NCBI RefSeq assembly: GCF_900113575.1
Contig: NZ_FOPV01000001.1
Coordinates: 248,001-312,000, forward strand
Source of the DNA: Nitrosospira sp. Nsp14
GTDB taxonomy: Bacteria; Pseudomonadota; Gammaproteobacteria; Burkholderiales; Nitrosomonadaceae
Length of the DNA stretch: 64,000 bases
Reading direction: 5' to 3'
Under the pieces are notes generated by a model. That model was not told where the DNA came from. It was given only the letters and a program-made list of their open reading frames with translations, and made no database searches. Positions within the stretch are counted from its first letter, which is position 1. Every line of letters begins with the position of its first letter. Of this stretch, positions 1-64,000 are shown one piece after another. Made by a program: the position numbers and the translations under genes.

Positions 1-670
1 CGTGCCGCACATCCCTGCCTTTGACCATGTATATCACATACTCCGCCATGTTTTTGGCATGGTCGCCGATGCGCTCGATCGCTTTCGCTATAAACAAAAT
101 CTCAAGTGCAGTTGAAATATTACGCGGATCTTCCATCATAAAAGTGATGAGCTGCCGCATGATGGAACGGAATTCTTCGTCAACCAGCTCATCCTGCCGC
201 ACTACTTGAGCCGCCGCAGTCAAGTCCAGACGAGCAAACGCGTCCAGAGATTTGCGCAACATTTCCATCGCGATGTGGGCGACATGCCGGATTTCCACGA
301 AGCGGGGCATATGCATGCGGTCGTTCTCGTAGATCAGTTTGGCCATGCGTGCTATTTTTTCCGCTTCATCGCCGATACGCTCCAGATCGGTTATGGTCTT
401 TATAACCGTCATGATCATGCGTAAGTCACCTGCGGCCGGCTGGCGGCGCGCAATAATCTGGCTGCAGATTTCGTCTATCGACACCTCCATGGCATTGACG
501 CGGTGATCATCCGCGATAATGTTTTCGATCAGGGATTCATTTCCACTGATGAGTGCGTCAATGGCTTTCTCGATCTGTTCTTCTACAAATCCGCCCATAT
601 GTAACACGCGCGTACGCACGGCTTCAAGATCAGCGTCGAATTGCTTGGAGATATGTTCGCTGCTTGCCAT
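1..670 (-). CDS. phoU: Phosphate signalling complex protein PhoU (3' end beyond window)
   Basis: PhoU is a cytoplasmic helical protein that links the Pst phosphate transporter to the PhoR/PhoB two-component system and keeps the Pho regulon off when phosphate is plentiful. The 223 visible codons hold both halves of the PhoU repeat, each with the acidic metal-binding motif: ERIGDEAEKIA near residues 97-107 and ERIGDHAKNMAEY near 199-211. The ATG at 670 is preceded by a good GAGGT Shine-Dalgarno about 7 nt upstream. The family is about 235 residues long, so only a few C-terminal residues are missing off the left edge. It lies 75 nt downstream of rpiA on the same strand and may be cotranscribed with it. 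No pst genes adjoin it here. Confidence 0.95.
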   Translation of the reverse strand, partial: MASSEHISKQFDADLEAVRTRVLHMGGFVEEQIEKAIDALISGNESLIENIIADDHRVNAMEVSIDEICSQIIARRQPAAGDLRMIMTVIKTITDLERIGDEAEKIARMAKLIYENDRMHMPRFVEIRHVAHIAMEMLRKSLDAFARLDLTAAAQVVRQDELVDEEFRSIMRQLITFMMEDPRNISTALEILFIAKAIERIGDHAKNMAEYVIYMVKGRDVRH

Positions 671-745
671 CGCTTACCTCGTAGATCGGAAAAGAATAAA
701 GAGTGGAAAGGATACTTCCTGGTTATGACTTTATCGCTGCGGTAA

Positions 746-1405
746 TCAGAAATTAATCGTCCGGATGCCGTTTTCGCTGCTGAGCAGCAATATATCGGCG
801 CCCCGCCGCGCAAATAGTCCGTTCATGACTACGCCTGTAATCTGGTTAAGCGCTGACTCGAGCTCAACCGGGTCCAGAATCTGCAGGCCATGTATGTCGA
901 GAATCACATTGCCGTTATCCGTGGTGAATCCTTGCCGAAGCGCGGGCTGGCCGCCTAACCGCGTTATCTCGCGCGCCACGTACCCGCGGGCCATCGGAAT
1001 CACTTCGACCGGGAGAGGAAATTTGCCCAGTATCGGCACGAGCTTGCTTTGGTCGGCAATACAAATGAACTTCCTTGCCACCGCGGCGACAATTTTCTCC
1101 CTTGTCAGGGCGCCGCCGCCGCCCTTTATCATGTGCAGATGTTCCGTGATTTCGTCCGCACCATCCACATACACGGGAAGTTCATCAACACTGTTCAAAT
1201 CGAGCACCTCTATCCCGCGGTCTCTCAGTCGACGTGCAGTCGTCTCTGAGCTTGCGACCGCGCCTTCGAGGTTTTGTTTGATGCCTGCCAGCTCGTCTAT
1301 GAAGTAGTTTGCGGTAGAACCGGTCCCCACGCCAATAATGCAGCCTGCGGGAACGTATTGAATAGCCGCTTTTGCGGCCGCGCGTTTTTGTTCATCTTGC
1401 GTCAT
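746..1405 (-). CDS. rpiA: Ribose-5-phosphate isomerase A
   Basis: Cytosolic enzyme interconverting ribose 5-phosphate and ribulose 5-phosphate, shared by the pentose phosphate pathway and the Calvin cycle. The 219-residue length is normal for the family. The phosphate-binding loop GVGTGST is at 25-31, the catalytic DGADE at 81-85, and [11 protein letters not shown] at 94-104 carries the catalytic glutamate; a further conserved lysine is at about 121. The ATG at 1405 is followed at once by the typical N-terminus, although no strong Shine-Dalgarno is visible. It diverges from ilvA across about 140 bp and is followed by phoU on the same strand. Confidence 0.96.
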
Positions 1406-1501
1406 ATGTGATGTGGGAAGATAAAAATTAAAAATTATTTAGCAGGATAATCCTATCTATCGATTTTAACAATTAAGCCGGGCGTTCAGGTGTTTCCGGC
1501 G

Positions 1502-1510
1502 TGTTAAAAT
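1502..1510 (+). promoter_or_regulatory. Extended -10 element for ilvA
   Basis: The sequence TGTTAAAAT fits an extended sigma70 -10 (TGn followed by TAAAAT at 1505-1510). No convincing -35 lies 17 bp upstream, as extended -10 promoters allow. Transcription from here would start near 1517 and give a leader of about 26 nt before the ATG at 1543. This is one reason to reject the in-frame GTG at 1501 as start codon. Confidence 0.5.
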
Positions 1511-1542
1511 TCTCGTCCCCACACCCGAAAAAAGCTGATTTC

Positions 1543-3054
1543 ATGCAAAACAACTATCTCGAACGAATCCTCACCGCCCGAGTTTACGACGTCGCCGTGG
1601 AGACTCCGCTGGAGCTTGCACCCAACTTGTCCGCGCGGCTCAACAATCAGTTATTTCTGAAGCGCGAGGATATGCAGGAGGTATTTTCATTCAAAGTGCG
1701 TGGCGCCTACAATAAAATGGTCAAGCTTTCCCCAGCGGTGCTGAAACGTGGAGTAGTCGCTGCCTCAGCGGGCAATCACGGGCAGGGCGTGGCGCTGGCG
1801 GCACAAAGGCTTAATTGCCGCGCAACAATTGTGATGCCCATCACGACTCCGCAAATAAAAATGCAGGCGGTCGAGGCGCGTGGCGCGACGGTAGTGACGC
1901 ATGGCGATTCCTACGACGAGGCTTATGCCTATGCGGTGAAACTTGGCAAGGGCGAGCGCATGACTTTCGTACATCCGTATGACGACCCCGACGTCATTGC
2001 GGGCCAAGGAACCATCGGGATGGAGATCCTACGTCAGCACACGGGTCCGATCCACGCCATTTTCGTGCCCATAGGCGGAGGCGGGCTTATTTCCGGTATT
2101 GCCTCATATGTAAAACGGCTGTATCCGGAAATCAAGATGATTGGAGTTGAGCCGGTCGATGCCAACTCCATGTATGAATCCCTGAAGCAGCAACGAGTGG
2201 TTCGACTCCCTCAAGTAGGCTTGTTCGCGGACGGAGTTGCGGTAAAGCAGGTAGGGGCGGAAACCCTGCGCTTGTGCCAGGAACTGGTCGATGAAATTGT
2301 TCTGGTTGACACCGACTCCATATGCGCCGCCATCAAGGATGTGTTCGAGGATACGCGCGCAATTCTGGAACCATCGGGAGCCCTTTCCATCGCTGGGGCA
2401 AAAGCTTACGTTAAGCGTGAGGGATTCCGAAACAAACATTTGGTTGCGGTCTGCTCCGGCGCTAACATGAATTTCGATCGGTTGCGTCATGTTTCCGAGC
2501 GCGCGGAGCTGGGTGAGCAGCGCGAGGCGGTCATGGCTGTGACGATTCCGGAGGAACCCGGGAGTTTCAAAAAATTTTGCGCGCTGCTGGGAACGAAAAG
2601 CATTACCGAATTTAACTATCGTTACGCCGATCCAAAGGAAGCGCATGTGTTTGTTGCCGTGTCCGTGCGCGACCGCGCGGAAGCAGCAAAACTGATCAAG
2701 AGTCTGGAGAAAAGCGGGTTGCACACGGTGGATCTCACCGACAACGAAATGGCGAAATTGCATGTGCGCCACTTGGTCGGCGGCCGCGCCCGAGAAATTA
2801 AACATGAGCTTATATACCGGTTCGAATTCCCTGATCGTCCGGGTGCGCTGATGAAGTTTTTGAACAGTATGAGCCATCATTGGAATATCAGCTTGTTCCA
2901 CTACCGTAACCATGGCGCTGACTATGGCCGCGTACTGGTGGGAATACAAGTTCCGCCCGAAGAGAAAGACCAGTTCAAAACCTTTCTCGATCAACTTGAC
3001 AATCACTATTGGGATGAAAGCAGGAATCCGGCTTATAAATTGTTCCTGGGTTAG
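1543..3054 (+). CDS. ilvA: Threonine ammonia-lyase, biosynthetic (threonine deaminase)
   Basis: PLP enzyme that deaminates threonine to 2-oxobutanoate, the first committed step to isoleucine. From the ATG at 1543 the protein has 503 residues, close to the usual length of the biosynthetic form. The PLP lysine sits in SFKVRGAY (K51), SAGNHGQG is at 75-82, and the phosphate-cradling GGGGL at 178-182. Two ACT-like regulatory domains follow, at about 330-400 and 425-495, which mark the isoleucine-inhibited type rather than the catabolic TdcB type. A GTG at 1501 would add 14 residues but overlaps the promoter-like element. It stands alone; the ilvBNC and leuA genes of the same pathway are elsewhere in the window. 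Confidence 0.96.
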   Translation: MQNNYLERILTARVYDVAVETPLELAPNLSARLNNQLFLKREDMQEVFSFKVRGAYNKMVKLSPAVLKRGVVAASAGNHGQGVALAAQRLNCRATIVMPITTPQIKMQAVEARGATVVTHGDSYDEAYAYAVKLGKGERMTFVHPYDDPDVIAGQGTIGMEILRQHTGPIHAIFVPIGGGGLISGIASYVKRLYPEIKMIGVEPVDANSMYESLKQQRVVRLPQVGLFADGVAVKQVGAETLRLCQELVDEIVLVDTDSICAAIKDVFEDTRAILEPSGALSIAGAKAYVKREGFRNKHLVAVCSGANMNFDRLRHVSERAELGEQREAVMAVTIPEEPGSFKKFCALLGTKSITEFNYRYADPKEAHVFVAVSVRDRAEAAKLIKSLEKSGLHTVDLTDNEMAKLHVRHLVGGRAREIKHELIYRFEFPDRPGALMKFLNSMSHHWNISLFHYRNHGADYGRVLVGIQVPPEEKDQFKTFLDQLDNHYWDESRNPAYKLFLG

Positions 3055-3200
3055 ATCCGGCGCATGAAGAGTACCTGAAATATTGTGATCCGACCCGGGC
3101 GGTGCTTTGACAGGGCATCGGACGCGTCTTTTCACCATACGGATACTTTCCGCGAGGAAAAACAAGCGAGTGAGTTCCACAAGGACTATTACCTTATCAG

Positions 3201-3407
3201 TACGACCGCTGACGATATGCCATCGTCCTGGGAATGAACTGGAAGCCGGTAGAGAGACTTGAGATCGATTTGAAACACATGCAGGAACTGAATATCCGAT
3301 TGAATATTAGTTACGACCGAACGGATGGGATTAGTGTCGCGTTCTCATCCTTCCAGGGCAAGAAGGATCAGTTCCTGTTCTCGCTGGATACAGCAATTCA
3401 TTTTTGA
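3201..3407 (+). pseudogene. Decayed C-terminal end of a third BBP2-type porin
   Basis: Reading from 3216 in one frame to the TGA at 3405-3407 gives a 63-residue piece beginning YAIVLGMNWKPVERLEIDLK and ending in SLDTAIHF. This matches the C-terminus of the two intact porins at 3668 and 6628 (YYAVTLGMNW..., RPN-RYD-ADG, KDQ-SLD---PF). Immediately upstream, the residues STTAD continue the homology in another frame, so at least one single-base deletion near 3211-3216 has broken the gene. Nothing resembling the N-terminal three quarters is seen between ilvA and this fragment. It therefore looks like the residue of a third tandem copy. Confidence 0.8.
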
Positions 3408-3667
3408 ATCGGCCCCCAATGAATGGAATGCAGCTGCACTTATGCTGACAAGATTGGTGCCGCTTCTTTTCCCAAGAATGAGCCGCGTCCTTCATCCGGT
3501 TCTCGTCTGAAAAGACCTGCCCCACCCAGGTTGCGGTAAAATCGGAACCCTCCCATGGGGCGCCCTTTACCTAAAATGCGTCTGGTGCGTCTGCACGGCC
3601 ATGAGCCGACCATTCAGGTTCGACGGCAACACTGCGGGCTTATTCAAGGTTTAAGGGAAATGTATAA

Positions 3668-4993
3668 ATGAATTGCTTGCCCCGGTGCAAGGGTCGAATC
3701 CTGTTAGGCATGCTAGGCAGCTTATTCGCGCTTGTCTTAAGTCCAGGCGATGGACAGGCAGGTGATCTGGTCAATCTGTTCAAGGAAAGCGGCATCAAGA
3801 TCGGGGGTTGGGTCAATGCCGGCGCGACGTATAATCCCAACTACCCGGCTAATGGATACAACGGCACTGTTACCTTCGCCGACAGGGCCAATCGGTTCCA
3901 GTTAAACCAGTTCAATGTGTTTCTACAACGAACGGTCGTTACAGAGGGAAATGTATTCGACTTCGGCGGTCGATTCGATTTTCTATTTGGAACCGACGCG
4001 ATCTATACCCAAGCCTTCGGGATCCCTCCGTTCGACGTGAATTCCGGTCAGCCGCTGGATAGAGGAAATTGGGATCTCGACATATGTTGCTCCTCTACTC
4101 GTACTTACGGCATTGCGCTTCCTCAGGCATATCTTGAAGCTTATGTTCCTGTGGGCAGGGGTTTGAATATCAAGGCTGGGCACTTTTATTCACCTACGGG
4201 GTACGAAACGGTTCCTGCGCCTGACAATTTCTTCTATACCCATGCGTATACTTTTACAAACGGCGAACCGTTTACCCACACCGGACTGCTGGGTAACTAC
4301 GGCCTGAATTCGAATTGGTCGATCATGGGCGGGGCCACAACGGGCAGTGCCACTGGCGGATGGGATGGCACTTTCGACAAACAGCTGGGTAACTGGGGGG
4401 GATTGGGCGGAGTTACCTGGACCAGCGATGATTCCAGGACCTCGGCGAACATCACGGGTACGTATAGCGAGACGTCCACGCGCAGCAATAAGCCCTGGGG
4501 CATGTACAGTATTGTTTTGCAGCATCGGATTACCTCGAAAACCCATCTGGTCCTACACCACGCCCACGGGTATGCCGCCGGGGTTTTGCTGAATGGGGAA
4601 CACAAAAATGCTGAGTGGTATGGCATTAATACGCACTTGTATTATGACCTGCTGAATGACCTCACCATCGGCATTCGGGGCGAATGGTTTCGCGACCGGG
4701 ACGGTTTTCGTGTTTTTTCCCCGTTTCGCGTGATGGCGGCGACCGATAACACCGGATTCAGCTTTGCGGGTAGTTCTTTTACCAGCGCACCCGCTGATTA
4801 TTACGCGGTTACGCTGGGCATGAACTGGAGGCCTGCCAAACGGTTGAAGGTGGACTCGAAGCTGATACAAAAGCTGAACATCAGGCCAAATATCCGTTAT
4901 GACAGGGCGGATGGTATCGATCAAGCGTACAGGCCATTTGATAGCAGAAAAGATCAGTTCTTGTTTTCCCTCGACGCCACAATCCCCTTCTGA
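3668..4993 (+). CDS. Outer-membrane beta-barrel porin, BBP2-like (copy A)
   Basis: Predicted outer-membrane beta-barrel of the OmpL/BBP2-like porin group, 441 residues. A signal peptide covers about residues 1-32, ending near GDGQAG. The mature protein opens with SGIKIGGWVNAG, alternates aromatic and polar residues as barrel strands do, and ends in phenylalanine (DATIPF), the usual BAM recognition signal. It carries a vicinal cysteine pair at 140-141 (LDICCSST), unusual for a porin. By eye it is clearly paralogous to the porin at 6628, with alignable blocks along the whole length, including the GGVTWTSDD and WYGINTHLYYDL segments. Transcription is probably independent: about 260 bp of non-coding sequence precede it and the next gene converges on it 10 nt away. 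The substrate is unknown. Confidence 0.85.
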   Translation: MNCLPRCKGRILLGMLGSLFALVLSPGDGQAGDLVNLFKESGIKIGGWVNAGATYNPNYPANGYNGTVTFADRANRFQLNQFNVFLQRTVVTEGNVFDFGGRFDFLFGTDAIYTQAFGIPPFDVNSGQPLDRGNWDLDICCSSTRTYGIALPQAYLEAYVPVGRGLNIKAGHFYSPTGYETVPAPDNFFYTHAYTFTNGEPFTHTGLLGNYGLNSNWSIMGGATTGSATGGWDGTFDKQLGNWGGLGGVTWTSDDSRTSANITGTYSETSTRSNKPWGMYSIVLQHRITSKTHLVLHHAHGYAAGVLLNGEHKNAEWYGINTHLYYDLLNDLTIGIRGEWFRDRDGFRVFSPFRVMAATDNTGFSFAGSSFTSAPADYYAVTLGMNWRPAKRLKVDSKLIQKLNIRPNIRYDRADGIDQAYRPFDSRKDQFLFSLDATIPF

Positions 4994-5003
4994 TACCGAA
5001 GCG

Positions 5004-5444
5004 TCAGTTGCTTTCCTGCCCCGCCTTGCGGGCAGTGGCGGAGCGAACGGTCCATCCGTCACGGGCGACCTTGTCACGCCGGGTCTGTTCCAAAGCCAGT
5101 TGACGGTGAGCGGCAGCCTCTCTTATGTTTTCTGCCATGACTTCATTATATTTGCGGACCAGAGCAGCAGCATGCGATTTTAAATCCTGAGCTTGCCTAC
5201 CGTAGAGATAGCTTTTTTTGTCATAATGCTTAAGTAATTTTTTCTGTTCCTCCGCCTTGTTCCCCATTTCTCTGGCCGTATTTTCATAGTGCCGGGTCAA
5301 GGCAAGATGATCACTTGGCATTCTCGCATTCTGTGCAATTGCAGGGACAGACTCAGTCTGAGGAGCTTCCGAGAGGGTCATCTGAGCGCAAGACGCCATC
5401 AGGCCAAGGGAAAAAGCCGCAAACAGCATCCTTGCTTTCATCAT
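5004..5444 (-). CDS. Small coiled-coil lipoprotein, unknown function
   Basis: A 146-residue protein starting MMKARMLFAA with a lipoprotein signal peptide and lipobox LMASC, giving lipidated Cys19. The rest is charged and helical, rich in Lys, Glu, Gln and Ala (for example ENTAREMGNKAEEQKKLLKH), and probably forms a periplasmic coiled coil tethered to the outer membrane. The family is not recognised. The ATG at 5444 was chosen because it follows a GGGGGAT Shine-Dalgarno and starts the signal peptide directly; the longer reading from 5498 adds an unlikely N-terminus. It converges on porin A and diverges from the regulator at 5648 across a 200-bp AT-rich control region, so the three may form one locus. 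Confidence 0.75.
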   Translation of the reverse strand: MMKARMLFAAFSLGLMASCAQMTLSEAPQTESVPAIAQNARMPSDHLALTRHYENTAREMGNKAEEQKKLLKHYDKKSYLYGRQAQDLKSHAAALVRKYNEVMAENIREAAAHRQLALEQTRRDKVARDGWTVRSATARKAGQESN

Positions 5445-5523
5445 GGCATCCCCCGTAACGGGCCAAGAAAATAGCCAACGCGGACCGAAGCAGTTCACGA
5501 ATACTATAGTAATCTAAATACAC

Positions 5524-5562
5524 TTTGTCAAGTATATAGTGTTATAAGCTGTTTTATAAGCT
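5524..5562. promoter_or_regulatory. Candidate operator: inverted repeat and doubled TTATAAGCT
   Basis: The divergent region between the lipoprotein and the regulator holds two overlapping repeat features. ACACT and AGTGT form an inverted repeat with 12-13 bp between the arms (about 5519-5542). TTATAAGCT occurs twice as a perfect direct repeat, at 5542-5550 and 5554-5562, 12 bp apart. Both lie 85-130 bp upstream of the regulator start, where an autoregulatory site would be expected. The binding protein is unknown; the adjacent winged-helix regulator is the obvious candidate. Confidence 0.4.
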
Positions 5563-5647
5563 ATTCTCTTGTTATCTATGCTGTAATCGTGTATTAATGG
5601 TGATAATAAATTTGTCATAGGGCGCGGAAACGGCCCGGCTCGGATAT

Positions 5648-6274
5648 ATGGGTGAGCGGCAGAAACAATTGCTACAACTGCTGCGCGGGAGTAAGCCTGG
5701 TCTAAGCGTGGACGAGCTTTCCAAAGGGCTTGAGATTACCCGCAACGCGGTACGACGGCATCTCGCGTCTCTTGAGGTCGCGGGCTTTGTGACGGCTGGC
5801 GTAACTCGCCCTTCTGGGGGAGGCCGGCCGCAGCAACTCCACATCCTCACCGAGCTTGGCAAGGAAACCGCTCCTCGTCAATATTCGTGGCTTGCGCAAC
5901 TGGTCGTGGCATCGGTTCGGCGCGAGGAGGGCATCGACATGGCTAAGCGCATGACCGAAATCGGCGCGAATGTAGCGCAGCAGATCCGCAGTCAATATCC
6001 CGGTCTCAGCACGCATAAAGAGAAGGTCGAGAAGCTGACCGAAGTGATGGACCAGCTTGGCTACAGTGCGAGAAATGCAAGCCTGCCTGGCGGTGAGTCA
6101 ATTATCGAGGCGGATAACTGCGTTTTTCATGCAATGGCAAAAAAGGATTCGGCCATCTGCCATCTGGGCAGGGGGCTGATGGAAACCTTTACCGACAGTA
6201 ACGTTGAGCACCACGAGTGTATGGCGTGGGGTGGAAGTATCTGTCGATTCAAACTCAAATCGAAAGAAGAATAG
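5648..6274 (+). CDS. Winged-helix regulator with four-cysteine C-terminal domain (SufR-like, COG2345 type)
   Basis: A 208-residue DNA-binding protein. An N-terminal winged helix spans about residues 5-75 (LSVDELSKGLEITRNAVRRH as recognition region, then the GGGRPQQLHILTELG wing typical of this group). The C-terminal half resembles the sensory domain of SufR-like iron-sulphur regulators and has four cysteines at 158, 171, 191 and 199. Their spacing, C-x12-C-x19-C-x7-C, shares the first interval with what is described for cyanobacterial SufR (C-x12-C-x13-C-x14-C) but not the others. Whether it binds an iron-sulphur cluster or another metal is inference. It sits between two porin genes, diverging from the lipoprotein and codirectional with porin B. 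No suf or isc genes are near, so SufR function itself is doubtful. Confidence 0.8.
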   Translation: MGERQKQLLQLLRGSKPGLSVDELSKGLEITRNAVRRHLASLEVAGFVTAGVTRPSGGGRPQQLHILTELGKETAPRQYSWLAQLVVASVRREEGIDMAKRMTEIGANVAQQIRSQYPGLSTHKEKVEKLTEVMDQLGYSARNASLPGGESIIEADNCVFHAMAKKDSAICHLGRGLMETFTDSNVEHHECMAWGGSICRFKLKSKEE

Positions 6275-6520
6275 ATGTCCCGGATCAGCTTCTTGTCGAT
6301 TCCAAAAGCTGAAGTAAAACATATCAACGCTGTCGCCGCGAAATATTGACGGACGAATTATCCCAGCTCGCATCATGCTTCCATTTCCTCTGTAAATGGC
6401 TGTCCCCCTATCAGTCCCGCAGGCAGACGTGTTCGGACGCTGGTGCTGTTTACTGTGCCAGTTGGGATGGACAATTCATTGAGGCAGTACCTCATGCCGA
6501 TCCAGAACCTTAACGCGAAA
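6275..6520. other. Non-coding stretch before porin B, nothing recognised
   Basis: This is the first part of the 353-bp gap between the regulator and porin B. No gene, tRNA or strong hairpin was recognised. The remainder of the gap holds the phased repeats and promoter region described separately. Confidence 0.5.
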
Positions 6521-6560
6521 CCTCACATTTTCTTCACAATTCCATCACAATTATTTTACA
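6521..6560 (+). promoter_or_regulatory. Four TCACA-type direct repeats in 11-bp phase (PhoB/OmpR-type site)
   Basis: TCACA occurs at 6523, 6534 and 6545, and TTACA at 6556: four units exactly 11 bp apart, each followed by AT-rich spacers. This is the architecture bound by dimers of PhoB/PhoP/OmpR-family response regulators. The half-site is not a perfect enterobacterial Pho box (CTGTCAT), being closer to TTCACA. A possible -10, TTAATT at 6570-6575 preceded by TG, lies about 10 bp after the last unit, the placement expected when the activator replaces the -35. The site is about 70-105 bp upstream of the porin B start. Confidence 0.55.
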
Positions 6561-6627
6561 TATGCCGTGTTAATTTCGGGTGAAAATAACAACTCTATCG
6601 ATAGTGTTTTAGGAGGGGAGCCACAAT

Positions 6628-8046
6628 ATGTCGCGCATACCTAGAATAAGAAGTCGAATCATATTCGCCTCCGTGGTTGGCATGTTAGCAACCTTTGTTA
6701 ACGTAACGACCGCGAATGCTGACACCTATGCCAACGCAAACGCAAGTTCCAATGGTAATAATCGCAGCAATGGCGCGGGCATGGGCAACACTGCGTTGAA
6801 TGCTGCGGTGGAATGGTACAAGGATAGCGGTATCAGAATCGGTGGCTGGATTAATGGTGGCGCGACTTTCAACCCCAGCCAGCTGAACGGTTTCAACGGT
6901 CCGGTCACCTTTACCGACCAATCGAATCGAGCGCAATTGAATCAATTCTATGTTTATTTACAGCGCCCGGTGGTGGCAGAAGGTAGCAGCTGGGACTTCG
7001 GGTTTCGCGCCGATTTCATGTTCGGTAGCGACGCCATTTTTACCCAGGCGTATGGTGTTCCCGCGTTTGATGTCACTACCGGCCAGCCCTTGAGCAGAAG
7101 CAACTGGGATCTCGACTTATGCTGCGCCTCTACCAAGTATTACGGCGTCGCGTTTCCCCAGGCCTTTGCAGAGGTGTACGTGCCGGTCGGTAACGGACTC
7201 AATGTCAAGGTTGGCCATTTTTATACACCCATTGGGTATGAATCCGTACCCGCGCCGGACAATTTCTTTTATTCTCACGCTTATACAATGCAATACGGGG
7301 AGCCGTTCACTCATACCGGTGGTCTGGGAAATTACAACATAAACAAGAACTGGATGTTCATGGGCGGAGTTACCACGGGCAGCGCGACCGGCGGATGGGA
7401 TGGAGGCTTCGATAAGCAACTGGGTAACTGGGGCGGGCTGGCGGGCATCACCTGGACCAGCGACGATATGGGCAGTTCGGCCAATCTCAGTGGCAGCTAT
7501 AGCGCGACCTCTACCCGGAGCAGCGAGCCATGGATGCTATATAGCTTGGTACTGAAGCATAAATTTACCCCTAAAACCCATTTTGTCTTTCAACACGACC
7601 ATGGTTTCGCTGGTGGAGTTTTATTGAACGGGGTAATTCAAGATGCTGAATGGTACGGCATTAACACGCACTTTTACTATGACCTGATGCCGGAACTATC
7701 CGTGGGTGTTCGTGCGGAATGGTTCCGCGATCGCGATGGGTTTCGTGTCTTTTCCCCTGGCCGGGTGGCTGCCGCGACGAATAACCGGGGGTTCAGTTAT
7801 GCACTTGGCCAGAATCAGCTTAACAATAGCGTTGCCGCCCCAGCCGACTATTACGCGGTGACTGTAGGTATGAACTGGAAGGCTGCGAAGACTCTCAAGC
7901 TTGATTGGAAGGCGATGCAGCAGTTCAATGTGCGGCCGAATGTCCGCTACGATGCGGCGGACGGATTGCATGGCTTCGACTACCGTCCTTTTGGGGGTCA
8001 TAAAGACCAGGTTGTGTTATCCCTCGATTTCATGGTGCCATTCTAA
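6628..8046 (+). CDS. Outer-membrane beta-barrel porin, BBP2-like (copy B)
   Basis: A 472-residue paralogue of the porin at 3668. A signal peptide covers about residues 1-31 (cleavage near TTANA), followed by an Asn/Ser/Gly-rich linker at about 32-58 that copy A lacks. The barrel starts at SGIRIGGWINGGA and ends in phenylalanine (DFMVPF). The vicinal cysteine pair is conserved at 165-166 (LDLCCAST). The ATG has an excellent AGGAGGGG Shine-Dalgarno 10 nt upstream. The upstream phased repeat suggests control by a PhoB/OmpR-type response regulator; the neighbouring cysteine-rich regulator may also act. The substrate is unknown: copper, phosphate and anions are all possible and none is shown. Confidence 0.87.
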   Translation: MSRIPRIRSRIIFASVVGMLATFVNVTTANADTYANANASSNGNNRSNGAGMGNTALNAAVEWYKDSGIRIGGWINGGATFNPSQLNGFNGPVTFTDQSNRAQLNQFYVYLQRPVVAEGSSWDFGFRADFMFGSDAIFTQAYGVPAFDVTTGQPLSRSNWDLDLCCASTKYYGVAFPQAFAEVYVPVGNGLNVKVGHFYTPIGYESVPAPDNFFYSHAYTMQYGEPFTHTGGLGNYNINKNWMFMGGVTTGSATGGWDGGFDKQLGNWGGLAGITWTSDDMGSSANLSGSYSATSTRSSEPWMLYSLVLKHKFTPKTHFVFQHDHGFAGGVLLNGVIQDAEWYGINTHFYYDLMPELSVGVRAEWFRDRDGFRVFSPGRVAAATNNRGFSYALGQNQLNNSVAAPADYYAVTVGMNWKAAKTLKLDWKAMQQFNVRPNVRYDAADGLHGFDYRPFGGHKDQVVLSLDFMVPF

Positions 8047-8141
8047 TTTTAGGCTGGACGATTTGATCAGCCGGCAAACGGTAAACCCGTAACAGGCGCA
8101 AACTACGTGAATTCTTTGCGGGAGCTGATCCCCAGCATAGC

Positions 8142-8585
8142 TTAATTATCCAGTCTTCCCTTCAGCTTGGCCACCATTTTTACATGGGGGATGCCGGCGT
8201 CGATGAATGCTTCTCCCGTCGCTTCGAAACTGAACTTGCGGTAGAAGTCCGTCACATATGCTTGCGCGTTCAAGGTGACCTGCGGAATTTGACGATATCT
8301 GGCCTCACCGAGCAATCGCTCCATGAGTGCACTACCGACACCGCGGCGCCGCCATTCCTTAAGCACCGCCATGCGTCCAATTGTACCGTCGGATAGCATC
8401 CTCGCCGTTGCGATAGGATGAAGCATGGCGTCCGACGCTAGCACATGTATGCAGCCGGGATCGAGTCCATCCCATTCCAGTTCGACGGATATGCCCTGCT
8501 CGTGGATAAAAACTGCTTCTCGTACCCGCTTGAGCGCCCAGCTGTCTTCCTGCCAGCTTGCCAGACGCAACGTATACTCGGCCAT
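8142..8585 (-). CDS. GNAT family N-acetyltransferase
   Basis: A 147-residue acyltransferase of the GNAT superfamily. The acetyl-CoA binding motif A is clear, RMAVLKEWRRRGVGSALMER at about 71-90 (RRGVGSA pyrophosphate loop), followed by the LNAQAYVTDFYRKFSF segment typical of the YjcF/ElaA-like subgroup. The substrate is unknown. The ATG at 8585 is preferred over the upstream TTG at 8618, because a TATAAT -10 on this strand at 8625-8630 would put the transcript start beside the TTG. It lies downstream of purA on the same strand with a 64-bp gap and may be partly cotranscribed. Confidence 0.85.
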   Translation of the reverse strand: MAEYTLRLASWQEDSWALKRVREAVFIHEQGISVELEWDGLDPGCIHVLASDAMLHPIATARMLSDGTIGRMAVLKEWRRRGVGSALMERLLGEARYRQIPQVTLNAQAYVTDFYRKFSFEATGEAFIDAGIPHVKMVAKLKGRLDN

Positions 8586-8682
8586 ATGATAATTTATCGG
8601 CTGACAGTCCAATAGCAATGGCGGATTATATAGAGCGTGAGCGGTATATAGCCAGACAAACCCACCACCGCAGGACCGAAGA

Positions 8683-10005
<1,323 letters not shown>

Positions 10006-10085
10006 TTAATACATCGTTGAGCCTGGAGAGCGAAGAAAGAACCTCTCCGAAAATGTTTCGCCGTATCGACAGCAGCGGCTTCTAG

Positions 10086-11255
10086 TTAAATATCCACAAC
10101 CGACCAGACTTCTTGGATCAGTGTTAATTTACGGTCGCAATTGGGCATATCCTGACCATTCTCATGCCCGGGCAAATTGACCACCACTACCTGCCCTTCA
10201 CTACGGAGCTGCCCGATCTTTTCTTCAAGTTTCTTATCCCCCTTCACGTAAGGCGCGCGAATCCCTCGCGGAGAAGGGTCCATCTGTACCAGACTGGAGA
10301 GTTCGCGTATGTCCATGCTGAAGCCCGTGGCGGGACGAGCTCTGCCGAACGCCTTGCCAACCTCGTCATATCGTCCTCCCAAAGCAATCGCGTTCGGACT
10401 GCCACTCGTATAAGCTGCAAATACCATGCCGCTGTGATAGTGGTAGCCGCGCAAATCAGCCAGGTCGAACGCGAGCGTATCTACCAATGGGCGTAGCTCG
10501 GCACCTGCGATCCTTAGTTCATCCAGGGCCGTCCGGATTTCCGGATAGTCCGGAAGGTATTTGCGTGCCGCCGCCAATACATTTTCGTCGCCGTACAGCT
10601 CAGGCAACATTAATAATGCCTGGCGAACCCGCGCCTCCACATTTTTTTCCAGCTTCCCGCACAGTTGCTTTAGCGCGTACGTATCTTTTGCCTGTAGCAC
10701 CCCAAATAACTCTTTTTCCAATTCAGCTTGAATGCCCGCACCTCTGACGAGGCCACGAAACACGGCAACATGTCCCAAGTCAATGTGAATTCTTTCCATC
10801 CCTGCGATTGCCAGGGATCGGAGCATAAGCTGCTGAACTTCCAGATCGCTTTCCAGTCCAGCATGACCATATAATTCGGCGCCTATCTGGAGTGGCTCGC
10901 GAGTACGCGTCAGGCCCGACGGCACGGCGTGTAGTACGCTGCCCGCATAACAAAGACGCGCTACGCCCTTACGGTTCAATAAGTGGGCGTCGATTCGTGC
11001 AACCTGCGGTGTCATGTCCGCTCGAAGTCCCATCATACGCCCGCTTAACTGATCGACCACCTTGAACATTCGCAAATTTGTGTCGCCACCACTGCCCGTG
11101 AGTAATGATTCCACATATTCCAACAACGGCGGTCCAACCAGTTCGTATCCGTGCGCCAGCAGCAAGTCTATGACTCGCCGTCGCATCAATTCTATGCGAA
11201 GTGCCTCTGCAGGAAGCAGGTCTTCAATATATTCGGGAAGAATCCACGCGGGCAT
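10086..11255 (-). CDS. hisZ: ATP phosphoribosyltransferase regulatory subunit
   Basis: HisZ is a catalytically inactive relative of histidyl-tRNA synthetase that pairs with the short form of HisG in the first step of histidine synthesis. The 389-residue protein begins LPEYIEDLLPAEA and has class II synthetase-like motifs: the motif 2 region with FRGLVRG, and the GGRYDEVGKAFGRARPATGF motif near the C-terminal part of the domain. It lacks the anticodon-binding domain. The position between DUF2065 and purA is the usual one in betaproteobacteria and implies that a short HisG is encoded elsewhere in this genome. Confidence 0.95.
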   Translation of the reverse strand: MPAWILPEYIEDLLPAEALRIELMRRRVIDLLLAHGYELVGPPLLEYVESLLTGSGGDTNLRMFKVVDQLSGRMMGLRADMTPQVARIDAHLLNRKGVARLCYAGSVLHAVPSGLTRTREPLQIGAELYGHAGLESDLEVQQLMLRSLAIAGMERIHIDLGHVAVFRGLVRGAGIQAELEKELFGVLQAKDTYALKQLCGKLEKNVEARVRQALLMLPELYGDENVLAAARKYLPDYPEIRTALDELRIAGAELRPLVDTLAFDLADLRGYHYHSGMVFAAYTSGSPNAIALGGRYDEVGKAFGRARPATGFSMDIRELSSLVQMDPSPRGIRAPYVKGDKKLEEKIGQLRSEGQVVVVNLPGHENGQDMPNCDRKLTLIQEVWSVVDI

Positions 11256-11294
11256 GATGAGATATCGGGGTATGGAGAAGCTCGCAGAGCTGAC

Positions 11295-11480
11295 CTATTT
11301 CACAAGGTAAAGCAGAAGCAGCCCCGCCAGCATCGAGGTCAGGCCGATAAAACGTATCTGGTTGTCGCCGATTACAGTCAGCTTCTGAAAAGTTTCACGC
11401 CAAAAGCCAGGTACCAAAAATGGCAGCAGTCCCTCTAGTACCAGCATCAGGGCAAACGCCATTAGTATAGTGTCCAACAT
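11295..11480 (-). CDS. DUF2065 small inner-membrane protein (YjeT-like)
   Basis: A 61-residue protein with two predicted membrane helices, about residues 3-25 (ILMAFALMLVLEGLLPFLV) and 42-60 (RFIGLTSMLAGLLLLYLV), joined by a short loop with the conserved PGFWRE motif. The function is unknown. It belongs to the family of E. coli YjeT, which likewise follows hflC and precedes purA. Its short length and conserved place in the hfl cluster support it as a real gene. Confidence 0.85.
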   Translation of the reverse strand: MLDTILMAFALMLVLEGLLPFLVPGFWRETFQKLTVIGDNQIRFIGLTSMLAGLLLLYLVK

Positions 11481-11650
11481 GCCGCTACAGGGCCTTCAGG
11501 GTGCATGTGCAATTTTTCGAAGAGAATCGCGACGAATTGCTAAAAGTCACGAAATACCGGGCCGCCGCTTACCGGGCCAGCTGATAGTCTGGCCGCCAGC
11601 ATGCTGTAATGACGCGCACCGAAGTGTCTTCAACCTGCAGGCAAGGATCT

Positions 11651-12532
11651 CTATTTAGGAGCGGCCCGTCCGGAGTTTTTTATGTACTTGAAAAACTCCG
11701 AGGTAGGTTCGAGGACCAGCATGTCGCCCTTATTCTTGAAACTCTGCTTGTAGGCATCCATGCTCCGATAGAAGGCATAGAATTCGGGATTGGCCTGAAA
11801 GGCGCCAGCGTAAATTGCCGAGGCTTTGGCATCGCCTTCACCTTTTACCTCCTGAGCCTTGCGGTACGCTTCCGCGAGGATGACTTCGCGTTGACGATCG
11901 GCGTCCGCACGAATTTTTTCTGACTCCGCCGAACCCGTGGAACGCAGCTCATTTGCTACCCGCTTCCGCTCCGCTTCCATGCGCCGATATACCGATTCGC
12001 TTACTTCCTGTGGCAAATCCACCCGCTTCAGGCGAACGTCCACTACCTCCACGCCAATCTTGCGCGCATCGGCGTCGGCTTTCTGACGCATGATCTCCAT
12101 GATTTTGTCGCGCTCTCCGGACACCACATCATGTACCGTACGATTCCCAAATTCGTCGCGAAGACTAGAATTTACCGTTTGCGCAAGGCGGGTCTGTGCC
12201 AGCATTTCATCCCCGCGCACACTGACGTAATACTGCTTGACATCAACGATGCGCCATTTCACGAAAAGATCGACCAGAACATTCTTTTTTTCCGAAGTGA
12301 TGAATCGCTCCGGCTCAGCTGTATCCATGGTTAGAATGCGCGAATCGAAGTAGCGTACATTCTGGGCAAGAGGAATCTTGAAATATAGTCCCGGCGCTGT
12401 CTTGACATCCACCACCTCTCCAAGCTGAAACAGTATCGCTTGCTGACGCTGGTCCACAATGTACAGCGAGGAACTGGCTAGGAGCAACAGTGCGACGAGA
12501 ACACCTAATAGCGTCGACGTATAGTTTTTCAC
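11651..12532 (-). CDS. hflC: FtsH protease regulator HflC
   Basis: HflC and HflK form a large periplasm-facing SPFH/prohibitin-like complex around the membrane protease FtsH and limit its access to membrane proteins. The 293-residue protein has an N-terminal signal anchor (residues 7-28), the SPFH/Band 7 domain (about 25-210) and a helical C-terminal part. The start is a GTG at 12532 directly abutting the hflK stop codon, so the two genes are translationally coupled. ftsH itself is in the same window, at 46955. Confidence 0.96.
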   Translation of the reverse strand: MKNYTSTLLGVLVALLLLASSSLYIVDQRQQAILFQLGEVVDVKTAPGLYFKIPLAQNVRYFDSRILTMDTAEPERFITSEKKNVLVDLFVKWRIVDVKQYYVSVRGDEMLAQTRLAQTVNSSLRDEFGNRTVHDVVSGERDKIMEIMRQKADADARKIGVEVVDVRLKRVDLPQEVSESVYRRMEAERKRVANELRSTGSAESEKIRADADRQREVILAEAYRKAQEVKGEGDAKASAIYAGAFQANPEFYAFYRSMDAYKQSFKNKGDMLVLEPTSEFFKYIKNSGRAAPK

Positions 12533-13726
12533 TTATCTTGTCTCCCGCTCACGACCACGAAACGCCTCGCGTGTCCGAGCTGCACTGTCAGGCACGGCTT
12601 CCTGCATGGAAGCGGGCGGTAATTCCGTCACGGGACCGGGTGGGGTTGATGGTCCACTCGTCTGAATCAATTTATCCAGCGGCAGATACAACAAATTGTT
12701 GCCCCCTTTCTGGTCCACCATAATTTTGCTCGTGTTAGTAAGTACCTGTTGCATCATGTCTATATAAAGCCGGTCGCGAGTAACGCCTGGGGCCTTGCTA
12801 TATTCGACGAGCACCTGCTTGAAGCGGCTCGCCTCACCCTCGGAGCTGGCGATGACCCGTTGCTTATATCCTTCGGCCTCTTCGAGCAAACGGGCTGCGT
12901 TACCCTTTGCCTTTGGGATCACATCGTTAGCGTAAGCCTGACCTTCGTTTTTTTGCCGCTCCCTGTCCTGGCCCGCTTTAACCGCGTCATCGAATGCTGC
13001 CTGTACCTGCTCCGGAGGTTGCGCGTTTTGCATCGTTACCTTGCTGATGGCAATCCCTATCTTGTATCGGTCGAGAATTCCCTGCATCAGTTCAGTTGCT
13101 TTTGCTGCCACCTGCTCACGTCCTTCGTAGAGCACGAAATCCATTTTGCTTTTCCCGATGATCTCCCTGATAGCCGTTTCTGCGGCCTGCAACACCGCGT
13201 TTTCCGGTTCGCGGTTGTTGAACAGGAACTCCTCGGGATTCTTAAGAATGTATTGCACGGCAAATTGAATATCGATGATATTTTCATCATCCGTCAACAT
13301 CAGCGATTCCTTGAGAACCTTGCTCCTTACATTATTCCGGTAACCAATCTCTACCGTGCGCACTTGGCTCACGTTCACCGATTCCACCACTTCGATCGGA
13401 TACGGCAGATGCCAGCGCAGGCCCGCCTGGGTACTCTCCACGTATTTACCGAACCTAAGGACGATGCCGCGCTGGCCTTCGTTCACGATATAAAATCCAC
13501 TGCCTATCCACAACAACAGGAGTAGTCCGACAAGTAGTCCGATACTTCCACCATAGCGCCTGGGGCCTCCGCCGCCGGATTCGCCACCGCCGGGCCCATT
13601 GCCGCCGCCGCCCTTGCGTTTGAATAGGTTGTTGAGTTTCTTATTGAAGTTGCGCCACAGTTGATCCAGATCAGGTGGACCGGAATTGCCTTTTTTTCTC
13701 CCCCACTGAGGATCGTTTAATCCCAT
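12533..13726 (-). CDS. hflK: FtsH protease regulator HflK
   Basis: Partner of HflC in the HflKC complex. From the ATG at 13726 the protein has 397 residues: a charged cytoplasmic N-terminus (GLNDPQWGRKK), a Gly-rich stretch (about 40-60), one membrane helix (about 64-85), then the Band 7 domain and a Pro/Ser-rich tail. The ORF is open to 13762, but the extra 12 residues lie before the conserved start of the family and were left out. It lies 100 bp downstream of hflX and is immediately followed by hflC. Confidence 0.96.
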   Translation of the reverse strand: MGLNDPQWGRKKGNSGPPDLDQLWRNFNKKLNNLFKRKGGGGNGPGGGESGGGGPRRYGGSIGLLVGLLLLLWIGSGFYIVNEGQRGIVLRFGKYVESTQAGLRWHLPYPIEVVESVNVSQVRTVEIGYRNNVRSKVLKESLMLTDDENIIDIQFAVQYILKNPEEFLFNNREPENAVLQAAETAIREIIGKSKMDFVLYEGREQVAAKATELMQGILDRYKIGIAISKVTMQNAQPPEQVQAAFDDAVKAGQDRERQKNEGQAYANDVIPKAKGNAARLLEEAEGYKQRVIASSEGEASRFKQVLVEYSKAPGVTRDRLYIDMMQQVLTNTSKIMVDQKGGNNLLYLPLDKLIQTSGPSTPPGPVTELPPASMQEAVPDSAARTREAFRGRERETR

Positions 13727-13826
13727 GATGATTCCTATATTTCTGCTTAATGTAGATAGCATTAAACGGCATGTGGAAAACCGGAACCGAGCTTATCCTA
13801 CGTGGCGTCGCCTATGTACTGCTGCG

Positions 13827-15008
13827 TCATACCTGCTTGTCCGCTAATGAATTTTCCTGTCCCGCGTGCTCATGCCCCTGCAAAGCGCGCTCCACAACCG
13901 CTTCGGAGAGCGCGAGCTTGATTAACTCCAGCCCTTCGCCAGTTTTTGCACTCAGCCGCACGTGTGCGATTCTACCATACTCATCACGCCCATATCCCGC
14001 TGCGCCCGCTGATAAATCGATGACATCTATCTTGTTCAGTACCAGTATTTGCGGGATGGAATCGGCGCCGATTTCCTTTAGTACCTTGTTTACTTCGTCG
14101 ATCTGCTCAGCCCGGTTGGGGCTGCCTGCATCGACAACATGAAGTAACAAGTCCGCCTGAACGGTTTCCTCTAGCGTGGCACGAAAAGCGGCGACAAGCG
14201 TGTGAGGCAGGTCGCGGATGAACCCAACAGTGTCCGAGATGACGACGGAACCTTGCTCGGGTATGAACAGCTTTCGTGTCGTTGCATCCAGAGTCGCGAA
14301 TAACTGATCTGCAACATAAGCATGTGCACGGGTTAGTCTATTAAAAAGAGTGGATTTGCCGGCGTTGGTATAACCGACAATGGAAACCGATAACACTTGT
14401 CCACGTTGTCTGGAACGGCGCTGTAACGAACGTTGACATTGGAATTTTGCGAGTTTTTCCTTGAGGAGTTTAACGCGCTTGCCGAGCAGGCGCCGGTCGG
14501 TCTCCAGCTGTGTCTCACCCGGGCCGCGCAGGCCAATGCCGCCTTTTTGACGCTCCAGATGGGTCCACCCGCGCACCAGACGGGTAGCAAGATGCTCAAG
14601 TTGAGCCAGCTCTACCTGCAATTTACCCTCGTGGCTTTTCGCGCGCTGCGCAAAGATATCCAGGATGAGACTGGTGCGATCAATGACGCGCCGCCCCAGA
14701 CGCTGCTCCAGATTACGTTGCTGGGCAGGGGAGAGGTCATGATTGAAAACAACCAGGGATGCGCCGGTCTGCGCGACCGCGGCCGTAATTTCGTCGACTT
14801 TGCCGCTACCCGCGAATGTCGCTGGATCAGGCCGGGCCCGTCTGCCTTTGACGATCGCCGAGATTTCAAGCTGATCGCTTGCCGCCAGCAGGCGCAATTC
14901 TTCTAGGCTTTCAGCTGAATATCCGCCGCCAAAATCGAAACTGACCAATACAGCGGCATTTACCGAGGTGTGAGTGTTAAGCGTTTGCCCAGCGGGTTGG
15001 TCAAGCAT
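13827..15008 (-). CDS. hflX: Ribosome-associated GTPase HflX
   Basis: HflX is a GTPase that binds the 50S subunit and splits stalled or heat-damaged ribosomes. The 393-residue protein has the HflX N-terminal domain with the family signature [18 protein letters not shown] at about 156-173, a basic coiled region, then the G domain: G1 GYTNAGKST at 212-220, G3 DTVGF at 259-263, and G4 NKID at about 319. The ATG overlaps the end of hfq by 8 nt, as expected for translational coupling in the hfq-hflX operon. Confidence 0.96.
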
Positions 15009-15246
15009 CAGGTGTAGCGGGAGCCTCGAATGGAATATTTACGGCCCTCGCGGGAACGACGGTGGAGATGGCGTGCTTGTACACCATCTGCGTAACCGTA
15101 TTTTTCAGCAGTACCACATACTGATCAAAGGAGTCGATATGCCCTTGCAACTTGATTCCGTTTACCAGATAAATCGATACGGGTATATGCTCTTTCCGTA
15201 ACGTATTAAGGAACGGGTCTTGTAATAATTGCCCCTTAGCGCTCAT
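15001..15246 (-). CDS. hfq: RNA chaperone Hfq
   Basis: Hexameric Sm-like protein that pairs small RNAs with mRNAs. It has 81 residues and is almost identical to E. coli Hfq through the core: [10 protein letters not shown] at the start, Sm1 motif in [20 protein letters not shown], and Sm2 motif YKHAIS at about 56-61. The C-terminal tail is very short (FEAPATPDA), unlike the long enterobacterial tail. The ATG at 15246 follows a CGGAG Shine-Dalgarno 8 nt upstream, so the nine-residue longer reading is rejected. An inverted repeat lies about 55-85 bp upstream. Confidence 0.97.
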
Positions 15247-15299
15247 TGATGACTCCGTGTTTTGATTATTCAAGAGATAACTCTACTTGATTTTCTAGA

Positions 15300-15332
15300 C
15301 TAAATCCATATTCCTTGAAGGGGAGGATTTAG
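15300..15332 (-). promoter_or_regulatory. 8-bp inverted repeat upstream of hfq
   Basis: CTAAATCC and GGATTTAG are perfect 8-bp inverted arms separated by 17 nt, 54-86 bp upstream of the hfq ATG. It could be an operator or, if transcription begins further upstream, a hairpin in the hfq leader. No U-run follows, so it is not a terminator. No function is known. Confidence 0.45.
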
Positions 15333-15510
15333 AACTGTCTTGTGAATGCGATCAGCTTGACAATTAGCCGCCGCCAACGGCATTGCTGGAAAATCGAGCT
15401 GATGGAAATCACACGGACATATAAGAAAAATAGCAGAAAAATAAGAGAAAACGGCGGCAATGTTTAGATAATTTTGTAGCCAGGGTAGTTTTCGGAAGAT
15501 AGGTAGAGCT

Positions 15511-15538
15511 ATGCGCTCGCCATTGCCGAGCGCATTTT
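15511..15538 (+). terminator. Terminator-like hairpin with no upstream gene
   Basis: Perfect 9-bp stem ATGCGCTCG / CGAGCGCAT with a 7-nt loop, followed by TTTT on the plus strand. No plus-strand gene ends before it (hfq runs the other way), so it would terminate either an unannotated small transcript or stray transcription. Confidence 0.5.
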
Positions 15539-15731
15539 CCGACCATGTGACCCTAGGGACTCGCGTTTCGGAACCTACTGCTTCCGGAGCAATATTAATT
15601 AAAGCAGCCAGTCTTACTCAAGACAAAGGCGATGGACGGCTTTGCGGGGGGGCGATTGTGTCATAACGCGCCGCCCGTCACCATCAATAACCGCGTGAGC
15701 GCGTGTAGGCGACTACTATTTCTATATCTGA

Positions 15732-15770
15732 CAGGCACGCCCAAGCTGGGGCGCAGCTTGCGCGTGCCTG
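15732..15770 (-). terminator. Compound hairpin after the di-haem peroxidase gene
   Basis: Outer arms CAGGCACGC / GCGTGCCTG (9 bp, perfect) enclose inner arms AAGCTG / CAGCTT (6 bp, perfect) around a 5-nt loop. It lies 35 nt past the stop codon of the peroxidase on the minus strand. No U-run follows, so it may stabilise the mRNA 3' end or need Rho rather than acting as an intrinsic terminator. Confidence 0.5.
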
Positions 15771-15804
15771 AAGATGTGCAGTTGAAGGCGTCGCGTTAGC
15801 CAAA

Positions 15805-16803
15805 CTAGCCAAACGGTTTGGGCCTAGGCGTTTCCTTGGTTGAGGGCGGCAAAATGGGCAGTTTGAATTCCGGTTGCTTCCCAGTGAGCGTCTTCAGGAA
15901 CGCTACAACCTTGGCATTTTCATCCTTCGTGAATTTGCGCCCCAATTGCAACCGTCCCATGATATCCACTGCTTCTTCCAGAGTTGCAGCGGCGCCGTCA
16001 TGAAAATACGGGTAGGTCAACTCCACATTTCGCAATGTGGGCACCTTGAACATGAAGCGGTCCGCGTCTTTGCCGGTTACTGCAAAACGGCCTTCGGCCT
16101 TGCTCTTCGTTTGATACGGTTCATGGATTCCAAACTTCTGGAATGATGCGCCGCCTACTGCTGGTCCGTTGTGACAGCTGGTGCACCCGCTTTCCTTGAA
16201 TATCTTGTAACCCTCCAGTTCGGTTTGGTTAATGGCGCTCTTGTCACCCTTGAGCCATTTGTCGAAACGGGAATCGGGTGTTACCAGCGTTTCCTCAAAT
16301 GCCGCAATCGCGTCAGTTACCGAATCGATGGTTATCTTATCTGAGCCAAATATTTGCTTAAAACGAGTCCGGTACTCGGGAATGGACCGTAGCACATCCG
16401 TTGCCAGTTCATGGGAGAACGCCATCTCCCCCGGATTTGCGATGGGGCCTCCGGCTTGTTCCTTCAAATCCTTGGCGCGGCCATCCCAGAATTGCGCAAG
16501 GCTCATACTCGAGTTCAACACTGTTGGGGAATTGATTGGACCCTCATGCCAGTTGTGCCCGATGGAAGTCTGCAGGTTATCCGTTCCTCCCATGCTCAGG
16601 TTATGGCACGAATTACAGGAAATGAACCCAGATTTGGACAACCGAGGGTCAAAAAACAACATCTTACCCAATTCCACCATGTTTTCATTTTTTGGCTTGG
16701 CGGCCGAAATCGGCTGGATGGGCTCATCAGCAGCAGATGCGCCCAGCGGGACGGCAATGGTTCCAATAGATAGCAGCGATATGATCAATGCGCGCTTTAT
16801 CAT
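15805..16803 (-). CDS. Di-haem cytochrome c peroxidase family protein
   Basis: Periplasmic enzyme of the bacterial CcpA/MauG-like di-haem family, which reduces hydrogen peroxide with electrons from small c-type cytochromes. It has 332 residues, with a signal peptide of about 24 residues ending in GASA. Two haem c sites are clear: CNSCH at 63-67 (N-terminal peroxidatic domain) and CTSCH at 207-211 (electron-transferring domain). GEMAFS at 125-130 and the RFMFKVPTLRNV block also fit. It stands alone on the minus strand, with a 296-bp gap upstream and a hairpin just past its end. Peroxide detoxification is the likeliest role. Confidence 0.92.
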   Translation of the reverse strand: MIKRALIISLLSIGTIAVPLGASAADEPIQPISAAKPKNENMVELGKMLFFDPRLSKSGFISCNSCHNLSMGGTDNLQTSIGHNWHEGPINSPTVLNSSMSLAQFWDGRAKDLKEQAGGPIANPGEMAFSHELATDVLRSIPEYRTRFKQIFGSDKITIDSVTDAIAAFEETLVTPDSRFDKWLKGDKSAINQTELEGYKIFKESGCTSCHNGPAVGGASFQKFGIHEPYQTKSKAEGRFAVTGKDADRFMFKVPTLRNVELTYPYFHDGAAATLEEAVDIMGRLQLGRKFTKDENAKVVAFLKTLTGKQPEFKLPILPPSTKETPRPKPFG

Positions 16804-17099
16804 CGGTAATCTCCCTAAAAACGCGGCTGTAAATGGCGCAGCCGATTACGCCTCACAAATTTTACCCTCTGGGTAATTGTAAACTTGAAAAATGTGTCTT
16901 TGGCGGCGAATGGCACCCGACTGAACTCGTCGAGTCGCACGCCTGATCCTTGCCGAGATATGCTTTCGTGAAACGGCGCGATGTGCGACAAGATAGAGAA
17001 CGTGATAATCATCGCCGCGAGCGCCCATATCTGAATTCAGAGCTCTCCGTAATGCCTTGACAACCATATTGCCGCTCGACAAAAACGGGGTCTGTCGCA

Positions 17100-17663
17100 T
17101 CATTCGCTTCGCTTGGCAGGCCGGGTCGCGAGCTGTTCCTGAGCGCCATAGCCCGACCAGCCATAATCGCTGCCGCCACGCGGAAGGGGGGGGCGATTTA
17201 GCAGACGCGCGAGCTCGGTTAAGGCCTGCCGATAAACCTGGCGCTTGAATTCGACCACGGACTCCAGTTCCACCCAATATTGATTCCACCGCCACGCGTC
17301 AAATTCGGGGCGGACACTGGCGCGCAGCGACACGTCACAATCACGTCCAAGCAGGCGCAGCAAATACCAGATCTGCTTCTGGCCTTTATAGTTGCCGCGC
17401 CAGTCGCGCCTTATCCACTGGTCGGGTACTTCGTAGCGCAACCAGTCACGAGTACGGCCGATAATCTCGACATGCCATGGATGCAAACCCACCTCTTCGG
17501 TCAACTCGCGATACATCGCCTGCTCCGGGCTTTCTCCCGGCTTGATACCTCCCTGAGGAAATTGCCAGGAATCCTGTTTAACGCGCTTGCCCCAAAATAC
17601 CTCGTTTTTCGAGTTCAGCAGAACGATACCGACATTGGAGCGGTACCCGTTACGGTCGATCAT
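17100..17663 (-). CDS. rppH: RNA pyrophosphohydrolase
   Basis: Nudix hydrolase that removes pyrophosphate from the 5' triphosphate end of mRNAs and so starts RNase E-dependent decay. It has 187 residues from the ATG at 17663 ([15 protein letters not shown], the family N-terminus). The Nudix box spans 38-60, beginning [12 protein letters not shown] and ending RELTEEVGL. The in-frame GTG three codons upstream is less likely. It diverges from proS, a pairing common in betaproteobacteria. The C-terminal 25 residues are low in complexity and basic. Confidence 0.95.
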
Positions 17664-17914
17664 GCGATTCACCCGTCTGGTCCATCACAATAAAAGATTT
17701 TTCCACATTTTATCGCAGATTGAAAGCTGTTATGGGCAAATCCGCGGACCTTGGACGCCGGCGTAATGAACGGCCGTATTGCGATTTGCCCCGTCGATGA
17801 CTGGAAGAGCCGACCCTGTGCCAGCAGGGGGGCATGGTTCCGCTACAGCATTAACCAAAACAGTATTGCTTTCGAGTAGAATCGTGACCGCTGAAATCGT
17901 ACATCGGGAAGCGT

Positions 17915-19639
17915 ATGCGTGTATCCAATTTTTTTATTTCCACTCTTAAGGAAGCGCCGGCGGAAGCGGAATTGGCCAGCCACAAGCTGATGTTGCGTGC
18001 CGGCCTTATTAAACGGCTCGGTAGCGGCCTTTATACATGGATGCCGCTTGGCTTGAAAGTCCTGCGCAAGGTAGAAAATATCGTACGAGAGGAGATGGAC
18101 GCAAACGATGCGATAGAACTTCTGATGCCCGCGATACAACCGGCCGAATTATGGCGGGAAACCGGCCGCTGGGACGTTTTCGGTCCTCAGATGTTGAAAA
18201 TCCAGGACAGGCACCAACGCGATTTCTGCTTCGGTCCCACGCACGAGGAAGTAATTACCGACATTGTTCGACGTGAAGTCAAGAGTTATCGCCAATTGCC
18301 TCTGACCTTTTATCAGGTCCAAACCAAATTTCGCGACGAGATCCGGCCCCGCTTCGGTGTAATGCGGGCACGCGAATTTGTGATGAAAGACGCTTATTCC
18401 TTCCATACCGACATTGGCAGCCTGGAGCAAACGTATCGTGTCATGCATGATGCGTATTGCCGCATATTCGACCGTCTGGGGTTGAGATTTCGCGCAGTAA
18501 CTGCCGATACCGGAGCGATTGGAGGCGGCAGTTCACACGAGTTTCACGTTCTCGCCGACTCCGGCGAGGACGCGATCGCCTTTTGTCCAGATTCGGATTA
18601 TGCGGCAAACGTCGAAATGGCCGAGGCGTTATTACCTGAAGCGCCACCGCGCGCAGCCGACGGGATGATGCAAAAGGTAGCGACGCCGGCGAAAAAAACC
18701 TGCGATGAGGTGGCCGCGTTTCTGAACCTTCCCGTCGAGCAGACTGTAAAGACCATCGCGGTTATTGCCCAAGGAAGGATGCATCTGCTGCTCTTGCGTG
18801 GCGACCATCACCTGAATGAGACCAAAATTCGCAAGATCCCCTTTCTGGCGGATTTCAGGCTGGCGAGGGAAGAAGAAATCCGGATAGAAATTGGATGCGT
18901 TCCAGGATATATCGGACCTGTCGGTCTTCAGCTTCCTGTGGTTGCGGATCGCATGGTAGCGGTAATGAGCAACTTCGTTTGCGGCGCGAATGAGGAAGGT
19001 TGTCATCTCATCAATGTCAACTTTGACCGGGATGTGAGAGAACCCGACCACATTCTCGACATTCGAACCGTGGTAGCCGGAGATCCGTCACCCGATGGTC
19101 TTGGGCGACTGGAAATATGCCGCGGCATCGAGGTGGGCCATATTTTCAAGCTGCATACCAAGTATTCCGAAGCAATGAATGCCAGTTACCTGGATGAGTC
19201 TGGGCAGCCACGATTCATGGAAATGGGCTGCTACGGAATCGGGGTATCGCGAATCGTGGCGGCGGCAATCGAGCAGAATCACGACGGGCGCGGCATCATT
19301 TTCTCCGGGGCAATGGCGCCGTTCCAGGTTGTCATTATTCCCATCGGACTACGCAAGAATGCACAGGTGAAGGCTGAAGCGGAAAAACTATACGAGGAGC
19401 TGTGCGCTGCGGGCATCGAGGTTTTGCTTGATGACCGCGACGACCGTCCAGGCGTGATGTTTGCCGACATGGAACTGATTGGTATTCCTCATCGTGTCGT
19501 CTTGGGCGAAAGAAGCTTGAAGACACAGCATCTCGAGTACCAGGGGCGTCAGGATGAAGAGCCTCAGGCTGTGCCGTTGCCCTCCCGAAACATCATTGAG
19601 TTGTTGAAAGTGCGCATAGGTACGGGTAAAAGCGCGTGA
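17915..19639 (+). CDS. proS: Proline--tRNA ligase
   Basis: Class II aminoacyl-tRNA synthetase charging tRNA-Pro. It has 574 residues, the length of the bacterial type with an inserted editing domain. Motif 1 lies in [17 protein letters not shown], motif 2 in the [21 protein letters not shown] block at about 138-158, and motif 3 in GCYGIGVSR at about 438-446. The INS editing domain (about 225-400) contains [10 protein letters not shown] and GDHHLNETK. It is monocistronic, diverging from rppH and converging on the TlpA-like gene. Confidence 0.97.
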
Positions 19640-19698
19640 GTCAAACTTGACCAGGGGAAATGCCGCACCTGCGAACATATTTCATGTTCTGATGGGCG

Positions 19699-20208
19699 CT
19701 AGTTTTCTTTGCGCTTGATTGCCGGCCCACGGTCCTTATTTTGCGGTTTTGGTGGCGAATAGTCACGCATGTATTCTTCCAGGCTTTCGCGCGAAATCAG
19801 CCCCACCTTGTAGACGGCCGGGTTGCCTGCGGGATCGAACACATAGGTGGTGGGCAGCATCGAAATCGGGCCGATCTGGGAAGCGATCTTTCTATCGCCT
19901 AGCACAATTGGATAGGAGATGGCCATGGATTTGACGTATTTCAGCACTGTCTTGGGATCGCTATAATCCATGGCTATACCGATCACCATCACGTCGTTGC
20001 GGCTTTCATATAGTGATATCAAGTCAGGAATTTCCTTCAAGCAAGGTGGACACCAGGTCGCCCAGAAATTTATAAGGACCCATTTGCCCTTGTAATCCGA
20101 TAACGTAAGCTTCTTGCCCATATGATCGGTAAAATTAAAACCTTTGGCTTCAGCGCTGGTGGATAGCGACAGCAACAGGCAAAGCAGGGTAGCGAGGTAG
20201 CGCATCAT
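19699..20208 (-). CDS. TlpA-like periplasmic thioredoxin
   Basis: A 169-residue exported thiol-disulphide oxidoreductase. A signal peptide covers about 1-21 (MMRYLATLLCLLLSLSTSAEA) and the thioredoxin-fold active site WCPPC is at 52-56 in the typical INFWATWCPPCLKE block. TlpA/ResA-like proteins reduce periplasmic disulphides, for instance in cytochrome c maturation or copper-centre assembly; which applies here is not known. The start is four nt after the stop of the YihY-like gene, pointing to a two-gene operon. An in-frame ATG at 20241 would overlap that gene but puts residues in front of a good signal peptide. Confidence 0.9.
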   Translation of the reverse strand: MMRYLATLLCLLLSLSTSAEAKGFNFTDHMGKKLTLSDYKGKWVLINFWATWCPPCLKEIPDLISLYESRNDVMVIGIAMDYSDPKTVLKYVKSMAISYPIVLGDRKIASQIGPISMLPTTYVFDPAGNPAVYKVGLISRESLEEYMRDYSPPKPQNKDRGPAIKRKEN

Positions 20209-20212
20209 TTTG

Positions 20213-21457
20213 TCAGGTAGACGTAATGCCAGGTACTGCATTACCGATAGAAGATGGATTAAAAAGTTGCGTCAGCGGTAGATTCATTTTATCGTTCATG
20301 CCAGCCGTAATTTCGTCAAGCAGCTGCTCCAGCCTCGAATTGCCCGCTGTGGCCGCGCGGGCGGCTTCGGGGCGAAATGTAAAGAGGCGATAGATGTCAG
20401 CGACCGTGATTTTTGCGGGATCCAGTATCAGCACCCACCCTCCTCCTTTTACCTGCCGCACGAGATCGGCATCCCCCATGAGTTCGAGTATCGGCTCCAT
20501 CTCTTCTAGACTGAGCTTAAGTCGTTCGCGGAGACTGGAGTATGTTTCAACTTTACCGCTGCTAAATCCCTCTGCAAGCACTTGCAGCAGGCGTAGCGCG
20601 TCGACAAACTGCTTGCCCTGAGCTGTTGCGTCGCGCCGCCATTCGCCAAAGCGCCAGCTTGAAAGCGACGCGGCGATCACTGCTCCCAACAGCACCATGA
20701 GCCATGATAGATAAACCCACATTAAAAAAATAGGGATGGCGGCGAATGCGCCATAAACCGCCTGATATGTGGGGAAATGAGTGACATAGGACGCAAACCC
20801 CTGTTTCATTATTTCGAATCCCACGGCCGCCGCCACGCCACCGGCGACGGCATGGCGCCATGAAACCAGCCGGTTGGGCACGATGAGATACGCGGCGGAA
20901 AAAGCAATGCTCGTCAGTATGATCGGCGCAAGTTGCAGAAGTGCGACGCTGATGCCTGGAACGTCCTGGGCCAGACCCATTGAGACGCCGATCAGCCAGG
21001 AGGTCAGCGACAGGCTCGCACCAATCAATAACGGCCCGATGCTCAGCGTCGCCCAGTAAATCAACAGACGGTGCAAGAGCGGGCGGAGTCGCGGCACACG
21101 CCAGATTCCATTCAGCGCCTTATCGATGGTGAGCATGAGCGCGAGCGCGGTCGCGCCAAGAAAAGCGGTACCGATCGCTGTCAATCGCACCGCATTGTCG
21201 GCAAATTGCTGCATATATACCGCGATAGCCTTGTTTGCAGCCTCGGGTACCATGGTTGTAAGAAGAAATATCTTTATTTGGCTGGAAAACTCGGCAAAGG
21301 CGGGAAACGCCGCAACGATCGATAGTGCGATGGCGATGAGCGGTACCAGTGAGAGCAAAGTTGTAAAAGTGAGGCTGCCGGCCACCTGCGTACAGTTGTG
21401 TTGCACGAAGCGGGCGAGAACGTAGGTGGCGAAATCCAGAAACCGAGAGGATTTCAT
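20213..21457 (-). CDS. YihY/BrkB family inner-membrane protein
   Basis: A 414-residue protein of the YihY (UPF0761) / BrkB family. It has about six membrane helices in residues 30-265, with the conserved blocks AGSLTFTTLLSLVPLIAIAL near the start and YQAVYGAFAAIPIFLMWVYL near 240, followed by a soluble C-terminal domain of about 150 residues containing a winged-helix-like segment. The family was once annotated as ribonuclease BN, which is wrong; its function is unknown. It probably shares a transcript with the TlpA-like gene downstream. Confidence 0.9.
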   Translation of the reverse strand: MKSSRFLDFATYVLARFVQHNCTQVAGSLTFTTLLSLVPLIAIALSIVAAFPAFAEFSSQIKIFLLTTMVPEAANKAIAVYMQQFADNAVRLTAIGTAFLGATALALMLTIDKALNGIWRVPRLRPLLHRLLIYWATLSIGPLLIGASLSLTSWLIGVSMGLAQDVPGISVALLQLAPIILTSIAFSAAYLIVPNRLVSWRHAVAGGVAAAVGFEIMKQGFASYVTHFPTYQAVYGAFAAIPIFLMWVYLSWLMVLLGAVIAASLSSWRFGEWRRDATAQGKQFVDALRLLQVLAEGFSSGKVETYSSLRERLKLSLEEMEPILELMGDADLVRQVKGGGWVLILDPAKITVADIYRLFTFRPEAARAATAGNSRLEQLLDEITAGMNDKMNLPLTQLFNPSSIGNAVPGITST

Positions 21458-21569
21458 GAGTTGTCGGGCTGCCTAATAGGATTGAGAAAGGAACTCAACG
21501 CGCCCTTGTCCAGACAACACTCTCCCCCTCGCGACAACGAGAATTGTGTTCCGCCCGGCAAGGCCTTGC

Positions 21570-23102
21570 CTACACTTGCGGGTGGGCGCGCTCCAGCTTG
21601 CTGTGAAGCTTGTTGAGGGCGCTGAGATAGGCTTTCGCTGAGGCGACCACAATGTCGGTATCGGCCCCGTTACCGTTGACGATTCGCCCTGATTTTTGCA
21701 ATCGTACCGTCACCTCGCCTTGCGAATCGGTACCGCTGGTGATCGCGTTAACCGAAAACAGCTGTAACTCGGCGCCGCTGTTCAGTATTTTTTCTATCGC
21801 GCGGAAAGTGGCATCCACCGGACCGCTGCCCTCGGACTCGGCGCGGGATTCCCTCCCTTCTTCCGCGATCACGATGCTTGCGTGTGGCATTTCCCCAGTT
21901 TCGCTATGAGCTGTAAGCGATAATAGCTTGTAGTGCTCATGCAAGGTCATGGCGTCGTCTGAAATCAGCGCATACAGGTCCTCATCGAAAATGTCATGCT
22001 TCTTGTCCGCCAGTTCCTTGAAACGCATGAATGTGGTGTTAAGCACCTCCTCTGATCCAAACTCGATCCCCAGCTCCGCTAGACGGCTGCGAAAGGCGTT
22101 GCGCCCGGAATGCTTCCCCAGCAACAACTTATTCGCTCCCCAGCCAACATCCTCCGCACGCATGATTTCATATGTTTCACGATGCTTGAGCACGCCATCC
22201 TGATGTATGCCTGATTCATGAGCGAACGCGTTGGCGCCAACGATCGCTTTGTTAGGCTGCACCGGAAAACCGGTTATGCCCGATACCAGTTTGCTGGTCG
22301 GTACGATGTGTACCGTATCAATTCGGGTATCGCACTCGAAGTAATCCTGTCGAGTGCGAACTGCCATCACAATCTCCTCCAGCGAGGCATTGCCTGCACG
22401 TTCGCCCAGGCCATTCACCGTGCATTCCACCTGCCGCGCGCCGTGAGACACCGCGGATAAGGAATTTGCTACCGCTAGTCCGAGGTCGTTATGACAGTGC
22501 ACCGAGAACACAACCTTGTCGGAACCCGGGATACGCTCGCGTAACGTCTGTATCAGGCTTCCAAATTGTTCCGGCATGGTGTAACCCACGGTATCGGGAA
22601 TATTCAGGGTCCTGGCGCCGGCATTAATGACCGCTTCAAGTACTCGGCAGAGGAAAGTTATATCGGAGCGGCCGGCATCTTCGGGCGAGAATTCTACATC
22701 ATCCGTATATTGACGCGCCCACTTTACCGCTTTCACCGCTTGTTCCACCACCTGGTCTGGAGACATGCGCAGTTTCTTCTCCATATGGATCGGCGAAGTG
22801 GCTATAAACGTATGAATACGCGCCGAACGGGCCCCCTGCAAAGCTTCGCCGGCGCGTTTGATATCCGCTTCTATTGCCCGGGCAAGGCCACATACGGTGC
22901 TGTCCCTGATCGAGTCAGCCACAGCCTTAACCGCCTCGAAGTCGCCATTCGAAGCGGCGGGGAAACCCGCTTCAATTATGTCCACGCGCATGCGTTCCAG
23001 CTGTCGTGCAATACGCACTTTCTCCTCTTTTGTCATTGAGGCGCCGGGGCTCTGCTCGCCATCGCGGAGCGTGGTGTCAAAAATAATCAAATGCTCTTTC
23101 AA
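21570..23102 (-). CDS. leuA: 2-isopropylmalate synthase
   Basis: First enzyme of leucine synthesis, condensing acetyl-CoA with 2-oxoisovalerate. The 510-residue protein has the catalytic TIM barrel with [16 protein letters not shown] at 8-23, the metal-binding [14 protein letters not shown] region at about 200, and the C-terminal LeuA regulatory domain (about 385-505) that binds leucine. The start is a TTG at 23102, the only start in register with the family N-terminus; a GGAG Shine-Dalgarno lies about 9 nt upstream. The leader upstream contains short inverted repeats but no clear leucine-rich leader peptide. Confidence 0.95.
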
Positions 23103-23515
23103 GGGCTTTCTCCGTTTCCGAAAGAATACTCGAACTATGAAACAGAATCCAGGGACAGATTCCGAGGGGTGAAAAAGTTAGAGCGGGGAGGGGAAGTTAG
23201 CGCGCGGGGCGCAGCAGCGGTCTTGCCAGTTGCGGCAGGTACCACTGGAAAGTGGCAGGAGAAAAGCAGCTGTGATGGTCCATGGAAGAAATATAAAGGC
23301 TTTCCCATGTTCACGCAATAGTCCCTAATGAATAGGGTAACTTAGATGATTCCCGGCAGGAGAAGTCCCAGTAGTGACGGCTCCACGATCAGCAGAGGAT
23401 AGAGCAACGGGAGCGGGACCGCGCATGAATCTAACGAGCACTTGCGCAGGCCGGCTCCCTGTTTCCGATGCTGATTACCCTCCTCCAAAGACGGCTACTT
23501 GGGTAAAAACTAATG

Positions 23516-24451
23516 CTAGAAGGCTGTCTGGTATTGCAAAACGAACTGACCGCGATTAGCGATTTTGCTTCCCGCGGTATTGAATACCGTCGGTTTTGAT
23601 AATCAAACGTAACTTTACTATTGTGTCCTTTTATGAGCCAGTTACTCCCACGTTGAACACATTCATTTGATCGCGCAGGCGCTGGAAATTTGTGCTTGTG
23701 AACGAAAAATATGGCATCAGCTGTCCATTGTTACTGCCTAGCAAATCCTTGGCCATTAAATAACCTATTTGTCCGTACCATATATCGCCCGTCCCCGTTG
23801 GGCGGAACTGTTCAGCTGAGGGGCAGGCGTGGGCGAATGGGCGATAACATGTCCGGCGATGGAGACGCCTGCATGCAGGACGCCTACGAGGCCTAGCAAT
23901 ATAATTTGGGCAAGTATCCTGATACACGTTGCCGGTTTTCCCAAAATAAACCCTTTCTGTTCATCCTGCGTTTTGCGGATAAGCGACTCAATTTGTCGCC
24001 CAGGAAAAAATCAATCGCCGGCACCTCCTGCGGAGATGTTTTCGTCCACGTCCCTGTTCGGGCCAGACGGGGTCGATCCAAACAAAATTCTTCCGAGCGT
24101 GCAGAGAAAATCCTCCTGATCTGGCGCGGAGTGCCGGCATGAGGCATAACCTCGGCTTGGTGGTAACCAGCCCGACGAAGAGCTTGACTCGGCAGATACT
24201 TCTTGTCCCGCGCTGGAAGCACTCTTTTCTCCCGGCATGCGCTCCGGGGTTTTGGCCTCATCTTTTCTACGCGCGTCTGCTGGCGGGGGTTCTGAGGTTT
24301 TGGCGTCATCTTTTCCACCCGGCAATGGCTTGGCAGTTTTATCAAGCAGTCATGGTGCGGAATCGCTCCGCTGTTCCGCTATGATGATCTGAGCAGAAGT
24401 GACACCGCCCATCATGAAAATAATTATTCCCAGTATGACGTATAGCGTCAT
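23516..24451 (-). pseudogene. Degenerate outer-membrane porin
   Basis: The ATG at 24451 has a strong GGGAGGT Shine-Dalgarno and starts an intact signal peptide (MTLYVILGIIIFMMGGVTSA). An in-frame TGA at 24350-24352 follows after 33 codons, and beyond it the same frame continues with a Lys/Asp/Pro-rich stretch. The C-terminal third is recognisable only by changing frame: GDIWYGQIGYLMAKDLLG, then LIKGHNSKVTFDYQNR, then ANRGQFVLQYQTAF ending at the TAG at 23516-23518. The terminal phenylalanine and alternating strands are those of a beta-barrel porin. At least one stop and two or three frameshifts make it non-functional. Confidence 0.75.
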
Positions 24452-24676
24452 CGACCTCCCTGGACATGCGTGCTTCATTATCTTGTCCCCCTGCGACTAG
24501 CGGAAGCAACGGAGAAAATACGCGTTCTCCGGGAACTGCTTCCGAATAAAAGAATGAAGAACAGAATTGGCTACGTGAAGCTGATCAACTCATCGGATAC
24601 CATCCTGCAAGCCGCCATGCCTTCATACAACTATAAACGTCACCTTCTATCCCCTTTCCTCGCTGGACACGCTGTC
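24452..24676. other. Non-coding stretch between two pseudogenes
   Basis: No gene, repeat or terminator was recognised here. It presumably held the promoter of the decayed porin on the minus strand. Confidence 0.4.
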
Positions 24677-25230
24677 CTATTTGACAGGCGCGCGTTTTTC
24701 CATCTCTGCCGCTTCTATCTCCCTACCCGACTTTCTATACAGTTCCGCCAGCTTATTGAGACTTTTGATCACCTGCGGATGGCTGGGACTTAGCCTCCTT
24801 TGCAGAATCTCCAGGGATTGGGTGAAAAGTGGCTCTGCTTCCGCATGATGTGCCATCGCCTCATGGAGAGCGGCAAGATTATTCAGACTCAAGGCGACAT
24901 GGGGTGCTCCGGCCCGAGCACTTTCTGCCAAATCCCGAGCGAGCGCTCGAGCAACCGCTTAGCCAGCATGTATTGGTCCTCGATATAATAGAGATTCCCG
25001 AGATTATTTAAAGTTGACGCCACATCCGGATCACTGGCACCCCACTCATGCGGCGCGACCTCAAGAGCATCGTTTAACAGGTCTGTTGCCCGCTCATATT
25101 GCCGCCCCTGATAAAGTAATTTTGCGGCGTCATTTAAATTGATCCATTCCTGTTCTCCAGCATGAATAGACGCCTGAAAGGCTAGTAAAAGCAGAAGAAG
25201 GAGTAACTAGATGATGGGGACCGGTTTCAT
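24677..25230 (-). pseudogene. Degenerate exported TPR protein
   Basis: Reading from the ATG at 25230, codon 8 is a TAG stop (25207-25209) in front of a leucine-rich signal-like segment. The same frame then gives TPR-like sequence (NDAAKLLYQGRQYERATDLL, STLNNLGNLYYIEDQYMLAK) until it is lost near 24930. After a one-base shift the repeats go on in the next frame (VALSLNNLAALHEAMAHHAE, VIKSLNKLAELYRKSGREIE) and end at 24677. The repeats are of the 42-residue TPR_12 / kinesin light chain-like type. One stop and one frameshift indicate a broken gene, unless both are sequencing errors. Confidence 0.75.
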
Positions 25231-25361
25231 TTCATCACCCGGTAGTCAGGATGACTCATGGATGGGAGGGGTAAACTAAATGGGTAGTTCCATTTTCCGC
25301 CAAGACATGCAATAGCGGAAAATGGATTAGAGTGAAGCTATGGGGCAGCGGACCGAAAAGC

Positions 25362-26210
25362 TCAGGCGATAGAAACCAAGGCGGCTGGCATAATCGAACG
25401 CATGCTATGTTGACGCCGCGTAGCAAGTATTATGAGGCCAAGCCCGGCTAGCAACATGGCATACGTTTCCGGTTCGGGAACGGCAGTGGCGAACCCAGGT
25501 ACATCGGTCTGTACAAACCGTCCATGAACATCCTGAACCTCACGCGCATTTCCTTCCGGAAAAAGCGCGCGGAATGCGTCGATCTGGCCTTTGGATAGAT
25601 CCAGCGGTTGCGCCAAATTAATCCAGCTTACATTTTCAGAGAATGGGGGTGTCGTCAGTGAACCTGGGTAGCGGAAAGACTCCAGATTGGCTGGCAGGAG
25701 TGTATTCAGATTGAAGTGATCGATATTGAGCGTGTCTGAAGTGGTTTGGGGCAAATGGGAAAAAATCGGATCGAGGGCGGTGTTAGCGCTATTGCTCTCG
25801 TTAATCCAACGCCCGACCACCAGCAGGTTACTGCTGGATGGGTCGCTGAACACAAGGTGCATTTCCATCGGAGCAACAACGCCGTTCAGCAAATGTTCCG
25901 CCGGGGTATGAAAGTGAAACTGCGCCAGGTCCCACTCATGACCCGAAACCATCAGCTTGCCAGCACCGGAACTGACATTGGCCCTGAGGGATTTTTCCGG
26001 ATCAGGCGAACCGGTATTGACGACGTTCAAGGCGGTGTCGGAATTAAAATTGAATTGCAACGGGGGCAATGCGCTGAAAACCGAATTTTCCGGGCGAATG
26101 TCGATGGGGCTCTGGCCCTCCCCCGCCGCCTGTGCCACAGGCGGTGCCAGCAAGGGAACGATCAAAGCAAGGGGCGCTAGCCGTAACAGTCCCAAAAATG
26201 ATTTTTTCAT
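25362..26210 (-). CDS. Alpha-class carbonic anhydrase with PEP-CTERM sorting signal
   Basis: Exported zinc enzyme interconverting CO2 and bicarbonate. The 282-residue protein has a signal peptide of about 29 residues, then QSPIDI at 33-38, the zinc ligands His99 and His101 in QFHFHTPAEH and His118 in EMHLVF, and the family block SLTTPPFSENVSW at 184-196. At the C-terminus, VPEPETY (244-250), a membrane helix and an Arg pair (265-266) form a PEP-CTERM signal of the exosortase system. Sixteen residues follow the arginines, more than usual. The ATG at 26210 has a GAGG Shine-Dalgarno 6-8 nt upstream; the GTG three codons earlier is not needed. An outer-surface or periplasmic CO2 supply role fits an autotroph, but that is inference. 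Confidence 0.9.
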   Translation of the reverse strand: MKKSFLGLLRLAPLALIVPLLAPPVAQAAGEGQSPIDIRPENSVFSALPPLQFNFNSDTALNVVNTGSPDPEKSLRANVSSGAGKLMVSGHEWDLAQFHFHTPAEHLLNGVVAPMEMHLVFSDPSSSNLLVVGRWINESNSANTALDPIFSHLPQTTSDTLNIDHFNLNTLLPANLESFRYPGSLTTPPFSENVSWINLAQPLDLSKGQIDAFRALFPEGNAREVQDVHGRFVQTDVPGFATAVPEPETYAMLLAGLGLIILATRRQHSMRSIMPAALVSIA

Positions 26211-26405
26211 AAAGTGCACCTCGTGAAGGAAAAAAAACGAATGACGCCAAAGATGAAACGAACCACGTTGCTGGGCTTAAGGTAGCATGGGCGGTGTGAG
26301 CAAAGCGTCGCGGAAACGTCAAAAAATCGTCAAGCTAGGGTTCGACGCTGGAGTTACGACGGAATCATCCTGCTTGAAATGGGGCCACCCCAGATATGTT
26401 TCTGG

Positions 26406-27809
26406 TCAGACTTTCGAGTCAGGATTGTGCCAGCAGCCATCCCGGGCGATCAATTCTTCGGCGACAGGAGGTCCCCAACTGCCCCGTTCATATATTACCG
26501 CCGGATGATGTTCGGCCAGCACGGGATCGATCACGGCCCACGCTGCATCTACCGCGTCTTCTCGTGTAAAAAGACTTCCATCGCCAACCATGGCATCATG
26601 CAGCAGCCGTTCATAAGGAGATTCACGTCCAAAATGCTCTTCTACCAGGCAGAGTTCGCGCTGATCGCCGATAAACGCCTTGCCTGGGAGTTTGACACGG
26701 GCTGCAATGGCAACGGCAGAGATGGGAGACAGCCGGAAGCGTAAATAATTAGCTTCGCATGCCTCTGACACCGAGTCGGCAAACAGCCGTTGCGGAGGCG
26801 GCTTTAGCTGGACAACCACCTCAGCGGCGGTTTCCGCGAGAAACTTACCCGAGCGCAAATACCAGGGCACGCCTTCCCAGCGCCAGGAATCGATGAAAAG
26901 CCGCAAGGCGCAGAAAGTCTCAACATCTGAATCTTTGGCTACCCCCGCTTCATCGCGATATCCGTCATACTGACCGCGCACCAGATCATCGGCTGCGACG
27001 GGCCGCATGACACGAAAGATATTCACTCTTTCGGCTTGAACGGTACCCAGGCCGGCATAGGGGGGTGGCTCCATGGCGAGCAAGGCGACAATCTGGAATA
27101 GATGGTTCTGAATCACGTCGCGAAGGCAGCCGACGGATTCGTAAAACGCACCCCTTCCTTCTACGCCGAAATGCTCTGCGAGTGTTATCTGAACACTGGC
27201 GACATAGTGTCGGTTCCAGATCGGCTCAAGGAACGAGTTGGCAAACCTGAAATACAAAATATTCATGATGGCCTCTTTCCCGAGAAAATGATCGATGCGA
27301 AAAATCGATTCTTCCGGGAATACAGACCGCGCGATGCGGTTGAGCTCACGTGCCGAAGCCAAGTCGCGTCCAAACGGTTTTTCAACAATAACTCGAGCAT
27401 CGCTTGCCAAGTCCATAGCGTGTAGCCCTCTTATCACGTTCTCAAAGAGGGATGGCGGGATGGCAAGATAATGCACGGGCCGCTTGGCGTCCCCGAGAAC
27501 CTGCTTGAGCTCCTTGAACGTATCGAGGTGATTGTAATCGCCGCGCACGTATCGAAACAGAGAAAGCAGGTGGTCGAGCGCGTTCTGGTCGTCAACCTTT
27601 CCGGAGGGGCTTACGGCCTGGGCTATCCTCTCGCGAACCTGCTCGAGACTCCACGGCGAGAATGCGACCCCGACCACCGGAACGTTGAGGAAGCCTTGTT
27701 TTACCAATGCATAAAGCGCTGGAAAAATTTTCTTGTAGGCCAGATCGCCGGTTGCGCCGAACAGCACCAAGGCGTCCGACGGCGCGGTGCCTTTGTTGAT
27801 CTCCTGCAT
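26406..27809 (-). CDS. zwf: Glucose-6-phosphate 1-dehydrogenase
   Basis: First enzyme of the oxidative pentose phosphate pathway, oxidising glucose 6-phosphate with NAD(P)+. It has 467 residues from the ATG at 27809, which has a very strong GAGGAGGAGG Shine-Dalgarno. The nucleotide-binding [10 protein letters not shown] is at 18-27, EKPFG at 143-147, and the active-site signature RIDHFLGKE at 171-179. The ORF is open to 27968, but the extra 53 residues carry no homology to the family. It is last of the minus-strand sugar-phosphate group, 185 bp after pgm. Confidence 0.96.
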
Positions 27810-27994
27810 TTTAGCCTCCTCCTCGTTCTCTATATCCGGATCTCTACAGCGTATCTCGCTACGCGTGGGCCGGTTGGGTATCCCGCTGTTACTGCGGATG
27901 CGCCACACGAGGGTCGCTATCCGCATATTCTCATATATCTGTGACCCTAGAGTCAGACGCCAGCGCATGCGCTGGCCTGGTATTCCGCGAACCG

Positions 27995-29659
27995 TCAGGA
28001 GAATTCGCGCTTCGAGGAAGAGGACAGCGCATCGCCAACGATAGACTGGGCTTCCTCAATGATGCGATTCAGGTGATCCGTTCCCAGATAGCTTTCGGCG
28101 TAGATCTTGTAAATATTCTCGGTGCCGGATGGGCGAGCCGCAAACCACCCGTTTTTCGCGATTACCTTCACGCCGCCAATGGCAGCGTCATTGCCAGGCG
28201 CCCGCGTAAGCACCGTCTGAATCTTTTCTCCAACCAAGGCGCCGCCCGTAATTTGCGTGGGCGACAACCTGGACAGAATCTCTTTTTGCGCCGGCGTTGC
28301 TGCGGCATCGACGCGTGCAAAAACGGTCTTGCCAAGCTCGTGCTCGAGTCTCTGGTATATCTCGCCCGGATCCTGGGCGGTGCAGGCCGTGATCTCGGCG
28401 GACAGCAATGCCGCGATGATCCCATCCTTGTCGGTCGTCCAGGCGCTGCCATCACGGCGCAGGAATGAGGCCCCCGCGCTTTCCTCACCGCAAAATCCGA
28501 GCGAGCCCGCGCCCAGCCCGTCCACAAACCATTTGAACCCAACCGGCGCTTCGTAGAGCCTCCGGTTGAGCTTGGCGGCTACCCGATCGATCATGCTGCT
28601 GCTGACTACCGTCTTGCCTACTGCAACTCCCGCATCCCATTCCGGGCGGTTCTGAAAGAGGTAGTGCACAGCAACAGAAAGATAATGATCTGCCGGTAGC
28701 AAACCTGAGCTCCGGGTTACGATGCCATGCCTGTCGTGATCCGTGTCACAAGCGAAGGCAATGTCAAAACGGTCCTTCAGATCGATCAAGCCTCGCATGG
28801 CGTAGGGGGAAGATGGGTCCATGCGAATTTTGCCATCCCAGTCAACAGTCATGAAACGGAAGGTTGGATCGACCATTTCGTTTTCCACAACAAGATTCAG
28901 CCCGAAACGGTCTGCTATTGCCGGCCAGTAATGAACTCCGGCGCCGCCAAGCGGGTCGACCCCGATGCGAATGTTCGCGTTCCGTATCGCATTCACATCA
29001 ATCACATTGGGCAGATCATTCACGTAATTGTTGAGGAAGTCGTGCTGATGCGTTGTCGGCGCGCGCAATGCGTTTTCGAAACGGATCCGTTTCACACCCG
29101 CGAGTTTGTTCTTGAGTAAGTCATTGGATCGGGCTTCGATCCAGCCGGTTATATCAACGCCCGCGGGGCCGCCGTGTGGCGGGTTGTATTTATAGCCACC
29201 ACTGTCGGGCGGGTTATGAGAGGGTGTAATCACGATGCCGTCGGATTGTCCGCGCGGTTTGCTGCGGTTGAAACTCAGTATGGCGTGGGAAACCGCAGGG
29301 GTGGGAGTGTACTCCCCATTTTTTGCTACCATTACGTCAACCTCGTTAGCCGCCAGTACTTCGAGGGCACTGGCATATGCGGGCTCGGAAAGTGCATGGG
29401 TATCGATGCCAACAAATAGCGGTCCGCTGATATTTTCTTTTGCGCGATATTCACAAACTGCTTGAGTGATGGCGAGGACATGCCATTCATTGAAGCTGTG
29501 TTCCATCGAAGAACCGCGGTGACCGGAAGTACCGAATCTGACCCTTTGCCCCGGCTCGGATTCGTCGGGAATCCGCGTGTAATAGGCAGTAACCGCCGCG
29601 GGTACGTTCAGCAGCAGGGATGCGGGAGCGGGTTTTCCCGCGAGAGGACTGGTCGCCAT
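27995..29659 (-). CDS. pgm: Phosphoglucomutase (alpha-D-glucose-phosphate-specific)
   Basis: Interconverts glucose 1-phosphate and glucose 6-phosphate, linking glycolysis to glycogen and envelope sugar nucleotides. The 554-residue length matches the E. coli Pgm type. [11 protein letters not shown] is at about 42-52, the phosphoserine loop [16 protein letters not shown] at about 144-159, the metal-binding DTDHDRHG at about 306-313, and the sugar-binding [10 protein letters not shown] at about 395-404. The ATG at 29659 (MATSPLAGK) was preferred to the longer frame from 29722, which has no conserved N-terminus. It follows tkt by about 80 bp on the same strand. Confidence 0.95.
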
Positions 29660-29737
29660 AATTATTTTTCCGTAACGTATTGCGATTCTGCGAGGCTCAA
29701 TTTGAGTGCCGGTGCCGGACATTAAGCCACATCATGA

Positions 29738-31831
29738 CTATCCCTGGGCGTGCCGGGCGATTTGTTCCTTTGCTGCGACAACGACATGTCCGGGGGTAAA
29801 TCCGAAGTGATCGGCGACAATTTTCCCGGGGCCGGACAAGCCGAAACAGCGCATGCCGAGAATCGCTCCCGAAGTTCCAGCATAGCGTTCCCATCCGAAG
29901 ATCGATGCCTCTTCCACGGCGACGCGGGCGATGATCTTGGGGGGCAGAACGCTGTCGCGGTATTCCTGGTTCTGGTGTTCAAACAACTCCCAGGAAGGCA
30001 TGCTGATAACACGGGCATTGATTCCTTCCGACTTTAGCTGTTCATATGCGAACACACAGAGAGAAACCTCGCTCCCGGTACCCAGCAGCAGCACGTCTGG
30101 TTTTCCGTCGGGTGCATCGGCGAGGACATATGCGCCGCAGGAAACCCCACTTTCTGACGCGTACCGGCTGCGATCGAGCGTTGTCACGGCCTGCCGAGAC
30201 AGGATCAGGCAGACCGGGCGCTCAGTTTGTCGCATGATCACGCGCCATGCTTCAACCACCTCATTCGCGTCCGCTGGCCGCAGCACAATCATGCCGGGCG
30301 TTGCACGCAAGGACGCCAGGTGAGCAATTGGCTGGTGCGTTGGCCCATCCTCCCCGAGGCTGATTGAATCGTGCGTCCATATATAGATGATTGGAATTTC
30401 CATCATCGCGCTAAGTCTGAGCGCGGCGCGGCAGTAGTCCGTAAAGACAAGAAAACTTGACGCATAGGGACGAAGTTTCGATAAGCTCATCCCGTTGGAA
30501 ATGGCGCACATCGCATGTTCACGCAAGCCGAAATGCAAGTTGCGTCCGCGATAGCTTCGCTCGTGATCGGTGGGAAGTGCCGGAGCCTGAAAGTCACCGG
30601 ATAACGCGCCCTTCAATTCCGTCTTCGTCGAGGGTGCGAGGTCTGCGGCGCCACCAAGGATCCAAGGTACCTTCGAGGCAATGGCGTTCAGCACGGTACC
30701 CGAAGATTCGCGCGTGGCGAGGTCCTTCGCGTCCGGAGGGAAGGCTGGCAGATCGGCGTCCCAGTCGGGCGGCAGGCGACGGTCCTGCATATATTCGATC
30801 TGTTCGGCCAGATCTGGGTACTGCGAACGGTAAGTGGTCAGCAATTGTTTCCAGGCCATATGGGCTGCTTTGCCGCGTTCTCCAAAATGGGCATTAAAAT
30901 GTTCCTTGACGCCATCCGGGATGTGAAATTGCGCGTCCGGGTCGCAACCGTAAAACTCCTTGGCCCGCCGCGCTTCCTCAGGACCCAGTGGTTCCCCATG
31001 CGCTTCGCGCGTGTCCTGCTTGTGCGGCGCTCCATAACCGATGTGGCTGCGCACGATGATGAGTGTGGGACGGTCCTGCAAGGTGCGAAACTTCTCGTAC
31101 GCGCGCGTCAACTGCGTTAGATCGTTCGCGTCGTCAACATGCTCCACCTTCCATCGATAGGCGGTGAACCGCGCGGCCACGTCTTCGGTAAAGGTGAGGT
31201 CAGTCGACCCCTCGATCGTGACGCGGTTATCATCGTAGATCCAGCAAAGATTGGCGAGTTGAAGATGCCCAGCCAGGGATGCGGCTTCAGCACTGATTCC
31301 TTCCATGATATCGCCATCGCTGCAAAGGGCATAAACATGGTGGTTGAACAGGTCGAAGCCGGGGCGGTTATACGTGGCCGCGAGCCAGCGACCGGCTATC
31401 GCCATCCCAACGCTGACACCCGCTCCCTGGCCGAGCGGCCCGGTTGTCGTTTCCACACCGGACGTCCAACGATACTCGGGATGGCCTGTGCAACGACTGC
31501 CCGCCTGCCGGAAACGCTTCAGATCGTCGAGGGTTACGGCCTCCCTGTTGCTTTCATCATAGCGGGGACCCATCGCTCTTACACTAGTAAGATGAAGCAG
31601 GCTGTAAAGCAACGCCGATGCGTGGCCCGCCGAAAGTACAAACCGGTCCCGGTTCGGCCACTCCGGGTCATCGGGATCATAGCGGAGAAAGTACTGCCAC
31701 AGGCAGTATGCTGTCGCTGCCGCGCCCATTGGCGTGCCGGGATGGCCGGAATGTGCATTTTCGACCGCATCGATGGATAAGCTGCGGAGCGTAGCGATAC
31801 AGATCCGGTCAATTTGTGTTTGATCGGTCAT
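29738..31831 (-). CDS. tkt: Transketolase
   Basis: Thiamine-diphosphate enzyme of the Calvin and pentose phosphate cycles, moving two-carbon units between sugar phosphates. The 697-residue protein has the transketolase signature ENAHSGHPGTPMGAA near 23-37, the ThDP motif CSDGDIMEGISAEAASLAGHL around 160-180, the LHFGLREHAM block with the catalytic glutamate (about 424-433), and the C-terminal domain with LLGTGSEVSLC. It lies between pgi and pgm on the minus strand. Whether this is the only transketolase of the genome cannot be told from the window. Confidence 0.96.
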   Translation of the reverse strand: MTDQTQIDRICIATLRSLSIDAVENAHSGHPGTPMGAAATAYCLWQYFLRYDPDDPEWPNRDRFVLSAGHASALLYSLLHLTSVRAMGPRYDESNREAVTLDDLKRFRQAGSRCTGHPEYRWTSGVETTTGPLGQGAGVSVGMAIAGRWLAATYNRPGFDLFNHHVYALCSDGDIMEGISAEAASLAGHLQLANLCWIYDDNRVTIEGSTDLTFTEDVAARFTAYRWKVEHVDDANDLTQLTRAYEKFRTLQDRPTLIIVRSHIGYGAPHKQDTREAHGEPLGPEEARRAKEFYGCDPDAQFHIPDGVKEHFNAHFGERGKAAHMAWKQLLTTYRSQYPDLAEQIEYMQDRRLPPDWDADLPAFPPDAKDLATRESSGTVLNAIASKVPWILGGAADLAPSTKTELKGALSGDFQAPALPTDHERSYRGRNLHFGLREHAMCAISNGMSLSKLRPYASSFLVFTDYCRAALRLSAMMEIPIIYIWTHDSISLGEDGPTHQPIAHLASLRATPGMIVLRPADANEVVEAWRVIMRQTERPVCLILSRQAVTTLDRSRYASESGVSCGAYVLADAPDGKPDVLLLGTGSEVSLCVFAYEQLKSEGINARVISMPSWELFEHQNQEYRDSVLPPKIIARVAVEEASIFGWERYAGTSGAILGMRCFGLSGPGKIVADHFGFTPGHVVVAAKEQIARHAQG

Positions 31832-31999
31832 GGAAGTGTCCGGTTACATAGGTTCGCTGTGCCAAGCAGCAGATAATTTCTAAAGACTAGACTTTCGTTC
31901 CTCTAATACGTAAGCGCCTCGGCTCGCGGGAGACGGATTCACGTAGCTTATGTAGTATAGATATAACGGCGCCGTTTTCAACCAGCGCGCGTTTTGGAT

Positions 32000-33646
32000 T
32001 CAGGCGGCCGCGTTTTTTAAACGTAGATAGCGCCGCATCAGTGCGCTCGTTGAGCTATCGTGCCTGAAAGGGGTTTCATCAGGATTATCGAGTTCTGTGA
32101 TAATGCGGCGAGCCAGCGCCTTGCCCAGTTCAACTCCCCATTGATCAAACGAATCGATCTCCCAGATTGTCCCTTGCGTGAAAACACTGTGCTCGTAAAG
32201 GGCGATCATCGCGCCAAGGCTGTAGGGTGTGAGGCGCTCGAGGAGGAGCGTATTTGTCGGGCGGTTACCTTCGAAACTGCGGTGCGCGCACAACCAGTCG
32301 GGCGTTCCTTCGGCTTTCACTTCATCCTCGGTTTTTCCGAAAGCCAACGCTTCAGTCTGGGCAAAAAGATTCGCCATCAGTACGTCGTGATGGTTTCCAA
32401 GCGGATTCAAGGTTTGACAGAAGCCAATAAAATCACATGGGATCAGGCGTGTACCCTGATGGATGAGCTGATAAAAAGAGTGTTGACCGTTCGTTCCAGG
32501 TTCCCCCCAAATGATGGGCGACGTCTGGTAGTCCACATGAACACCGCCGACCGTGACGTGCTTGCCGTTGCTTTCCATAGTCAATTGCTGCAAATATGCC
32601 GGGAAGCGCTTGAGGTATTGCTCATAAGGCAGCACGGCAATCGAGGCTGCGTCAAAGAAATTGTTGTACCAAACAGCCAGCAAACCCATAAGAACCGGGA
32701 GGTTGCGATCGAACGGAGATGTCAGGAAGTGCTGGTCCATCGAGTGACACCCTTCCAGCATTGCCCTGAAATTGTCGGGTCCGACGGCCACCATGGTCGA
32801 GAGCCCGATGGCAGAATCCAGCGAGTATCGTCCGCCTACCCAATCCCAGAAGCCGAACATGTTGGCCGTGTCGATGCCAAATTTGGATACTTCTTCCGTA
32901 TTGGTCGAGACGGCAACGAAGTGCCGGCTCACCGCCAGGCTATCCTTGAGTTTGGCAAGAAGCCATTGACGAGCCGCATGCGCGTTTTCCAAGGTTTCGG
33001 TTGTGGTGAAAGTCTTCGAGCAGACGATGAAGAGGGTCTCTTCAGGCGCGATCGCGCGCGTCGCCTCGGCGAAGTCGGTGCCGTCGACATTGGATATGAA
33101 GCGGAAATTCATGTCGCGAAGCGAGTAATGGCGAAGCGCTTCATATGCCATGACCGGGCCGAGGTCCGAGCCACCGATGCCAATATTGACAATATTGCGA
33201 ATCCGTTGGCCGGTGTATCCCCGCCATTGCCCATCCCGCAGTTTGCTGGCGAAGTCAGCCATACGGTCGAGGACCGCATGTACTTCCGGCACGACGTCAA
33301 TGCCCTCAACGACAATTTTCTCCGACCTGGGCGCTCGTAAGGCAATATGCAGGGCCGGACGCTGCTCCGTAGAATTGATCGGTTCGCCCTTGAACATCGC
33401 GGTTATATGTTCCCTCAGCTGGCACTCATCCGCCAGACGCAACAGCAGCCGCAGCGTTTCGCGGGTGATCCGATTCTTTGAGTAGTCGAGGTAGATGCCG
33501 GCTGCTTCCGCTACAAAGCGCTCACCGCGTTGGGGATCCTCGGCGAAGAGCTGCCGCAGATGCACATCCTTCATGGACTGGTAGTGATCTTCGAGCGCAT
33601 GCCATGCGGGGCGCTTTGTCAGGGAATTGGAAATGGAGGGAGTCAT
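32000..33646 (-). CDS. pgi: Glucose-6-phosphate isomerase
   Basis: Interconverts glucose 6-phosphate and fructose 6-phosphate. The 548-residue length is typical. Signature 1 lies in [16 protein letters not shown], the phosphosugar-binding region in [17 protein letters not shown], the family signature [20 protein letters not shown] at about 263-282, and the catalytic glutamate/histidine block in [19 protein letters not shown] at about 354-372. The ATG overlaps the end of pssA by 4 nt (ATGA), so the two are probably coupled in translation. Confidence 0.97.
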
Positions 33647-34413
33647 GGTGGTGGGCTCTCGCTACTCGTTCTCTTCTTCCTGATCCATCGCCACGCCCGC
33701 AACACATAGCCGGAGAGCGCATAGAGGAAGAAAAGGCAGAACAGTACAACAGGTGGATGGCTGGGAATCAGCACGAAGAAAAAGAGTGCCAGCAGCAGAA
33801 CGGTGATGAAGGGCACACTTTTGCGCAAATTGATTTCCTTGCCGCTGTAATAAGGGATGTTACTTACCATTGTCAAGCCCGCGAACAGCGTGATGCTCCA
33901 CGCAAGCCAGCGGACGTCCGTGCCGGCTATTTCAAAGTCGAGCATTACCCAGACCAAACCGGCAATCAGTGCTGCCGCGGCAGGACTCGGGAGGCCTTGA
34001 AAGAAACGCTTATCCACGACCCCGATGTTGGTATTGAAGCGGGCTAGACGTAGCGCGGCGCAGACGCAATAGATGAAAGCGGCGATCCAGCCAAGCTTGC
34101 CCATACCCTTGAGCGCCCATTCGTATATAACCAGCGCAGGCGCTGCGCCAAACGAAACCATGTCTGATAGGCTATCGTATTCCGCGCCGAATTCACTCTG
34201 CGTGTGGGTCAAACGGGCCACGCGCCCATCCAGTCCATCCAGTACCATGGCGATGAAGATGGAAACGGCCGAGTGTTCAAACCGGCCGTTCATCGCCTGC
34301 ACAATGGCATAGAATCCGGCGAACAGCGCGGCAGTGGTGAAAAGGTTGGGCAGCAGATATATGCCGCGCCGGCGGAGATTGGATTTGAGAAGGCGTGGAT
34401 GAGGATCATGCAT
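33643..34413 (-). CDS. pssA: CDP-diacylglycerol--serine O-phosphatidyltransferase
   Basis: Inner-membrane enzyme making phosphatidylserine, the precursor of phosphatidylethanolamine. The 256-residue protein has the CDP-alcohol phosphotransferase motif [31 protein letters not shown] at about 59-89, with the conserved aspartates, and about seven hydrophobic segments ([20 protein letters not shown] first). The ATG at 34413 gives the usual N-terminus with a short basic cytoplasmic lead. In many betaproteobacteria pssA neighbours ilvC, as here, although 335 bp separate them. It is followed directly by pgi. Confidence 0.94.
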
Positions 34414-34748
34414 CGTTCATGCAATACCGGAGGAGACCGAAAGATGTTAACCCGTTATTGGCCGACGGTAAACAGAAGTCCAGCGTGCAAGGTCCTCCCA
34501 CATCCGGAAACATGAGAGCTGCGTGTTCGCATCTGTTACCCCATGCAATAAATCACGCTTCGACTATTCGGACGAAGCTGCGAACCGAATCAGCCCGACT
34601 GGCGGACCGAAGAATACCGGCCGCAGCATTTGCGATTCGCCACGAACATACCGTGGAAAAGGAAGGCTGGAGAACGAGGAAATATGGATGAAAGCGCCGG
34701 ATGACGCGGGGAGGGGTGCGGAAACCCCTCGCGCCGTCCCGGTCTATT
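34414..34748. other. Intergenic region between pssA and ilvC
   Basis: No gene is supported here. It contains the pssA upstream region and, near the ilvC end, a small GC-rich hairpin (34711-34730). A psd gene, often found between ilvC and pssA in related bacteria, is absent and no remnant was recognised. Confidence 0.5.
34711..34730 (-). terminator. Hairpin after ilvC
   Basis: GAGGGGT and ACCCCTC form a perfect 7-bp stem with a 6-nt loop, beginning about 20 nt past the ilvC stop codon. It lacks a U-run on the ilvC strand, so it is a weak terminator candidate or a 3'-end stabiliser. Confidence 0.4.
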
Positions 34749-35837
<1,089 letters not shown>

Positions 35838-35852
35838 TCATGCAGGACCGTA

Positions 35853-36344
35853 CTAGACCTTTAGTATCCGCTCGCCGCGGCCGATGCCGGAGGCGCCGGT
35901 CCGTACTGTCTCCAGGATGGAGCTGCGTTCGACGGCCTCAAGAAATGCGTCGAGCTTGGAGCCGGTACCGGTCAGTTCGATGGTGTAGGATTTATCGGTG
36001 ACATCAATAATGCGGCCACGAAAGATATCGGCCATCCGCTTGATTTCCTCGCGATCCTTGCCGAGCGCGCGCACCTTTATCAGCATCAGCTCGCGCTCAA
36101 TGTGTTCTCCATCGCTCAAATCGACCACCTTGACTACGTCGATGAGCTTGTTTAATTGTTTGGTAATTTGCTCAATCACATCGTCTGAACCGGCGGTAAC
36201 GAGCGTCATGCGGGACAAAGTGGGATCTTCGGTGGCTGCGACGGTAAGAGATTCGATATTATAACCGCGGGAGGAGAAGAGTCCGGCGACGCGAGACAAC
36301 GCGCCCGCCTCGTTTTCCATTAATAAAGAAATGATATGGCGCAT
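35853..36344 (-). CDS. ilvN: Acetolactate synthase small (regulatory) subunit
   Basis: Regulatory subunit that confers valine feedback inhibition on acetolactate synthase. It has 163 residues. An ACT domain occupies about 2-77 (HIISLLMENEAGALSRVAGLF, GYNIESLTV) and the ALS_ss C-terminal domain about 83-158. In size and sequence it is of the IlvH type (long small subunit); the symbol ilvN is used here for the single small subunit of the operon. It starts 3 nt after the ilvB stop, so translation is coupled. Confidence 0.95.
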   Translation of the reverse strand: MRHIISLLMENEAGALSRVAGLFSSRGYNIESLTVAATEDPTLSRMTLVTAGSDDVIEQITKQLNKLIDVVKVVDLSDGEHIERELMLIKVRALGKDREEIKRMADIFRGRIIDVTDKSYTIELTGTGSKLDAFLEAVERSSILETVRTGASGIGRGERILKV

Positions 36345-36347
36345 TTG

Positions 36348-38051
36348 TTATACCAGAATCATTTCAGAAAGACCCTTCCCGCCGGGCACCATAGGGAATA
36401 CGTTCTCCGTCTGGTCGGTAATAAAATCCATAAATACCAATCGCTCTTTGAGCTGGAATGCCTCCTTCAGGGCGCCTTCCACATCTTCCGGGCGTTCAAT
36501 TTTCATGCCGACGTGGCCATAACTCTCCGCCAATTTGACAAAATTCGGCAGCGCATCCATATAAGATTCAGCATAACGATTGCCGTGAAAGAATTCCTGC
36601 CACTGTCTTACCATGCCCATATAACGGTTATTCAAATTAATGATTTTGAGTGGCAGATTATATTGTTTGCACGTAGACAGCTCCTGGATGCACATCTGAA
36701 TGCTGGCTTCGCCGGTAATGCACGCGACCACGTTCTCGCGGTTCGCAAACTGGACCCCCATGGCCGCCGGCAGACCGAATCCCATCGTTCCCAGTCCCCC
36801 CGAATTGATCCAGCGGCGGGGAAGGTCAAACTTGTAAAACTGCGCAGCCCACATCTGGTGCTGGCCCACGTCGGAGGTAATGAACGCATTCCCCTCCGTC
36901 ACCTCATAAAGCTTTTCAATCACCCATTGCGGCTTGGTGACTGTGCTGGAGCGGTCGTATTTGAGGCAATTACGTGCCCGCCACGCATCGATCTGAGTCC
37001 ACCACGCGTCAAGCGCGGTCTGCTCGGGCTTTTCCTTGCGCGCCTTGAGCTGTTTTATCAATTCATCCAGTACGTCAGTAACATTGCCCACAATCGGAAC
37101 ATCGACCTTGACACGCTTGGATATGGATGAAGGGTCGATGTCGATGTGTATGATCTTGCGATCTTCATTGAAGAAATGCTTGGGATTGCCAATGACTCGA
37201 TCATCGAATCGAGCCCCCACGGCGATGAGCACGTCACAGTGTTGCATGGCCATGTTGGCTTCATAGGTGCCATGCATGCCCAGCATCCCGACAAACTGCT
37301 TGTCCGTGGCAGGATACCCCCCCAAACCCATCAATGTATTTGTGCAGGGAAAGCCCAGCATTTGTACCAGCTCGGTGAGCCGTTCCGCCGCATCGCTCAG
37401 TATGACCCCGCCCCCGGTGTAGATCATCGGCCGTTTGGCTTCAAGTATCAGCTGCACCGCTTTTCTGATCTGTCCCGCATGCCCCCTGGTAACCGGATTA
37501 TAAGAACGCATCGTGACGCTGTTCGGATAGATAAATTCTGCTTTTTGCTGACTCACATCCTTGGGTATATCTACGAGCACGGGCCCGGGGCGGCCCGTAG
37601 AAGCAATGTAGAATGCTTTCTTGATGGTCGCCGCCAGCTCATCGATGTTCTTCACCAGAAAGTTATGTTTGACGCAGGGGCGCGTTATACCCACTGTATC
37701 AACTTCCTGAAACGCATCCAGGCCAATGGCATGGGTGGGGACCTGCCCGCTGATGATGACCAGGGGAATGGAATCCATGTAGGCGGTTGCGATCCCCGTG
37801 ACGGCGTTGGTGACGCCGGGCCCCGACGTGACCAGGGCCACGCCAATCTTGTTACTGGAGCGGGCGTAGCCATCCGCTGCGTGCACCGCCGCTTGCTCGT
37901 GCCGCACTAGTACGTGCTTGACCTTATCCTGTTTGAATAACTCGTCGTAAATAAACAGCACGGCGCCGCCTGGATAGCCGAAAATATAATCCACGCCTTC
38001 CTTCTGCAAACAACGCACCGTAATTTCAGCGCCCGTCAATTCCGTGCTCAT
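36348..38051 (-). CDS. ilvB: Acetolactate synthase large (catalytic) subunit
   Basis: ThDP- and FAD-dependent enzyme forming acetolactate from two pyruvates, or acetohydroxybutyrate from pyruvate and 2-oxobutanoate. The 567-residue protein has FGYPGGAVLFIYDEL near 24-38, the catalytic Glu52 in VRHEQAAVHAADGYAR, the FAD-binding middle domain, and the ThDP-binding region with TGEASIQMCIQEL at about 446-458. The glutamate in place of aspartate in the usual GDGS motif is, from memory, common in the class. It is the first gene of ilvBNC, behind a good promoter at 38104-38132. Confidence 0.96.
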   Translation of the reverse strand: MSTELTGAEITVRCLQKEGVDYIFGYPGGAVLFIYDELFKQDKVKHVLVRHEQAAVHAADGYARSSNKIGVALVTSGPGVTNAVTGIATAYMDSIPLVIISGQVPTHAIGLDAFQEVDTVGITRPCVKHNFLVKNIDELAATIKKAFYIASTGRPGPVLVDIPKDVSQQKAEFIYPNSVTMRSYNPVTRGHAGQIRKAVQLILEAKRPMIYTGGGVILSDAAERLTELVQMLGFPCTNTLMGLGGYPATDKQFVGMLGMHGTYEANMAMQHCDVLIAVGARFDDRVIGNPKHFFNEDRKIIHIDIDPSSISKRVKVDVPIVGNVTDVLDELIKQLKARKEKPEQTALDAWWTQIDAWRARNCLKYDRSSTVTKPQWVIEKLYEVTEGNAFITSDVGQHQMWAAQFYKFDLPRRWINSGGLGTMGFGLPAAMGVQFANRENVVACITGEASIQMCIQELSTCKQYNLPLKIINLNNRYMGMVRQWQEFFHGNRYAESYMDALPNFVKLAESYGHVGMKIERPEDVEGALKEAFQLKERLVFMDFITDQTENVFPMVPGGKGLSEMILV

Positions 38052-38103
38052 GCTTTCTTCGTTTCCAATGTTGGGTGCGGCAAAATATTAAGTAAAACAC
38101 TGA

Positions 38104-38132
38104 ACAGTAACGGTTAGGCGGTGATTGGTCAA
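38104..38132 (-). promoter_or_regulatory. Sigma70 promoter of ilvBNC
   Basis: On the minus strand, TTGACC (38127-38132) and TACTGT (38104-38109) are 17 bp apart, a good sigma70 arrangement. The transcript would start about 45-50 nt before the ilvB ATG, too short a leader for classical attenuation. The rest of the 360-bp gap up to fur shows no gene. Confidence 0.65.
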
Positions 38133-38411
38133 CCCCTTGACAGGAGAGTTGCGGAATAAGCGACCACGCGTGCGGCCGCGCTAGTCAAATATTTCTGGCT
38201 AAACATGACAAGGGCGCAACGACAAGTGAAGAGCTGGGGTGGGAGTTGTCGACCTGACGCTAAAGAGAGAACAGAAAATTTTTGAGTACAATGACAGATT
38301 CAGCATCCAGTACCCGACCTCTGCGATTTGCACCGTTATCCAGCTTTTTACCCAGTTATGGTGGTTAATGACTCACACCCGCGCGAATACCGGCACACAT
38401 AGCGTAGAGTC

Positions 38412-38861
38412 TCAACTTTTCGCGTTATCCGCGCCTTCTTTTCGATACGGGCAAGCCGGCTTAATGCAGTCTGCGTAAAGCGAAAGCGAATGCTCGTGTA
38501 AGGCAAACCCCCGATCCTTGGCGATTTTTATTTGACGTTTCTCGATCTCGGCGTCATAAAATTCCTCGACCCTGCCGCACTGCAGGCAGACCAGGTGATC
38601 GTGGTGGGTGCTGCTGGAGAGTTCAAACACAGCTTTGCCGCCTTCAAAATGGTGGCGCTCGAGCAATCCGGCTTGCTCGAACTGGGTGAGCACCCGATAG
38701 ACAGTGGCAAGACCAATGTCCTCGCCCTCACTGATCAGTGTTCGGTAAACATCCTCCGCTGAGAGATGTCGAACGGGGCTGCTCTCGAACAAGCTCAGAA
38801 TTCTGAGTCGCGGTAATGTGGCCTTCAAGCCCATGGTTTTGAGATTGTTTGGCTTGCTCAT
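38412..38861 (-). CDS. fur: Ferric uptake regulator Fur
   Basis: Iron-responsive repressor, 149 residues. The winged helix covers about 1-82 ([36 protein letters not shown]). The metal sites are complete: HHDH at 86-89, the CLQC pair Cys92/Cys95, a second cysteine pair at 132 and 137, and LHEH at 121-124. The ATG at 38861 matches the family start ([18 protein letters not shown]); the longer frame from 38954 would run into the bamE start region. It diverges from bamE across 73 bp, the usual betaproteobacterial arrangement, with AT-rich hexamers in the gap serving both. Confidence 0.97.
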
Positions 38862-38934
38862 AGCGATGTCATCCAATAGGTTATTTGCTGTATCATATAA
38901 CGTTGGGTTTGCTTTGGAAACACTACGCTGCCGC

Positions 38935-39534
38935 ATGCGCGCAATACTACTCACGCTGGTCGTTTCGATATTGCTCGCCGGATGTTCGTCTGTTCCATCT
39001 CTGCTCTATAAAATAGAAATCCAGCAGGGAAACATTATTACCCAGGAAATGGTCGATAAGCTGAAGCCAGGCATGACGCGGTCTCAGGTGCGTTTTGCCC
39101 TGGGTTCGCCGATGATCAGCGACCCTTTCCACAATAACCGCTGGGATTATGTGTATCGCCTGGAACAGGAAGGAAGACTGGTTGAGCAAAGACAGCTGAC
39201 CGTGTTTTTCGAAGATGACAAGCTGATGCGCATCGATGGCAGTTTCAAGACGGCGGCGGCCTTTATCCCGCCGCCGGTGGTCGAGCACGCCACGCCGATT
39301 GAGTCCGAGACGCCTCTGGTTAAAGAAGACCGCAAAGAGCCGGACAGGGTTCCGATCTTAGCGGAAACGCCGGCTCAGCAAAATCCCGCTCCCGGCAGTA
39401 TGACGAGTTCAAGTGGCATCCCTCCGGCAAGCGATACATCGAATTCGCCCGTGCCGGAAAAACGGATACCCAGGCAAGCGCCCTCCCAAGCGACGGACAG
39501 GGGCGCGAGTGAAGCGGACCAACTAAAGGAGTAG
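38935..39534 (+). CDS. bamE: Outer-membrane assembly lipoprotein BamE (SmpA/OmlA)
   Basis: Small lipoprotein of the BAM complex that inserts beta-barrel proteins into the outer membrane. From the ATG at 38935 it has 199 residues: a signal peptide with lipobox LLAGC (lipidated Cys17), then the SmpA/OmlA domain at about 35-110 with [20 protein letters not shown] and the WDYVYR strand. A Pro/Ser/Thr-rich tail of about 80 residues follows, longer than in E. coli BamE. The open frame extends back to 38818, into fur on the opposite strand, but that part is not conserved. Confidence 0.94.
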
Positions 39535-39563
39535 GACGTCGTCTTGAAAATAATGTTGTTTGA

Positions 39564-40376
<813 letters not shown>

Positions 40377-40544
40377 GAAATAAATTGTCACAGCCGCCGT
40401 TCCGATAGTCCCAGACGGTTTAATGCTTGTTCTTTTCTTGACTATCAATCTGCTGGGGCCATTATTCCATCGATTCTCCGTCCCAATTGATTCCCTTCCG
40501 CCCTGGTCGAGCCATCCCGCTCATCGCGGGGCCCACCCGTTTTA

Positions 40545-40573
40545 TTGAAGTAGACTTGGTTTGAACGTATAAT
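40545..40573 (+). promoter_or_regulatory. Sigma70 promoter of carAB
   Basis: TTGAAG at 40545-40550 and a perfect TATAAT at 40568-40573 are separated by exactly 17 bp. The predicted start is near 40580, giving a 65-nt leader before the carA GTG. Confidence 0.75.
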
Positions 40574-40585
40574 TATTGCTTCAAG

Positions 40586-40611
40586 AACGGAACAAGTGCG
40601 CTTGTGCCGTT
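40586..40611 (+). promoter_or_regulatory. Leader hairpin in carAB 5' UTR
   Basis: Arms AACGG-A-ACAAG and CTTGT-G-CCGTT pair over 10 bp with one A-G mismatch around a TGCG tetraloop. It lies only a few nt after the predicted transcript start and about 22 nt before the Shine-Dalgarno. No U-run follows, so it is not a plain terminator. Its position suggests 5' end protection or a control element for carAB. Confidence 0.5.
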
Positions 40612-40644
40612 TCAGTCCGTGTCCGCATTCCCCAGGAGCTTTTC

Positions 40645-41817
40645 GTGTCGCAACCCACGCACGCCGTTCTCGCGCTCGCCGACGGCACAGTCTTTCGTGG
40701 CTTATCCATTGGCGCTGAAGGCATTAGTACGGGAGAGGTGGTGTTTAACACCTCCATGACCGGGTATCAGGAAATTCTCACCGATCCGTCTTATTGCCGC
40801 CAGCTAGTCACATTGACTTACCCTCACATTGGAAATACGGGCACCAATCCAGAGGATGTGGAATCCGGCAATATCGAGAGAGTTCACGCGGCGGGATTGG
40901 TCATCCGCAACCTCCCCCCTGTCTCCAGCAGTTGGCGCCAGACTCGGACTCTGCCTGAATATCTTAAACAACAGGGCGTTGTGGCGATTGCGGATATCGA
41001 TACGCGCAAGCTCACACGTATCTTGCGTGAAAAGGGCGCGCAAGCCGGATGTATCATGACCGGGTCGCCCGACGAGACGGAGGCGCTGAAGCAGGCCAGG
41101 GCATTTCCCGGCTTGGTCGGGATGGACCTCGCCAAAGTAGTGAGTTGTGCCGAACGTTATGAGTGGAATGAAGGCGAATGGAAGCTGGGCCATGGATACC
41201 AGACTCGGGAGAACCCCCGCTTTCATGTCGTTGCGCTCGATTTTGGAATCAAGCGCAATATGCTTCGGAAGTTGGCGCAGCGCAATTGCAGAGTTACTGT
41301 TTTTCCTGCACAGACAGGCGCGGATGAGATTCTGGCTTTACAGCCCGATGGTGTCTTCCTTTCCAACGGACCGGGCGATCCGGAACCGTGTGATTACGCT
41401 ATCGCCGCGACCAGGAAGTTGCTCGACGCAGCGCTGCCGATTTTTGGTGTCTGCATGGGACACCAGTTGCTGGGATTGGCCAGTGGTGCGCGTACTATAA
41501 AGATGAAATTGGGTCATCACGGCGCAAACCACCCAGTGCAGGATCTGGACAGTGGAAAAATATTCATCACCAGCCAGAATCACGGTTTTGCGGTCGATAG
41601 CAGCACATTACCAAAGAATGCACGTATTACCCATTTGTCATTATTTGACGGCAGTTTGCAGGGATTTGAGCTGGTCGGCCAGCCCGTCTTCTGTTTTCAG
41701 GGCCATCCCGAAGCCAGTCCGGGACCTCACGATCTCGACTATCTGTTCGACAAATTTATCGGATTGATGGAGCAGAAACGGACAAGAGAAAATATCGGGA
41801 GCGCAACCTCCAAGTAA
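40645..41817 (+). CDS. carA: Carbamoyl-phosphate synthase small (glutaminase) subunit
   Basis: Glutaminase half of carbamoyl-phosphate synthase, releasing ammonia from glutamine for pyrimidine and arginine synthesis. From the GTG at 40645 it has 390 residues. The GTG has an AGGAG Shine-Dalgarno 7 nt upstream, and the frame's earlier start at 40576 overlaps the promoter region. The N-terminal CPSase_sm domain starts [17 protein letters not shown]; the class I amidotransferase domain has the nucleophile in [11 protein letters not shown] (about residue 270) and the His/Glu of the triad in [11 protein letters not shown] near the end. Confidence 0.96.
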
Positions 41818-41929
41818 ATCTTAAGACTGGACTTTCGGCTGCCGCTAGTATGCTACAGGCAGGTAGTTTCACTTGCATGTGTTTCAAGACATCTCGCGCT
41901 TTTTTCGCCTAACCACTTCCTGCAGTTCT

Positions 41930-44900
41930 ATGCCTAAACGTAACGATATCAAATCCATTCTCATCATCGGCGCGGGTCCTATCGTCATTGGGCAGGCGTG
42001 CGAGTTTGACTATTCTGGAGCTCAGGCATGCAAGGCCTTGCGGGAAGAAGGCTATCGAATCGTTTTGGTGAATTCGAATCCCGCTACCATCATGACCGAT
42101 CCCGAAATGGCCGACGTGACCTATATCGAGCCCATTATCTGGCCCATGCTGGAAAAAATCATCGCTATCGAACGCCCCGATGCGTTGCTGCCGACGATGG
42201 GCGGTCAAACAGCGTTGAACTGTGCCCTTGATCTGGCAAAGAATGGCGTGCTGAACAAATATGACGTCGAGTTGATCGGCGCGTCTCGCGAGGCAATCGA
42301 CAAGGCCGAGGATCGTGAAAAGTTCAAGCAGGCCATGACCCGTATCGGATTGGGCTCGGCCCGTTCCGCCATCGCCCACAGTCTGGAAGAGGCGCTGCAG
42401 GTACAGGCGATGGTTGGCTATCCCGCAATTATACGGCCGTCATTCACCATGGGCGGCAGCGGGGGCGGCATTGCTTATAATCGGGAGGAGTTTCTGGAAA
42501 TATGCGAGCGCGGACTGGAAGCCTCGCCCACCAAGGAGTTGCTGATCGAGGAATCCGTCATCGGCTGGAAGGAATTCGAGACGGAGGTGATACGCGACAA
42601 GAAAGACAACTGCATCATCGTCTGTGTTATCGAGAACCTCGACCCCATGGGAGTCCACACTGGCGATTCCATCACCGTCGCGCCCGCGCAAACATTGACC
42701 GACAAGGAATACCAGATCATGCGCGACGCATCGATCGCGGTATTGCGTGAAATCGGCGTGGAGACGGGCGGTTCAAACGTTCAGTTCGCCATCAATCCCC
42801 GCGACGGACGCATGCTTGTCATAGAAATGAATCCGCGCGTGTCGCGCTCCTCGGCCCTTGCGTCGAAAGCAACCGGATTTCCCATTGCAAAGGTGGCCGC
42901 CAAGCTGGCGGTCGGCTATACGCTGGATGAACTCAAGAACGACATCACCGGCGGGGCGATGCCTGCATCTTTCGAGCCAACCATAGATTATGTCGTTACC
43001 AAAGTGCCGCGTTTTGCTTTTGAGAAGTTTCCGCAGGCGAACGATCGCCTTACAACCCAGATGAAGTCAGTGGGGGAGGTGATGGCCATCGGGCGCACTT
43101 TCCAGGAATCCTTGCAGAAAGCCCTGCGCGGACTGGAAATCGGCGTCGACGGATTGGACGAAAAAACGTCGGATATTGAAACCATTGCCGCCGAGCTGAG
43201 TGATCCCGGTCCGGATCGGATCTGGTATGTTGCGGACGCAATACGTTGCGGGATGCCGCTGGACGAACTACACCGACATACCCACATCGATCACTGGTTT
43301 CTTGCCCAGATCGAGGACCTGGTCAAACAGGAGCAGGCGCTCGCCGGGAAAGTGTTGGATGGGATTGATGCAGCCGAGTTGCGCAGGCTCAAACGCAGCG
43401 GGTTTTCCGACCGACGTTTGGCAAAACTGATGAATACGACCCAGGTGGCCGTTCGCGCCCGACGCCATCAGTTTAATGTGAGGCCGGTATACAAGCGCGT
43501 GGATACTTGCGCAGCCGAGTTTGCCACTCGCACAGCTTACATGTACTCCACATATGAAGAGGAGTGTGAAGCGTTACCCAGCGGAAGAAAAAAAATAATG
43601 GTGCTGGGCGGCGGGCCCAATCGCATCGGCCAAGGCATAGAGTTTGACTACTGTTGTGTCCATGCGGCGTTGGTGTTACGCGACGATGGTTTCGAAACGA
43701 TCATGGTCAATTGCAACCCGGAAACCGTTTCCACCGATTATGATACGTCGGATCGTCTTTATTTCGAGCCGCTCACGCTCGAGGATGTGCTCGAGATCGT
43801 GGCAGTAGAGAAACCCGTCGGCGTCATCGTGCAGTATGGCGGCCAGACACCGCTGAAACTCGCACGTGACCTTGAGACCGCAGGGGTGCCAATCATTGGT
43901 ACCAGCCCGGACATGATCGATTGCGCCGAGGATCGGGAGCGTTTTCAGAAAATGCTGCACCAGCTCGGCTTGAAACAACCCCCCAACCGTACTGTTCGCG
44001 ACGCAGCCGCGGCGATCGCCGCGGCTGCTGAAATCGGGTATCCGCTAGTCGTACGCCCCAGCTATGTATTGGGCGGCAGAGCCATGGAAATTATCCACGA
44101 GCAGGTGAACCTGGAACGTTATATGCGCGAGGCAGTCAAGGTCTCGCATGACGCCCCGGTTCTGCTCGATCACTTTCTGAATGATGCCGTTGAAGTGGAT
44201 GTGGATGCAGTCTCAGACGGCGAGGCACTGCTGATAGGCGGCATCATGGAACACATTGAACAGGCGGGCGTTCATTCCGGTGATTCTGCATGCTCGCTGC
44301 CACCTTTCAGCTTGTCGCCTGAAATGCAGGACGAATTGCGTCGCCAGACTTCGGCGATGGCGCGTGCGCTAAAGGTTGTGGGGTTGATGAATGTGCAGTT
44401 TGCCATCCAGGGCGATACGGTATTTGTCCTGGAAGTAAATCCGCGTGCCTCGCGAACCGTGCCTTTTGTCTCCAAGGCTACGGGACTGCAACTGGCGAAA
44501 ATCGCTGCGCGTTGCATGACGGGTATGACGCTCGCGCGGCAGGGTATTGTCAAAGAAGTAGTTCCTTTCTATTATTCAGTCAAGGAAGCGGTCTTTCCTT
44601 TCATAAAATTTCCCGGCGTGGACACGATACTCGGACCGGAAATGAAATCCACCGGTGAGGTTATGGGCGTGGGGCAAAGCTTTGCCGAGGCCTTTGTCAA
44701 GTCGCAACTTGCCGCTGGCGTCAAGCTGCCTCTCGCGGGCAAGGTTTTTATAAGCGTCCGGCATGTCGATAAACCGCGTGTGGTGGAAATCGCGCACAAC
44801 CTTGCGCAGTTAGGTTTTACGCTCTATGCTACGCGCGGTACCGCCGCGGTGCTGAATGCGGCGGGGCTGACCGTGACACCGGTAAACAAGATGGCCGAAG

Positions 44901-45202
44901 GGCGTCCGCACATAGTAGACATGATCAAAAATGGCGAGATGGATTTGATCATTAATACAGTGGAAGACAAGCGGAGCGCGATTCACGATTCCTATTCGAT
45001 ACGTCATGCCGTATTGCAGGCACGCGCAACGTATTACACTACCCTAGCGGGCGCTCGTGCGGCTTGTATCGGCATGGCAAATATGCGCGAGCTGGAAGCC
45101 TACAGTTTGCAGAAGCTTCATGCATGGCGCATGGGGTCACAGGAAAAGGGATTTTACACCGGCGACCATGATTCCGTTGTGCTGACCAGGGATGCATCAT
45201 GA
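41930..45202 (+). CDS. carB: Carbamoyl-phosphate synthase large subunit
   Basis: ATP-dependent synthetase half of the enzyme, 1090 residues from the ATG at 41930 ([20 protein letters not shown]). Two homologous ATP-grasp halves are visible: the carboxyphosphate half (about 1-400) and the carbamoyl-phosphate half (about 560-940), each with its GAGPI / [15 protein letters not shown] opening. Between them lies the oligomerisation domain and at the end the MGS-like allosteric domain that binds UMP or ornithine. A gap of 112 bp separates it from carA. An earlier ATG at 41873 is not conserved. Confidence 0.97.
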
Positions 45203-45268
45203 GCGGTGGGAGCCGATATAACGAATCGATCTTAAAACGAATGGTAAAAGGACTAGGGTAAGAGGACT

Positions 45269-45745
45269 ATGGGCACAATTCCGTTAACAGTAACCGGTGC
45301 GGGGAAACTGCGCGCCGAGTTGCACGAAATGAAAACCGTGCAGCGGCCGGCTGTAATCGCAGCAATTGCCGAGGCCCGTGCTCACGGTGATCTTTCGGAA
45401 AATGCCGAATATGAAGCGGCCAAGGAGCGGCAAGGTTTTATCGAGGGACGTATCGCCGAATTGGAAAGTAAGCTTTCCAATGCCCAGATTATTGACCCGG
45501 CATTGCTGGACGCGGGCGGCGCTTGTGTATTCGGGGCAACTATCGATCTTGAAGACATCGCCAGCGCGACCACAGTCACCTACCAGATCGTCGGAGATGA
45601 TGAAGCCGACATCAAAGAGGGAAAGATCTCGATCAGTTCCCCTATGTCACGTGCCCTGATAGGTAAATATCCCGGCGATGTGGCGGAGGTTCTTGCACCC
45701 GGCGGCGTACGAGAGTATGAGATCCTGGACGTGAAATATGTTTAG
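45269..45745 (+). CDS. greA: Transcription elongation factor GreA
   Basis: Binds the RNA polymerase secondary channel and stimulates cleavage of backtracked transcripts. The 158-residue length is normal. The N-terminal coiled coil (about 1-75) carries the conserved acidic tip in [18 protein letters not shown] at about 34-51; the C-terminal FKBP-like domain ends [15 protein letters not shown]. It follows carB by about 65 bp, as in many proteobacteria, and converges on yhbY. Confidence 0.97.
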
Positions 45746-45774
45746 TTCCAGCGTACGGGTTTTCTGGCAAGCAG

Positions 45775-46149
45775 TCAGCTCCGGTTGCTACGCGCGAGTC
45801 GGCGGCGCTTGATATCGCTGCCGCCTGGTTTACGGTCCTTGCGAACGGTTTTAGGTTCAGCTGTGACTATTTGTTCCGGTTGAGGACGGTAGATCACCAG
45901 TATCTTTCCAATGTGCTGTACCGGCCTCGCACCGAGGCGTTCGCAGATTTCGTTCAAAAAAGCCGTTCTGGTGTGCCGTTCGTCGCTGGCAACCTTGACT
46001 TTGATCAGCTCGTGGCTTCTGAGCCCTTGATCAAGTTCATGCATAACATTTTCGGATAACCCTGCCGAGCCTATCCATACAACCGGCTTCAGCGCGTGAG
46101 CACGGGCCTTAAGGTCAGGCCGAGGCACGAGCGCAAGTTCTTCTGACAT
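45775..46149 (-). CDS. yhbY: YhbY-like CRM-domain RNA-binding protein
   Basis: Small protein with a CRS1-YhbY (CRM) domain, linked in E. coli to pre-50S ribosomal particles. It has 124 residues from the ATG at 46149. The CRM domain covers about 8-95, with LKARAHALKPVVWIGSAGLS and the GxxG-type loop ERLGARPVQHIGKILVIYR. The tail is basic and disordered (KDRKPGGSDIKRRRLARS). It diverges from rlmE with only 29 bp between start codons, as in E. coli. Confidence 0.93.
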   Translation of the reverse strand: MSEELALVPRPDLKARAHALKPVVWIGSAGLSENVMHELDQGLRSHELIKVKVASDERHTRTAFLNEICERLGARPVQHIGKILVIYRPQPEQIVTAEPKTVRKDRKPGGSDIKRRRLARSNRS

Positions 46150-46178
46150 AACATTTCCCAAAAATCCCATTTTACGTT

Positions 46179-46799
46179 ATGAAGCGCTCCAAAACCAGTA
46201 AAGCCTGGATGAGAGAGCATGTGACCGATTTTTTTGTCAAGCAGGCAAAGAAAGAAGGCTATCGCTCGCGTGCCGCCTATAAACTGATCGAAATCGCGGA
46301 GCGTGATCATCTGCTTGCCCCGGGTATGACGATAGTTGACCTTGGTGCTGCCCCGGGGGGATGGTCGCAAGCGGCCAGCGAAAGGCTGGGATCAAACGGC
46401 AGAATCATCGCTGTGGATTTCAGGGAAATGCTGCCGCTGCCCGGAGTCACATTTATCCAGGGCGATTTCACCGAAGCGTCGGTTCTAGCGCAACTGGAAG
46501 AAACTCTGGGAAAATGTCCTGTTGACCTTGTAATTTCTGATATGTCCCCTAATATAAGCGGCATAGGAATGGTTGACCAGGCGCGAGGCATGCATTTGGC
46601 CGAGCTTGCCTTGGAATTCAGCATGACACGATTGAACTCTGGCGGCAATTTTCTCGTCAAAGTGTTTCAGGGTTCCGGTTTTGATGAGTTTTTAGGCAAC
46701 ATGCGTGCCTCATTCAATCGGGTGGTGACACGTAAACCGGGAGCATCGCGTGGGCGCAGCTCGGAACTCTATCTCCTAGGGTTGGGGAAGCAAGACTGA
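46179..46799 (+). CDS. rlmE: 23S rRNA (uridine-2'-O-)-methyltransferase RlmE
   Basis: SAM-dependent enzyme methylating U2552 in the A loop of 23S rRNA during late 50S assembly. The 206-residue length is normal. The basic start KRSKTSKAWMREH is followed by RSRAAYKLIEI with the catalytic lysine, the SAM-binding motif DLGAAPGGWSQAASERLG at about 52-69, and the SDMSPNISG motif near 122-130. It is first of the rlmE-ftsH pair, though a repeat-bearing gap of 155 bp separates it from ftsH. Confidence 0.96.
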   Translation: MKRSKTSKAWMREHVTDFFVKQAKKEGYRSRAAYKLIEIAERDHLLAPGMTIVDLGAAPGGWSQAASERLGSNGRIIAVDFREMLPLPGVTFIQGDFTEASVLAQLEETLGKCPVDLVISDMSPNISGIGMVDQARGMHLAELALEFSMTRLNSGGNFLVKVFQGSGFDEFLGNMRASFNRVVTRKPGASRGRSSELYLLGLGKQD

Positions 46800-46821
46800 A
46801 TCTTAACCGAAAACAACAAGA

Positions 46822-46859
46822 TGACGGCCTTTGACGGCCTTTGACGGCCTTTGACGGCA
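46822..46859 (+). repeat. 10-bp tandem repeat TGACGGCCTT, nearly four copies
   Basis: TGACGGCCTT is repeated head to tail at 46822, 46832 and 46842, with a fourth partial copy at 46852 (TGACGGCAC). The last copy plus its flank, TTTGACGGCACAAGC, recurs as TTTGACGGCGCAAGC about 78 bp further on, directly before the ftsH Shine-Dalgarno. It lies between the rlmE stop and the ftsH start. The function is unknown; slipped-strand expansion is likely. Confidence 0.85.
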
Positions 46860-46954
46860 CAAGCGGCACGGCGGGCATATCGCTATTATAAATCTCCAAA
46901 TGGGTTTAGAATGAAACCTTCAAGGATTTTGACGGCGCAAGCCAAGGAGCTATC

Positions 46955-48850
46955 TTGAACAATCTCATTAAGAACATGGCCATCTGGCTGGTGATCGCCC
47001 TCGTATTGATGACGGTGTTCAACCAGTTCAGTACGCGGCAGTCGGCACAGGCGCCGATGGAATATTCACAGTTCATCGACGAAGTGAAGCAGGGCAGGAT
47101 CGCCAAAGTTACCATCGAGGGTCGCACGTTGAAGGGCACCAAGTCTGATGGCAGGCGTTTCGTCACCTATACGCCGTCCGATCCGTGGATGGTGAGCGAT
47201 CTCCTGAAGGCGGGCGTCATTATCGATGCCAAGCCCGAGGAGGAACCGTCGTTGTTGATGAACATCTTTGTTTCCTGGTTCCCCATGCTGTTGCTGATCG
47301 GGGTATGGATTTTCTTCATGCGCCAAATGCAGGGGGGCGGCCGCAGCGGCGGCGCTTTCTCCTTTGGAAAAAGCAAGGCGCGCATGATGGATGAGTCCAC
47401 CAATCAAGTCACGTTTGCTGATGTGGCGGGTTGCGAGGAAGCCAAAGAAGAGGTTTCCGAATTGGTCGAATTCCTTCGCGACCCCAGTAAATTCCAGAAA
47501 CTGGGGGGACGCATTCCCCGTGGTGTTTTAATGGTGGGAAATCCCGGTACCGGGAAGACGCTTTTGGCACGTGCAATTGCAGGCGAAGCCAAGGTTCCAT
47601 TCTTCAGTATTTCCGGCTCTGATTTCGTGGAAATGTTCGTTGGCGTGGGTGCCGCGCGGGTGCGCGACATGTTCGAGCAAGCCAAGAAGCACGCGCCTTG
47701 CATAATTTTTATCGATGAAATCGACGCGGTTGGTCGTCAACGGGGCGCGGGGCTTGGTGGTGGCAACGATGAGCGTGAACAGACACTGAATCAGTTGCTG
47801 GTCGAAATGGATGGTTTCGAAGGGACGGCAGGCGTCATTGTAATAGCCGCTACCAACCGGCCGGACGTGCTTGATCCCGCGCTGTTGCGTCCCGGCCGTT
47901 TCGACCGTCAGGTGACCGTTCCGCTGCCGGATATACGGGGCCGAGAGCAGATCCTGCATGTTCACATGCGCAAGGTGCCCATCGCCCCCGATGTCCATGC
48001 GGAAATTCTCGCCAGGGGCACACCCGGAATGTCAGGCGCGGATCTTGCCAACCTAGTGAATGAGGCCGCGCTGTTCGCGGCACGCAGCAACAAGCGTCTG
48101 GTTGACATGGAGGACTTCGAACGGGCCAAGGACAAGATTTTCATGGGTGCTGAACGTAAGTCCGTTGTGATGCCGGAACGCGAACGGCGCAATACCGCAT
48201 ACCATGAATCGGGACATGCGGTTGTAGCCCAACTGCTGCCTAAAACCGACCCGGTGCATAAAGTCTCGATCATTCCACGAGGACGCGCGCTTGGGGTGAC
48301 GATGCAGCTGCCCACCGAAGATCGCTTCAGCATGGATCGCGAGGAAATCCTACAGAATATCGCCGTTCTTTTTGGAGGACGAATCGCCGAGGAAGTATTC
48401 ATGGGTCAAATGACCACCGGCGCATCGAACGACTTTGAGCGCGCGACGGAAATGGCAAGGCGCATGGTTACGCAGTGGGGGATGTCTGACTCGCTGGGCC
48501 CGATGGTATATGGCGAGAACGAGGGCGAAGTCTTTCTGGGCCGCTCGGTTACAACGCACAAGAACGTCAGCGAAGCCACCATGCAGAAGGTAGATATTGA
48601 AATTCGCCGTATCATTGACGCGCAGTACGGTCTGGCGCGCAGGCTGATCGAGGAAAACCGGGACAAGATCGAAGTCATGACCAAAGCCCTGCTGGAATGG
48701 GAGACCATAGATTCCGATCAGATCGGCGATATTATGGAAGGTCGTGAGCCGAGGCCGCCGAAGCCTTCCAAACCTGCGTCGACTCCTCCCAAGGATAATA
48801 CACCGCCCGCGGCGCCGGCCGCGGCAGCGACGCCAGCACAGGAAACTTGA
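46955..48850 (+). CDS. ftsH: ATP-dependent zinc metalloprotease FtsH
   Basis: Hexameric membrane AAA+ protease degrading misassembled membrane proteins and regulators. It has 631 residues. Membrane helices are at about 6-23 and 103-122; Walker A GNPGTGKT at 195-202, Walker B in [15 protein letters not shown] (about 249-263), the second region of homology after it, and the zinc site HESGH near 415-419. The start is a TTG at 46955 with a good AAGGAG 7 nt upstream; it gives the betaproteobacterial N-terminus [17 protein letters not shown]. Its regulators HflK and HflC are also in the window. A strong terminator follows at 48882. Confidence 0.97.
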
Positions 48851-48881
48851 TCATTGGGGTTGCCATTTTGTGACAAAGCCT

Positions 48882-48910
48882 AAAAAGGCGGGGATTATCC
48901 CCGCCTTTTT
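48882..48910. terminator. Strong bidirectional intrinsic terminator after ftsH
   Basis: A perfect 13-bp stem (left arm AAAAAGGCGGGGA at 48882-48894, right arm TCCCCGCCTTTTT at 48898-48910) with a 3-nt loop. The A-run before and U-run after make it symmetric. It begins 31 nt past the ftsH stop. Confidence 0.92.
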
Positions 48911-48942
48911 GATTGGCGCACTGATACCGGTATACATCTCAT

Positions 48943-49764
48943 TTGTCGCCACAGCAGAAATTCGTTAGCCCCTCCCATCGCCGTCCGCTGGTGATGGGCA
49001 TCGTCAATGTCACGCCCGATTCGTTTTCTGATGGGGGTTTGTTCGATTCGTTCGACCAGGCGCTTCAGCACGCGACGCAATTGATCGAACAAGGGGCAGA
49101 CTGGCTTGATGTCGGCGGTGAGTCGACCCGTCCTGGCAGCATGCCGGTTGACGTGCAAGAAGAACTGCGTCGTGTTATCCCGGTGGTGGAGGCACTCGTT
49201 GAAATGAAGTGGCCCGTCTCAGTCGACACCTCCAAGCCGGAAGTGATGCGAGCAGCAATAAGAGCCGGCGCGACCATGATCAACGATGTCAATGCGCTAC
49301 GTGCCCCGGGTGCGCTCGAGGCGGTGGCAGCGGGAGGCGCGGCAGCGTGTCTCATGCACATGCAAGGTGAGCCACGAAGCATGCAGCTCAATCCCGAGTA
49401 TCATGATGTAGTGAGTCAGGTAAGAGAATTTTTATCGCAACGCCTGCATGCCGCGCTGGAATCTGGGATTTCGCATGAGCAATTGATAATAGATCCTGGT
49501 TTCGGTTTTGGCAAAACTCAGACCCAGAACATCCAAATGTTGCGCCAGCTCGGTCGCTTCTGCGACTTGGGCGTACCGGTAATGGTCGGCATGTCACGTA
49601 AATCCATGCTGGGTAAGATCACAGGCGCCGAGGTAAATGACCGACTCCATGCAAGTGTTGCGGCAGCGTTGATGGCGATAGGCAAAGGTGCGCGGATCGT
49701 CAGGGTGCACGACGTTAAAGCCACCAAGGAGGCATTGGCGGTTTATAATGCGGTGAACGGTTAA
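48943..49764 (+). CDS. folP: Dihydropteroate synthase
   Basis: Folate synthesis enzyme joining p-aminobenzoate to the pterin pyrophosphate; the sulphonamide target. The 273-residue protein has the signatures LVMGIVNVTPDSFSDGG at about 16-32 and LDVGGESTRPGSMPV at about 58-72, and DPGFGFGKTQTQN near 185-197. The start is uncertain: the TTG at 48943 gives the expected length but has no clear Shine-Dalgarno and lies 33 nt after a strong terminator, so transcription needs readthrough or a promoter not recognised. It is followed by glmM, as in most proteobacteria. Confidence 0.92.
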   Translation: MSPQQKFVSPSHRRPLVMGIVNVTPDSFSDGGLFDSFDQALQHATQLIEQGADWLDVGGESTRPGSMPVDVQEELRRVIPVVEALVEMKWPVSVDTSKPEVMRAAIRAGATMINDVNALRAPGALEAVAAGGAAACLMHMQGEPRSMQLNPEYHDVVSQVREFLSQRLHAALESGISHEQLIIDPGFGFGKTQTQNIQMLRQLGRFCDLGVPVMVGMSRKSMLGKITGAEVNDRLHASVAAALMAIGKGARIVRVHDVKATKEALAVYNAVNG

Positions 49765-49999
49765 TGTGACTCCCTTAGTTTGTCCCGGCTGCATTGTTCT
49801 AGGGTTAAACTAAATCTGCGGAACTTTCAGTTTTACCTGACGCGGTCCAGATATTTCAACGGTCGCAGCAGTTGCCAGTGGCCCTGGATGTAAGAGTGTT
49901 TTCATGTGCTGGATCAGTTGTTGCCACGGGTAGCGGGCAGTCGCAACGTTCGTTCAAACCTTCATAACTTCTTGTGACTAATTTTCTGGGTTTTTTAAA

Positions 50000-51379
50000 G
50001 TGACAAAAAAATATTTTGGCACGGATGGAATACGCGGGCATGTAGGTGAAACGCCGATAACACCTGAGTTTGTAATGCATCTTGGTTATTCAGCCGGTAA
50101 AGTGCTGGCGGCGGCCGACTGGCATCTAGCCAAGGGAGAGCGCCCGGCGGTGCTGATCGGGAAGGATACTCGGATATCCGGGTATATGCTTGAGTCGGCC
50201 CTTCAGGCGGGGCTTTCCGCCGCCGGGGTGGACGTGCTGTTATCGGGGCCGACTCCAACCCCGGCGGTCGCGTACCTGACGCGCGCCTTGCGGCTGCAGG
50301 CAGGTATCGTTATTTCGGCTTCGCATAACCCGTTTGAAGATAACGGTATCAAGTTCTTTTCCGCATCGGGCACCAAGCTACCGGACGCTGTCGAGCATGA
50401 AATAGAGTCGGGACTGAATGCGCCTATCCGCTCGATGCCGTCAGCTCAGCTTGGCAAAGCACGACGGGTCAATGACGCCCGGGGACGATACATCGAATTC
50501 TGCAAAAGCACGTTTCCGAATCACCTTGATCTCCGCGGCTGGCGGATAGTGGCTGATTCTGCTCATGGCGCCACCTATCAGATTGTAGGTCCCGTGCTGC
50601 ATGAGCTGGGTGCCGACGTGGTCGCGATTGGGGCTCAACCTGACGGACTTAACATCAATCACGAATGTGGCGCAACGCACAGCGCCTCAATTCAGGAAGC
50701 AGTCATCCGGCACCAGGCTGACATCGGCATCGCGCTCGATGGCGATGGTGATCGAGTGGTCATGACGGATAAAAAAGGCATTCTATATGATGGCGACAGG
50801 CTGATCTATATTATCGCTAGACACCGCCAGCAAAAGGGAGTTCTCAAGGGCGGGGTAGTTGGCACGCTCATGACCAATCTGGCGGTTGAAAATGGCCTGA
50901 AGAAAGGAAATATTCCATTTGCTCGCGCCAACGTCGGTGACCGATATGTATTGGAGTTGCTACAAAAAAATGACTGGCAGCTGGGCGGCGAAGGCTCAGG
51001 CCATATTATTTGTCTCGACAAGCACACCACGGGTGACGGAATTATTTCCGCGTTACAAGTTCTGTATGCGATGCGCGACTCCGGCAAGAGCCTAGCCGAA
51101 CTCGCCCACAGCGTCACTCTTTATCCCCAGCAGCTCATTAATGTCAAAGTTCCGAAAGGATTCGACTGGCGCACTGACGCAATGATCGAGGCGGCACAGG
51201 TGGAAGCGGAGCGCGACCTTGATAATAGTGGCAGGGTCCTTCTCCGTGCCTCGGGTACCGAGCCCCTTGTGCGTGTGATGGTTGAGGGCGAATCGGGGCA
51301 GAAAGTGAAATTTTGGGCAGAAAAAATCGCCGATGTGGTACGCCATGCCGCAGTCGGCGATGAGTCGCGCGCACTATAA
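50000..51379 (+). CDS. glmM: Phosphoglucosamine mutase
   Basis: Converts glucosamine 6-phosphate to glucosamine 1-phosphate for peptidoglycan and lipopolysaccharide. It has 459 residues, slightly longer than usual at the C-terminus. It starts with GTG at 50000 and the family N-terminus [11 protein letters not shown]. The phosphoserine is Ser108 in [17 protein letters not shown], the metal-binding DGDGDRV near 247-253, and the sugar-binding GGEGSGH near 328-334. The 235-bp gap to folP suggests a separate promoter, but none was recognised. Confidence 0.95.
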
Positions 51380-51395
51380 CCCAGGATCAGAAGCG

Positions 51396-51412
51396 TGTTC
51401 CAAATTGGAACA
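51396..51412. promoter_or_regulatory. 17-bp perfect palindrome between glmM and pstS
   Basis: TGTTCCAAATTGGAACA reads as 8-bp arms around a single central base. It lies 17 nt past the glmM stop and about 180 bp upstream of pstS. Its layout resembles NtrC-type sites (TGCACC-N5-GGTGCA), differing in two bases of each arm. It could be an operator for pstS or a small hairpin after glmM. Confidence 0.5.
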
Positions 51413-51592
51413 TACCCCGATGCTGCTTTCAGTCACTCAAGCAGGACCGTTAAATTTCCGGATCAGGTTTGCAACGGCGAGCGGTTCTAGTTGGCGATGC
51501 CTCGCACCGTTACGCGTATCACGAAATGGTAATATTTGTGAGATAGGATGACTAGCGGCGAAGAAGAATATCTGATCAAAAAGGGGATTTAA

Positions 51593-52594
51593 ATGTTGAA
51601 ATTGCCGAGCAGTAAACAGGTTGGCCTGTCAGCTGTATTCATCACGCTGCTAACCTCCCTCAACGTAGCGAGTGCGGATATCGTAAAAATCGATGGCTCC
51701 AGCACTGTGTTTCCGATCACGGAAGCGGTGGCGGAAGATTTTCAAAAAGAAAAAAGGGGCGCTGTTAGGGTCACTGTCGGCATTTCGGGCACGGGTGGAG
51801 GTTTCAAGAAGTTCTGCCGTGGCGAAATCGATATAGTAGATGCGTCGCGGCCCATACTGAAAAACGAAATGGACGCCTGTAAAGCGGCGGGCGTGCAGTA
51901 TGTTGAGATGCCAGTCGCATTCGATGCGCTAACGGTGGTGGTAAATCCCAAAAACGATTGGAGCAAGACGATTACTGTCGCAGAGTTGAAGAAAATGTGG
52001 GAGCCAGCGGCGCAGGAGAAAATTACCAGATGGAACCAGGTAAATCCGGCCTGGCCTGATGAAGCGCTCAAGCTCTACGGCGCCGGAGCGGACTCGGGCA
52101 CCTTTGATTACTTTACCGAAGCGATTGTCGGTAAGGCAAAATCGAGTCGGGGCGATTTTACCGCGTCCGAGGACGACAACGTATTGGTGCAAGGGGTCGC
52201 GAGCGACAAGAGCGGGCTCGGGTTTTTTGGTTTCGCTTACTATATCGAAAATCAGAAAAAGGTAAAAGCGATTGCCGTCGACGGCGGTAACGGGCCTGTA
52301 CTGCCGTCCGCGAAGACGGTTGAGGATGGAACCTACCAGCCATTGTCCCGCCCTATTTTCATTTACGTGAACATCAAATCGGCGGAGAAGCCCGAGATCA
52401 GGCAATTTGTTGAGTTCTATATGAAAAACGCCCCGGCGCTGGTTAAAGAAGTAAAATTCTTCCCTCTACCGACGCAAGCCTATGCGATGAATCTGGAGCA
52501 TCTTAATAAAAAGAAACTGGGAACCGTGTTCGGTGGCAAGTCCGAAATAGGGCTACGAATCGAGGAACTACTAAAACGCGAGGCCAATTTGTAA
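51593..52594 (+). CDS. pstS: Phosphate ABC transporter substrate-binding protein, PstS family
   Basis: Periplasmic phosphate-binding protein for a PstCAB-type importer. The 333-residue protein has a signal peptide (about 1-28, ending NVASA), then DIVKIDGSSTVFPITEAVAE and VGISGTGGGFKKFCRGEIDI, whose Ser/Thr/Gly residues hold the phosphate, and GADSGTFDYF further on. It is of the shorter SphX/PstS-like type. The ATG has a GGGG Shine-Dalgarno. No pstC, pstA or pstB follows; the next gene is thrS. The transporter must be encoded elsewhere, or this is an accessory scavenger. No recognisable Pho box precedes it. Confidence 0.92.
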   Translation: MLKLPSSKQVGLSAVFITLLTSLNVASADIVKIDGSSTVFPITEAVAEDFQKEKRGAVRVTVGISGTGGGFKKFCRGEIDIVDASRPILKNEMDACKAAGVQYVEMPVAFDALTVVVNPKNDWSKTITVAELKKMWEPAAQEKITRWNQVNPAWPDEALKLYGAGADSGTFDYFTEAIVGKAKSSRGDFTASEDDNVLVQGVASDKSGLGFFGFAYYIENQKKVKAIAVDGGNGPVLPSAKTVEDGTYQPLSRPIFIYVNIKSAEKPEIRQFVEFYMKNAPALVKEVKFFPLPTQAYAMNLEHLNKKKLGTVFGGKSEIGLRIEELLKREANL

Positions 52595-52634
52595 CCTGAA
52601 TTGCAGCGTCAACAATTGAACTCGGCAGTACACT

Positions 52635-52688
52635 TGGGGAAACGATTCGTGGGGGGAATGGCTAAGTTGGGCGCTTAGTCTTTCCCCA
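52635..52688 (+). other. Nested inverted repeats after pstS
   Basis: Outer arms TGGGGAAA (52635-52642) and TTTCCCCA (52681-52688) enclose inner arms CTAAG (52662-52666) and CTTAG (52674-52678). The outer arm overlaps the first unit of the 13-bp tandem repeat. It may fold at the 3' end of the pstS mRNA, about 40 nt past the stop. Confidence 0.5.
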
Positions 52689-52754
52689 CAGTCTTCCCCC
52701 CTAGTCCTTCCCCACAATGCTTTCCCACAGTGCTTTCCCACAGCGCTTTCCTTC
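52677..52754 (+). repeat. Six tandem 13-bp repeats (consensus AGTSCTTTCCCAC)
   Basis: Six units of exactly 13 bp follow one another without gaps: AGTCTTTCCCCAC, AGTCTTCCCCCCT, AGTCCTTCCCCAC, AATGCTTTCCCAC, AGTGCTTTCCCAC, AGCGCTTTCCTTC. The units differ at several positions, so the array is old rather than freshly expanded. It is the main content of the 421-bp gap between pstS and thrS; no gene is supported there. Confidence 0.85.
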
Positions 52755-53015
52755 CCTTATCCTCGCAACCTTATACCGTGACCTCCGTTGCCATTTGTCC
52801 CCAGGCTTGGCAAGCAGATTCACCGACCGTGCCGCTTCACCCGATCACTTGACTGTTCGCTATAGCTGCGTCAATGTATAGATTGAGGCCAGATTTGGTT
52901 TGAGGCTGATGACCCGACGGATCGGTTTGGGGATGCCGGTGGCTATACTTGCCCCGACTCTGTAAACTCGTAAAATTCGCTAGGACTTGATTTACTTTTA
53001 TCACAAGGAAGATCT

Positions 53016-54932
53016 GTGACTGTCATTCGTTTGCCGGATGGTTCGGAGCGCAAGTATGAGCACCCAGTGACCGTGGGTGAAGTCGCTGCATCGGTTGGGG
53101 CCGGCCTGGCTCGTGCCGCGCTGGCCGGAAAAGTGAATGGTAAGTTGGTGGATATCTCAAGCCGCATCGAGACAGACAGCGATGTCAGTATTGTTACCGA
53201 AAAAGATGCGGAAGGGCTGGAAGTAATCCGCCATTCCACCGCGCACCTGCTTGCACATGCCGTGAAGGAATTGTTTCCGGAAGCGCAGGTCACCATCGGC
53301 CCGGTTATCGAGGATGGTTTTTACTACGATTTTTCGTATAAACGGCCGTTTACACCGGAAGATTTGGCTGCAATCGAGAAACGCATGGCCGAAATCAGCT
53401 CGCGCAACCTCAACGTGGAACGCAAGATTTGGGATCGCTCCGACGCAATCAATTTTTTTAAAAACCAGGGCGAGCACTATAAGGCTCAGATTATTGAGGC
53501 CATACCTGGCGACGAGGATGTTTCTCTTTATTCGCAGGGAAATTTTACCGATTTATGCCGGGGACCCCATGTTCCCACCACCGCCAGACTCAAGGTGTTC
53601 AAGTTGATGAAGCTGGCAGGCGCCTACTGGCGGGGCGACTCGCACAACGAGATGCTGCAGCGGATTTATGGTACCGCCTGGACAAGAAAAGAAGACCAGG
53701 ACGCCTATCTGCGCCGCCTTGAAGAAGCCGAGAAACGTGATCATCGCAAGCTCGGCAAGCAACTCGAGCTGTTCCATATGCAGGAAGAGGCGCCGGGCAT
53801 GGTGTTCTGGCATCCGAAAGGCTGGGTTATCTGGCAGCAAGTCGAACAGTATATGCGCGAGATATTCCGCAATAACGGTTATCTGGAGATACGCACCCCG
53901 TCCGTGCTTGACAAAAGCCTTTGGGAACGGTCTGGCCACTGGGAGAATTTTCGCGACAATATGTTTATTACGCAGTCTGAAGAGCGCGAATTTGCCGTTA
54001 AGCCCATGAACTGTCCGGGTCATGTTCAAGTGTTCAAGCAGGGATTGAAGAGCTACCGCGAATTGCCCCTGCGGTTGGCGGAGTTTGGATCGTGTCATCG
54101 CAATGAGCCATCCGGCGCGCTGCATGGGATCATGCGGGTGCGAGCGTTCACGCAGGATGATGCGCATATTTTCTGCGCCGAATCACAGGTCCAGGAAGAG
54201 GCGGTGAAATTCATCGAACTGTTGCAGAAGGTCTATACCGACTTCGGTTTCCAAGAGGTGCTGGTGAAGCTTTCCACCCGTCCGGATAAGCGTGTAGGTT
54301 CGGAAGAGCAATGGGACAAGGCTGAGGCGGCGCTGCAATCAGCCTTGGAGAAAAAGAATCTGCCCTGGGAGGTGCAACCCGGGGAGGGGGCTTTCTATGG
54401 ACCCAAAATCGAGTTTTCGCTGAAGGACAGCATTGGACGCGTGTGGCAATGCGGCACTCTCCAACTTGATTTCTCCATGCCGGAGCGGCTGGGGGCCGAA
54501 TATGTAGCCGAGGACAATTCCCGTCGGGTTCCGGTAATGCTTCATCGAGCGATTCTCGGATCGGTTGAACGGTTCATCGGGATTATTATCGAACATTACG
54601 CGGGAGTCCTACCCGTATGGCTCTCTCCCGATCAGGCAGCAGTACTGAACATATCGGAGGCGCAAGCAGATTATGCCGGGAAAGTGGCCGAGGAATTGCG
54701 TAGACACGGAATTCGGGCGTTCTCAGACTTGAGAAATGAGAAGATAACCTATAAAATACGAGAGCATAGCCTGAAGAAATTGCCCTACCAGATTATCGTG
54801 GGTGATAAAGAAGTTGCCGCACAAACGGTTGCCGTTCGAGCGCGAAATGGGGTCGATCTTGGCCAGATGACCTTGCCGGAGTTGACCGAAAAGCTTAAGA
54901 CAGAAATTTCCATGAGAACTGGTGCAATTTGA
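53016..54932 (+). CDS. thrS: Threonine--tRNA ligase
   Basis: Class II synthetase charging tRNA-Thr, 638 residues. It starts with GTG at 53016 after an AAGGAAG Shine-Dalgarno ([20 protein letters not shown], the TGS domain, about 1-61). The editing domain follows with [16 protein letters not shown], then the catalytic domain with motif 2 in [27 protein letters not shown] and motif 3 near [14 protein letters not shown], and the anticodon-binding domain (about 540-638). It heads the thrS-infC-rpmI-rplT-pheST-ihfA cluster. In E. coli ThrS represses its own translation; no comparable leader was recognised here. Confidence 0.97.
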
Positions 54933-54957
54933 TTATTAACCGAACCGGGGAGTTACT

Positions 54958-55575
54958 ATAGTTCAAGAAAAAGCAGCCCGCATCAACCATGAGATTAATG
55001 CGCCCGAAGTGCGCTTGATTGGTGCAAATGGAGAACAGATCGGCATAGTCTCCTTGGCGGTCGCCAACACATTGGCGGAGGAAGCCGAGGTGGATCTGGT
55101 TGAAATCGCGCCTACAGCTCAGCCGCCGGTGTGCCGCCTGATGGATTATGGCAAGTTTCGCTATCAGGAAAGCAAGAAAAAGCACGAGGCGAAGCTGAAG
55201 CAGAAGCAAATCCAGATCAAGGAAGTCAAGTTCCGTCCTAATACGGACGACGGTGACTACAACATAAAGTTACGCAACCTGATCATTTTCCTGGAAGAGG
55301 GAGATAAGGCCAAAATTACGTTAAGGTTTCGCGGACGTGAAATGGCGCACCAGGAATTTGGCGTGCGGCTGTTGGAGCGACTGCGGGGAGATCTGGAATC
55401 CTACGCAATAGTGGAACAGTTTCCACGGATGGAAGGGCGCCAGATGGTCATGGTGCTATCTCCGCGTAAGAAAGAAGTGAAGTTGGTGAAGCCGAAAGCA
55501 GCAAAGCCGGAGGCGACAGATAATAGTTCAGCGCCCGCCAGTAATGGGAACTCCGCACAACCGGAGGGTCAATAG
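54958..55575 (+). CDS. infC: Translation initiation factor IF-3, with AUA start codon
   Basis: IF-3 binds the 30S subunit and proofreads start codon selection. From the ATA at 54958 the protein has 205 residues: [20 protein letters not shown] at the start, IF3-N (about 10-80), linker, IF3-C (about 88-172), and an Ala/Ser/Lys-rich tail of about 30 residues. The ATA is in register with the conserved N-terminus and has a GGGGAG Shine-Dalgarno 5 nt upstream; no ATG, GTG or TTG lies in the right place. A rare start codon is the known means of infC autoregulation (AUU in E. coli). The first conventional start (GTG at 55009) would remove conserved residues. Confidence 0.93.
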
Positions 55576-55608
55576 GCTGAGAAGCATTGCGATAGAGTAA
55601 TGCAGCAC

Positions 55609-55650
55609 AGGTGTAAAGCCATCCATGGTAGAGGGATGGCGTTGGCACCT
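55609..55650 (+). promoter_or_regulatory. Two-stage leader hairpin upstream of rpmI (possible L20 leader)
   Basis: Outer arms AGGTG (55609-55613) and CACCT (55646-55650) enclose inner arms GCCATCC (55618-55624) and GGATGGC (55634-55640). It lies between infC and rpmI, 75 nt before the rpmI ATG. In other bacteria the rpmI-rplT mRNA leader binds L20, which represses its own synthesis. That role here is inference from position. Confidence 0.5.
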
Positions 55651-55724
55651 CAAAAACAAGTGATTCCGGGTTTAAAGGTTCCGTTCGGGAAACACCTAGG
55701 CATCATGTTAAACAGGAGTAATAA

Positions 55725-55922
55725 ATGCCAAAGATGAAAACAAAGAGTGGCGCGGCCAAGCGCTTTGTAGTGCGCGCGGGTGGGAGCGTCAAACGTTCCC
55801 AAGCATTCAAGCGCCATATCCTTACCAAGAAAACGACGAAGAGCAAGCGTCAGTTGCGGGGAACCGTGGGTGTTCATTGCAGTGACGTGGCCTCGGTGCG
55901 TGCCATGCTGCCTTACGCATAA
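55725..55922 (+). CDS. rpmI: 50S ribosomal protein L35
   Basis: Ribosomal protein of the large subunit, 65 residues, highly basic ([20 protein letters not shown]). The ATG follows an excellent CAGGAGTAATAA Shine-Dalgarno. rplT begins 12 nt after its stop, so the two are cotranscribed and probably coupled in translation. Confidence 0.97.
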
Positions 55923-55934
55923 GGAGCGATCACT

Positions 55935-56294
55935 ATGCCAAGAGTAAAGCGTGGTGTAACGGCTCATGCGCGCCACAAGAAGGTGTTGGATCTGGCGAAG
56001 GGTTATCGCGGACGCCGCAAGAATGTTTATCGTGTAGCCAAGGAAGCGGTGATGAAAGCGGGGCAATATGCCTACCGTGATCGCCGTCAAAAGAAGCGGC
56101 AGTTTAGGGCGCTGTGGATTGCTCGAATCAATGCCGCCGCCCGCGAATGTGGTTTGTCCTATAGTGTGTTCATGAATGGCTTGAGAAAAGCGTCGATCGA
56201 GGTAGACCGCAAGGTTCTGGCCGATATCGCAATATTTGACAAGCCGGCCTTTGGAAAGCTAGTTGAACAGGCCAAAGCCAGTCTGGCAGTCTAG
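55935..56294 (+). CDS. rplT: 50S ribosomal protein L20
   Basis: Large-subunit assembly protein, 119 residues, starting [20 protein letters not shown] with the RGRRKNVYR and [15 protein letters not shown] blocks. L20 is known as the autogenous repressor of rpmI-rplT translation in several bacteria. A terminator lies 23 nt downstream, before pheS. Confidence 0.97.
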
Positions 56295-56316
56295 ACCATA
56301 ACTGCAAGAAAGCGAT

Positions 56317-56356
56317 GAGGAGGCCGAAGGGCAGAGACGCCTGGCCTCCTTTTTTC
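56317..56356 (+). terminator. Intrinsic terminator or attenuator between rplT and pheS
   Basis: GAGGAGGCC and GGCCTCCT form an 8-bp stem with a 17-nt loop, followed by a run of six Ts. It separates the ribosomal genes from pheST. In E. coli the same position holds the pheM attenuator; no Phe-rich leader peptide was seen here, so simple termination or partial readthrough is more likely. Confidence 0.8.
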
Positions 56357-56382
56357 TTGTGCACCGCTTGGAGCTCTCCTGA

Positions 56383-57417
<1,035 letters not shown>

Positions 57418-57479
57418 GTCACTACCAGGCGTGCGCTCTTTCGAGTGACAAATGGCCTTTCTTTGCACAACATTAACTG

Positions 57480-59858
57480 ATGAAATTCTCGGAAAACTGG
57501 CTACGCACTTTCGTTGATCCCCCCCTATCCGCGCATGATCTCGGACATGTGCTGACCATGGCGGGGATCGAAGTGGAATCCATTGAGCCCGCCGCCGCCT
57601 CCTTCAATAAGGTCGTGGTGGCGGAAGTGCTATCGGTGCGCAAACACCCCAACGCGGATCTTCTTCGTGTCTGTGAAGTAAACGCAGGAGCCGCTGCCGG
57701 GGCACCACTGCAAATTGTCTGTGGCGCGGCGAATGTTCGCGAGGGGGTAAAAGTGCCCTGTGCGTTGCCTGGCGCGCAGTTGCCGGGCATCACCATCAGT
57801 CATGCCGCCATACGAGGCGTGGAATCTGCCGGAATGCTATGTTCAGCAAGGGAGCTGGGCCTGAGCGACGTGGCGCCGGGTCTCCTCCTGCTTCCCGGTG
57901 ACGCCCCGGTCGGTTTGGATTTTCGCCGTTACTACGAGCTTGAGGATAACATTTTTACGCTGAAGCTGACGCCCAATCGCGGTGATTGCCTGGGCATGAC
58001 AGGCGTCGCCCGGGAAGTGGCGGCAATTACCTCCGCAAAACTTGAGCCATTGGAGATCATACCGGTAGAGGTGCAGATCGGCGAAGGCCTGGCGATAAAT
58101 GTGGATGCGCCCGGGGCGTGCCCGCTCTATTGCGGCAGAGTAGTGCGCGACGTAAATCTCGACGCGACTACACCGGATTGGCTGATCCGCCGGCTGGGGC
58201 GCAGCGGATTACGTGGCGTCAACGTGGTGGTGGACATTACCAACTATGTGATGCTGGAGACCGGCCAGCCACTGCATGCATTTGATCTCGACAAGATCGC
58301 GGGCGCGCTATCGGGTTCCATTCATGTCCGCTATTCCAAGGCGGGAGAAGCGCTTAAGCTGCTCAATGGCGAAAATCTTGCGCTGCAGCCCGACATGCTG
58401 GTCATCGCGGATCAGGTCAAGCCGCTGGCGCTGGCAGGTATCATGGGAGGAGATGAAAGCGGCGTTGGCGCCGGAACCAAGGATTTGTTTCTGGAGAGCG
58501 CTTTTTTCAGTCCCGATGTTATCGCCGGCAAGTCATTCTCGCTTGGCTTCAGTTCCGACTCGGCCTACCGCTTTGAGCGTGGCGTGGATTTTTCGCAGAC
58601 TAGAAACGCGTTGGAACGCGCCACCCGCCTGATAACGAATATCTGCGGCGGTCGAAGTGGGGCGATCAGGGAGTTTAAAGGCCGCTTGCCCGGACACGAT
58701 CCGATTTGCCTGCGATTGAGTCGGGCGCAGAGGGTTCTGGGTATCGATCTTGAAGAAAGGACGGCAGCCCAGCTATTGCAGCGCCTGCAATTAAGTTTCA
58801 CGGGCACAGAAGGTGTTTTCAACGTAAAACCTCCTCCTTACCGCTTCGACCTGGCCATAGAAGAAGATCTGATCGAGGAATTGGCACGGGTATACGGCTA
58901 TGACAACATTCCCGCCGCCGTGCCTCGTGCCCGGCTCAGCATGCTGCCTGAACCTGAAACCGGACGAACGCTGCCACAGTTGCGGCAAATTCTAGTCGGA
59001 CGAGATTATCAGGAGGTTATCAATTATTCGTTCGTGGACCCTGCATGGGAGCATGAGCTGGCGGGCAACAACAAGCCGGTAGCGTTGAAGAATCCGCTGT
59101 CAAGCCAGATGGCCGTCATGCGCAGCAGCCTGTTCGGCAGCCTCATAGCGAACCTCGGGTTCAATTTGAACCGCAAGCAAACCCGGGTGCGCTTATTCGA
59201 AATTGGTTGCTGTTTCGAGGGACTGGGCGACGCTGTGGCGCAACAGGAAAAGCTTGGCGGGTTATGCTACGGCGACGTGCTGGCGGAACAGTGGGGAGCG
59301 CCCGCGCGCGACGTCGATTTTTACGATGTGAAAGCAGATATAGAGGCGCTATTTTGGCCCAGGGCGGTCCGAGTGGTCTCCGCTTCTCACCCCGCTTTGC
59401 ATCCAGGGAAGTCCGCTCAGATCTGCCTGGGTGATAGAATCGCCGGATATCTGGGGGAACTCCACCCCCGTTGGCGTCAAAAACTTGGCTTGCCCAAGTC
59501 TGCGGTTCTTTTCGAGCTCGAGATCGATATGTTGACGGACCGCCCCTTGCCGAAGGCTGCGGAGATTTCAAAGTATCCGCCCATCCGACGGGATATTGCC
59601 GTGGTGGTGCCAGAGAATGTGGCAGTTCAGACAACACTGGACCGTATGCGTGGTGAAAAAATACCCTTGATTTCCGAAATTCATTTATTCGATGTGTATC
59701 GTGGAGCAGGGGTGGAAGCGGGCAAAAAAAGTCTTGCATTCCGCATGTTATTGCAAGATACTGAAAAAACATTAACTGATGCAGAAGCAGATCGGACCGT
59801 TGCGAAACTGTTGAGCGTTCTCGAAAGCGAGTTTGGGGCAACGCTACGCAACCATTGA
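57480..59858 (+). CDS. pheT: Phenylalanine--tRNA ligase beta subunit
   Basis: Large subunit with editing and tRNA-binding functions, 792 residues. In order: N-terminal fragment, tRNA-binding EMAP/OB domain (about 40-150), B1/B3-B4 editing domain (about 205-375), B5 domain (about 400-475, [19 protein letters not shown]), the inactive synthetase-like core (about 485-680), and the FDX-ACB anticodon-binding domain (about 695-792, [13 protein letters not shown]). The ATG at 57480 matches the family start [14 protein letters not shown]. ihfA follows 40 nt later. Confidence 0.96.
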
Positions 59859-59898
59859 AATTGCAGGTCCGAAAGCCATGAACAGGGGTAGAGAGACA

Positions 59899-60204
59899 AT
59901 GACCTTAACAAAGGCCGAGTTGGCGGATTTGCTGTTTGAAAAAGTAGGATTTAATAAGCGCGAAGCCAAGGATATGGTGGAGTCCTTCTACGAGGAGGTT
60001 CGCATTGCGCTTCAAAATGGCGATGGCGTCAAGCTTTCTGGCTTTGGCAACTTTCACCTGCGGGACAAGCCACAACGTCCGGGACGTAATCCCAAGACTG
60101 GGGAGGAAATTCCTATTACCGCACGGCGCGTCGTGACTTTTCATGCGAGCCAAAAATTGAAGGCAATGGTTGAAAAAAGCCAGCATGGAAAACACAAAGG
60201 CTAG
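59899..60204 (+). CDS. ihfA: Integration host factor subunit alpha
   Basis: DNA-bending protein, heterodimer partner of IHF-beta. It has 101 residues from the ATG at 59899 ([21 protein letters not shown]). The HU/IHF signature [20 protein letters not shown] is at about 50-69, with the intercalating proline on the beta arm. The pheT-ihfA order is general in proteobacteria. Its last 20 nt overlap the MerR-like gene. Confidence 0.96.
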
Positions 60205-60556
60205 CAACGCTCCGATTCCGGCAAAGCGTTATTTCACGATCGGCGAAGTAAGCGAGCTATGCGGGGTTAAGCCGCACGTATTGCGTTACTGGGAGCAGGA
60301 ATTCACGCAATTGAAGCCTGTCAAGCGTCGAGGTAACCGGCGCTATTATCAGCATCACGAAGTGCTGCTGATTCGTCGTATCCGTGAACTGCTCTATGAG
60401 CAAGGTTTCACCATCCAAGGGGCTCGCGCCCGCTTGGGTCAGGGGAAGGGGGATACAGGTTACACTCCCGGCTCAGCTGTGCCGGTCTCCTCAATGGTCG
60501 ATCTGGCGTCATTGCGGAGTGAAATTAAAAGCGTGGTCTTGTTGCTCCGCTCTTGA
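60185..60556 (+). CDS. MerR family transcriptional regulator
   Basis: A 123-residue protein with the MerR winged helix at about 14-80 ([26 protein letters not shown], then [20 protein letters not shown]). It lacks the long dimerisation coil and metal-binding cysteines of classic MerR and ends in a short hydrophobic segment. It belongs to the small MerR-like type that follows ihfA in many beta- and gammaproteobacteria; its targets are unknown. The ATG at 60185 overlaps ihfA by 20 nt, so the two are cotranscribed. Confidence 0.92.
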
Positions 60557-60696
60557 AGTAGTTACGATGCGATGTCAGCGGGGCGAGAACGATCGCCTGG
60601 ATGCCTGAAAGTGGAACGCGGATGCCGTTTTGACGGTTTTCTCCCAAAGCTTCGCTTCAGAAGCATCGATAGCAATACCTATGCGTCTGGCTTGTT

Positions 60697-60705
60697 TGCT
60701 ATAAT
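60697..60705 (+). promoter_or_regulatory. Extended -10 of the tRNA-Pro gene
   Basis: TGCTATAAT is a perfect extended -10 ending 8 bp before the tRNA 5' end, the expected spacing for a transcript starting at or just before the tRNA. The -35 region is weak. Confidence 0.65.
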
Positions 60706-60713
60706 TCGGACCT

Positions 60714-60791
<78 letters not shown>

Positions 60792-60851
60792 TAAGACCGC
60801 ACGTAATTCGTTCTTTTCCGCCTTGCGGTCCGATAATTGCGGATGTCTGAG

Positions 60852-60857
60852 TATAAT
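60852..60857 (+). promoter_or_regulatory. TATAAT -10 candidate for surE-pcm-nlpD-rpoS
   Basis: A perfect TATAAT lies 42 bp upstream of the surE ATG. No good -35 is placed 16-18 bp before it, so the assignment is tentative. Confidence 0.4.
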
Positions 60858-60898
60858 ATTCCCCGATAAGCTAAAAAATCACCTGGGGCACTATCCGG

Positions 60899-61639
60899 AT
60901 GCGCATATTGCTCAGCAACGATGACGGATATTTTGCGCCAGGCCTTGCCTGTCTTGCGGAAGCGCTAGCCGTTATTGCCGATATCGTCGTAGTGGCTCCG
61001 GAACGTGATCGAAGCGGTGCCAGTAACTCTCTTACGCTCGATCGGCCCCTCAGCTTACACAAATCCCACAACGGATTTTTCTACGTCAACGGTACTCCCA
61101 CTGATTGCGTGCATCTGGCCGTGACCGGTATGCTCGACGCGCTTCCCGACATGGTGGTGTCTGGCATCAACGTTGGCGCCAACATGGGCGACGATACCAT
61201 TTATTCCGGCACGGTGGCAGCTGCCACAGAAGGTTTTCTACTCGGAATCCCTTCGCTCGCCGTATCACTCGCCGGCTTTTCGGCGGGGAATTATCCCACC
61301 GCCGCGCGCATTGCCACCGAAATAGTACAACGCTTCCAGTACAACGCATTAATTGGCCCGGTACTGCTTAATATCAACGTGCCCGACGTTCCATATGAGG
61401 AGTTGCAGGGCATCGAGGTGACCCGGTTGGGCCGTCGGCACAAGGCTGAGCCGGTGGTTAAATCGCACACCCCGCGGGGTGACACGGTCTACTGGGTGGG
61501 CGCGGCAGGGCCTGCGCAAGATGCGGGTGAAGGCACGGACTTCCTGGCTATTAAGCACAACCGCGTCTCGGTGACGCCGCTGCAGATCGACTTGACCCGC
61601 TACGGGCAACTGGATGCAGTAAAAGAGTGGTTGAAATAG
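60899..61639 (+). CDS. surE: 5'/3'-nucleotidase SurE
   Basis: Metal-dependent nucleotidase and exopolyphosphatase, 246 residues. The N-terminal [15 protein letters not shown] carries the metal-binding Asp8-Asp9, with further ligands in GASNSLT (about 38-44) and [22 protein letters not shown] (about 90-111, Asn ligand). It is the first gene of the surE-pcm-nlpD-rpoS order conserved in proteobacteria. Confidence 0.96.
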
Positions 61640-61724
61640 CACCAAAACATTTTTCGGTTTCGTGTGCAGGTGCACGACTGTCCAAGGTACTACGCGTTTG
61701 AACACCCACCACTCCGGGATTGGC

Positions 61725-62360
61725 ATGACATCACAGCGCACCCGCGCGCGTATGGTCCAGCGGCTGCGCAATCAAGGTATCGCGGACGAAGTGGTTCTTG
61801 CGGCAATGAGCGCAATTCCCCGCCATATTTTTGTGGAGGAAGTGCTTGCGACACGTGCCTACGATGACGTCGCACTGCCAATAAATTTCGGCCAGACGAT
61901 TTCAAGCCCGTATATCGTGGCGCGCATGAGTGAATTGCTGCGCGCGGGATCCCAACTGGGGAAGGTACTTGAGATCGGGTCCGGCTGTGGGTATCAGACG
62001 GCCATATTGGCGCAATTTGCCGCCGAGGTTTACTCGATTGAACGGGTCGGACCGCTGCTCACCCGCGCCCGAGCCCGGCTACGCGAACTGCGGCTCAGCA
62101 ATGTCCGCCTGAGGCATGCCGATGGATTGATAGGATTGCCCGAAGCGGCGCCCTTCGACGCCATTATCCTCACGGCCGCCACGCCTAATGTCCCCACCTT
62201 GCTGCTGGACCAGCTCGCCATCGGTGGGCGCATGATTTTTCCGAAAGGGACTCAGCAACAATTTCTGTGCGTTATCGAACGCAATTCGCTTGGCTACACT
62301 GAGATAATGCTTGAAGAGGTCAGGTTCGTTCCGATACTGCCCGGCATCTTAAAGCGCTGA
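61725..62360 (+). CDS. pcm: Protein-L-isoaspartate O-methyltransferase
   Basis: SAM-dependent repair enzyme methylating isoaspartyl residues in aged proteins. From the ATG at 61725 it has 211 residues: [37 protein letters not shown], and the SAM site [16 protein letters not shown] at about 81-96. The frame extends upstream; a TTG at 61698 would add nine residues (LNTHHSGIG) whose last part resembles the GIALTS seen before this point in longer Burkholderia proteins, so the true start may be there. nlpD begins 4 nt after its stop. Confidence 0.94.
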
Positions 62361-62364
62361 GGAT

Positions 62365-63432
62365 ATGGGCAAAGGCGAGATGGAGAGTAAAACAATTACT
62401 CATAGAAATCCAAATATTGGAGGGGTGCCCCGGAGCCCAGGCCCAGGTTCGACTCCGAACGCGTCGTACGCCAGGCATATCCTTGGGGGGACTGGCGCAC
62501 TTCTTGTTCTCTGTGGTCTACTGGCGGCGGGCTGCGCGTCTACTCCTTATCCAGCGCCAGTCCAGGACGCCACGGTGGGCGCAGCGCCAACCGGAGCCCA
62601 AGCTGGCACTGAGCAACCGGGCGTCTACATCGTACAGAAAGGCGATACGCTCTACAGCATTGCGCTCAACCATGGTCTTGATCGAAAGGAGTTGGCGGAG
62701 TGGAACAATGTTCCGGACACCGGCACAATTCATATTGGCCAACAGCTTTCCCTCTCTCCGCCCTCGCCGCAAGCGGGGCCATCGCTGTTCTCGCTCCCTG
62801 AATCTTCTCCGCCATCTGCGCCCGGGGTAACGCCGGGCCCAGCCGTTCCATCGGAAGCAAAGGTGCCGGCAAACACCGAGCGATTTAAAACCGAACCTAA
62901 GGCTTTCAAATTACCGTATTCGGAGCCGGCTGTCGCGCAGTTGAAGGGCGTCGTCGATGCGCCTCGTAGTGTATTGGCAAAAGTCGACCCGATGGTTGAG
63001 AAACAAACCGGTACCATACTGCCGCCGGCAGAGTCACCTTCAGAGGTGATTTCCGACCCCGATCGGCTCGACTGGATCTGGCCTGCGAAAGGCAGGCTAC
63101 TTGAGGCATTTTCGGAAGCAAACAAGGGAATCGATATCGTTGGCAAAGCGGGGGAACCGGTGACCGCTTCCGCCGCCGGGAAAGTTGTATACAGCGGCGC
63201 AGGCTTGCGTGGCTACGGCAAGCTGATCATTATCAAACATAACAATACCTACCTCAGCGCCTATGCCCACAACAACAAGATATTGGTGAAGGAGGGGCAA
63301 ACAGTAGCGAAAGGACAGAAAATTGGTGAGATGGGAAGTACGGATACGGATCTAGTTAAGCTTCATTTCGAAATTCGCAAGAACGGGCGACCGGTGGACC
63401 CGCTCAAACATCTGCCGGGCATTTCAGGGTGA
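62365..63432 (+). CDS. nlpD: NlpD-like lipoprotein with LysM and degenerate LytM domain
   Basis: Outer-membrane lipoprotein that activates the amidase AmiC for daughter-cell separation. It has 355 residues: a long cytoplasmic lead, a signal helix with lipobox LAAGC (about residues 46-57), a LysM domain at about 86-132 ([18 protein letters not shown]), a Pro/Ser-rich linker, and an M23/LytM domain at about 245-350. The catalytic HxGxD of active LytM enzymes is replaced by NKGIDIVG, while LHFEIR remains, as in NlpD and EnvC proteins that activate amidases rather than cut. Promoters for rpoS usually lie inside nlpD. Confidence 0.94.
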
Positions 63433-63436
63433 GCCA

Positions 63437-64000
63437 ATGATTACTATAATTACTCACGAGGACGAAGAGTCTTACGATAAGACGGAGCCGCTGGATCCGG
63501 ATGATGCGCTCGATGTGGTAGAAGCACCCGCCAGCGTCAGCACCGAGCCTGCGGGCGATTTCCTGCTGACAGACGTAACCCAGCTTTATTTCAACGAAAT
63601 CGGCAACAATGCTCTCTTGACTCCCAAGGAAGAGGCGGAGTTAACTCGCCGGGTGAAGCAGGACGATTTTGCTGCACGGCAGAAGATGATTGAATGCAAT
63701 CTGCGCCTCGTGGTCAATATAGCCAAGCATTACACTAATCACGGCGTAGCGCTACTGGATCTGATTGAGGAAGGAAATATGGGAATGATGCACGCGCTGG
63801 AAAAATTCGATCCCGAGCGGGGCTTCCGGTTTTCGACCTATGCAACATGGTGGATACGTCAGAACATCGAGCGCTGCATCATGAATCAATCGCGTACCAT
63901 CCGTCTGCCAGTACATGTCATCAAGGACCTGAACATTATTCTGCAAGCGGCACGTCACCTCGAAGCCCATACCGGCAAAGACCCCAGGCCGGAGGATGTT
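63437..64000 (+). CDS. rpoS: RNA polymerase sigma factor RpoS (3' end beyond window)
   Basis: Stationary-phase and general-stress sigma factor. The 188 visible codons hold an acidic lead (residues 1-40), region 1.2 ([20 protein letters not shown]), region 2 with [20 protein letters not shown] and the -10-binding segment [20 protein letters not shown], and the beginning of region 3. The [10 protein letters not shown]-like block reads [15 protein letters not shown]. The ATG lies 4 nt after the nlpD stop. The gene runs off the right edge, so roughly 40 percent is missing. Confidence 0.96.

Follow-up and report, generated by a model that had tools for sequence, protein, structure and literature searches.

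A conserved 11-bp-phased TTNACA direct-repeat array upstream of a Nitrosospira porin gene recurs in the Nitrosomonadaceae together with a candidate OmpR-family regulator

Upstream of the gene encoding porin B in a 64-kb stretch of Nitrosospira DNA (hereafter the window, meaning the whole stretch analyzed), four half-sites are repeated in direct orientation, TCACA at positions 6523, 6534 and 6545 and TTACA at 6556, with a period of exactly 11 bp, as a sequence-only reading of the same DNA had claimed. This array is conserved before orthologous porin genes of the genus, recurs across the family Nitrosomonadaceae, and both co-occurs with and tends to lie near the gene of an OmpR-family response regulator, RR3, which is encoded outside the window. 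Judged on sequence, it appears somewhat probable that the array is an OmpR/PhoB-family operator, most likely bound by RR3, through which porin B would be activated. The motif supplies a set of promoters and a single candidate regulator for study in nitrifying bacteria. Features of the window and the RR3 gene are collected in Table 1.

Table 1. Positions of the features discussed, in window coordinates unless a contig is given.
Feature	Position	Strand	Basis or remark
phoU domains	35-604	-	in window
Porin A, BBP2 paralogue, comparison gene	3668-4993	+	PF07642, 322 bits; without array
Winged-helix regulator with MetOD1-like output domain	5648-6274	+	Pfam HTH_11, HTH_5, MetOD1
Four-unit direct-repeat array, 11-bp phased	6523-6560	+	half-site TNACA, wider TTNACA
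Probable extended -10, TGtTAATTT (TGtTAcgTT in most orthologues)	6568-6576	+	alignment columns; putative promoter element
Imperfect palindrome GTTAATTTCGGGTGAAAATAAC	6569-6590	+	overlaps -10 and likely start; partly conserved; by eye
Conserved block gaTAGTGTTTT	6600-6610	+	columns 6602, 6604-6606 and 6609 at 2.00 bits
Ribosome-binding site GGAGGGG	6612-6618	+	sequence; columns 6617-6618 at 2.00 bits
Porin B, outer-membrane beta-barrel, BBP2/OmpL-like family	6628-8046	+	Pfam PF07642, 308.1 bits
PstS-family phosphate-binding protein gene	51593-52594	+	TIGR02136, 301.4 bits (cut-off 206.6)
RR3, OmpR-family response regulator	G000 contig C49, 12709-13389		outside window; between hemE-like gene and its histidine-kinase gene

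The array ends, at 6560, 67 bp before the start of porin B. With up to three mismatches allowed, the four-unit pattern was found once in the 64-kb window, whereas 100 shuffles preserving dinucleotides gave 0.01 on average. No array was present within 300 bp upstream of porin A, the top score being 12/24 as against 21/24 at porin B, and the claim that porin A lacks such an array holds. Matches in larger sets were counted on both strands, overlapping ones included, with the pattern read backwards as control. In the genome to which the window belongs (G000; 3.36 Mb in 54 contigs), exact three-unit TYACA was found only at porin B, as two overlapping matches versus none for the reversed pattern; three TTCACA units with up to three mismatches gave 17 matches versus 3 reversed, some of the weak ones looking like chance. 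Across the genus, TYACA in three units was matched 80 times versus 5 reversed, in 17 of 23 genomes, and TTCACA in two units 109 times versus 3, in 22 of 23. Across the Nitrosomonadaceae, TTCACA-N5-TTCACA-N5-TTCACA was found 102 times, in 47 of 125 genomes, and never in the reversed form. Arrays of more than four units exist at some loci (e.g. L156 and L169). The array thus looks like a genuine conserved regulatory element at many genes of the family.

Conservation before orthologous porins was assessed in an alignment of the 150 bp upstream of porin B at 22 loci of the Nitrosospira genus group (L003-L024, the window's own included); named relatives of the porin include those of Nitrosospira sp. 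Nsp2, N. multiformis and others. The array was found at all 22 loci, scoring 16-22 out of 24 against four TTCACA units (weak at L024, with 16; 18 at L007, of which L034 is a twin), its top-scoring register beginning 104-119 bp 5' of the start codon. Mean column information was 1.46 bits in the units, 0.89 in the spacers and 0.41 in the 40 bp upstream (Mann-Whitney p 0.0018 for unit versus spacer columns), so that conservation is 11-bp periodic with an unconserved upstream flank and a conserved half-site T-n-A-C-A. Absence of the motif before orthologous porins had been named in advance as evidence against the proposal; within the genus, its presence at these loci is the opposite outcome. From the 23rd genus genome (G060, 80% complete), in which the porin match was weaker, no locus entered the alignment. 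Among porin homologues outside the genus group (66 rows, some genomes entering twice), no array was detected, with a best score of 14/24 and a lowest shuffle p of 0.13; these rows comprised Nitrosomonas, Methylobacter and others, together with two metagenome-assembled genomes (L081, titled Nitrosospira, and L084, Nitrosovibrio) with porins 63-64% identical. Six loci with start or upstream DNA missing (L025, L048, L098, L103, L107 and L112) were excluded. Scores at porin loci were judged by shuffles because the reversed-unit control overlaps the motif and is poor there, scoring 19 on the window array itself. A chance repeat, or low-complexity DNA, might be suspected in a region that is AT-rich, but the shuffle mean, the conservation at the aligned loci and the family-wide counts against the reversed pattern exclude a chance origin of the porin B array, and the probability left to such an explanation is negligible.

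Two other classes of site were rejected. A CRP/FNR site (inverted TGTGA-N6-TCACA) was ruled out, all four window units being direct, and a cluster of DnaA boxes (TTWTNCACA 9-mers) was ruled out in the window, where the flanks 5' of CACA do not fit TTWTN. During this DnaA-box check one TTATTCACA was seen by eye in each of the orthologues L013, L017 and L022.

Downstream of the array, TAATTT (6571-6576) begins after a gap of exactly 10 bp from the last unit and is preceded by a TG at 6568-6569; columns 6568, 6569, 6571, 6572, 6575 and 6576 each carry 2.00 bits in the 22-row alignment. The sequence-only reading had pointed to a -10 at the spacing expected of activator-dependent promoters, and this was borne out: the array adjoins the putative promoter element TGtTAcgTT in the position typical of activated promoters. 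A consensus scan of 6275-6700 yielded no sigma-70-like promoters versus 0.8 expected by chance, a result that is weak alone given this expectation but compatible with an activator-dependent promoter. Since the array ends 10 bp before the -10 and covers the place of the -35, a bound regulator would most likely be an activator; at porin B it would recruit RNA polymerase and activate an otherwise weak promoter. In the orthologues, the array is followed in order by TGtTAcgTT, the partly conserved palindrome, the block gTAGTGTtTt, which in the window is likely located in the 5' leader, and the ribosome-binding site. The palindrome is near-perfect in orthologue L022, as GTTACGTTTCGAAACGTAATAC, and in L018 too, and represents a possible second operator, for a second regulator. 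The gene directly upstream of porin B in the window encodes a winged-helix regulator, relatives of which occur near array-bearing coiled-coil genes at L153 (by Pfam) and L164 (by eye), and this protein might control porin B via the array or the palindrome; regulators of its type usually recognize inverted repeats, which suit the palindrome better than a direct-repeat array, and such control is judged very unlikely. Several cysteines lie near the C-terminus of the winged-helix protein.

Regulators of the OmpR/PhoB family bind as tandem dimers on direct repeats. Operators of this type were defined here by at least two half-sites in the same orientation with a period of 10-11 bp; the array has four with a period of 11, so that the OmpR/PhoB-like geometry claimed for it was confirmed and fits a response-regulator binding array. 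The regulator would bind head to tail, each 11-bp unit taking one subunit and the four units together two cooperative dimers, and the bound subunits would share one face of the helix. PmrA and QseB boxes, direct repeats of about 11 bp, share regulator family and geometry with the array and differ in half-site. The E. coli Pho box (CTGTCAT-N4-CTGTCAT) likewise consists of 11-bp direct repeats and, at phoA, its second repeat lies 10 bp from the -10, the same gap as at porin B, but its half-site is CTGTCAT and not TTNACA. Repeats bound by Bacillus subtilis PhoP, TT(A/T/C)ACA with spacers of about 5 bp and several units per promoter, are nearly identical to the porin B array in half-site and spacing, whereas their targets, phosphate and cell-wall genes, differ.

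According to the portion of PMC4832192 available, Mycobacterium tuberculosis PhoP binds as a tandem dimer to TCACAGC-N4-TCACAGC, with a period of 11 bp, and binds arrays of three or four motifs tighter. The TCACA core, the direct repeats and the 11-bp period are thus shared with the porin B array, the better binding of longer arrays being a property of PhoP; by contrast, the PhoP half-site has 7 bp and ends in GC, and the organism and the targets are others (PMC4832192, same portion). Because core and period are the same, the porin B array may well be an operator for two cooperative dimers. By eye, the recognition helix of RR3 is unlike that of M. tuberculosis PhoP, as far as the latter is covered by that source. 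The PHO box of Streptomyces PhoP, cited in the available part of PMC9019756, is also built of 11-bp direct repeats, with GTTCACC units and a TTCAC core, but carries C instead of A after TTCAC and serves phosphate targets, genes that are array-free in the genome analyzed here. For Riemerella anatipestifer PhoP, a Gram-negative member of the OmpR family, TTTAACA was given as the most conserved part of the motif in the accessible text of PMC9603813, with a TTnACA-like core and other targets; that text states no repeat geometry. Taken by its sequence features, the array would belong to the known OmpR/PhoB kind of tandem direct repeat, and the motif recurring in this family would be new. A search of the open literature, in which most matches were judged from their listing and from which subscription journals were largely absent, returned no description of the motif or of RR3.

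The sequence-only reading had suggested a phosphate-responsive porin, on the grounds that phoU and pstS are also in the window, which is correct. In its strongest form, PhoB would bind the array and porin B would be a phosphate-starvation porin. The 10-bp gap to the -10, equal to that of E. coli phoA, would be in keeping with this. The genome encodes a genuine PhoB (TIGR02154, 359.7 bits, cut-off 296.2) and PhoR (TIGR02966, 460.7 bits, cut-off 334.2), and PhoP regulators elsewhere act on similar repeats (Streptomyces, PMC9019756; R. anatipestifer, PMC9603813; both in the parts available). Against it, the 300 bp before pstS, rpiA-phoU and phoB of the same genome contained no array (at most 10/18) and no CTGTCAT pair (at most 9/14), which leaves the link to phosphate unsupported. 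The proposed whole-genome check, in which arrays were to cluster before pst, phn or pho genes, therefore gave none at these three; of the outcome named beforehand as contrary, namely no phased matches at phosphate genes while a true Pho box is found there, the first part was observed and the second was not. No pst, phn or pho gene was recognized among the array-linked genes read. PhoB retains the recognition helix RTVDVHIRRLRKAL, which we take to be that of E. coli PhoB and which would predict CTGTCAT sites, whereas the porin B half-site is TNACA and CTGTCAT pairs within 300 bp upstream of porin B scored no higher than 10/14. Genus-wide, TGTCAT-N5-TGTCA was matched 26 times versus 11 for the reversed control (23 genomes), and at nine such loci no pst or pho gene was recognized within 350 bp downstream. 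Nor did arrays track PhoB: three-unit arrays were present in 46 of 121 genomes with PhoB and one of four without (p 0.52), in none of 19 genomes with PhoB and without RR3, and one array cluster lay within 10 kb of phoB versus 0.8 expected, a count that covers 43 of the 125 genomes, those with a PhoB position entered. Phosphate control by PhoB was rejected as the main reading, since pstS, rpiA-phoU and phoB of this genome are array-free and arrays do not follow PhoB, and we consider it improbable. The proviso that the half-site is not the standard Pho box and that another response regulator could be the binder became instead the best-supported reading.

Five PF00486 matches were found in the genome, of which three were recognized, by reading, as full response regulators: PhoB, a CpxR-like protein and RR3. 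Among these, RR3 would be the most likely binder; co-occurrence with arrays and gene neighborhood make it the best candidate. RR3 scored 170 bits with the NCBIfam model of PhoB, 168 with PmrA and 163 with QseB, all below cut-off, and reached none of the 25 models shown. Presence profiles across genomes were compiled for RR3 and PhoB. An orthologue search with a score cut set by us found RR3 in 104 of 125 genomes and not in 21 (G117 and G060 being counted as present from fragments, and G056 and G033 as absent though incomplete). Three-unit arrays occurred in 47 of the 104 genomes with RR3 versus 0 of the 21 without (Fisher p 1.5e-5, ignoring relatedness) and, within genus g3, in 37 of 74 versus 0 of 11 (p 0.001, likewise ignoring relatedness). 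This profile is confounded by phylogeny, and the 11 RR3-free g3 genomes may represent few clades. In genus g2, RR3 was present in eight of nine genomes and an exact three-unit array in none. Two-unit matches were counted in 57 chosen genomes, comprising all 21 RR3-free ones and 36 in which RR3 is present, 33 of these 36 without a three-unit array; 77 matches (0.73 per Mb) were found with RR3 and 8 (0.18 per Mb) without, versus 8 for the reversed control across all 57. The RR3-free matches were in G064 (three), G056 (two), G081, G077 and G033 (one each); G056, 93% complete, has the porin array, and no RR3 orthologue was found in it.

Arrays were also located near RR3. Nine array clusters in seven genomes, close relatives among them, lay within 10 kb of RR3 versus 1.3 expected, and a tenth, in G065, at 10.5 kb; this count used 102 RR3 and 43 PhoB positions, with array lists of unequal strictness between genomes. 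In the window's own genome, the 8.5 kb around RR3 contained no array of at least 14/18, the nearest lying 7 kb off before a SulP gene. A binder other than RR3, whether the CpxR-like response regulator (at C35) or some regulator not of the OmpR family, is rather unlikely. In favor of the CpxR-like protein, it is present in the genome (241.7 bits against the CpxR model, short of the 341 cut-off), and several of the genes linked to arrays concern the envelope; CpxR sites, however, are GTAAA-N5-GTAAA, and the 9 kb around its gene in the own genome held no three-unit match of at least 14/18. This last point does not discriminate, because the RR3 and PhoB stretches of that genome are equally empty. 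Multiple RR3-like genes, 91-99% identical, were noted in G014 (two) and G052 (three).

To return to RR3, its gene is followed by that of its kinase, and in the stretches read the same 20 kb holds genes for uptake of dissolved inorganic carbon. By Pfam on representatives and tblastn, these were SbtA (PF05982), the PII-like SbtB, SulP, DabB, DabA (PF10070) and a CsoSCA-like protein. Such genes were found in 20 of 21 RR3 20-kb stretches, G003 being the exception, versus 0 of 20 PhoB stretches; in four of the 20 the call consists of a DabA-like tblastn match of 33-36% identity. The stretch of G036 begins after RR3, its link to RR3 being joined from the orthologue search. Arrays of at least 14/18 preceded SulP or SbtA in six of the 21 (G036, G040, G010, G002, G082 and the own genome) and no carbon gene in the other 15; G014 also has an array before SulP. 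Before SulP and SbtA the arrays read TTCACA towards the gene, like that of porin B. The threshold of 14/18 is loose, with 18 matches around RR3 (21 stretches) and 8 around PhoB (20 stretches); at 15/18 there were 9 versus 1 in 20 stretches of each kind, a comparison biased by six of the 20 RR3 stretches (G036, G002, G082, G072, G062 and G065) having been chosen with knowledge of nearby arrays. The 20 retrieved RR3 stretches were all selected by us, and because of this choice the gene content is the safer result. In G003 (L337), where RR3 has no adjoining carbon genes, an array and, about 2 kb downstream of it, an SbtA-like gene were seen by eye, separated by a transposase-like ORF. In the available text of PMC10880623 and PMC12628692, both on carbon uptake by autotrophs, no regulator terms occur.

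Genes carrying arrays were grouped from 88 array clusters in the retrieved stretches with a simple ORF caller, by which several small ORFs are probably in the wrong frame. Groups present in at least three genomes were 79-aa membrane-type proteins (10 genomes), His-rich small secreted proteins (9), DUF6733 proteins (7; Pfam on one), 71-aa membrane-type proteins (4), SulP transporters (3), cytochrome-like proteins (3; Pfam on one) and peptides of 38-43 aa (3, and a fourth by eye); one further three-genome group may be a wrong-frame ORF. Those recognized are envelope, inorganic-carbon and small membrane-protein genes. In G058 (L166), a four-unit array lies 181 bp ahead of the start of a gene for AmoC (PF04896), and a short ORF may begin in the interval; no amoA-like ORF was recognized directly after the amoC gene. 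Under control by RR3, porin B would be part of a regulon with carbon-transporter and other envelope genes. A signal related to inorganic carbon, pH or envelope state is a guess from neighboring genes. A fuller proposal is tentative and, as a whole, doubtful: RR3 and its kinase would be an undescribed two-component system of ammonia oxidizers that senses inorganic-carbon supply, or linked pH, and via 11-bp-phased TTNACA arrays switches SbtAB, SulP/BicA-like and DAB uptake, porins, small membrane proteins and, in some species, amoC, with porin B as the outer-membrane entry route. If the carbon link were true, one switch in soil nitrifiers would govern carbon uptake together with the permeability of the envelope and, for at least one genome, amoC. 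Porins were abundant in three ammonia oxidizers, in which 24 h of ammonia starvation altered few proteins, according to the part of PMC5960693 available, which does not touch on how this porin is controlled.

Direction and position of the arrays bear on the sign of regulation. At the 38-43-aa membrane-peptide genes the array overlaps, by eye, both the -10 and the start of a strong TTGACA-N17-TATTCT-like promoter, a repressor position that suggests repression there. At the 66-79-aa and efflux genes the orientation is opposite, with TGTGAA towards the gene, as it is for many arrays of Nitrosomonas. By extension the array might repress, and not activate, porin B; there, however, the -10 lies downstream of the array and the scan showed no sigma-70 -35 box, and repression of porin B is unlikely, although less so than binding by a CpxR-like or other regulator. 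Copies of the 38-43-aa gene with the array over the -10 were seen at L142, L155, L159, L161, L162 and L170, three of them in G002, and two of the peptide sequences, when searched, gave no Pfam match. The 66-79-aa proteins look like two-helix membrane proteins, and three representatives gave no Pfam match above cut-off; their genes were noted in the Nitrosomonas group, genus g2 and two Nitrosospira-group genomes (L210, L213, L215, L218, L221, L225-L227, L336, L338-L341, L343, L344, L346 and others). In the window itself, the minus-strand gene at 5004-5438 has, by eye, a good TTGACA-N17-TATAGT promoter and no array upstream; its product, a small secreted protein with coiled coils, is by eye similar to the coiled-coil family whose genes are linked to arrays, with which it shares YLYGRQAQDL.
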